33,238 nt of DNA, from the NCBI GenBank assembly GCA_024682595.1, contig JAIKZA010000029.1, positions 1 through 33,238 of the forward strand. The letters run 5' to 3'. Origin of the DNA: Candidatus Saccharimonadota bacterium (GTDB taxonomy: Bacteria; Patescibacteriota; Saccharimonadia; Saccharimonadales; Saccharimonadaceae). This document shows, in pieces, positions 1 to 33,238 of the stretch. The notes below the pieces were generated by a model. It was given only the letters and a program-made list of their open reading frames with translations, made no database searches and was not told where the DNA came from. Numbering within the stretch: position 1 is the first letter of the stretch; the number at the start of each line of letters is the position of its first letter. The position numbers were made by a program, and so were the translations under genes.

Positions 1-2
1 AC

Positions 3-128
3 GTGAGTTCTAGGTTATCCTGCGAAGACATAAACTCTAAGCTCCGTGATTACCTTGACTACTACAACTTTAGGCGCCATCATATGGGCATAGAGTTCAG
101 GACACCTATCTCAATGTTGCATAGGTAG
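3..128 (+). CDS. C-terminal fragment of an integrase-core (DDE) transposase, cut by the window start
   Basis: The open frame enters from the left edge and ends at TAG 126-128, giving about 41 residues. It is too short for the ORF track. It contains DYLDYYNFRRHHMGIEFRTP, which matches the end of the rve integrase core of IS481/IS3-type transposases (usual form YLxYYNxxRPHxxLGxxTP). The catalytic D, D and E would lie upstream of the window, so activity cannot be judged. The flank after the stop is AT-rich and shows no clear inverted repeat. The exact IS family is uncertain. Confidence 0.7.
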   Translation: MSSRLSCEDINSKLRDYLDYYNFRRHHMGIEFRTPISMLHR

Positions 129-364
129 AGAGCCTTCTACGCACATGCATCGAATTGCCGCTATTTTATTAAAAAATAATATCCATTTTTAATTATCGTC
201 TTTGCAAAAGCTAAAAAATCTGTTAAAAACCGCACTAAATTGCCTATTTTATACCACATCTTCACAAAATAACAATAAGCATTTTCACCCCTGTAATTTA
301 CCTGCTAATCTGTTGCAAAATGGCCACTTTGCCGTAGTTTTTACAAAAAAAGATGTGAAAACTA

Positions 365-393
365 TTGCATAAATTGCAAATCCGTGCTATAAT
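365..393 (+). promoter_or_regulatory. Sigma-70-type promoter of the structured RNA
   Basis: TTGCAT (365-370), a 17-nt spacer and a perfect TATAAT (388-393). Transcription should start near 400, just before the first hairpin of the RNA. Confidence 0.75.
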
Positions 394-399
394 CAAAAC

Positions 400-700
400 A
401 GTTTTGGTCTGAAAGGACCAAAAAACCGCACCTAAAAATTTTAGAAACGTTGCTGAATTTATTTTAGCAATTGTTGCGTGCTTTAGAAACCCTTTCGGCC
501 TTCAAATTTCTCCTATAGTTTGAAGTGAAAAGTATTACCTCCACTTAGAAAGATCATTTCTAAAGCTAGCAATCCCTATAACCGGCGGACCCCATGTGTG
601 AGGTGGGTCACGCTTCCGGAGTTCTCCGGATGCCTTAGGAGGTGTGTTGTAGGGCCAAATAGCCCCAGGTGATGCCCACCCTTACCTGGGGCTTTTTGGT
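400..700 (+). ncRNA. Structured non-coding RNA of unknown family, about 300 nt
   Basis: A strong promoter lies immediately upstream and a strong intrinsic terminator closes the unit at about 697. No ORF of useful length lies between. The sequence holds a run of hairpins: an 8-bp stem at 402-409/416-423 with loop TGAAAG; TTGCT/AGCAA; TTCAAA/TTTGAA; TTAGAAA/TTTCTAA near 547-565; GACCC/GGGTC; and TCCGGA/TCCGGA near 616-630. AGGAGG (637-642) sits just before a TTG-TAG start-stop pair. I looked for and did not see the hallmark sequences of RNase P RNA, tmRNA, the SRP RNA GGAA domain or a T-box. A 6S-like or lineage-specific RNA is possible. The gene at 760 has its own -10, so this need not be its leader. 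Confidence 0.6.
661..697 (+). terminator. Intrinsic terminator of the structured RNA
   Basis: Perfect 10-bp stem AGCCCCAGGT/ACCTGGGGCT with a 13-nt loop, followed by TTTTT. Confidence 0.85.
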
Positions 701-747
701 GTCCTAATAATCCTTACAACCCCGTCAAAGCGGTGGTATTCTTATGC

Positions 748-753
748 TAAAAT
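748..753 (+). promoter_or_regulatory. -10 element for a leaderless start at 760
   Basis: TAAAAT ends 6 nt before the ATG at 760 and there is no Shine-Dalgarno. The transcript should begin at or next to the start codon. Confidence 0.5.
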
Positions 754-759
754 ATAGAT

Positions 760-1341
760 ATGCGAAATGCTACTCTAGGTAAAATTCTTTCAAAAATCAC
801 CAAGGGGATGGTAGTAGCAATAGCATTGACCGCCATCGTCTTCGTTCACGGCGCCAGCGCAAAAACCGATGAAGAAAGAGCCAATTTTCGCAACGTTCAA
901 GCGGGCGGCATGGGTAAGAATGTACTATATAGAAGTGCGCATCCAGCTAGACCCACCGACAGCGGCAACACTGCTCGCGCAAAAGCCGCAAATAAACTTA
1001 TGCAAGCGCACGGAATACAGGCTGTCCTAAATTTCGCCGACACAGACTCCGATCTTAAAAGCAATTTTAAAAAAGTGGGCGCCACGCCATCAACTTACTA
1101 TTACATGGGACTATATGAAAAAGGTAAAGTCAGACCGTCCTATATGAGGGGCCCAGGCAAAAGCACCCGAAATTCTTCCTATCGCAAGAAGATAGCCACC
1201 GCCATGAAGTTCTTTACCACAAACGAAGGCCCGTACCTGATACATTGCGTGATTGGTCGAGATCGTACTGGAATAACTATAGAAATCCTCTTAGACCTAA
1301 TGGGGGGCACCCTACGACTACATACTCGAGGATTGGGCTAA
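760..1341 (+). CDS. Secreted tyrosine-protein phosphatase, N-terminal frame of the broken fusion
   Basis: The 193-aa frame starts with a signal peptide (basic start, hydrophobic core about 17-30, ASA-K cleavage-like site at 34). It carries the NFRNVQAGG and LYRSAHP segments and the P-loop HCVIGRDRTG typical of single-domain tyrosine/dual-specificity phosphatases of the MptpB/LipA type. The general-acid region cannot be placed with certainty. The last ten residues (TLRLHTRGLG) are out of frame and follow the G6 run at 1302. The true protein continues in the next frame. Export implies action at the cell surface or on a host cell, but the substrate is unknown. Confidence 0.75.
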   Translation: MRNATLGKILSKITKGMVVAIALTAIVFVHGASAKTDEERANFRNVQAGGMGKNVLYRSAHPARPTDSGNTARAKAANKLMQAHGIQAVLNFADTDSDLKSNFKKVGATPSTYYYMGLYEKGKVRPSYMRGPGKSTRNSSYRKKIATAMKFFTTNEGPYLIHCVIGRDRTGITIEILLDLMGGTLRLHTRGLG

Positions 1342-1354
1342 AACTGATCAGAAC

Positions 1355-1615
1355 TTGTATGGCAGTAGTAAAAGCTCTGCCATGCGTAAAGCTAGAGATC
1401 GCCTAGACGATGACCTCGAATTCATAACGGGGAAAAACCTACACGATGACGAATGGGGGGAAGTTAGCTTTGCCCCATATGTCGAAGAATTCCTCAAGAA
1501 AGGCGGGATGTCATCCAGTGAAGTTGAAAAATTAAAAAGTAACCTATCGAAGTCATACGCAGACGACGGCAAACCAACTAACGGCAACAGCGGGGGGCGG
1601 AGGAGGCAACAGTAG
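1355..1615 (+). CDS. Middle piece of the broken phosphatase fusion
   Basis: This frame completes the phosphatase domain (C-terminal helices including RKARDRLDDDLEFITG) and runs into the start of the Gly/Ser linker. It ends early at the second G6 run. The ATG at 1355 has no ribosome binding site and is probably not a real start. The coding continuity with the frame before it begins near 1306. Confidence 0.45.
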   Translation: MYGSSKSSAMRKARDRLDDDLEFITGKNLHDDEWGEVSFAPYVEEFLKKGGMSSSEVEKLKSNLSKSYADDGKPTNGNSGGRRRQQ

Positions 1616-1837
1616 CAGTAGCAGCAAGGACGGAGCGGGTAATGATGGAGACAATAGCAGCAAAGAAGCCGACAAAAAAGCAATGATCCTGGCCCAGAGC
1701 CCGATATTACTATTAAGCCCGAAAAAGAAGCCAAATGTACTTCAATCCTCAACTCGTCACTATGCGATGAAGGAAATGGCGAAGATAGTATTATTTACAT
1801 CCTAAAATTTATAGCAAATACCATTACAGTAGGAATC

Positions 1838-2062
1838 GTGACGCTAGGCACAATTGGTATCATTTATAGCGGTTTTATTATAATCACCGCGAGTAGCGAC
1901 GAAGGAAAAGTTAAAAAAGCTAAATCGCGTATACTCGAAATAGTTATCGGTTTTATACTTTGGGCGCTATTCTATATGATACTAGGCTTATTCCTACCAG
2001 ATACTCCAAATATCGAGGCAACTTCACCAAGCAAATCTTCGTCTCTTGTAGCTAAAAAATAA
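1838..2062 (+). CDS. VirB2/TrbC-like two-helix membrane domain, C-terminal piece of the broken fusion
   Basis: The 74-aa ORF is only the end of the domain. The same frame is open from about 1690 and includes KCTSILNSSLCDEGNGED before the first helix. Two hydrophobic helices flank the basic/acidic loop SSDEGKVKKAKSRILE, the layout of VirB2/TrbC-type and CPR pilin-like proteins. The tail is Ser/Lys-rich. On its own it lacks a signal sequence and an SD, so it is best read as the anchor of the upstream phosphatase. Confidence 0.6.
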   Translation: MTLGTIGIIYSGFIIITASSDEGKVKKAKSRILEIVIGFILWALFYMILGLFLPDTPNIEATSPSKSSSLVAKK

Positions 2063-2102
2063 CCCATCCGAAACTAAGACTGCTAGAAAATCCAAACCTT
2101 CA

Positions 2103-2131
2103 GGCCACACATCACTACGTGGCCATTTTTT
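2103..2131 (+). terminator. Intrinsic terminator after the phosphatase-VirB2 unit
   Basis: GGCCAC/GTGGCC stem with a 10-nt loop, followed by ATTTTTT. Confidence 0.75.
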
Positions 2132-2163
2132 GCACTTATGCTTTGTTGCAAAGTTTTGTATGA

Positions 2164-2169
2164 TATTAT
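2164..2169 (+). promoter_or_regulatory. -10 element for leaderless topA
   Basis: TATTAT ends 7 nt before the topA ATG. There is no Shine-Dalgarno in between. Confidence 0.5.
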
Positions 2170-2176
2170 ATAGCAC

Positions 2177-4450
2177 ATGAGTAAAAACTTAGTTATCGTA
2201 GAGTCCCCAGCTAAAGCTCATACTATCGAGAAGTATCTCGGCAAAGATTTTGTGGTATTAGCTTCCGTTGGACATATTCGCAAAGACACGAAGGTCGATA
2301 AGAATACTTTTGACGTCACCTACGAAGTTGACCCTGGGCACAAAAGTGTTATTACTGACCTTAAGAAGGCTGCCAAGGCTGCCGACAAAATCTGGCTCGC
2401 AACAGATGAGGACCGCGAAGGCGAAGCTATCTCTTGGCACCTATGCGAAGTACTAAAACTACCAAAGGATACTGCTCGCATCACTTTTCATGAAATTACC
2501 AAATCCGCGCTTGAAGAAGCCATTAAAAGTCCTCGTACCGTCGACATGAACATGGTTTCGTCACAGCAGGCCCGCCAAACTCTCGATATGCTAGTCGGTT
2601 TCGATCTCTCGGGCGTCGTGCGCAAGAAAGTTCCTGGCGCCGTTTCGGCTGGGCGCGTCCAAAGTCCCGCTCTCCGCCTAATCGTTGAAAGGGAACAGGC
2701 TATCGAAAAATTCGCTAGCAAGTTTACCTATAAGGTTTCTGGCGATTTCGGATTCGATGCTAAACTTAATCATGAATTCGAGACCGAAGACGAAGCGCGC
2801 GCTTTCCTCGAAAAACTAATCAATGCAGACTTTGCCGCTAGCGCCGTCGAGACCGCCCCTGGTACGCGCAAACCAGCTCCACCTTTCACGACCGCCTCAA
2901 TGCAAATTGAAGCCAACAGCAAGCTTGGCTATTCTACGCGCACTACTATGCAGGCCGCCCAGTCTCTTTATCAAGCCGGCCTTATTACTTACCACCGCAC
3001 CGACAGCCTCAACCTTAGTAAGCAAGCGATCGCTAGCATGGCTAGCTATGTAGAATCCAAATACGGCAAAGAATATGTCAAAGTACGCAACTTCAAGACT
3101 AAGTCCGCTGGCGCCCAAGAGGCACACGAGGCCATTCGCCCAACCGACGTCAACCGTGAAACTGCTGGCAAAAACGATTACGAAAAGCGCCTCTACGCTT
3201 TAATTCGTGGCCGCGCACTTGCTACGCAAATGGCCGACGCTCGCATCGAAAGTACTACTATTACCATAGCTACGCCAACCAAATACAATTTTATCGGCAA
3301 GGGAGAAATCGTAACCTTCGACGGCTTTCTGAAAGTCTATGGCCGCATTAAAGAGAATGAGCTCCCACATTGCAAAGTCGGCGACAAACTCACAGCTCAC
3401 AGCATCATCGCTCGCCAAAGCTTTGCTAAACCACAAGCGCGCTATACCGAAGGTTCACTGGTCAAGAAGCTTGAAGAGCTCGGTATTGGCCGTCCAAGTA
3501 CTTACGCTAGCATTATGACCGCAATTCAAGCTCGCGGCTACGTCGTAAAGGGTGAAAGCGACGGGGAAGAGCGTGAGGTTGCCGAGTTAAAGCTAGAAAA
3601 TAATCAAATCAGCAAAGAAACCGTCAAAGAAAAGTTCGGTGCCAACAAAGGCAAATTACTACCAACGCCAATTGGCGAACTTATCTCGGGCTTTCTGACC
3701 GACAATTTCAAGAACATCGTCGATTACAAGTTTACCGCTAATATCGAAAAAGACCTCGACCTAATCGCCGACGCAAAGCTCGACCGCGTCAAAATGCTTC
3801 GCGATTTCTACGGACCTTTTAATGACGAAGTTCTGGCTAGCGAAGGCATCGAGCGCTACAATAACGCTCGTTTGCTTGGGCACGACCCTAAAACCGGCAA
3901 AGCCATCTACGCGAAAGTGGGCAAAAATGGCGGTTTTATCCAGCTAGGCGAAAACGAAAAAGAATCCGGCGAAAAACCCGTCTTCGCGCCATTACCAAAA
4001 CGCAAAAGCGTCAAAACCGTCACCCTAGAGCAAGCCCTCAAGCAACTCGACCTGCCACAATTACCACGGCTACTCGGCAAAGCAAAAGATGGTGCTGAGA
4101 TTATTGCCGCCGCTGGCCCATTCGGTCCGTATCTAAAAGGTGGCAAATATAATATCCCACTCGGCAAAGAATTTAATCCATACACCATTACACTGGAAGA
4201 AGCTGAGCCGCTCTATGAGAAAAAGCGCGACTCCTACATTGCCGATTGGGGAGAAATTCAAATCATAGAAGGCGCCTACGGACCATACGTCAAAGGCCCC
4301 GGCCGTCGCAATTTTGTACGTATCCCTAAAGATATTGATCCGAAAACCGTCACAAAAGAGCAGGCGGAAGGATATCTCGCCAACAAGCCCAAAAAGACGC
4401 GCCGTCCAACCAAACGCCGAACGACCACAAAAAAATCAACGAAGAAATAA
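2177..4450 (+). CDS. topA: DNA topoisomerase I (type IA)
   Basis: The 757-aa protein relaxes negatively supercoiled DNA by cutting and rejoining one strand. The TOPRIM domain (residues about 3-110) has the acidic residues E9 in VES and D77/D79/E81 in TDEDRE. The topoisomerase core follows, with SAGRVQSPALRLIVERE at 157-173. The catalytic tyrosine is Y272 in LITYHRTDS. The C-terminus has no Cys4 zinc fingers. Instead it carries three TopA C-terminal repeats (around LGHDPKTGKAIYAKVG, AGPFGPYLKGGKY and EGAYGPYVKGPGR) and a Lys/Arg/Thr-rich tail. The start is fixed by the MSKNLVIVESPAK opening and by the -10 element 7 nt upstream. The gene is monocistronic between two terminators. Confidence 0.97.
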   Translation: MSKNLVIVESPAKAHTIEKYLGKDFVVLASVGHIRKDTKVDKNTFDVTYEVDPGHKSVITDLKKAAKAADKIWLATDEDREGEAISWHLCEVLKLPKDTARITFHEITKSALEEAIKSPRTVDMNMVSSQQARQTLDMLVGFDLSGVVRKKVPGAVSAGRVQSPALRLIVEREQAIEKFASKFTYKVSGDFGFDAKLNHEFETEDEARAFLEKLINADFAASAVETAPGTRKPAPPFTTASMQIEANSKLGYSTRTTMQAAQSLYQAGLITYHRTDSLNLSKQAIASMASYVESKYGKEYVKVRNFKTKSAGAQEAHEAIRPTDVNRETAGKNDYEKRLYALIRGRALATQMADARIESTTITIATPTKYNFIGKGEIVTFDGFLKVYGRIKENELPHCKVGDKLTAHSIIARQSFAKPQARYTEGSLVKKLEELGIGRPSTYASIMTAIQARGYVVKGESDGEEREVAELKLENNQISKETVKEKFGANKGKLLPTPIGELISGFLTDNFKNIVDYKFTANIEKDLDLIADAKLDRVKMLRDFYGPFNDEVLASEGIERYNNARLLGHDPKTGKAIYAKVGKNGGFIQLGENEKESGEKPVFAPLPKRKSVKTVTLEQALKQLDLPQLPRLLGKAKDGAEIIAAAGPFGPYLKGGKYNIPLGKEFNPYTITLEEAEPLYEKKRDSYIADWGEIQIIEGAYGPYVKGPGRRNFVRIPKDIDPKTVTKEQAEGYLANKPKKTRRPTKRRTTTKKSTKK

Positions 4451-4451
4451 T

Positions 4452-4480
4452 AAAAAAAGCCGCGCATCACACGCGCAGCT
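4452..4480 (-). terminator. Terminator between topA and the 4516 gene
   Basis: Hairpin built on GCGC/GCGC with flanking AGC/GCT. The U tract lies on the minus strand, so it mainly ends the 4516 transcript. The topA transcript may also stop here. Confidence 0.7.
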
Positions 4481-4515
4481 TGTTTGAATGGATAAAACGA
4501 ACGGTAGCCCGCCGA

Positions 4516-5244
4516 TTACTTGTCGGACATCAATATCCTCGCCACACCAACAACAAAGTCGGCAGTATATAAAAAGTAATCATAATACACCGTATCGCCA
4601 AGCAGATATCTTTTATTACTACGACAAAAGTATGGATATGCGTTTCTATAACCGCTCCATATGTGGCTCCTCCAGTCAGCACCGTAATACTCGGGATAGA
4701 CCTCAGTCGCTTCCACACCCTTCGCGTCCATCCCAATTCGCACAAGGAAGCTAGCACAATCTTCGGGCGGCATATAGCTCAAATCGCGCTCAATTCGAAA
4801 CTGGCGCCGTATTGCATCTTCGTCGTAAAGATCGACTCTTCCAGTTGCGCCACGCTTGCGATAAATCCTGACGTAGTCAAAATCCGAAAGGCTACAGTAA
4901 GAACACCCCTTCGCCTCCTCGCCATAAACGCTACCTAAATCTTCAAAAAGAAGTGGACGCCTAATGAGGTTTCGCTCGACCATTATAGGAGTCACGCCAA
5001 ATATTACATCCGGCGACTCCGTAGGTGGCAGACTTATAGAAGCAACTTCATCGAAACTCCATCTTGCTTCATTTTTACCGTCTTTCGCTCGCTCCTGAGC
5101 AGTGCCGATCAGTTCTACTGCCGAAGTCATATTCGGACTCGCATAGTAAATAGCCGCCCAGTCCCGCCTCAATTCAGGGCCAATATCCTCATCCAAATCG
5201 CAAGAATGAGGCAAAATAAACAATGCCAATCGTTTTCTATCCAT
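4516..5244 (-). CDS. Hypothetical protein, paralogue of the 5384 gene
   Basis: This 242-aa, probably soluble protein matches no family I recognise. It is rich in Tyr, Asp and Arg and has no signal peptide or membrane helix. A GCSYC motif lies mid-protein. The C-terminal half shares a pattern with the next minus-strand gene: an FVRxYRK-like stretch (DYVRIYRKRG), then PPEDCASFLV, VYPEYYGAD and RYLLGDTVYYD. The start at 5244 is supported by AGGAGA five to six nt upstream. The two genes are transcribed separately, because the 5384 gene ends with its own terminator. Confidence 0.7.
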   Translation of the reverse strand: MDRKRLALFILPHSCDLDEDIGPELRRDWAAIYYASPNMTSAVELIGTAQERAKDGKNEARWSFDEVASISLPPTESPDVIFGVTPIMVERNLIRRPLLFEDLGSVYGEEAKGCSYCSLSDFDYVRIYRKRGATGRVDLYDEDAIRRQFRIERDLSYMPPEDCASFLVRIGMDAKGVEATEVYPEYYGADWRSHIWSGYRNAYPYFCRSNKRYLLGDTVYYDYFLYTADFVVGVARILMSDK

Positions 5245-5339
5245 TTTTTATCTCCTAAAGAGCATGTAATAAAGTTACAATAGTTTCGACTATACAATAA
5301 ATATCGCTAGCGGTCAAATAAAACACTCTTAGAAGCCAT

Positions 5340-5364
5340 AAAAAGGCCACGCTACTGCGTGGCC
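5340..5364 (-). terminator. Intrinsic terminator of the 5384 gene
   Basis: Perfect 8-bp stem GGCCACGC/GCGTGGCC with a 4-nt loop. TTTTT follows on the minus strand. Confidence 0.85.
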
Positions 5365-5383
5365 GTGACTACTGGAGCTATGC

Positions 5384-5923
5384 TCAACGAAGGCTATAGA
5401 CTCTGCCTATCACCTCCTCGAAGATTTTCCTCCGTCCCTCAACGCCATCACATATAACCAGATCGCCGAGATAGTACCGAGGCCATCCATGCTCTTCTGC
5501 GTAGTGGTCCTCGACGTCACCGAAGGGAGCGTGTACAAATACGTACACGTTATTAGGATTGCTGCCGTAATACTCCGGAATCATCAGGGCCATATCAGGG
5601 CATACGAGCCAGCTCTCCACCTCTGCCGGAGGAGTTTCTGATGGATTCCCCTCGATCACAATACGCCGTCCTTTCCTGTAGGCGCGCACGAAACCATAAC
5701 TCGCGAGCTCGATCGTAGTCCCACGCGGAGCTCCGAATGCCGCCGAAGAGCACGGAATCCCGTATATGGTCCTGAGAACAGTATTCCCACATGCGTCGCC
5801 GTGAACCTTGTAAATCAGCTTCGCCACGTGGCTGCTCGAAGTATCTAACGCAAACATCACCGGCTTGCGCGGTCTGAAGAAGTTAATAGCATCAGACATA
5901 GCATCAAACATAGCTTTAATCAT
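5384..5923 (-). CDS. Hypothetical protein, paralogue of the 4516 gene
   Basis: The 179-aa protein is read from ATG 5923 (MIKAMFDAMSDAINFF), not from the track start at 5950. AGGAGG (5931-5936) sits 7 nt before this ATG, and a promoter lies at 5965-5993. The amphipathic N-terminus could be a helix. The rest has the same order of motifs as the 4516 protein: FVRAYRKGRR, ETPPAEVESWLV, MIPEYYGSN and RYYLGDLVICD. The function is unknown. The repeated PEYYG...RYxLGDxVxxD pattern marks a small lineage-specific family. Confidence 0.7.
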   Translation of the reverse strand: MIKAMFDAMSDAINFFRPRKPVMFALDTSSSHVAKLIYKVHGDACGNTVLRTIYGIPCSSAAFGAPRGTTIELASYGFVRAYRKGRRIVIEGNPSETPPAEVESWLVCPDMALMIPEYYGSNPNNVYVFVHAPFGDVEDHYAEEHGWPRYYLGDLVICDGVEGRRKIFEEVIGRVYSLR

Positions 5924-5964
5924 CTTTTTTCCTCCTAAACTACTTTGCATCGTGCAACATTAAT

Positions 5965-5993
5965 ATTATATCACAAAACGTGAAAAAAAGCAA
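5965..5993 (-). promoter_or_regulatory. Promoter of the 5384 gene
   Basis: On the minus strand: TTGCTT, 17-nt spacer, perfect TATAAT. The leader is about 35 nt and includes the AGGAGG ribosome binding site. Confidence 0.75.
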
Positions 5994-6160
5994 GTAACAG
6001 CGCCTTTTTGCTCAGTTTTGACTATTAAACCACGTCTCAAAAACCAAAAAGCGCAAGCTTTTCATCATAATTAAGCTCAAGCTTATAGTTTTATATACTT
6101 TTTTCGAAATGATGCCAAAAATATGGTACAATTATTTCTAAGTGAAAGTCATTTTACTTG

Positions 6161-6189
6161 TTGACAACGTGTGATAGTCATGTTATTAT
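6161..6189 (+). promoter_or_regulatory. Promoter of the sigma4/HARE-HTH gene
   Basis: Consensus TTGACA (6161-6166), 17-nt spacer, TATTAT (6184-6189). The leader to ATG 6247 is about 50 nt. Confidence 0.8.
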
Positions 6190-6246
6190 ATTTAAAAGTC
6201 AAGATATTAAACCTAAGTAGACGGAGAAGTAAGGAAAAACAGCAGC

Positions 6247-7278
6247 ATGAATAATGCGGAAGCAATTACTAAGGCTATTTCTAGTAGCCTCAGCATCATC
6301 GAACAAGAGCGCGAAAGGGAAATCATCTCTCGCCGATTCGGCCTAAACGGGCACAAAGAAACACTAGAACAAATTGGCGAAATGCTTTCAATCACGCGCG
6401 AACGTGTTCGTCAACTCGAAAAAGCAATTCTTATCCGTCTCCGCATCGCTGCAGAAGAAGGCAAGATTAGCGACCTAGCACCAGCCGAAAAACTAATCGT
6501 GCGAAACTTAACCGAAATGGGCCGCATCGCTCGCACCTCTGACCTAGCGCAAAAAATTCTCAACCACGAAGCAAGCGCTGTCGAAAAAGCCAACTTTAGC
6601 TTCCTCGGCGAAATCTCGCCAGTCTTGACTATCATCTCCGAAAACGACAAATACCACAACGCAATCGGCATCGCGGAATACGGCGACGAAAAAGCCATTC
6701 GCGGCAAAGTCGACGAAATCGTTGCGCTCGTAAAAAGCAATAAAAAGCCGATGAGCATCGATGAGCTCGACGAAAACCTCAACTATGAACACCCTAGTCA
6801 TATTGAAGCAGTCGCACATGTTAGCAAGCTACTTTCTACTCTAAATGGTCAATGGGGGCTTACGAAATGGCCAACCGTTAATCCAAAGAATATTCGCGAC
6901 AAAATCTACGTCGTACTCGAAGAACATAAAGAGCCAATGCATTTTAATAACATCGCCAGAGCAATTAGCTCTTCAGACTTCAAGCGTAAAGATGTTACTG
7001 TTCAAGCTATTCATAACGAGCTCATCAAAGATTCACGCTTCGTCCTAATCGGCCGTGGCATCTACGCGCTAGATAGCTGGGGTTATCAAAAGGGAACCGT
7101 ATCGGATATTATTACCAAAATTCTTAGAAAAGCTGGCGAAGAGGGTCTTTCGCGCAAAGAAATCGTCAAACAGGTTCTCAAAGAGCGTAAGGTAAAAGAG
7201 ACCACAGTCCTATTAAATCTTCAGAACAAAAAGCTCTTCACTAAAGTTGGCCGCGACGGCTATAAATTAACAAATTAA
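6247..7278 (+). CDS. Sigma-70 region 4 / HARE-HTH DNA-binding protein
   Basis: The 343-aa protein has an N-terminal helix-turn-helix that reads like region 4 of a principal sigma factor (EREREIISRRFGL, then LEQIGEMLSITRERVRQLE at about 40-58). No region 2 is present, so it cannot act as a normal sigma factor alone. The middle (about 215-280) matches the HARE-HTH winged-helix fold of RNA polymerase delta subunits (PMHFNNIARAISS, LIKDSRFVLIGRGIYAL). A last winged-helix-like segment follows (about 288-343). It probably binds -35-like DNA or RNA polymerase and tunes transcription; this is inferred from the domains. It has its own promoter and shares a bidirectional terminator with the next gene. 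AAGGA lies about 10 nt before the ATG. Confidence 0.8.
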   Translation: MNNAEAITKAISSSLSIIEQEREREIISRRFGLNGHKETLEQIGEMLSITRERVRQLEKAILIRLRIAAEEGKISDLAPAEKLIVRNLTEMGRIARTSDLAQKILNHEASAVEKANFSFLGEISPVLTIISENDKYHNAIGIAEYGDEKAIRGKVDEIVALVKSNKKPMSIDELDENLNYEHPSHIEAVAHVSKLLSTLNGQWGLTKWPTVNPKNIRDKIYVVLEEHKEPMHFNNIARAISSSDFKRKDVTVQAIHNELIKDSRFVLIGRGIYALDSWGYQKGTVSDIITKILRKAGEEGLSRKEIVKQVLKERKVKETTVLLNLQNKKLFTKVGRDGYKLTN

Positions 7279-7280
7279 GC

Positions 7281-7315
7281 AAAAACCGACTAGTAGTAGA
7301 AACTAGTCGGTTTTT
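7281..7315 (+). terminator. Bidirectional intrinsic terminator
   Basis: Near-perfect AAAAACCGACTAGT/ACTAGTCGGTTTTT stem with a 6-nt loop. It serves the convergent genes ending at 7278 (+) and 7322 (-). Confidence 0.9.
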
Positions 7316-7321
7316 AAATCC

Positions 7322-7927
7322 TTAGACTCGGCTAGTGTAGTTAATTTTAATATTCCTTGAAATATCCTTGTATTGTTTGCGAGGCACTAAATTCCATTCA
7401 CCCAGTATCTCCGAAATGCGCTCTAGTACATCTTCCGGCGTACCCATGCCATTCACTTCGCGGACCAATACGTCCTCCATGCTCAGCGCACGAATCATGC
7501 CAGTAATTGATCGGTCGTATAGGTCCTCGCGCCGCTCAATCGCTGCGCGCGTATCATCGACGCGTTTACGTTCCATTAATCGTTTCCAAAGCTCACCATG
7601 TGGCACGCGCAAGATAATTGCACCAGTTAAGTTAGATATCTCTTTATTATCAATCATCCAACGCACTTGACGATAGCTAGAAGGGAAGCCATCTAGAACT
7701 ACTCGATTTGTGCCGCGCGCATGCGCTCTTCGCATTACATCGCTCATCAAGGAATTCATCGTATCGTCATCGACAAACATGCCGTGATCTAATTTGTACA
7801 TAATGTCTTTGTTGTGCATGCTCGAAAGCATATCGCGCGAAGAGTACCACGTCCAACCATACCGACGAGCCAGCAGCTCGCCTTGCAGACTTTTGCCACT
7901 ACCAGGAGCACCAAAGAGTGTTATCAT
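7322..7927 (-). CDS. Adenylate-kinase-like nucleoside monophosphate kinase
   Basis: The 201-aa P-loop kinase starts with GAPGSGKS (6-13). It then carries the NMP-binding region, DGFPSSYRQ (DGFPRxxxQ in Adk), and the arginine cluster RKRVDDTRAAIERREDLYD that matches the LID/core arginines of adenylate kinases. The LID is short and lacks zinc cysteines. The sequence is divergent (R of DGFPR missing; D of FPLI-type strand not clear), so it may be a paralogue that phosphorylates a nucleotide other than AMP. TAGAAT lies 6 nt before the ATG with no SD, so the mRNA is probably leaderless. Confidence 0.75.
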   Translation of the reverse strand: MITLFGAPGSGKSLQGELLARRYGWTWYSSRDMLSSMHNKDIMYKLDHGMFVDDDTMNSLMSDVMRRAHARGTNRVVLDGFPSSYRQVRWMIDNKEISNLTGAIILRVPHGELWKRLMERKRVDDTRAAIERREDLYDRSITGMIRALSMEDVLVREVNGMGTPEDVLERISEILGEWNLVPRKQYKDISRNIKINYTSRV

Positions 7928-7949
7928 ACCATCATTCTACCATAAAGCT

Positions 7950-8481
7950 TTAACTCTGGATTTCTTTAAGCATTTCCTTGTACTGCCACTCAGCCAATTC
8001 ATTTTCTTCATCAGCGCACTAAGTCCACCCGGAAGACCGATTGAAGAAATATCTTTTCTTAGATAAGCCTTTGCTACCGCCATTCGGTCCTCGTGACTAA
8101 GGCCATCTGGCTGCCCTCTGGATAGCGACCAAAATCCATATCGGGCTTCCGACTGCCAGAATCACCAACATCCCGTTGGTCTTCAACGATGCCCTTCAGA
8201 AAGCTAGGCTGAGGTTCAAAATCCTCCTCAACCTCCAATACTTCATCACCCCTCCTGCTAGACCCTAGAAGCCTATCAAGTCTTCCTTTGATATCTTCTA
8301 TCTCATCAAGTACTGCTTGTTCAACATCTCCACTAGCCTCACTACTATCGCTAAGACCTTCTAGCATTCTTTGCATGTCCGCAATAACGTCACCTAGCCT
8401 TTCGGTACGCCTGCGACTCTCTCTGTCCGCCTCGGGCGTCTCCAAATTTCTCGAATAATCACCCTCTAAGCGCATCTTCAT
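7950..8481 (-). pseudogene. Acidic hypothetical protein with two apparent one-base deletions
   Basis: The ORF starting at 8481 (MKMRLEGDYSRNLETPEAD) stops at 8074, but coding-like sequence continues in two further frames up to TAA 7950-7952. Adding one T to the TTTT run after DMD gives WSLSRGQPDGLSHEDRMAVA followed by KAYLRKDISSIGLPGGLSA. A second shift near 8010-8030 gives ADEENELAEWQYKEMLKEI and the stop. The repaired protein would be 177 residues. It is strongly charged, has a probable coiled-coil or helical middle (DEIEDIKGRLDRLL), and no membrane helix or recognised domain. Either the gene has decayed or the sequence has two errors. TAGAAT lies 9 nt before the ATG. Confidence 0.55.
8074..8481 (-). 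CDS. Hypothetical acidic protein, uninterrupted N-terminal frame
   Basis: This 135-aa ORF is what a gene caller would report for the frameshifted unit above. It is highly charged, with a helical stretch ADMQRMLEGL and DEIEDIKGRLDRLLGSS, and no recognisable domain. The last residues (GRYPEGSQMALVTRTEWR) are probably out-of-frame sequence. Function is unknown. Confidence 0.5.
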   Translation of the reverse strand: MKMRLEGDYSRNLETPEADRESRRRTERLGDVIADMQRMLEGLSDSSEASGDVEQAVLDEIEDIKGRLDRLLGSSRRGDEVLEVEEDFEPQPSFLKGIVEDQRDVGDSGSRKPDMDFGRYPEGSQMALVTRTEWR

Positions 8482-8531
8482 AATATCTTCATTCTATCAT
8501 AATCTCACCGCCGTTTTTATTGCATTTATGT

Positions 8532-8537
8532 TAAAAT
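8532..8537 (+). promoter_or_regulatory. -10 element for a leaderless start at 8544
   Basis: TAAAAT ends 6 nt before ATG 8544. No Shine-Dalgarno is present. Confidence 0.5.
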
Positions 8538-8543
8538 AACAGT

Positions 8544-11402
8544 ATGGAAATTCTTCGCTTTTTTATGATGCCAATCGTCTGGATTCCAATCGTCATCGTC
8601 CTAATTATTTTGACCGCTCGCAATTACCGCAAGGTTAATCGATTACAAGTCCTTAATGTCGATAGCGTCCTTTTAATGATGGAAATACCTAAAGACAACG
8701 ACAAAAAGGAATTAGCCGCCGAACAGCTTTTCGCATCACTACACGGCATCTTACGCGACGCCAACGAGTTAAAGAATTCAGGTGGCGTCCAAGAGCATTT
8801 GTCTTTCGAGATCGCTTCTAGTGGCAATCAAATCCGCTTCTTCGTATGGGTACCAAAAGTCTTGCAATCATTCGTAGAAGGCCAGATATATTCCCAGTAT
8901 CCAAGCGTACAAATCTATCGCATGAAAGAAGATTACGTCGATCGTCGCGCCAAATATCCCGTCGCCTACAGTGCCGAAGTAGCCCTCACCGAAAATGAAG
9001 CACTTCCGATTAAAACTTTTGAATCCTTCGAAGTAGACCCTCTCGCCGGCATTACTGGTACGCTCGCAAAATTAAATCCAAATGGCGGGGAAGAGCTATG
9101 GATTCAAATCTTAACTAGGCCGGTCGCCGATAGTTGGCATCAAAAAACCGATGCATGGGTAAAATCCGTCAAAGCAGGGAAGACTTGGGATTTCTTCCAT
9201 CTAGATTGGCAATGGTTTGCCCAAATCATCGCCGCACTCTGGCGACCACCAGAGGGCGGGAGCGAACAGCCCATTAAAGTAGAATTATCCGAACGCGACA
9301 AAACCCGCGTCACAAAAGCAGAGGAAAAAGCCACTAAACTTGGCTACGAAGTCAAAATCCGTTTAGCCTATGTTGGCCAAGATGAGGTTAATGCCAAGCT
9401 AAACATGCAAGCCCTAGTCGGCACCTTTAAACAGTTCAACTCTACAAACCTCAACGGCTTCAAGATGCTGGGCGGCACCTTTGATAAAAGCGCTCTTGAC
9501 GCCTACAAAGAACGCCAATTCACCGATAATGGTTTTATTCTAAACATCTCCGAGCTTGCCTCCGTCTATCATTTGCCACACACAAACGTTGAAACGCCGA
9601 ATATTGTTTGGGCGTCCAGTAAGACTGCCGAGCCTCCCGCAAAGTTACCAATGCTCACTGGCGATCCTAGCTTCGACGAAAATATCTCCGCCTTCGGCCT
9701 CACGGATTTCCGTGGCATCAAGCACCAGTTTGGCATGTATCGCCGCGACCGTTCTCGTCACGTTTATATTATTGGTCAGACTGGTTCTGGTAAATCTGGT
9801 CTCCTAACCCTCTTCGCGCTTAGCGATATTTATCACAACCAAGGGTATTGTATTATTGACCCACACGGCGACCTTGCAATGGATAATCTAAAGTTTATCC
9901 CTGAAAGCCGCATCAAGGACGTTGTCTACTTTAACCCTGCCGACACGCAATACCCAATGGCCTTTAATCCGCTTGAGGTCTATGACCCAGAACGTAAACC
10001 AAATATCTCCTCTGAGGTTATTGGCGTATTAAAGCGTATGTTCGGCGAATCTTGGGGTCCACGTCTCGAGCATATCTTGCGCTACACCCTACTTGCCCTT
10101 CTCGATCGCCCTCAAACAACCATGCTTGATATCTCGCGCATGCTGACCGATAAAGACTTCCGTAAAGAGACTCTCGAATATTGTAAAGACGTTACGGTCT
10201 TGCAATTCTGGAAACAAGAGTTCGGCTCATGGGGCGACAAACAAGTTACCGAATCCGTTGCGCCTATTCTTAATAAGGTCGGTGCTTTTACGGCCAACCC
10301 GATTATTCGTAATATTATCGGCCAGCCAAAATCTAGCTTCGACGTACGCAAAATCATGGACGAAGGCAAAATTCTCGTCGTTAACCTGTCCAAAGGTCTC
10401 ATTGGTGAGGATAATGCCGCTATTCTTGGCGCTTTCCTCGTCACAAAAGTACAGCTAGCGGCTATGAGTCGTTCCGACATTCCGAACGTCGAAGATCGTC
10501 GACCGTTCTATCTCTACGTAGACGAGTTCCAAAACTTTGCCACCGACTCTTTTGCGGTCATCCTCTCCGAGGCGCGCAAATATGGTCTCAACCTAACCGT
10601 CGCCAACCAGTACACTAGCCAGATGACAGAATCTGTCCGCGACGCCGTTTTCGGCAACGTCGGTACCACTATTAGCTTCCGCGTTTCCGCCGACGACGCG
10701 CCTATCCTTTCTAAGCAATTCGAGCCAATCTTTGAAGCTCAAGATTTGCTAAACCTAAATAACCGCCACTTCGTCCTTTCGATGATTATTAATGGCGAGA
10801 AGACTCCAGCCTTCTCTGCCACTACTCTCAGCATCCCAAAACCGCCGAACGATTTAACTCCACGCATCATTCGCAATTCGCGCCTAGTCTACTCGCGCAC
10901 GCGCGAAGAAGTTGAAAAAGAAATCAGCGCCAACATCGAAGCGGCGGAGAAGTGGAAGAAAGACCTATCCGATTCTGGTCGCGAAGCGGGAATGCGCGGC
11001 TCGCAGGCACAAGAAAAAGAAAAAACCACCTATTCATTTGTACCAACCCCACAGGCTGACTTTCGCAAGCAAAAGATTTCCCCTAATGCCGCTCAAGGCG
11101 AAGAAAGCACTGGCAATGGCCTAAAGGATCTTGGTAAACTTCTCGGCGAAAAAGCCCGCAAGGTCGAAGCCGAACAACACAAAGAGGTTAAACCTCTAGT
11201 TAGTCCCAACATCAAAAATGCCGTCGTCGAGAACGAAGTAGCTCAGGATAAAAGCGTGGAAGAATCTCTCAGTAGTCGCCCAATGATCACCTCGTCCAAT
11301 AACGGCAAAGCAAAGGTCACAGAAGCTCCTAATTCGCACTCTAATGGCTATAAAAAGAAAAACCGCAATCGTAACCGCAATAAGAATAAAAACAACGCCT
11401 AG
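8544..11402 (+). CDS. VirD4/TraG-type conjugative coupling ATPase (type IV secretion DNA-binding family)
   Basis: The 952-aa protein has one N-terminal membrane helix (about 5-23) and a long cytoplasmic domain. The HerA/FtsK-type motor has Walker A GQTGSGKSG (about 411), IIDPHGDLAMD, Walker B FYLYVDEFQNF (about 655) and the ANQYTSQM segment. This matches TraG/TraD/VirD4 proteins annotated in many CPR genomes. The C-terminus (from about 780) is low-complexity and ends in an Arg/Asn/Lys-rich tail, KKKNRNRNRNKNKN. Such ATPases hand DNA or protein to a type IV secretion channel or pilus. No relaxase or other VirB gene is in the window apart from the VirB2-like fusion at 760-2062, so a full conjugation system is not shown here. 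The start is supported by the -10 element 6 nt upstream. Confidence 0.85.
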   Translation: MEILRFFMMPIVWIPIVIVLIILTARNYRKVNRLQVLNVDSVLLMMEIPKDNDKKELAAEQLFASLHGILRDANELKNSGGVQEHLSFEIASSGNQIRFFVWVPKVLQSFVEGQIYSQYPSVQIYRMKEDYVDRRAKYPVAYSAEVALTENEALPIKTFESFEVDPLAGITGTLAKLNPNGGEELWIQILTRPVADSWHQKTDAWVKSVKAGKTWDFFHLDWQWFAQIIAALWRPPEGGSEQPIKVELSERDKTRVTKAEEKATKLGYEVKIRLAYVGQDEVNAKLNMQALVGTFKQFNSTNLNGFKMLGGTFDKSALDAYKERQFTDNGFILNISELASVYHLPHTNVETPNIVWASSKTAEPPAKLPMLTGDPSFDENISAFGLTDFRGIKHQFGMYRRDRSRHVYIIGQTGSGKSGLLTLFALSDIYHNQGYCIIDPHGDLAMDNLKFIPESRIKDVVYFNPADTQYPMAFNPLEVYDPERKPNISSEVIGVLKRMFGESWGPRLEHILRYTLLALLDRPQTTMLDISRMLTDKDFRKETLEYCKDVTVLQFWKQEFGSWGDKQVTESVAPILNKVGAFTANPIIRNIIGQPKSSFDVRKIMDEGKILVVNLSKGLIGEDNAAILGAFLVTKVQLAAMSRSDIPNVEDRRPFYLYVDEFQNFATDSFAVILSEARKYGLNLTVANQYTSQMTESVRDAVFGNVGTTISFRVSADDAPILSKQFEPIFEAQDLLNLNNRHFVLSMIINGEKTPAFSATTLSIPKPPNDLTPRIIRNSRLVYSRTREEVEKEISANIEAAEKWKKDLSDSGREAGMRGSQAQEKEKTTYSFVPTPQADFRKQKISPNAAQGEESTGNGLKDLGKLLGEKARKVEAEQHKEVKPLVSPNIKNAVVENEVAQDKSVEESLSSRPMITSSNNGKAKVTEAPNSHSNGYKKKNRNRNRNKNKNNA

Positions 11403-11442
11403 CGCAATATAGACAGCTTCTAGAACTTATCGACCACGCTTT

Positions 11443-11467
11443 AAGCCCCGCTCGCGCGGGGCTTTTT
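11443..11467 (+). terminator. Intrinsic terminator of the VirD4-like gene
   Basis: AAGCCCCGC/GCGGGGCTT stem with a TCGC-type loop and a TTTTT tail. Confidence 0.9.
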
Positions 11468-12356
11468 GATAACCTTTTGTCATTTTTAGTCAAAATTAAC
11501 AGAGGTCCAACAGAGGTGAAAAAGGGTAGGGGAAGTAGAAAAATGGCCGCTGGGGGGCTCTTTTAGGGTTCTTGAACACCCGTGCAGACATCCGTCAAGA
11601 AACTTTTACGATAATCTCGACCTCAAAATAACAGATGAGATGAAAGCGGAAATAAAAACCGTGAAATTTTTTTCACACAATTTTTTCACAAAAACTTCCG
11701 AAAATCGGCGGGGGAGCGCAAATTTCAAAAAACTAGTCCCCTACCCCTGTTATACAGATTAACCACCCCTTTCCTACCCCTGTTACACCAACGCGCACCT
11801 CTATAGTCGGCGTCTTTCAATGCCAGAATACATACAAAGACATAAAACGCACCAGGAGCCGTAAAAGTGCCGGAATAGTATACATAAGCGTCTTTGGGGC
11901 TAAAAAGGCCATACAGCGCAAAATAGGGCGTAAATACGACAAATAAATCCCACAGCCTCAAAAACTAAGCATAAACAAGACGGGCGTATAATCAACTTTT
12001 CGCCATATTCCTAATGTCGCACAATACATATTTTACGACGTATACATATTTGAATGCCAGTTATATGAATAATCGTAGCCAGACATACAATAATGTACGC
12101 GGAACCCTACTAAATAGGCATCTCTTCCTTTACGCACATCCATAAAGACGAAGCTGCCCCTGATCATCAATAACGGAAAATAGGGGGGATCCCCCGAAAA
12201 ATCATCCGGGGGAGCGCAGCCGAAAAAACGATTTTGACAATATATCGACAACTTATGCGCCACGACCCCTGTAAATTCACATATTGCAACATATCTTGTC
12301 GCCAAAATCCGCATTTTACGCCCGTGAAATCTCTATTTATTTGACTTTTCACGGTT
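11468..12356 (-). other. Gene-poor stretch with short G-rich repeats
   Basis: No convincing gene was found. The track ORFs at 11725-11961 and 12033-12314 lack a ribosome binding site and family resemblance. The stretch contains repeated short motifs: CCTACCCCTGTTAyAC twice (about 11740 and 11772), GGGGGAGCGCA twice (about 11711 and 12208), and variants of GGGGTAGG on both strands. It also holds an inverted repeat CCGTGAAA/TTTTCACGG near 12322-12355. It looks like decayed mobile or replication-gene DNA. This is only an impression from composition. Confidence 0.35.
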
Positions 12357-12515
12357 TTATTTTTTACTCCCCCTACTCCCCTTACCTACCCATTCTTCAA
12401 ACATTGCGAGCTTAATCAGCGCACTCTCTTTAAAAACCTGCCATTTTTTCGACCGAACAAAAACCGAACACTTAGGGAACTCGGGGGAGTAGGCCGCCGA
12501 CTTAGACTTATCTAC
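12357..12515 (-). pseudogene. Possible C-terminal gene remnant
   Basis: A frame without a start codon runs from just after an in-frame stop at 12516 to TAA 12357. It encodes a coding-like stretch with WQVFKESALIKLAMFEEWVG and ends in a basic KGSRGSKK tail. It overlaps the end of the 12512 gene by a few bases. It could be the remnant of an inserted gene. I do not recognise the family. Confidence 0.25.
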
Positions 12516-13126
12516 TTATAAAACGCTTTCCCCTCTACGCGCAAATCCACGTAAGTAGCCCTAACCTTTTTCTTATCAAGATAGCGAATCATTCGCGCCA
12601 TATCCTCCGCCTGTACGGCACTACTGCGATCTATTGTCATCTTGTAATACTCTTCACGTTCTTTAATGAATATATGTATTTCGCGCACCTTATTTAATGG
12701 CAATATTACATGATCAACCCGATAACCCTCCGACTGCGCATCATCTTCTAGACGCGCCACAAACTCTTTTACGCGCGGGCTAATCTCCGTATCGGCATTC
12801 TCATCCGAAATATCTACGGTCGGCTCAGGTTTAGGTGCTACATATTTTTTAGCCTCTTCTTCGGCAATTATGTCCGCAACATAATGGCCAATTACAATCG
12901 CTACCAGTATTACTAGCACGATCACGCCAAACACAACCGTAACATTTTTACGCTTCGTCTTTTTGCGCTCTCTTAATCGCTCTAGCTTATTTTTTCGCTC
13001 GTCAGAAAAAGCTTCGCCCGCAATCGTACGTCCAATTCGAAAACTCTCGTTCTGGCGCCCCTGGCGGCGCGCCGGAACTGGCTTTATCTCCTCAATCTGC
13101 TTTTTTCTGCCACCCAGTAGCCTCAT
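12512..13126 (-). CDS. Single-pass membrane protein with an FtsQ/DivIB-like C-terminus
   Basis: The 204-aa protein has a basic cytoplasmic N-terminus (about 1-62), one membrane helix (VTVVFGVIVLVILVAIVIGHYVA, about 63-85) and an outside domain. The last segment, ATYVDLRVEGKAFYK, resembles the conserved final beta strand of FtsQ/DivIB (xDLRxxxxxYxK). FtsQ links early and late division proteins, but the POTRA region is not clear here, so the assignment is tentative. The gene starts 9 nt after pgk, and AAGGAG overlaps the pgk stop, so it is the third gene of a pyk-pgk operon. Confidence 0.5.
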   Translation of the reverse strand: MRLLGGRKKQIEEIKPVPARRQGRQNESFRIGRTIAGEAFSDERKNKLERLRERKKTKRKNVTVVFGVIVLVILVAIVIGHYVADIIAEEEAKKYVAPKPEPTVDISDENADTEISPRVKEFVARLEDDAQSEGYRVDHVILPLNKVREIHIFIKEREEYYKMTIDRSSAVQAEDMARMIRYLDKKKVRATYVDLRVEGKAFYK

Positions 13127-13135
13127 CTACGCTCC

Positions 13136-14212
13136 TTAGCGATCTTGTAGCACTTCCAGGCCTGGCAACTTCTTGCCCGACAACAACTCTAGACTAGCAC
13201 CGCCGCCAGTAGATATTAAATTATACTCTAGCCCCTCATTATTCTTCATGACCGACTCAACAAATCCGGCCGTATCACCACCGCCAATCACTGTGAAACA
13301 ATCTTTTTGTTTACCGAGAGCCATGGCGGTCATTTGCGACGCCTTTGCAAAGCGAGGATCTTCAACCATACCCAAAGTACCATTCCAGATAACTGTCTTC
13401 GATTTAAAAATCATCGCGGCTATCTCGGCGGCATCCATCATCGATACATCAAGCTTGTTACCGTTTTCATCCACCTCAAAGTCTTTCGCCACGTAAACTT
13501 TTTCATTATCCGAAGTGTAACCATCGGCCGCAATTTTGCCACCCACTACGATACGATCAGCAATCGGCAAGAATTTATCAATCAATGGTTGCTTGTCTTC
13601 AACCTTAGCACCGCCAATAATAACCAAGAGTGGATGCTCCGGATTAGTCATTACGCCTTCTAGATTTGAAACCTCTTTCTCGACTAGGAAGCCAGCCACG
13701 GCAGGAAGTTTTTTTGCAATTGCATCCGTAGAAGCATGCGCACGATGAATAACCGCAAATCCATCCTGAACAAAAACTTCTGCGCCCGTGGCTTCAATGA
13801 TTTGGTTGGCAAACTCGCCTGAATTCGCTTCTTCATCTGGCGAAAAGCGTAAGTTTTCCAATACTACAATGCCACCCACTGGCAACTCTGCTATTGCCTG
13901 CTTTACCTCATCGCCAACTGTCTGACCGACAAAACGCACATCTTTCCCTGGCAGTAATTCACCAAGACGCTTTGCACACGGTGCTAGCGAAAACTCTTCC
14001 GCCGGCTTCCCTTCTGGACGACCCAAATGCGAAATCACTACAATCTTCCCCGCACCATTATCAAGCAAGTACTCAAGAGTCGGCAAACTGGCGCGGATTC
14101 TCATATCTTCCGTAATCTGCCCGTCTTTAATAGGCACGTTGTAATCGACGCGCACTAACACCGTCTTCCCTGCTACATCAATATCACGAACCGTCTTCTT
14201 GCGAAAATCCAT
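13136..14212 (-). CDS. pgk: Phosphoglycerate kinase, short form
   Basis: It transfers phosphate from 1,3-bisphosphoglycerate to ADP in lower glycolysis. Family motifs are present: VLVRVDYNVPIKDG, SHLGRPEG, VVLENLRF, HRAHAST, IIGGAKVEDK, VIWNGTLG, VIGGGDT and STGGGASLELLSG. At 358 aa it is about 35-40 residues shorter than usual. The loss is in the C-terminal domain after IVVGGKIAA, where the normal TFLKA...IGKS helix and following loop are missing, and before FKSKTVIWNG. All nucleotide-binding motifs remain, so it should be active. GAGGAGG lies 4 nt before the ATG. It follows pyk by 28 nt on the same strand. Confidence 0.95.
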   Translation of the reverse strand: MDFRKKTVRDIDVAGKTVLVRVDYNVPIKDGQITEDMRIRASLPTLEYLLDNGAGKIVVISHLGRPEGKPAEEFSLAPCAKRLGELLPGKDVRFVGQTVGDEVKQAIAELPVGGIVVLENLRFSPDEEANSGEFANQIIEATGAEVFVQDGFAVIHRAHASTDAIAKKLPAVAGFLVEKEVSNLEGVMTNPEHPLLVIIGGAKVEDKQPLIDKFLPIADRIVVGGKIAADGYTSDNEKVYVAKDFEVDENGNKLDVSMMDAAEIAAMIFKSKTVIWNGTLGMVEDPRFAKASQMTAMALGKQKDCFTVIGGGDTAGFVESVMKNNEGLEYNLISTGGGASLELLSGKKLPGLEVLQDR

Positions 14213-14240
14213 TTTACCTCCTCTTTTGTCTTCTCTGTTA

Positions 14241-15677
14241 TTAAATCTTACGAATTTGAATCTGGTTTGTGCCGCCCTCTTCGTCGCGCAAGCCAGACAC
14301 TACCACTACCGTGAGATTGTCTTTGCCTTCTGACACTTTTAGATAGCCGCTCGCCTTCAACTCTTGAGCCGCATCTACGGCATAATTATCGCCAAATTCG
14401 CGCACATACGCCGAGTTTGCATACGTCAAAGCCAATTGTCCCGCCACGCGCGGATTACTCGTAATCGATACCATCGGAATATTCGGACGCTGTGCCGCAA
14501 TCGCCTCGGCGGTTGCCCCACTCTTGGTGGCCGTCACAATTAAGTCAGCGTCAATTTGTTCTGCCAAACGCACCACCGCACGCGAAATCGCATCATAATT
14601 CTTGTAGTTACCCGTCGTTTCCTTCTCAATTGGAAGAATACGTGAATTATCCTGTGTATAAAGAATCACCTTCTTCATCTCTTTAATTGCCTCAATCGGA
14701 TATTTGCCGTTTGCAGTCTCGTCCGAAAGCATCACCGCATCGGTACCAAGCAATACCGCCGTGGCGACATCTGAAACCTCAGCACGAGTTGGACGCGGAT
14801 TATCTACCATCGAACCTAGCATTTGTGTTGCTACAATGCAAAGCTTCGAATACTGGCGACAAAGCGCAATAAGCTTACGCTGCACGATCGGAACAATTTC
14901 TGCGCCCGCTTCGTAGGCTAAGTCGCCACGCGCTACCATAATACCATCAGTCGCCTTCACGATTGCTTCCATCGTCTCATCGTTTTCTACTGCTTTTTTG
15001 GTCTCAATTTTCGCAATAATCTGCGCCGTTGAACCATGTGAAACCAAAATTTGACGCAATTTATCGATATCATCTGCGCTCTGAATGAAGCTCATTGCCA
15101 CATAATCAAAATCGCGGCTTGCGCCAAATTCTATGTCTGCCAAATCCTTCTCGGTAATAATGTCACCACCCATATCCGTATCTGGCAAATTGATACCCTT
15201 GCGACTCATCAAGAAACCGTCGTTCTGCGCCTTAATCTTAATCGCAGTCGAGGACACAATCTCAGTAGTAATGCCCTCTACTTTTCCGTCAAATAAAAGC
15301 ACCGGTTCGCCAACTTTTACCTTTTCGGCTAAATTATATTGTATAGGCAGAATCTTCCCGCCATCATGCTCTTTGCAAGCATAATCCAAAGTTAATTCAT
15401 CACCAGTCTTCACATCTAAATGGTTATCCTTTAAATCTCCCAAACGAATCTTTGGACCCTGCAAGTCTTGCACAATCGCTACCGACTTGCCACGCTCTGC
15501 AGCATAGCGCCTAATCGTTGCAATTTGCTGATCGCGTTCGTCATAGGTGCCATGACTAAAATTTAAGCGAAAACCATTTACGCCCGCATATACCATTTCT
15601 TTCAACTTCTCTTCTGCAAATACGGATGGGCCGACCGTTGCCAAGATTTTAGTGCGTTTAAATAACTTTGTACTCAT
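14241..15677 (-). CDS. pyk: Pyruvate kinase
   Basis: It converts phosphoenolpyruvate and ADP to pyruvate and ATP. The 478-aa sequence shows RTKILATVGPS at the start, FRLNFSHG, QDLQGPKIRLG, IAKIETKKAVEN, the active-site MVARGDLAYE, TRAEVSDVATAVLLGTDAVMLSDET and a full C-terminal alpha/beta domain (TKSGATAEAIA to VVVSGL). It is first in an operon with pgk, so the two ATP-forming steps of lower glycolysis are expressed together. An extended -10 (TGGTATAAT) ends 7 nt before the ATG, and no SD is seen, so the mRNA is probably leaderless. A long structured RNA ending in a terminator lies just upstream on the same strand. Confidence 0.97.
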   Translation of the reverse strand: MSTKLFKRTKILATVGPSVFAEEKLKEMVYAGVNGFRLNFSHGTYDERDQQIATIRRYAAERGKSVAIVQDLQGPKIRLGDLKDNHLDVKTGDELTLDYACKEHDGGKILPIQYNLAEKVKVGEPVLLFDGKVEGITTEIVSSTAIKIKAQNDGFLMSRKGINLPDTDMGGDIITEKDLADIEFGASRDFDYVAMSFIQSADDIDKLRQILVSHGSTAQIIAKIETKKAVENDETMEAIVKATDGIMVARGDLAYEAGAEIVPIVQRKLIALCRQYSKLCIVATQMLGSMVDNPRPTRAEVSDVATAVLLGTDAVMLSDETANGKYPIEAIKEMKKVILYTQDNSRILPIEKETTGNYKNYDAISRAVVRLAEQIDADLIVTATKSGATAEAIAAQRPNIPMVSITSNPRVAGQLALTYANSAYVREFGDNYAVDAAQELKASGYLKVSEGKDNLTVVVVSGLRDEEGGTNQIQIRKI

Positions 15678-15684
15678 ATCTTTA

Positions 15685-15693
15685 ATTATACCA
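15685..15693 (-). promoter_or_regulatory. Extended -10 promoter of pyk
   Basis: TGGTATAAT on the minus strand, with TATAAT at 15690-15685 and 7 nt to the ATG at 15677. The -35 region is weak. Confidence 0.65.
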
Positions 15694-15738
15694 TTAGATA
15701 GCTTGCGACATAAACTCTTTAATCAATGAAAAGGACCA

Positions 15739-15763
15739 TAAAAAATCCCCCCGTCGGGGGGGA
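15739..15763 (-). terminator. Terminator of the mini-ORF RNA upstream of pyk
   Basis: CCCCCC/GGGGGG hairpin with a GAC loop, followed on the minus strand by ATTTTTT. Confidence 0.85.
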
Positions 15764-15909
15764 AGAGGTGCGCCATAACCGGCGCCTAAAGCTTTGGAGC
15801 GGACGACGAGCTTTCAGCGGTGCAGTCTGACTGCTGTGCTTACTTGCGCAAGAGTTGTCGCCGCTCCAATGATCAGAGTTTGGAGTGTGGCCGCCATTGG
15901 CGGCTTAAT

Positions 15910-15918
15910 CTAGAGCAT
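15910..15918 (-). CDS. Two-codon mini-ORF ATG-CTC-TAG, second copy
   Basis: AAGGAGG (15930-15924), exactly 5 nt, then ATG CTC TAG. This repeats the mini-ORF at 16061 with the same spacing and the same codons. A GCCGCC/GGCGGC hairpin begins 5 nt after the stop. A ribosome here would sit on the base of that hairpin. It is not expected to make a functional peptide; the act of initiation and termination may be the point. Confidence 0.4.
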   Translation of the reverse strand: ML

Positions 15919-16052
15919 CGGCGCCTCCTTCCTACGAAGAGAAAGCTCGTGAAGTCCTGGATCCGGCCGGCGTCGCTGACAACGCAAAGGCGCATATAAC
16001 TTCCGACGAGCGGTTAATTGCGGCATTCGCCACGCGTTGCGCGTGGCCCCAT

Positions 16053-16061
16053 CTAGAGCAT
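16053..16061 (-). CDS. Two-codon mini-ORF ATG-CTC-TAG, first copy
   Basis: AAAGGAGG (16074-16067), 5 nt, then ATG CTC TAG. The stop is followed after 5 nt by the perfect hairpin GCCACGCG-CAA-CGCGTGGC. The SD is fully complementary to the usual 16S rRNA 3' end. Identical in layout to the copy at 15918. Confidence 0.4.
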   Translation of the reverse strand: ML

Positions 16062-16116
16062 GAGTGCCTCCTTTCGCTAAAAGTTTCCGCGAATAAATGC
16101 CCAAGGGCATTTAAGC

Positions 16117-16152
16117 TCACCTGTTGGGCGGCCTTTCGCTATAATTCTTCAA
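16117..16152 (-). CDS. Eleven-residue mini-ORF with a TTG start
   Basis: AAAGGAGG (16167-16160) and 7 nt precede TTG. The peptide would be (M)KNYSERPPNR. The stop lies just before the AAATGCCC/GGGCATTT hairpin. No ATG is in this position, so the start depends on the strong SD. Confidence 0.35.
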   Translation of the reverse strand: MKNYSERPPNR

Positions 16153-16266
16153 GCGCCAACCTCCTTTCACAGATTTTTAAAACCCTCGTGGCCCTCTCAG
16201 ATCGGCAGCCGCAAAAGCGGCAAAGCGCACGGGCAAACGGGGTCGGACGGTCGTCAGGATCAGGAA

Positions 16267-16317
16267 TTAATTGTTACTCCGGGTGTTCCGGAGCGAGTAA
16301 TTGCCATGCTTTTTCAT
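16267..16317 (-). CDS. Sixteen-residue mini-ORF
   Basis: GGAGG in an AGAGGAGGAG context lies 8 nt before ATG. The peptide would be MKKHGNYSLRNTRSNN. The CTCCGG-AACAC-CCGGAG hairpin lies inside the coding part, so translation would melt it. It is the first ORF of the transcript. Confidence 0.45.
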   Translation of the reverse strand: MKKHGNYSLRNTRSNN

Positions 16318-16366
16318 GTTTTACTCCTCCTCTATAAATGTGCGGGTTTTGTTGACCAATATCCCT

Positions 16367-16395
16367 ATGCTATCATACATTTGACTATCTGTCAA
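16367..16395 (-). promoter_or_regulatory. Promoter of the mini-ORF RNA
   Basis: Consensus TTGACA (16395-16390), 17-nt spacer, TAGCAT (16372-16367) on the minus strand. Confidence 0.7.
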
Positions 16396-16415
16396 CACTT
16401 TTTCTATTTCATACA

Positions 16416-16442
16416 AAAAACACCCTATTACAGGTGTTTTTT
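16416..16442 (-). terminator. Terminator after tRNA-Glu
   Basis: AAAAAACACC/GGGTGTTTTTT hairpin with a 7-nt loop downstream of the tRNA. It is symmetrical and could work in both directions. Confidence 0.75.
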
Positions 16443-16454
16443 AAAATCTAAACT

Positions 16455-16530
16455 TGGTGATCACGGCGGGATTCGAACCCGCGATTGCCAGGATGAAAAC
16501 CTGGAGTCCTAACCACTAGACGACGTGACC
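16455..16530 (-). tRNA. tRNA-Glu (anticodon TTC)
   Basis: The 76-nt cloverleaf has acceptor GGTCACG/CGTGATC, an anticodon stem CCAGG/CCTGG with loop TTTTCAT (anticodon TTC), a T arm with GGTTCGAATCC, discriminator A and an encoded CCA. It has its own promoter and terminator. Confidence 0.95.
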
Positions 16531-16539
16531 AGTGCCACT

Positions 16540-16568
16540 ATTTTAACAAGTTCTCTGCTTTTTAGCAA
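16540..16568 (-). promoter_or_regulatory. Promoter of tRNA-Glu
   Basis: TTGCTA (16568-16563), 17-nt spacer, TAAAAT (16545-16540). The tRNA begins 9 nt after the -10. Confidence 0.7.
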
Positions 16569-16603
16569 GTCGTTTAAAAATCGCATTCTTTAATTTACTA
16601 AAT

Positions 16604-16634
16604 AAAAATAGGGCGTCCCACCAAGGGGGCGCCC
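16604..16634 (-). terminator. Terminator of the RNA downstream of murG
   Basis: GGGCG-CCC/GGG-CGCCC hairpin followed on the minus strand by TATTTTT. Confidence 0.75.
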
Positions 16635-16660
16635 GAGAATGAGGAGAACGGCCGTCCTCC

Positions 16661-16705
16661 TCAAATAATTATGCTACGAGCCAGACATTGTGCACGCTTA
16701 GCCAT
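16661..16705 (-). CDS. Fourteen-residue mini-ORF
   Basis: The peptide would be MAKRAQCLARSIII. GAGGGGG lies 6 nt before the ATG. The TGA stop overlaps the base of a GAGGAG/CTCCTC hairpin, so a terminating ribosome would affect that fold. Confidence 0.35.
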   Translation of the reverse strand: MAKRAQCLARSIII

Positions 16706-16866
16706 ACGTTTCCCCCTCTGTGCATCGCACACAAAGGCGTGGCGTGTGACTAACCATACAGGCCTATCTTTCGTCTACCGAACCAGCGACGAAAGATTTT
16801 AGCCAACTTCTGTCTTATCGTACAGAAGCCAATAAATATCCAGCTCAACAAACGTTCAAATTGACA

Positions 16867-18051
16867 TCAACCGTCAACTCTACCGCCCGCAATTCCAATC
16901 ACTATCTTTGCTAAGTTCTCTGCCGCATGTTCTTTCGTAAAACTATGCAGATTCACCGCTAACCGCTCGCACTCGCGTTCGCTTTTTAATAAATGCACAA
17001 TTGCATCCAATAAGAGCTCTGGTTTCTTCATCATTTTCGAATCCGACACTGCCACGGCGGCCTCCGCCTTTTCATAAGCCTTCGCATTCTTTACTTGATG
17101 ACGCCCTGGCAATTCTTCATTTGGTACCATAATAACCGCCTTTGCCATGCTAGATAGCTCGGTCATCGTAGAGGCGCCCGCCCGCGAAATCACAATGTCC
17201 GCTGCCCCAAACAATTTCCACATTTCGCTCGAAAACTCCACCATCCGAAAATTAGACTTCAATACACCGTCTTCCCATACCTCATAATCTTTCAGATCAA
17301 TCATTTCCGGATAACGTTCGCGCCCAGCCACCAGCATAGCTGAGCTCTTTTTAAGCAACTCTGGGAGAATCTTTCGCATGGTCAAGTTGATATCCTCCGC
17401 CCCCAAACTACCGCCCGTCGCTAAGACAAGCTTTTTCTCAGGATCAAATCCTAATTCTTTCTTTAGACGCTTCTGTTTTGACTCGGAAACCGGCCTAAAC
17501 TCCTCTCCAATTGGAATCCCCGTCCATTCCGCCTTTTCTTCTGGATAAGAATAGTAGCTAAGCGGCATCCCCGTCGCTATTTTCACAGCTTTTTTCGCCA
17601 GTAATCGGTTTGTCAAACCTGGCACCGAATCGCTATCATGAATCACGTATGGAATTCGCAAAATCCGCGCCGCCAAACCTACCGGCAAACACACATAACC
17701 ACCTTTTAGAAATATTGCATCCGGACGATGCGCAACCAATCGGAAAAAACTCTGGAAAAAGCCACCAATAGTCCTGAAAAAATCCGCAAAATTATGCAAA
17801 ACTATATCAAAATGCTTCAAATAATCGATGAATTTAAAACCAGCATAGCGACGCAACTTACCCGAAGCGACTTTCTTTATATCTACATCCATCCCATTTT
17901 CAATGGTGATTTTGCGAGCATTCTTGTAATATTTTTTGTCAGTCCAAAAATCAATCCTCGCCCGCGGACGAATTTTCCAAATCTCACGTACGACGGCGAC
18001 TACCGGCGTAACGTGTCCCCCGCTGCCCCCGCCTACTACTAGAATTCTCAT
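16867..18051 (-). CDS. murG: UDP-N-acetylglucosamine-N-acetylmuramyl-(pentapeptide) transferase
   Basis: MurG adds GlcNAc to lipid I to form lipid II on the inner face of the membrane. The 394-aa sequence opens with VVGGGSGGHVTPVVAVVREI, the family's glycine-rich loop. It continues with LKGGYVCLPVGLAAR, ATGGSLGAEDIN and the UDP-GlcNAc site SRAGASTMTELSSMAKAVIMVPNEELPGRHQVKNA. It is some 35 residues longer than usual, mainly in the first half. The start lies inside the ftsW end (68-nt overlap) with GAGAGG upstream. It is the last gene of the cell-wall cluster. Confidence 0.93.
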   Translation of the reverse strand: MRILVVGGGSGGHVTPVVAVVREIWKIRPRARIDFWTDKKYYKNARKITIENGMDVDIKKVASGKLRRYAGFKFIDYLKHFDIVLHNFADFFRTIGGFFQSFFRLVAHRPDAIFLKGGYVCLPVGLAARILRIPYVIHDSDSVPGLTNRLLAKKAVKIATGMPLSYYSYPEEKAEWTGIPIGEEFRPVSESKQKRLKKELGFDPEKKLVLATGGSLGAEDINLTMRKILPELLKKSSAMLVAGRERYPEMIDLKDYEVWEDGVLKSNFRMVEFSSEMWKLFGAADIVISRAGASTMTELSSMAKAVIMVPNEELPGRHQVKNAKAYEKAEAAVAVSDSKMMKKPELLLDAIVHLLKSERECERLAVNLHSFTKEHAAENLAKIVIGIAGGRVDG

Positions 18052-19168
18052 CGATTGCCTCTCTCTTTGTCCATCTAGATATTTGTAATGTCATACCCAC
18101 AGCAAACGAAACGAACATCATGCTCGTACCGCCGTGGCTTAAGAACGGCAACGTGATACCCTTCATCGGCATCAGCGCTAGCATTCCACCTACATTAATT
18201 ATAACATGAGCAAAAATCCAGGTAAAAACACCTACCGTGAACAGATTCTGCTCATCATCCTCCGTGCAACGAGAGACATTTAGAATGCGTATCAACATCA
18301 CCGCATAAGCAATCAGTATAATTACCGCCCCAAAGAAACCCCACGCTTCCCCCACTACCGAAAATATCGAATCACTCGGCGCTTCTGGTAGATAACCGGT
18401 AGTCTGAACGCTATTGCCCAAACCCACACCAAAAGCTCCACCCGTACCGAAGCCAATCAATGAATTCATAATATGGAAATCATCCCCTTTGCCACTAAAG
18501 CTTGCTAGACGATCCAATCGGTGCGGCGCCACCTTAATCAATACCACAACACACGCAAGAATAACTAACGCGAAAATACCCAGTTGCTTCCACGGCATCT
18601 CGCCCACAAACATCATTGCCGCCAACATTAAATAAATTACTGCCGTACTCCCTAAATCCTTCTCCAGAAACGCCACTACGAAAGCCACCGCCGCAATCAC
18701 TAACCCCATCGGAAGCCAAAACTCACTCTTTGCCAGTTGCTTCTTCTTGCGCCGATCCGAAATCAACCAGGCGCCGTAAAAAAGTACCGCAATCTTCAAG
18801 AACTCGGCCGGCTGGAAACTTCCCAGTAACGGGAAATTCAAAGCCCTACATGCACCCTCATCACAAATAACAAAACTACCACCAATCCCCGCGCGCCCCA
18901 ATGCCGCCGTCAGAAAACAGAGCGCAAACGCAATAATAGTCAGCCATTTACTATATGTACCAATCAGCTTGTATGGCAAAAAAGCACCAATCCCCAAAAC
19001 CGCCAACGATGCAAAAATCGCTTTTAAGTGCCCGGAAAAATAATAATCACTAGAGAAGCCCTCGGACTGTGCCGTGCGCGGACCAATTGCATAGACAATA
19101 ATCAACCCCGCCGCCATCAAACCTAGCGTTATCAATAAAATTGAAAAATCGGGCCGGTGCTTTCTCAC
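17984..19168 (-). CDS. ftsW: SEDS-family peptidoglycan glycosyltransferase FtsW
   Basis: The 394-aa integral membrane protein of the FtsW/RodA/SpoVE family polymerises lipid II at the division site together with the class B PBP encoded upstream. About ten helices are visible. Family segments include FQPAEFLKIAVLFYGAWL, EKDLGSTAVIYLM, NSLIGFGTGGAFGVGLGNSVQ, LPEAPSDSIFSVVGEAWGF and LPFLSHGGTSMM. The start is GTG, overlapping the mraY TGA by 4 nt (GTGA). The basic C-terminal tail runs 68 nt into murG. Position next to mraY and murG favours FtsW over RodA. Confidence 0.93.
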   Translation of the reverse strand: MRKHRPDFSILLITLGLMAAGLIIVYAIGPRTAQSEGFSSDYYFSGHLKAIFASLAVLGIGAFLPYKLIGTYSKWLTIIAFALCFLTAALGRAGIGGSFVICDEGACRALNFPLLGSFQPAEFLKIAVLFYGAWLISDRRKKKQLAKSEFWLPMGLVIAAVAFVVAFLEKDLGSTAVIYLMLAAMMFVGEMPWKQLGIFALVILACVVVLIKVAPHRLDRLASFSGKGDDFHIMNSLIGFGTGGAFGVGLGNSVQTTGYLPEAPSDSIFSVVGEAWGFFGAVIILIAYAVMLIRILNVSRCTEDDEQNLFTVGVFTWIFAHVIINVGGMLALMPMKGITLPFLSHGGTSMMFVSFAVGMTLQISRWTKREAIDENSSSRRGQRGTRYAGSRRRT

Positions 19169-20196
19169 TTAATAATGCCCCCACCCATTGCCAAAAATAT
19201 CCCAAGCATCGCCGTCACGCCACCAATAATCCAAAAACGCATCACAACCTTGCTCTCTTCCCAACCCTTCGCCTGCAGATGGTGATGTAAAGGTGCCGAA
19301 ACAAAGATTTTTCGATGGAAGAATTTCTTTGAGCAAATCTGAATCAGTGAGCTCCCCGCCTCAACCACAAACAGCACGCCAATCACCGGTAGTAATAAGA
19401 ACGAATTAGTCATCATCGCAACGACCCCTAATCCCGCACCAAGCGCAAATGAACCAGTATCCCCCATCATAAAGCGCGCCGGATAAACATTGAACCAAAT
19501 GTACGATAACAACGCCCCTAGCACAATAAAGCAAAAACCTGCTAAGAACCATTGTTCCTGCAATAAGGCAATTACACCGTAAGAACCATATGCCAACATC
19601 GCTAAACCGCCAGCCAAACCGTCTAGCCCATCCGAGATATTAACCGCATTGCCCGTTGCTACCACCGCAAACGCAAACAATACTATCATCCCAACTACGC
19701 CAATATTAATTGCACCCATAAATGGCACCGCCACCGATGTCCAGCCGAGTTTTACCGCAAAGAACCACCCCAAGGCCGCGCCTAAGGCCGTAATCATTGC
19801 AAATTTTACCGGTGCCCGCAAGCCCGCGGCTGCATTCTTGCCAAACAAGTTAATTACGTCATCAATAAAACCAATTAGCCCACCGCCCACAAACGCCGCA
19901 ATCGGCAGCCAAGTCTGACCACGGTTCAGACAATTGCAAGCAATTAGCACCACCGGTACTGTCACTAGCATAATCATCCCCGCCATCGTCGGGAAATGGC
20001 GCTTTATCTTATCCTTGTGGAGCTTGTTCATTACTGTCAATTCCGCGCCAGTCACATCTACACTTTTTTGCCGCTTCCAAAGCTTATGCTTGTATGCAAA
20101 AGTCGTATAAATCGGCGTTAAAAACATCGACAGCAAGAAAGCCCCCAACGCCAAAATTAGCTCGTATCCAATATTAGAATTTATATCCGCTAACAT
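19165..20196 (-). CDS. mraY: Phospho-N-acetylmuramoyl-pentapeptide-transferase
   Basis: MraY makes lipid I from UDP-MurNAc-pentapeptide and undecaprenyl phosphate. The 343-aa protein has about ten membrane helices. Catalytic motifs are visible: NISDGLDGLAGGLAML (about 185-200), FMMGDTGSFALGAGLG and the histidine motif APLHHHLQAKGWEE (about 302-315). AAAGGA lies 10 nt before ATG 20196. The gene starts 16 nt after ftsI and overlaps ftsW by 4 nt, so the four genes form one transcript from the ftsI promoter. Confidence 0.95.
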   Translation of the reverse strand: MLADINSNIGYELILALGAFLLSMFLTPIYTTFAYKHKLWKRQKSVDVTGAELTVMNKLHKDKIKRHFPTMAGMIMLVTVPVVLIACNCLNRGQTWLPIAAFVGGGLIGFIDDVINLFGKNAAAGLRAPVKFAMITALGAALGWFFAVKLGWTSVAVPFMGAINIGVVGMIVLFAFAVVATGNAVNISDGLDGLAGGLAMLAYGSYGVIALLQEQWFLAGFCFIVLGALLSYIWFNVYPARFMMGDTGSFALGAGLGVVAMMTNSFLLLPVIGVLFVVEAGSSLIQICSKKFFHRKIFVSAPLHHHLQAKGWEESKVVMRFWIIGGVTAMLGIFLAMGGGIIK

Positions 20197-20212
20197 TCCG
20201 ACATAATCCTTT

Positions 20213-21958
20213 CTATTTTATCGGCTCTATCCTTAAATATTCTAACAAATAATTACTAATCTCAGTAAACACTGGCACCGCATCAAGTGACCCCCACAGC
20301 AAGCTACTGCCGTCCAGGCGCACCATCACCACATATTCCGGCATTGAACCCTGCTGGTTTTTGCGACCATACCCAATCACGCTAGCTATTGTCGCATCAG
20401 ACGTATATTTACCGCTCGCATCATAGGTCTCCGAAGTACCAGTCTTAATTCCAATCTTATAGCCAGCTTTATCACCAGACCGCGGCACTTCCTTGCTGCG
20501 CACCTCTTCTAACATCGAACGCATCTGCTCGCTAGTATTTTCCGAAACAGTCTGGCGCAGAGCCTTCTTATTTTCGTCCTTGTAGAATGCGTCATTCTTC
20601 ATTGTCCCCGCGATTATAGTTGGCTGATAGTAATCGCCGCCATTCACTAACGACGAGAATGCCGCCGCCACTTGGATCATCGTTAGGTTCATCCCCTGCC
20701 CGAAAGTCATATTTGCATAACGTACCGCATTACCTTCATCTTCTTCTGGGCTAATAATTATCCCCGGCGCATCATTCAACTCAATACCAGTACGCTTCCC
20801 CAGGCCAAAATTGTCCGTCAGGTAACTATACAGCTTCGTTCGCGCAGCCTTAGTAATCTTACCCCCGCCCAAACGGCGCAACGCTTCAATAGAACCAGTA
20901 TTAAATGAATAGTCTAAAGCCGTTCGAAAAGTAATCTCGCCCAAAGCCGTATTTGTTAACGCATTCTGCATTCGACGATCTTCGACGTACGTGTAACCCT
21001 TATTATAATAGGTGTCGGTTGGGACCATTGCCCCTTCATTGATTGCCGCCGCATAAGTAAAAGTCTTACACACCGATGCTGGCTCATATGGCGATTCAAT
21101 TACGCGATTAGTAAACAGGCTCGCATCCTTTACCTGATAATATTTCTCCGGATCAAATGTCGGATAATTCGCCATCGCCAAGACTTTTCCCGTATTTGGG
21201 TCCATCACGATGGCACTGGCAGCCGTTATTGCCTTGTTATTGTCCATACGCGTTTTTAGAATCTTCTCAACCTTCCTTTGTATGTTTTCATCTACCGTTA
21301 ATACGATATTTTCGCCGTCTTGCGCCGGTATTTCTACATTATCATCACCAATCGAGAGCGGAATATCATGCACGTCGGTTACAGTCTTCAATAGCCCATC
21401 CTTGCCAGACAGCCGATCATTTAAAGCACCCTCAAGCCCCGTACCTACATTTTCCGCATTAATAAAGCCCAATATTTGCGCCCCCAACTGCCCTGCCGGA
21501 TAGACACGCCGCGAGGTTTCTTTCTGGCCAACACCCTGCAAATTTGCCTCCCTGACTTTCGTAACCGTCTCATAATTAACATGCTTCGCAACCTCAACGT
21601 ACCCGCTCTTCATGTTAGACCAAACTTTTTTCCAAGTCGTAATCATCTGGTCGCCGAGTATATTGGTTAATTGCGCCTGCACTTTATCTTTATCTGCCAC
21701 ATAGCTCGGATCTACAAAAATCAGCCAAGTCCTTTCATTCATCACGACTGGAGTTGTCGAATTCTTGCCATCCATCATATGCACTTCACCCCTTTTTGCC
21801 AGCAAAGAATATTTAGAAATACGCAACTCACTAGCCGCATCGACGTATTTACGATGGTCGATAATTTGTACCAAAAACAGCCTAGCAACTGCAATAAAAA
21901 ACAGCACAAACAATGCGACATATATCAATAAATAACGCGACTTACGCGACATAAACAT
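20213..21958 (-). CDS. ftsI: Class B penicillin-binding protein (FtsI/PBP2 type transpeptidase)
   Basis: This transpeptidase cross-links peptidoglycan at the septum. The 581-aa protein has an N-terminal membrane helix (about 8-28), a dimerisation/pedestal domain (about 45-220) and a transpeptidase domain. The three active-site motifs are SVCK (about 294, in EPASVCKTFTYAAAIN), SFN (about 350) and KTG (about 508, GIKTGTSE). TATAAT ends 6 nt before the ATG at 21958 and no SD is seen, so it is leaderless. A terminator separates it from ftsL, and it heads the ftsI-mraY-ftsW-murG operon. Confidence 0.94.
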   Translation of the reverse strand: MFMSRKSRYLLIYVALFVLFFIAVARLFLVQIIDHRKYVDAASELRISKYSLLAKRGEVHMMDGKNSTTPVVMNERTWLIFVDPSYVADKDKVQAQLTNILGDQMITTWKKVWSNMKSGYVEVAKHVNYETVTKVREANLQGVGQKETSRRVYPAGQLGAQILGFINAENVGTGLEGALNDRLSGKDGLLKTVTDVHDIPLSIGDDNVEIPAQDGENIVLTVDENIQRKVEKILKTRMDNNKAITAASAIVMDPNTGKVLAMANYPTFDPEKYYQVKDASLFTNRVIESPYEPASVCKTFTYAAAINEGAMVPTDTYYNKGYTYVEDRRMQNALTNTALGEITFRTALDYSFNTGSIEALRRLGGGKITKAARTKLYSYLTDNFGLGKRTGIELNDAPGIIISPEEDEGNAVRYANMTFGQGMNLTMIQVAAAFSSLVNGGDYYQPTIIAGTMKNDAFYKDENKKALRQTVSENTSEQMRSMLEEVRSKEVPRSGDKAGYKIGIKTGTSETYDASGKYTSDATIASVIGYGRKNQQGSMPEYVVMVRLDGSSLLWGSLDAVPVFTEISNYLLEYLRIEPIK

Positions 21959-21964
21959 AAGAAA

Positions 21965-21970
21965 ATTATA
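21965..21970 (-). promoter_or_regulatory. -10 element for leaderless ftsI
   Basis: TATAAT followed by TTTCTT and the ATG. It is the promoter of the ftsI-mraY-ftsW-murG transcript. Confidence 0.6.
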
Positions 21971-21982
21971 CTACACTTAAAA

Positions 21983-22010
21983 ACAAAAAACTCCGGCTTG
22001 CCCACCGGAA
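21983..22010 (-). terminator. Terminator after ftsL
   Basis: TCCGG/CCGGA hairpin with flanking weak pairs, followed on the minus strand by GTTTTTTGTTTTT. Confidence 0.65.
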
Positions 22011-22031
22011 TTCTTGTACAAGAAAAATGGA

Positions 22032-22397
22032 TTATTCTTTTACAAAATCCGCACTATTTGCGTCAACCATTGTTGCCGCAACTTTATTCTTGTCCTCGTC
22101 AGCCGCCGCCGCGGTTATTTTCGCATTTTCCACCGCTAAAGCATCGCGCTGCGCTTCGAGGTCTACTATCTCACTATCTACCTTGGCTATTTCGACGTCA
22201 TAGTTCGTAACTTTCGTACTCTGCGTCAGAAAGATTAAGCCGGTCAGTAACACAATTAAAACAATCGCAATTGTATGATTAACTGGCCCCAGGACAATTT
22301 TCGAGTTATGGCGTACTGCATTACGATTACGCGCCCACGTACTCGACGATGCACTGCTCGATCCTGTCATTCTCCTAGTTGCATAATATGCTGGCAT
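22032..22397 (-). CDS. ftsL: FtsL-like division protein
   Basis: The 121-aa protein is read from ATG 22397 (MPAYYATRRM), not the longer track start, because the upstream part is a structured leader. AGGA lies about 8 nt before this ATG. It has a basic Ser-rich N-terminus, one membrane helix (about HTIAIVLIVLLTGLIFLT) and a heptad-like outside segment (VDSEIVDLEAQRDALAVENAKI), the FtsL/DivIC layout. FtsL sequences are poorly conserved, so the name rests on topology and on its place between rsmH and ftsI. Confidence 0.7.
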   Translation of the reverse strand: MPAYYATRRMTGSSSASSSTWARNRNAVRHNSKIVLGPVNHTIAIVLIVLLTGLIFLTQSTKVTNYDVEIAKVDSEIVDLEAQRDALAVENAKITAAAADEDKNKVAATMVDANSADFVKE

Positions 22398-22676
22398 CAA
22401 AATATCCTGTTTGTTTTTACTATTCTTTGTTTTTATCTCTACATGCAAAAAGCTTTGGTGGTAGACCGAGCGCCAAGAGAAGAAACGCCCAGTCTCACCA
22501 AAGAAGGTCAAAAATGTTTTTTAGGTCTTACACACTCCGCACTAACTACACCTACTGTAGAGGCACCCCGAGACCGGGGCATATAGGTTAGTCTCTGCGT
22601 ATTAAATAATAAGCATTAAAAAGATATTTACCGGTCAAAATAAAAATCTTTAATTGGTCAAGATATTGCCGATTAT
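22398..22676 (-). other. Structured leader of ftsL, no gene
   Basis: This intergenic stretch holds CCCCG-GTCT-CGGGG (22579-22566) inside an ACTAAC/GTTAGT stem. It also has a 12-bp bulged stem, CTTTGGTG-AGAC/GTCT-CACCAAAG (22503-22453), close to the ftsL start. TTGACC occurs twice near 22630-22660, but no good -10 is at the right spacing. It could be a regulatory leader or a small RNA. Confidence 0.35.
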
Positions 22677-22739
22677 TTAGCGGAAGTGAACTTTTACCTG
22701 TTGTGCACGGCTTCTATTCGTAACGATAATCTTCGCCAT
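22677..22739 (-). CDS. Twenty-residue basic mini-ORF after rsmH
   Basis: AAGGAG (22753-22748) lies 8 nt before ATG. The peptide would be MAKIIVTNRSRAQQVKVHFR. It starts about 80 nt after the rsmH stop, on the same strand. No family recognised. It could be a small basic protein or a leader peptide for the structured stretch before ftsL. Confidence 0.4.
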   Translation of the reverse strand: MAKIIVTNRSRAQQVKVHFR

Positions 22740-22818
22740 ACTGTTTACTCCTTTTTGTTTTTTTATTTTTATTACGATGACGCTCGCCCGTTCCGCTTTA
22801 AGCGCCATCAAAGATTGG

Positions 22819-23694
22819 TCAGATCCTTTTTGCCACTCTTAGCTTTGCGCTGCGCGCGCGTGGATTATTAACAATTTCCGTATTATCCGCAACAATCGGT
22901 TTCTTAGTTACTATACTTAATGTCGACTCTAATCCTTTGCTACTCTCATCCTTAAAAAAATTCTTGATGAGTCGATCTTCCAGACTATGAAAAGTAATTA
23001 TCGCTACCCTTCCGCCCGGATTTAATAACTTCGGCAATAAAGGCAATGTCCGTTCGATGATCCCCAATTCATCATTAACAACAATCCTTATCGCCTGAAA
23101 AATCCGTGTCGCCGGATGCGTATGCGAGTACGGTGATTTTGACTTTATTAAATCAGCGAGTTCGGTAGTTGTTTCGACTGGCCGATTCATGCAGATTTCG
23201 CGGGCTAGCAATTCAGCACGACCACGTCGTTCCTCTGCGTATTTCTCAAAAATATCCGCTAATTTTCGTTCGCTCCATCTATTAACAATCGTCCAAGCGT
23301 CCAAATCTTGCGACTCATCCATTCGCATATCGAGCCGCGCCTCTTTATTGAACGAAAATCCCCTTTCAGGTCTATCTAGTTGCGGCGAAGAAACTCCAAA
23401 GTCCGCCAGAATCATATCGAAGCTAATTTCACTCTCCACAAGTCGTAGCGCAGTACTATAAAAATCATCATGCATCAATTTCGGCTTCACCCTTTGGTAC
23501 TTCGCCTCCAAGAAATCTATCGCATTCTGATCACGGTCATTTAGGACCGCACCATTATAGTTCCGAGTTACTTCCAAAATTTTATCAGCATGCCCACCAT
23601 ATCCCGCCGTAAGGTCTAAATATGTTTCACCTTCTGCCGGCTGCAGATACTTTAATACATCCGATAATAACACTGGAATATGAACTTCATTCAT
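22819..23694 (-). CDS. rsmH: 16S rRNA (cytosine1402-N4)-methyltransferase
   Basis: RsmH (MraW) methylates C1402 in the decoding centre using SAM. The 291-aa form starts at ATG 23694 (MNEVHIPVLLSDVLKYL), matching the usual opening; the track start at 23727 would place the promoter inside the gene. SAM-binding DLTAGYGGHADKIL, ADFGVSSPQLDRPERGFSF, ATRIFQAIRIVVNDEL and AIITFHSLEDRLIKNFF are all present. TATAAT ends 6 nt before the ATG without an SD, so the mRNA is leaderless. It begins the division cluster, as in most bacteria. Confidence 0.94.
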   Translation of the reverse strand: MNEVHIPVLLSDVLKYLQPAEGETYLDLTAGYGGHADKILEVTRNYNGAVLNDRDQNAIDFLEAKYQRVKPKLMHDDFYSTALRLVESEISFDMILADFGVSSPQLDRPERGFSFNKEARLDMRMDESQDLDAWTIVNRWSERKLADIFEKYAEERRGRAELLAREICMNRPVETTTELADLIKSKSPYSHTHPATRIFQAIRIVVNDELGIIERTLPLLPKLLNPGGRVAIITFHSLEDRLIKNFFKDESSKGLESTLSIVTKKPIVADNTEIVNNPRARSAKLRVAKRI

Positions 23695-23700
23695 TTCTTC

Positions 23701-23706
23701 ATTATA
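23701..23706 (-). promoter_or_regulatory. -10 element for leaderless rsmH
   Basis: TATAAT, GAAGAA, then ATG at 23694. This element decides the start codon. Confidence 0.6.
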
Positions 23707-23863
23707 TCTTAGTTCGAACCCGAGCATCTAGAAATTTCAGGTTTTTGTGTTTTTTGTTGTTTATTTTGTCCTTAACACATTTAAGAATCCACAATTACTG
23801 CTAGCATTTAGCCAACACATTAATTATGGAGTTGAGAGACTTAATTTGTGTGAGGTGAGTTAT

Positions 23864-23887
23864 ATGTTTGGGAGGTGTGTATTTTAA
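23864..23887 (+). CDS. Seven-residue mini-ORF, first of a coupled pair
   Basis: GAGGTG lies 6 nt before ATG; the peptide would be MFGRCVF. Its stop overlaps the next start (TAATG), and the next SD (GGGAGGTG) lies inside it. This layout favours translational coupling. No clear promoter was found. Confidence 0.25.
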   Translation: MFGRCVF

Positions 23888-23976
23888 TGAATGTACCTGC
23901 GGTTTCTGTTTCGCGTATCCTAAACGCGCCCAAAACTCCTAGATGTTCGGATTCGAACGTTTTTAACGTGCTTTAA
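23887..23976 (+). CDS. Twenty-nine-residue mini-ORF, second of a coupled pair
   Basis: GGGAGGTG (23870-23877) lies 9 nt before ATG. The peptide starts MNVPAVSVSRILNAPKTPRC. It is not recognised. It may be a chance ORF; the TAATG overlap and the SD are the only support. Confidence 0.25.
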   Translation: MNVPAVSVSRILNAPKTPRCSDSNVFNVL

Positions 23977-24350
23977 AATAAATACCAATTATTTCTTTGA
24001 CAACGTAATAATTTGGTAGCCTTGCGACTGGTCCTTTAATTCGATCTTCTTTTTCATTTTTGCTTTTCCAATCGTTCCTTTGGTTTTATTTTTGTTTCGT
24101 GGTTTTTATGTTGTTTCCACTTGTCCTTAGTTTAGACAACAAATTCGTATATTGCAAGACCCATTTTTGCACAGTTTTCCACATTCCGGTGCAAAACTAC
24201 CCACCCTAACAGAGAAATAACCGAACAAAAAAATTGTTCCGCTCATGCTTTTCCACACTTGCACATTTTTATATCCCATTCTTTAATAACCGAACATACA
24301 AGCTATTGCATTTTATGCAATATATTTTGAAACATGCGCACTCCCCTCCA

Positions 24351-24379
24351 TTGACTAATCTGTACAAACATTATATGAT
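24351..24379 (+). promoter_or_regulatory. Promoter of the zinc-ribbon gene
   Basis: TTGACT (24351-24356), 17-nt spacer, TATGAT (24374-24379). Confidence 0.7.
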
Positions 24380-24493
24380 AATAATAATTAAGATACTATG
24401 GACAGTATTATATATACATCCCTATCGTCTTGTAGCTCATTAATAATTTCATTCGTATATTCGCAAATTTACACACAGGAGGTTTCAAAAGTA

Positions 24494-24697
24494 TTGAGAA
24501 GAGTAATAAGAGATTATTGGAATTGTAACTATTGCGGCACGACAGGCATTGCAGGTAATGTCTATACTTGCCCCAGCTACAAAAAAGCACGCGGCAAAGA
24601 TGCAGTCCTTCATATTGCCCTGCGCGACGACATTGCCCCCGTCCCTGATACTATTCCCGTCATAGATATAGATACTACATCAGCATTATTACGGTAA
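24494..24697 (+). CDS. Small zinc-ribbon protein with one cysteine replaced
   Basis: The coding part reads RDYWNCNYCGTTGIAGNVY, then TCPSYKKARGKDA, then a tail of about 30 residues rich in Asp, Pro and Ile. This resembles the small W-x-C-x-x-C-G-T...C-P-x-C zinc ribbons, but the fourth cysteine is Tyr (CPSY). The start is uncertain. AGGAGG (24477-24482) lies 11 nt before an in-frame TTG at 24494, giving a 67-aa protein. The track start ATG 24398 lies 12-18 nt after the expected transcription start, has no SD and would add a Ser-rich, poorly protein-like N-terminus. Its own promoter and terminator mark it as a single-gene unit. Role unknown; zinc ribbons often bind nucleic acid or protein partners. 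Confidence 0.55.
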   Translation: MRRVIRDYWNCNYCGTTGIAGNVYTCPSYKKARGKDAVLHIALRDDIAPVPDTIPVIDIDTTSALLR

Positions 24698-24782
24698 TTA
24701 TCCTTGCAATAGCCTACATTCTAAGCTCCTAATCCCGAATGGTCGCACGATTATCTTATACGAATGAAAAAATAGCAAGAGA

Positions 24783-24809
24783 CCCGGGAATTCCTTCCCG
24801 GGCTTTTTT
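24783..24809 (+). terminator. Terminator of the zinc-ribbon gene
   Basis: CCCGGGAA-TTCC-TTCCCGGG hairpin followed by CTTTTTT. Confidence 0.85.
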
Positions 24810-24867
24810 AATCTAATGTTCTCAATTTAATCATCCTCTTGGTATACAAAAGGACGATTCTTCAAAA

Positions 24868-24896
24868 TTGACATAAATATTAATATATGATAAAAT
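24868..24896 (+). promoter_or_regulatory. Promoter of the 24951 membrane-protein gene
   Basis: Consensus TTGACA (24868-24873), 17-nt spacer, TAAAAT (24891-24896). The leader is about 50 nt. Confidence 0.8.
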
Positions 24897-24950
24897 AGAG
24901 AGATACATTGCACCTAAACATTTTTTGTCTATCTGTAAGGAGGTACTTAC

Positions 24951-25733
24951 ATGCGAGATAGTAGTAAAACTTTCATCTATCGCCTTATCGCCAACGTCAT
25001 AGGCTTCGCGGCCGGGTTATTCTTCGCTGCCATTTGCATACATTTTCTCCTTGGAACAACCGCCAGCCATGTCGCCACGACTACCACTACACTATCTATG
25101 ATCAAGGCGCCTGCCATGTTTTTAACCGCGAGCATTATTACGTGTATCATTATCGCTAAGAGTACGACAGTAATAGCACTAGATGCAGCTATAGGATTTA
25201 TAGCCATGCCATTCTTATGGACTTACATCAAGATAACAGACACACTCAATCTGCGCCCCGTAATGTCACCAACTTCAGCTATTGCTACAATAGAGATGGT
25301 TATCGTCGGGGCTATAACAGCCACGGTTCTGCGCAAGTTCGCCGAAAGAGAAACATTATATCGCAACATCTATCGCGCATCATTCCTGCTAGTTCTTCCC
25401 CTCGCAAACACATTTACCAGATCAAACGTACATGTTTTGAGCATTCTCTCTGGCTACATACTGACGTATGTTTATCTGAACATAAGTCAGCAACGGAGTG
25501 ACGCCACAGTCGACACAGAAGATGACGGTCAATTCTCCGTAGCCCCCAACGCAATCACATATCTGGATCAGCAGGAAGACGCCGTCGCAATCACGATGAT
25601 TGTGGCAAATAATGCATCGGTCGCATCGTTTAAAAATAGCTCTTCAAAAAGCAGAGTTAGGAATAAACGGAAAAAGACCAAAAGATGGCGAGAGCTCAGA
25701 ATGTGGAGACGCAGAAGCAAAAGAAGCCGTTAA
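24951..25733 (+). CDS. Multi-pass membrane protein with a basic C-terminal tail, unknown function
   Basis: The 260-aa protein has about five hydrophobic helices (roughly 12-33, 52-68, 74-92, 108-125, 140-176). A cytoplasmic-looking tail follows, acidic first (DATVDTEDDGQ) and ending in a Lys/Arg block (SRVRNKRKKTKRWREL). No family recognised. AAGGAGG lies 7 nt before ATG 24951, one of the best SDs in the window, and the promoter is near consensus, so expression could be high. It stands alone between two terminators. Confidence 0.75.
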   Translation: MRDSSKTFIYRLIANVIGFAAGLFFAAICIHFLLGTTASHVATTTTTLSMIKAPAMFLTASIITCIIIAKSTTVIALDAAIGFIAMPFLWTYIKITDTLNLRPVMSPTSAIATIEMVIVGAITATVLRKFAERETLYRNIYRASFLLVLPLANTFTRSNVHVLSILSGYILTYVYLNISQQRSDATVDTEDDGQFSVAPNAITYLDQQEDAVAITMIVANNASVASFKNSSSKSRVRNKRKKTKRWRELRMWRRRSKRSR

Positions 25734-25773
25734 AAACTGCACCACCGCTAGACAAAAAACGCACCTTCGACGC

Positions 25774-25806
25774 AAAAGGCCCGGATATACAATCCGGGCC
25801 TTCTTT
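25774..25806 (+). terminator. Bidirectional terminator
   Basis: AAGGCCCGGAT/ATCCGGGCCTT stem with a 5-nt loop, U-rich on both strands. It ends the convergent 24951 (+) and 25824 (-) genes. Confidence 0.85.
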
Positions 25807-25823
25807 CGTGTAAGTGTCTTGCC

Positions 25824-26420
25824 TTATTGACCCAGCGGACAAAAGACCCAATAGTTCTCAGTGCAAAATACTACATGATAGCATTTCTCATTAGGGTATT
25901 CCTCTTTCTTCCAGCCCTCCAAATCGAATCTATACTCGTCCCCGTTCGGCTGTACGAAAATTGCCAACTTCTCACCGCTTTCACTATCCTCATCTATTCG
26001 ATCGAAACGGCCAATCACTGGCGCAACGTTCTTCTCGTACTGCACTCTAAAAACGCCACCTATTAACCACCCAGTTTGGCAGCCATAACTTATCGCGTAA
26101 TATATATGCAACGGAAATGGAGCCATTGGCAGTATTTTGGCTAAGAGTAGGAATAATAATATATACCCTACCAAATAGAATAAAAAACTTATCGCCGTGC
26201 GAAACGTCACATTCAATTCACACGCTCGTTTGTTACATCTCTCATAATAGCCACACCCCATGCCGTCCTCTCTCAGATATGACACTACGAAGCCTACAGA
26301 ACGTCCATAAAACTGCAACAACATTATAAGTTTGCCTGACAGATCTGCTACCACCCATAAGATAATTCCACAAGCCAAAAACACACCAACTACACTTACA
26401 ACTGTTTTAAGCATCAACAC
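25824..26420 (-). CDS. Membrane protein of unknown function with a soluble C-terminal domain
   Basis: The protein is about 198 aa with three to four helices (about 5-27, 75-95, 101-120) and then a soluble part with RFDRIDEDSESGEKLAIFVQ, WKKEEYPNEKCYH and a final CPLGQ. The segment GMGCGYYERCNKRAC between the helices has three cysteines. The start is chosen at GTG 26420 because AAAGGGGGTG ends 6 nt upstream. GTG 26429 and ATG 26414 are alternatives. A promoter lies at 26496-26468. Family unknown. Confidence 0.6.
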   Translation of the reverse strand: MLMLKTVVSVVGVFLACGIILWVVADLSGKLIMLLQFYGRSVGFVVSYLREDGMGCGYYERCNKRACELNVTFRTAISFLFYLVGYILLFLLLAKILPMAPFPLHIYYAISYGCQTGWLIGGVFRVQYEKNVAPVIGRFDRIDEDSESGEKLAIFVQPNGDEYRFDLEGWKKEEYPNEKCYHVVFCTENYWVFCPLGQ

Positions 26421-26467
26421 GCCAGTCACCCCCTTTCCATCAAAAACTACTTAGCCGTGTCTAATTT

Positions 26468-26496
26468 ATTGTCTAAGAAACGCTTACTTGCGTCAA
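26468..26496 (-). promoter_or_regulatory. Promoter of the 25824 membrane-protein gene
   Basis: TTGACG (26496-26491), 17-nt spacer, GACAAT (26473-26468), just after the typA stop. Confidence 0.6.
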
Positions 26497-26505
26497 GCGT
26501 AAGAG

Positions 26506-28326
26506 CTACATCTGGTGATTGCGTTGGCGCTTGCGCATAGTTGGGTTCAGCTCCTTCTTGCGTAGGCGCAAAGACTTTGGAGTAACCTCAAGAAGCTCAT
26601 CCTCCATCAAGAAGTCCAAACACTGCTCCAGCGATAATTGCGTATATGGAGTTAATTGAATCGCTCCATCCGACGCATGCGTGCGCATATTTGTCAGCTG
26701 CTTCTCGCGACAGACATTAATGTCTAGCTCATCCTTCTTCGACAAACCAACAATCATTCCCATGTAGACATCAACCTGCGGCGGGATATAAAGCACCCCT
26801 CGCGCCTGCGCTGCATCAAGTGCATAGGCCGTGCTCTGACCTGCCTCTGACGCCACCAAAGCACCGTTCCGTTCTTGACGATAATGCGACATTACTGGCT
26901 GGTACCCTTTTGGTAACGTATTCATAATTGCCGTTCCCTTAGTCTCGGTCAATAGGCTATTACGCAAACCAATCAAAGCCGCAGTCGTAATATTATAGCG
27001 AAAACGCACCGCGCCGGTCGTAGTCATTTCTTGCTCAATTAGTTCCGCCTTACGTACGCCTAACTCCTGCGAAACTGCGCCCACAAACTCCGACGCTACC
27101 TCGACCGTTAATTCTTCAACTGGCTCCATTTCTACGCCGTCTTCCACCCTATAGACAACTTCTGGACGACCAACTTCCATCTCGTAACCTTCACGACGCA
27201 TCGTCTCAATCAAAACCGACAAGTGGAGCTCGCCGCGCCCAGACACTTTATAACCAAGCCCTTGTGGCTCTAGGCGCAAGGCAATATTTGTTTCCAGCTC
27301 TCGCTTCAAGCGATCGCCAATCTGGCGAGAAGTTGTGAACTCGCCTTCGCGCCCTTTTAGCGGCGAAGTATTTGGTCCAATATAAATACTCAATGTTGGC
27401 GCTTCAAGCTCAATCGTCGGCAAAGCTTCGGGGCTATCGCCCGTCGCAATCGTATCGCCAATCGAAGCCGCACCGAGACCAGCCAACGCTACGATATCGC
27501 CCGCAATCGCCTCAGTAACTTCTTCGCGCCCAAGGCCGCGGTAAGTATACAAACTATCAATTTTACCCCTCATGGTTGAGCCGTCTGTCTTCATGATCGT
27601 AACGGCTTCATTCTTTTTCAGTTTGCCACGAAATATTTTGCCAATAGCATATTTTCCAAGGTAGCTATCCGCCGCCAAGGCCGCCACCAAAAGCTGCGCA
27701 CCCTTCGAGCTATCCGTATCTACCTGCGGCTCTGGAATCTCATTAATAATTGCATCAAAAATTACGTGTAAATCATTATCCAACTCTGGCGTTTTGCCTG
27801 CTTTGCCATCACGCGCAACCGCATAGTAGGTTGGGTACTTCAATTGCTCTTCATTGGTCGCTAGTTCCAAGAAAAGATCGCCAATTTCATCTTCAACTTC
27901 ACCCAAACGCGCTGCTGGCTTATCGATTTTATTTACGACTACAATCGGAGTCAAGGATAGCTCCAAAGCCTTTTGTAATACGAACTTCGTCTGCGGCATC
28001 GGCCCTTCCTGAGCATCCACAATCAAAAGCACACCATCCGCCATGTTTAGCGTACGCTCCACTTCCCCCGAAAAATCTGCATGCCCCGGCGTATCGATAA
28101 TATTAATCTTGTAGCCATTATAAAAAACTGCCGTCTGTTTTGCCGTAATCGTAATACCACGCTCATGCTCCTGATCACCGGAGTCCATAATCAAAGTCTG
28201 ACCCATTTCGGCCTGATTTTCGCGGAAGGTATTGCTCTGCTTCAGAAGCGCATCTACCAAAGTAGTTTTGCCATGATCGACGTGCGCTATAATCGCCACA
28301 TTACGAATTTTACTCTTATCTTTCAT
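26506..28326 (-). CDS. typA: Ribosome-associated GTPase TypA/BipA
   Basis: TypA is an EF-G-like translational GTPase that assists 50S assembly and translation under stress. The 606-aa form starts at ATG 28326 (MKDKSKIRNVAIIAHVDHGK), with GAGG about 8 nt upstream; the track start adds six residues. GTPase motifs: AHVDHGKTT (14-22), DTPGHADF, NKIDKPAAR. Domains II, III and V follow, and the C-terminal TypA domain contains KGTAIMNTLPKGYQP and VYMGMIVGL. The end is Lys/Arg/Asn-rich. It is transcribed alone. Confidence 0.95.
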   Translation of the reverse strand: MKDKSKIRNVAIIAHVDHGKTTLVDALLKQSNTFRENQAEMGQTLIMDSGDQEHERGITITAKQTAVFYNGYKINIIDTPGHADFSGEVERTLNMADGVLLIVDAQEGPMPQTKFVLQKALELSLTPIVVVNKIDKPAARLGEVEDEIGDLFLELATNEEQLKYPTYYAVARDGKAGKTPELDNDLHVIFDAIINEIPEPQVDTDSSKGAQLLVAALAADSYLGKYAIGKIFRGKLKKNEAVTIMKTDGSTMRGKIDSLYTYRGLGREEVTEAIAGDIVALAGLGAASIGDTIATGDSPEALPTIELEAPTLSIYIGPNTSPLKGREGEFTTSRQIGDRLKRELETNIALRLEPQGLGYKVSGRGELHLSVLIETMRREGYEMEVGRPEVVYRVEDGVEMEPVEELTVEVASEFVGAVSQELGVRKAELIEQEMTTTGAVRFRYNITTAALIGLRNSLLTETKGTAIMNTLPKGYQPVMSHYRQERNGALVASEAGQSTAYALDAAQARGVLYIPPQVDVYMGMIVGLSKKDELDINVCREKQLTNMRTHASDGAIQLTPYTQLSLEQCLDFLMEDELLEVTPKSLRLRKKELNPTMRKRQRNHQM

Positions 28327-28494
28327 ATATATTTCCTCACCCATGTTCAGGTTTTCTATTGAAGACTTCGCCTCTTTCCGATACGGCTAAAATCGTCGAA
28401 ATTGGTGTTTTCTTCTTTTCTATTCAGAGAATTAGGGTTGTCTAGCTTGGTATTTTCTTTATGCCTAGCGCGGTTATTGACCGAGCTATGGCAG

Positions 28495-28515
28495 AAAAAA
28501 ATGCCGAGATAGGCA
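28495..28515 (-). terminator. Terminator of tRNA-Val
   Basis: TGCC-TATCTC-GGCA hairpin followed on the minus strand by seven T, 18 nt after the tRNA. Confidence 0.6.
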
Positions 28516-28532
28516 ATCATAATCTCTGAATA

Positions 28533-28609
28533 TGGTGGGCGGTATAGGATTCGAACCTATGACCTCGTCTACGTCAAAGACGCGCTCTAGCCAACTGAGC
28601 TAACCGCCC
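28533..28609 (-). tRNA. tRNA-Val (anticodon GAC)
   Basis: The cloverleaf has acceptor GGGCGGT/ACCGCCC, D arm TTAGCTCAGTTGGCTAGAGC, anticodon stem CGTCT/AGACG with loop TTGACGT (anticodon GAC), a T arm with GGTTCGAATCC, discriminator A and an encoded CCA. Confidence 0.95.
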
Positions 28610-28635
28610 ATAAAGTCTGCACCTATCTTAGCATA

Positions 28636-29703
28636 TTACTCTTGCTTCTGCAAGCGCGCTAGCATATTCCTAGCATCTCGATAATACGCCGCATCTAGCC
28701 CATCCTCGACTTTTGCTGGGTCGTATTCACCATTTTCAATCTTCGCATACATCTCGGCCATCTCTGCGACTTTTTCTGGATGCCTATCTAAATAGTCCAT
28801 CCTAAAGAACGCCCCCATCTGGTTCCCCACGTACCGAGCTTGCTGCTCTACTAGCTGAGACCTGTACGCCGCATAATCATTTTTGCTACCTATGTAGTAA
28901 ATATTATTAATATATAGTTGCTGCGCCAATTCGTCGCCTTCGTAGTCTTTATCCATGGCCTGCCTACGATGCCATAATTCATGAGTAACCGTATTTGCAA
29001 CCTCGGACAAAGACGTGTGGCTATTTATGTCTACCTTAATTGCGTTATCGACCGTCGATGCCGACCCCTCGTTGTGACAATAAACTTTATGACGCACATC
29101 ATTCGATACAGTTACGTTTACTTCGGGAACGCTTTCCAGCCCCATCTTTTCCGCAACCACTCTTACGAAATTCTCTATAACTGGCGTAACCTCTTCTATG
29201 TCTAAATGGGCAAAGTCTATCGATCCCTCAGGCAAAGCATCGAATATTCTTCTATCCAACCCGGGTTTCTCTGGGTCGCGCAGTAGATTTACGACATCCT
29301 GTTTTATTCCATTTTTTACGGCTTGTTCATCCGGCCTATAGATATCCGGCCTCTTCTGAGCTAAAAAATCTGCCCATTTCTTATCGATTATATCTATAAC
29401 CAAATAACGCAAAACATCTTGCCTCAACGACAGCGAGTCGCGTTCGCCACCAATATACTTAGCGACACTATCCTCTACATAAGCACTTCCTTCGGGACTG
29501 CTGGTAAACTCCGCTAATTCTTCCCTCAATTTATCTCTAGCACCCCTGCTATCCATCAACTCATCCAAAACCGAATCCAACTGCTCTTCGTCTCGCCATT
29601 TCGGCTCCTCCCCCACGCCAACCAGATAATCTACAAAGCTCTTATGTAAATCCTCTCCCGAAGATTCGACTTCGCTACGACTAAAACTCTCTGCGTGACT
29701 CAT
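28636..29703 (-). CDS. Zincin-like putative metallopeptidase
   Basis: The 355-aa soluble protein has no signal peptide. Its C-terminal third has the zinc-binding HExxH motif in THELWHRRQ (H241, E242, H245) and a likely third ligand, E286, in SQLVEQQARYVG, an arrangement typical of gluzincin-like families. The N-terminal 200 residues are helical, acidic and not recognised. Substrate unknown; the lack of an export signal suggests action inside the cell, or delivery by a secretion system. TAGGAT lies 7 nt before the ATG, so it may be leaderless. Confidence 0.7.
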   Translation of the reverse strand: MSHAESFSRSEVESSGEDLHKSFVDYLVGVGEEPKWRDEEQLDSVLDELMDSRGARDKLREELAEFTSSPEGSAYVEDSVAKYIGGERDSLSLRQDVLRYLVIDIIDKKWADFLAQKRPDIYRPDEQAVKNGIKQDVVNLLRDPEKPGLDRRIFDALPEGSIDFAHLDIEEVTPVIENFVRVVAEKMGLESVPEVNVTVSNDVRHKVYCHNEGSASTVDNAIKVDINSHTSLSEVANTVTHELWHRRQAMDKDYEGDELAQQLYINNIYYIGSKNDYAAYRSQLVEQQARYVGNQMGAFFRMDYLDRHPEKVAEMAEMYAKIENGEYDPAKVEDGLDAAYYRDARNMLARLQKQE

Positions 29704-29746
29704 TACTCTAATCCTACCTTATTTCCGTAACTTTGCGAAATAGAAA

Positions 29747-30919
29747 TCAGCTCGCCCACTCAACTTCAAAACCAAAGTTCAGCTTGCCAAGCTTCTCCTG
29801 ATAAACCGCCACTACGCTATTATTGTCGAGTGTATTATTAGATTCCAAATAAACAACGTAAAGCTTGTCGCCCGGCTTCACATTATTAAAACTTGCGCGA
29901 TTAAGATTAACGGCACGACCACTCGCGAGACGAATCGGCATTAATCTATGTATATCCCTAAAGTTAAGACCATTATCGTAATCTTCCGTAGCTTCAACAG
30001 TTTCTAGGACCACCCGATAATGCCTCGCTAAAATCTCCTTCTTTTTTCTTCGGACATCCATCGTCGAGAGCCAATGAATTAAGACCGTTGGCAAACATGC
30101 CCCTAAAATCATTATCACATATCCCGTAACTATCGTAGGTGCCGTAGAAAGAAACTCCTCCAACAAAACACCATCCTCCGACAATGCCATATAAACCGGC
30201 ACTAAGGCCACCGCTGATGTTGCCAGTGTAAAAATGATCGGAAAATATTTTCTTTTCTTCTTCCCCTCCCCCTCTTCATAAATATACATATCTTCAACTA
30301 TCTGCTCGGGAGTTATCTGCTTTACGCCATCGTGAACCTTCACCGGCTTCTCTTCGGGCGCACGCCAACGCCAATGCGCGAATTTACCCAAAGCGCGGGC
30401 ATCCGTCACGACAGCCCGCCGGACAGCATTCGCCAATTCATACGACTTTACAGGATATATCCGCGTGCTTAATTTACCGTTAATGATTCCAATATAATAT
30501 TTTTCGTTTTCAATCGAGGAATCGTAAATCTTCTCCGAAACCTCCATCCTTTTTGCGTACTTGCCGTAAATCTGCTCAAAGTACAAATAGTAATAATAAG
30601 TATCCCTCGTACGACCGTTGTCGTCTGTATCCGTTACTACTTTCACTTCTTTATCACGCAAAAGATCCTCAAATACAATTACTCTACCAAATAACCCCAC
30701 TATTAATTTGTACAGACTAACTACAAACAAAATCGACAACACAACCATAACCGTCATCGGCGTAAATAAAGTCGACGCATCCCGCCGAATCATTGCTACA
30801 TCCTTAGTTGATTGATTCTCATATAACCAAAAAATCGCAAAACCCAAAACGGTCATCCATAATGCCCGGAGAACCATCGCCCCATAACGTCTAAAACTAG
30901 AAAAAGAAAGTGTTTTCAT
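29747..30919 (-). CDS. Membrane protein of unknown function
   Basis: The 390-aa protein has four helices in two pairs (about 14-33, 53-77 and about 228-247, 260-282). A soluble domain of about 150 residues lies between the pairs (DTYYYYLYFEQIYGKYAKRM, RIYPVKSYELANAVRRAV) and another of about 100 residues is at the C-terminus, probably beta-rich (KPGDKLYVVYLES). No family recognised. TATAAT ends 6 nt before the ATG, so it is leaderless. It is followed by the zincin gene after 43 nt. Confidence 0.7.
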   Translation of the reverse strand: MKTLSFSSFRRYGAMVLRALWMTVLGFAIFWLYENQSTKDVAMIRRDASTLFTPMTVMVVLSILFVVSLYKLIVGLFGRVIVFEDLLRDKEVKVVTDTDDNGRTRDTYYYYLYFEQIYGKYAKRMEVSEKIYDSSIENEKYYIGIINGKLSTRIYPVKSYELANAVRRAVVTDARALGKFAHWRWRAPEEKPVKVHDGVKQITPEQIVEDMYIYEEGEGKKKRKYFPIIFTLATSAVALVPVYMALSEDGVLLEEFLSTAPTIVTGYVIMILGACLPTVLIHWLSTMDVRRKKKEILARHYRVVLETVEATEDYDNGLNFRDIHRLMPIRLASGRAVNLNRASFNNVKPGDKLYVVYLESNNTLDNNSVVAVYQEKLGKLNFGFEVEWAS

Positions 30920-30925
30920 ATCACA

Positions 30926-30931
30926 ATTATA
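30926..30931 (-). promoter_or_regulatory. -10 element for a leaderless start at 30919
   Basis: TATAAT, TGTGAT, then ATG at 30919. No SD. Confidence 0.6.
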
Positions 30932-30971
30932 CTATTTTTGCGCGCCATGCATGCATAGATTATCCCTAAGC

Positions 30972-30999
30972 TTGATTTTATCTCGATTTGGCGTATAAT
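30972..30999 (+). promoter_or_regulatory. Promoter of tRNA-Lys
   Basis: TTGATT (30972-30977), 16-nt spacer, TATAAT (30994-30999), 9 nt before the tRNA. Confidence 0.75.
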
Positions 31000-31008
31000 A
31001 AGTGCATT

Positions 31009-31085
31009 GGGTCCGTAGCTCAGCCGGTTAGAGCACCTGCCTTTTAAGCAGGGTGTCGTGAGTTCAAGTCTCACCGGACTCACCA
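31009..31085 (+). tRNA. tRNA-Lys (anticodon TTT)
   Basis: The 77-nt cloverleaf has acceptor GGGTCCG/CGGACTC (one G-U pair), D arm GCTC/GAGC, anticodon stem CCTGC/GCAGG with loop CTTTTAA (anticodon TTT), T arm GTGAG-TTCAAGT-CTCAC, discriminator A and an encoded CCA. A T run follows directly. Confidence 0.95.
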
Positions 31086-31260
31086 TTTTTTTGTTTTAAA
31101 AAAATGAGTCCGTAGCTCAGCTGGCTTGAATTAGATACGGCACCTGCCTTCTTGCCCATTTGGGCAAGGTCGTGAGTTCAAGTCTCACCGGACTCACCAT
31201 TTTTTGTTTTAAAAAAATGAGTCCGTAGCTCAGCTGGCTTGAATTAGATACGGCACCTGC
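31055..31260 (+). repeat. Two direct repeats of about 92 bp derived from tRNA-Lys
   Basis: Copy 1 is 31055-31147 and copy 2 is 31169-31260. They differ by one T in a T run. Each holds a tRNA 3' half with CCA, a T/A-rich linker and the next 5' half. They are separated by the 21-nt palindrome-bearing CTTCTTGCCCATTTGGGCAAG, which sits where the anticodon arm would be. Confidence 0.85.
31106..31199 (+). pseudogene. tRNA-Lys-like sequence with altered D loop and anticodon arm
   Basis: The 94-nt unit keeps a perfect acceptor stem (GAGTCCG/CGGACTC), the T arm and CCA of the neighbouring tRNA-Lys. Its D region has about 10 extra nt (CTTGAA and TACG inserted) and lacks the GAGC half of the stem. The anticodon arm is replaced by a 7-bp hairpin CTTGCCC-ATTT-GGGCAAG with a 4-nt loop and no usable anticodon. 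It is a degenerate tRNA or a tRNA-like RNA. A third, 5'-half-only copy is at 31219-31260. Confidence 0.65.
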
Positions 31261-31271
31261 AATAATCAACC

Positions 31272-31304
31272 AAGCCCACAAAGATATTCTCGCGGGCTTT
31301 TCCC
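31272..31304 (+). terminator. Terminator after the tRNA-Lys repeats
   Basis: AAGCCC/GGGCTT stem with a long loop, then TTTT. Confidence 0.5.
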
Positions 31305-31313
31305 TTTCCCGAA

Positions 31314-32336
31314 CTACAATTCGTCATCTTCGGGTTCGGCATCGGCGGGCTTCTTTTTTGTCTTCTTCGCAGTCTTTTTACCTTTTTTATGATGTATTTT
31401 TATCACAATAATCATCACAATTATTAGCACGACTACGCCACCCGCAATAGCCAACCCCCACCATGGCAAATTAACGACAGCATGGCTCAAAATTGACTCT
31501 TTCTGCTTTCCCTCGGCGTCAATATAGCTAATTCTCTGCTCAACCGTATACACGCCATAACCAATTTTCGCGCGCGTCTCATCCGTAATCGTAAATGGCT
31601 CTTCGGCACCCGGAACGACATCACGCATTTCTTCGGCCGCCTGTTTCCATTCGTCTAGACCGAAAGCATTCTTATATTGCACAATGTAGTGCGATGAGAA
31701 ACCGGCCGTACCACCATTCTTAACCTTTGCAGACGCGCCGATTTTCTCACCAAAGTTAAAGAAACCAATATTTTGCGAGGTCACTTTTCCGTCATACTTA
31801 TAGTCTTCGTTTACAACATCTGCACGGATTTTTACATATTGCGTGTCGTTATCGTCCCCATTAGAAACCTTTACTCTTGCGTAATAAGTACCGCCTTTGG
31901 CGTTCGTCGGCACCATCAGGCGTACACCAACCTGAATTTTTGCACCAGGGTTGACGTCAAATTTACGCTTACCACCTACAAAAGCAATCCAATCAACGAC
32001 GGCTTTTTGTTCATCGGATAAAGAATCTGACTCATATTCTACCGCCTCAATGCGCATCGTAACTTTTTGGCTCGCAGCATTCTCTATTACAAGACTCTTC
32101 GTATAACTACGCCCCGCCTCAGTAATTCGGCCATAGGACAATTCAGTCGTATCTAAACTAATATGGGGGCGATCAACTAGCCCCTCGTCCACCACGTCAA
32201 CTATGCAATTTGTTTTTCCAGACGAATCACCAATACAATTCGTTCTCGCCTCTTCGGCAAAAGTCATAGAGCTTACGCTTGCGCAAAATATCATCACGAA
32301 AGCTACTGCGCCAAACCACAATTTTTTATCCATCAC
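31314..32336 (-). CDS. Secreted, membrane-anchored protein with Ig-like domains
   Basis: The 340-aa protein has a signal peptide (about 1-27, SMTFAEE cut region), an outside part with two beta-rich domains (HISLDTTELSYGRITEAG to VKIRADVV; then NIGFFNFGEKIGASAKVKNGG), one membrane helix (LAIAGGVVVLIIVMIIVIKI, about 292-312) and a Lys-rich then acidic tail. The first domain recalls the Ig-like fold of DUF916/WxL-associated proteins (GGTYYARVKVS). It probably works at the cell surface, perhaps in attachment. GAGGAG lies just before GTG 32336/ATG 32333; ATG 32333 has the better spacing. Confidence 0.7.
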   Translation of the reverse strand: MMDKKLWFGAVAFVMIFCASVSSMTFAEEARTNCIGDSSGKTNCIVDVVDEGLVDRPHISLDTTELSYGRITEAGRSYTKSLVIENAASQKVTMRIEAVEYESDSLSDEQKAVVDWIAFVGGKRKFDVNPGAKIQVGVRLMVPTNAKGGTYYARVKVSNGDDNDTQYVKIRADVVNEDYKYDGKVTSQNIGFFNFGEKIGASAKVKNGGTAGFSSHYIVQYKNAFGLDEWKQAAEEMRDVVPGAEEPFTITDETRAKIGYGVYTVEQRISYIDAEGKQKESILSHAVVNLPWWGLAIAGGVVVLIIVMIIVIKIHHKKGKKTAKKTKKKPADAEPEDDEL

Positions 32337-32462
32337 TCCTCGCTTTTTACTATATTAATAATATCACAAATCTTCATAATAATTATGCATAAATTATTAT
32401 AGAATACGTTTCTGCATCGCTAGCTAAAACCAGCTCGACTAACAGCTAAGTATCTTTTTCGA

Positions 32463-32493
32463 CCTCTGAGATTATCATCTCAGAGGTTTTTTT
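32463..32493 (+). terminator. Strong intrinsic terminator of a short unassigned transcript
   Basis: Perfect 10-bp stem CCTCTGAGAT-TATC-ATCTCAGAGG plus seven T. No + strand gene lies upstream back to the tRNA-Lys repeats, so a small RNA may start near 32400. Confidence 0.8.
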
Positions 32494-32639
32494 GATGCCA
32501 TACCCTCCTAAAAGAAAAACAAGAAAAAATGCCCAGATGGGCGATTTTATCTACAATTCTCTGGTGCACCATAGTGCACGAAGTTCGAACCATAATCGTT
32601 CGTGATATTCTCGATAGTTCAGGGCGGAAGGAGGTTAGC

Positions 32640-32648
32640 ATGGCGTAG
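32640..32648 (+). CDS. Two-codon mini-ORF ATG-GCG-TAG
   Basis: AAGGAGG (32628-32634), exactly 5 nt, then ATG GCG TAG. SD, spacing, length and stop match the two mini-ORFs upstream of pyk. It precedes the small CxxC gene by 44 nt and could act as its leader. Confidence 0.4.
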   Translation: MA

Positions 32649-32692
32649 CTACTAGTCTCTTTTTGATAACTTTAACAACGAAAGGTCTTAAG

Positions 32693-32791
32693 ATGATTGT
32701 AATTCGCGACAACGAAGTAAAACAAGAGTGCAGCATATGTAACCACGAAACACGAATAAAGCTCACGGACGAGGAATTAGAGGCTTACTGA
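32693..32791 (+). CDS. Thirty-two-residue CxxC protein
   Basis: Too short for the track. AAAGG (32681-32685) lies 7 nt before ATG. The peptide is MIVIRDNEVKQECSICNHET followed by RIKLTDEELEAY. The CSIC pair and a following His suggest half of a zinc site, so it may bind metal as a dimer. It has a natural acidic, helical end and a terminator downstream. No family recognised. Confidence 0.55.
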   Translation: MIVIRDNEVKQECSICNHETRIKLTDEELEAY

Positions 32792-32888
32792 GATAATTTG
32801 TAGCGAATAGGAGCGAGCGCGAGTGCTAATACTCTGTGGACTATGTATATATAGACCTTCAAAATCAAAATAACACAGACATGAAGAA

Positions 32889-32912
32889 ACCCCCGGCAAG
32901 CCGGAGGTTTTT
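32889..32912 (+). terminator. Terminator after the CxxC gene
   Basis: CC-CCGGC-AA-GCCGG-GG hairpin with one mismatch, followed by TTTTT. Confidence 0.7.
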
Positions 32913-32927
32913 GGTGCTATCTCGCCA

Positions 32928-33238
32928 TCAAGGGCGAATTGCGCGGTTTCCCGTGTATTTGACCAAGGGGATGATCAATTCTGTCACCAAGAATCCCGCG
33001 CAGCTTACTACGCATAGCGCATTCGGGTTCAGCTCAGGAGCTGTGATGGCGAAGAACGCGGTGATTGCGATGCAGACGAACGCAAGAGCGCCCCAGAACA
33101 GACGGGGATGACTCAGCTCTGCCCATTCGATGCAGTCCATCAGTCTGCTCACCGCATTTCTGGGGGCCAGATCGTACACCTCGTGCGTCTCCCCCTTCAC
33201 TACAACGCTCCGACGCCCCTCGGTATAGAAGGGGTTTT
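32928..33238 (-). CDS. Membrane protein, 5' end beyond the window
   Basis: The track start at GTG 33200 is not convincing. The frame stays open to the window edge and reads coding-like sequence (FYTEGRRSVVVKGETHEVYD), so the gene probably starts outside. The visible part has a soluble N-terminal stretch and two membrane helices (LFWGALAFVCIAITAFFAI and ALCVVSCAGFLVTELIIPLV), ending YTGNRAIRP. Function unknown. Confidence 0.6.
   Translation of the reverse strand, partial: NPFYTEGRRSVVVKGETHEVYDLAPRNAVSRLMDCIEWAELSHPRLFWGALAFVCIAITAFFAITAPELNPNALCVVSCAGFLVTELIIPLVKYTGNRAIRP

Follow-up and report, generated by a model that had tools for sequence, protein, structure and literature searches.

Repeated Shine-Dalgarno-led two-codon minigenes as candidate ribosome-loading modules in a putative self-contained structured RNA of a Saccharibacteria genome

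The DNA analysed here (the window) is a 33,238-nt stretch of a Saccharimonadaceae genome. On its minus strand, tRNA-Glu (16530-16455) and pyk, the pyruvate kinase gene (15677-14241), are separated by a gap of 777 nt. This gap holds a unit of about 630 nt, also on the minus strand, which extends from a predicted promoter to an intrinsic terminator and includes two modules with the sequence AAGGAGG-N5-ATG-CTC-TAG (Table 1). The first-pass annotation had reported this duplicate motif without a strand; it is real, and both copies lie on the minus strand. The same RNA carries two more short ORFs led by a Shine-Dalgarno (SD) sequence, as well as the promoter and the terminator, all of which that annotation had missed. 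The -10 element of the unit promoter is TAGCAT in the window, whereas the relatives have a TATAAT-like TAATAT. With the terminator at 15766-15740, the unit has no downstream cistron on its own transcript, which sets it apart from leader minigenes. In the genus members read, a TATAAT-like -10 box stands a few nucleotides before the ATG of pyk (15677-15700, minus strand), which suggests that the pyk mRNA is leaderless.

Table 1. Predicted features of the unit between tRNA-Glu and pyk, in the order of transcription (window coordinates).
Feature	Coordinates	Strand	Remark
Sigma-70-type promoter TTGACA-N17-TAGCAT, extended TG	16367..16395	-	Conserved in G036, G026 and G031
SD-led short ORF1, 16 codons in the window	16267..16317	-	MKKHGILLAPEHPE-stop (14 codons) in three relatives
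SD-led (GAAAGGAGGT) short ORF2, TTG start, MKNYSERPPNR-stop	16117..16152	-	Compared in four genomes
Shine-Dalgarno AAGGAGG, mini-ORF copy 1	16067..16073	-	Matched by the genome's 16S 3' end GGATTACCTCCTTTCTA
Mini-ORF copy 1, ATG-CTC-TAG	16053..16061	-	Motif AAGGAGG-CACTC-ATG-CTC-TAG at 16073-16053
Perfect hairpin GCCACGCG-CAA-CGCGTGGC of copy 1	16029..16047	-	Invariant in five copies
Shine-Dalgarno AAGGAGG, mini-ORF copy 2	15924..15930	-	Predicted pairing with upstream UCUCUU
Mini-ORF copy 2, ATG-CTC-TAG	15910..15918	-	Motif AAGGAGG-CGCCG-ATG-CTC-TAG at 15930-15910
Perfect hairpin GCCGCC-AAT-GGCGGC of copy 2	15890..15904	-	Starts at +15 from the ATG
3' multi-branch RNA domain, 13-bp closing stem and three hairpins	15791..15874	-	Weak structural match at the corresponding position of the G003 unit
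Intrinsic terminator CCCCCCCGACGGGGGG with T-run	15740..15766	-	Closes the unit ahead of pyk

In each module, the TAG is followed after 5 nt (ATGGG in copy 1, ATTAA in copy 2) by a perfect hairpin that starts at +15 from the A of the ATG. The two hairpins are unlike in sequence, as the first-pass annotation had stated; they do share GCC...GGC ends. The motif AAGGAGG-N5-ATG-CTC-TAG had no match in 100 dinucleotide shuffles of the window, and a third exact copy was not found anywhere in the 1.04-Mb genome. Intergenic SD-led ORFs of at most 25 codons number 36-38 in the whole genome, and the tRNA-Glu/pyk gap is the sole intergenic region with more than two of them on one strand. None of 5,000 shuffles of the unit contained four SD-led short ORFs or two two-codon ORFs; as a caution, when all intergenic DNA was shuffled together, one of 30 shuffles gave a cluster of four SD-led short ORFs somewhere. 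In a scan that covered G000 completely and roughly half of G020, this hotspot was the only place to combine a promoter with three or more SD-led micro-ORFs and a long non-coding stretch. No Rfam family scores above its cut-off for the unit. In another part of the window (31106-31199, plus strand), ARAGORN predicts a 94-nt tRNA-Cys, without confirmation by Rfam at its cut-off; the genome has another tRNA-Cys at a different place.

The unit is kept at the same locus in three genomes of the genus (G036, G031 and G026), with 81-88% identity in the aligned pieces, so that comparisons at alignable distance cover four genomes. The relatives have two, two and three intact modules, the third module of G026 having arisen by tandem duplication of about 145 bp. 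AAGGAGG and ATGCTCTAGAT are invariant in the nine modules of the four genomes, and all nine have the architecture of an SD-led two-codon minigene, defined as a strong SD 4-9 nt from the ATG, one sense codon and a stop; here, AAGGAGG stands 4-5 nt from the ATG. The spacer is almost free in sequence and fixed in length at these 4-5 nt: only one of its 10 columns is invariant, whereas the figure for all ungapped columns is 81%. CTC is as invariant as the start and the stop, and so is the AT that follows the TAG. Each of the two ATGs marks the first position of one of the two longest invariant runs in the unit (38 and 30 nt), which continue through the hairpins. G036 and G026 also contain an extra 37-nt partial copy without an SD, the core of which has drifted to ATG-TTT-TAG and ATG-CTT-TAG, respectively. 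The number of open codons upstream of the ATG ranges from 5 to 81 among the copies, and the copy-to-copy period (143, 143, 144, 146 and 145) differs modulo 3. As the upstream frame is not conserved, the mini-ORFs are not the end of a longer protein. One candidate of this kind, a 66-aa frame at 16110-15910 that ends in the same TAG, was rejected, since neither G031 nor G026 has it intact.

Selection on the mini-ORF itself, as proposed in the first-pass annotation, is borne out by the invariant SD and start-to-stop core, the fixed spacer length and the drift of the copy lacking an SD. Its alternative, a recent duplication absent from relatives, fails on the presence of the motif in three of them. 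The comparison thus supports selective maintenance of the repeat in the three nearest relatives, while its role is inferred from the features discussed below.

The folding energy of the unit is 2.3 standard deviations below that of dinucleotide shuffles, in a set of only 20. In the free-energy folding, the SD of the last module is largely paired (unpaired probability 0.00-0.13), and its translation may therefore be weak or regulated. Since UCUAGA is palindromic, the two copies can pair with each other; in the consensus folding, the UCUAGA of copy 1 indeed pairs with that of copy 2, and the SD of copy 2 pairs with UCUCUU. Two-sided changes affect only one of 185 consensus pairs, so the consensus structure itself is putative. 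A covariance model of the 3' domain matches only the four close genomes genome-wide. A further match, at the corresponding position of the G003 unit, is weak (E about 0.05) and suggestive only, because the model also scores its own antisense strand at 22-25 bits.

The exact motif was found nowhere else in 393 genomes of the order. The general form AAGGAGG-N4..6-ATG-NNN-TAG, the pattern that the first-pass annotation had proposed to look for across CPR genomes, gives four matches in 148 other genomes of the order and four for the reversed pattern. Being no commoner than this control, the arrangement is locus-specific, and a minigene class spanning the CPR was rejected for lack of enrichment outside the genus. 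Within the genus, the general form with TAA or TAG occurs 17 times versus two for the control; nine of the 17 belong to this locus, and others to an unrelated, dispersed coding-like repeat. In a scan of 84,980 species and viral contigs, multi-copy exact motifs were confined to three Saccharibacteria MAGs, all carriers of the unit, and an origin from phages or other bacteria was rejected on this ground. Single matches elsewhere were no more frequent than chance (an estimated 20 or so for 18 specified bases).

The dispersed repeat is itself present in the window as a coding-like stretch of about 65 nt, W(C/W)T.V(H/R)EVRTII..DILD(S/N)LG, at 32553-32760 (plus strand). It occurs in 15 of 45 genus genomes, with up to three matches each, frequently located just behind a terminator and ahead of an unrelated gene. 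The window copy ends in AAGGAGG-N5-ATG-GCG-TAG (32628-32648), ahead of a small CxxC ORF; homologs have ATG-TCA-TAG, ATG-CTG-TAG and others. This site was discarded as independent support because its ATG-N-TAG is the in-frame end of the repeat (W.T.V.EVRTII..DILD..G.KE.SM., then stop).

The distance from tRNA-Glu to pyk is about 100-165 nt in most members of the genus, and the gap is an insertion hotspot with rapid turnover, some members having transporter-like or large ORFs there. Inserts of this kind include a 1617-aa ORF in G019, a 3.75-kb ORF in G008 and an ABC-transporter-like set in G034, G035 and G013. Seven genomes (G067, G005, G015, G004, G006, G019 and G020) carry largely unalignable units in the gap, on the same strand, with a predicted promoter, SD-led micro-ORFs, hairpins and mostly GGGCGCC-type terminators; in G003 and G024, the unit lies on the strand opposite to pyk. 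The two-codon form is not conserved in these divergent units. In G004, an 18-nt hairpin identical to that of module 1, CCACGCGCAACGCGTGGC, comes immediately after an SD-led five-codon ORF. In G003, CCGAAAGGAGGCACCT-ATG precedes a long stem (TTGGA...TCCAA) whose position corresponds to that of the 3' domain in the window, and the ORF that matches the mini-ORF in position is an unrelated one of 8 codons. ORF1 of the divergent units has H-P-x at or near its end, encoded by differing His and Pro codons (EHPE, SHPQ, HSHPP, HPHPL and LHPNQR, each before the stop). ORFs of G003 and G024 end in SGFT, SGFK and SGFK, again with different codons, and others in ...WYRPGGL and ...WFAPGDL. These resemblances were spotted by eye, after the fact and in few sequences, and carry moderate weight.

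Because different species retain the plan but share hardly any of the sequence, such an RNA might work through ribosome occupancy or nascent micropeptides rather than by coding for protein. The gap could tentatively be viewed as a hypervariable site that hosts self-contained RNAs of a new kind, with a promoter, SD-led micro-ORFs of 2-20 codons that stop at or near hairpins, a multi-branch 3' domain, a terminator and no downstream gene. On the other side of tRNA-Glu, the murG/tRNA-Glu gap contains a second structured, G+C-rich stretch (16540-16866, minus strand) with an SD-led short ORF (MAKRAQCLARSIII, then stop) and a GGGCGCC terminator; other members of the genus have an apparently conserved RNA-like stretch there (TTCTCCGCGAC...GAAGCATAAG).

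The 16S rRNA of the genome ends in an anti-SD that matches AAGGAGG, and strong SDs are uncommon, with matches of at least 7 nt in 115 of 740 first-ATG genes (about 16%). RNase J and the peptidyl-tRNA hydrolase Pth are encoded, and CTC makes up 16% of the Leu codons, with tRNA-Leu(GAG) present. The pattern of invariance in the modules is the one expected under selection for initiation and termination. Owing to the invariant SD, ATG and in-frame stop, together with a free spacer of fixed length, we think that ribosomes load at the mini-ORFs, and with no downstream gene on the transcript, the simplest use of this loading would be in cis. Our preferred reading, to which we assign a probability of roughly 0.4, is that the two ATG-CTC-TAG minigenes are ribosome-loading modules, probably with a cis-acting role, in a structured RNA that is self-contained and evolves fast. 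A ribosome would initiate at the mini-ORF, make fMet-Leu and meet UAG at codon 3, where it would be released or would re-initiate at the same spot. The RNA would thus carry ribosomes parked at fixed places before stable hairpins. The likeliest benefit would be that occupancy shields an untranslated structured RNA from nucleases, sets the folding of neighboring helices, or both. Transcription of the unit, binding of ribosomes and this protective or folding role are what we infer from the sequence. Several observations speak against loading: a pure loading site would need neither the invariant CTC nor the AT after the TAG, ORF1 has a frameshift in the window, the last module's SD is largely paired, and UCUAGA is a palindrome.

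Some of these points could be accommodated if the RNA were purely structural, with AAGGAGG and UCUAGA kept as pairing elements or for RNA dimerisation and the ORF incidental. The consensus pairings of both elements fit this explanation, as do the continuation of invariance through the hairpins and the loss of the palindrome in the extra copy that lacks an SD. It leaves unexplained why a variable spacer is fixed in length, why an ATG lies exactly there and why an in-frame stop follows, and it is weakened by the single pair with a two-sided change; we judge it quite unlikely. Alternatively, the unit could be a polycistronic micropeptide RNA, whose SD-led short ORFs are kept for their peptides, the mini-ORFs being the smallest of a leader-like set. 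Codons 2-7 of ORF2 show four differences among the four genomes, all synonymous, compared with 13% expected for random changes, and the shared peptide endings despite different codons point in the same direction. A Met-Leu dipeptide is nevertheless unlikely as a specific product, ORF1 of the window is shifted in frame by a 1-nt deletion relative to G036, G026 and G031, the positional counterpart in G003 is unrelated, and the endings are a post hoc observation in a small set; we regard this explanation as unlikely, though not negligible.

The first-pass annotation had suggested peptidyl-tRNA drop-off, in which fMet-Leu-tRNA-Leu would be released and tRNA-Leu(GAG) depleted, slowing translation under some condition. 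A two-codon ORF with a strong SD is the most toxic architecture known (PMC8708949), the RNA has two to three copies, and CTC is invariant. This mechanism nevertheless lacks specific support here: CTC accounts for 16% of Leu codons and has its own tRNA, Pth is present, UAG is reported to be less toxic than UAA (PMC8708949), the RNA's remaining SD-led ORFs have 11-16 codons, and the two-codon form is not conserved in the divergent units. Compared with ribosome loading in cis, drop-off is possible and less likely, and we regard it as improbable. Least of all do we expect a functionless by-product of tandem duplication or a decayed gene. The rapid turnover of the hotspot and the 66-aa frame sharing the TAG would fit such an origin; the motif is more conserved than the rest of the unit, and that frame is broken in two relatives.

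Two-codon minigenes are mostly known as isolated leader elements or toxic constructs, and the RNA biology of CPR/Patescibacteria is, to our knowledge, almost unexplored. Here, a natural two-codon minigene is repeated and selectively kept at a fixed distance from hairpins, in an RNA without an evident downstream gene. If read correctly, the unit would offer a clean test of the idea that parked ribosomes serve bacteria as structural or protective components of an RNA.

Our literature searches turned up no description of an RNA of this kind for Saccharibacteria. The tmRNA model does not match the unit; it scores above the cut-off at other genomic positions in 35 of the 45 genomes of the genus (in G000, it gives weak matches only, perhaps because of an assembly gap), and a tmRNA substitute was rejected. 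CsrB/RsmZ sponges carry several GGA motifs in a structured RNA, and the unit resembles them in this respect; a CsrA sponge was rejected, as no CsrA was found in the genome. The phage lambda bar minigenes (ATG-ATA-TAA) cause peptidyl-tRNA drop-off, the general mechanism of which is covered in PMC8708949. Like them, the modules have a two-codon ORF with a ribosome-binding site; unlike them, they use CTC and UAG and sit in a structured RNA with longer SD-led ORFs, with no Pth limitation known. Closer parallels are the two-codon leader minigenes of axe-txe and EHEC LEE1 and the six-codon mini-ORF of LEE4, which combine a strong SD with ATG-N-stop or a very short ORF and for which a cis action by ribosome occupancy, protecting from endonuclease, has been proposed (PMC8708949). 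The two-codon minigene stabilises txe mRNA, and SD occupancy at the six-codon mini-ORF stabilises LEE4 mRNA (PMC8708949). These elements precede and tune a downstream gene, whereas the unit ends at a terminator and repeats its module two to three times. In Bacilli, strong SDs stabilise long untranslated RNA even though no start codon follows (PMC3997798), and the unit shares with the STAB-SD stabilisers of Bacillus (Agaisse & Lereclus 1996, cited in PMC3997798) a GAAAGGAGG-type SD in untranslated RNA, in a genome that encodes RNase J. STAB-SD needs no start codon and sits near the 5' end; the sites of the unit are internal, and their invariant start and stop suggest that the mini-ORF modules differ from STAB-SD. 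Taken together, the minigenes of the unit would be best described as a variant of the SD-led kind that sits within a self-contained structured RNA, which might possibly represent a new RNA class.
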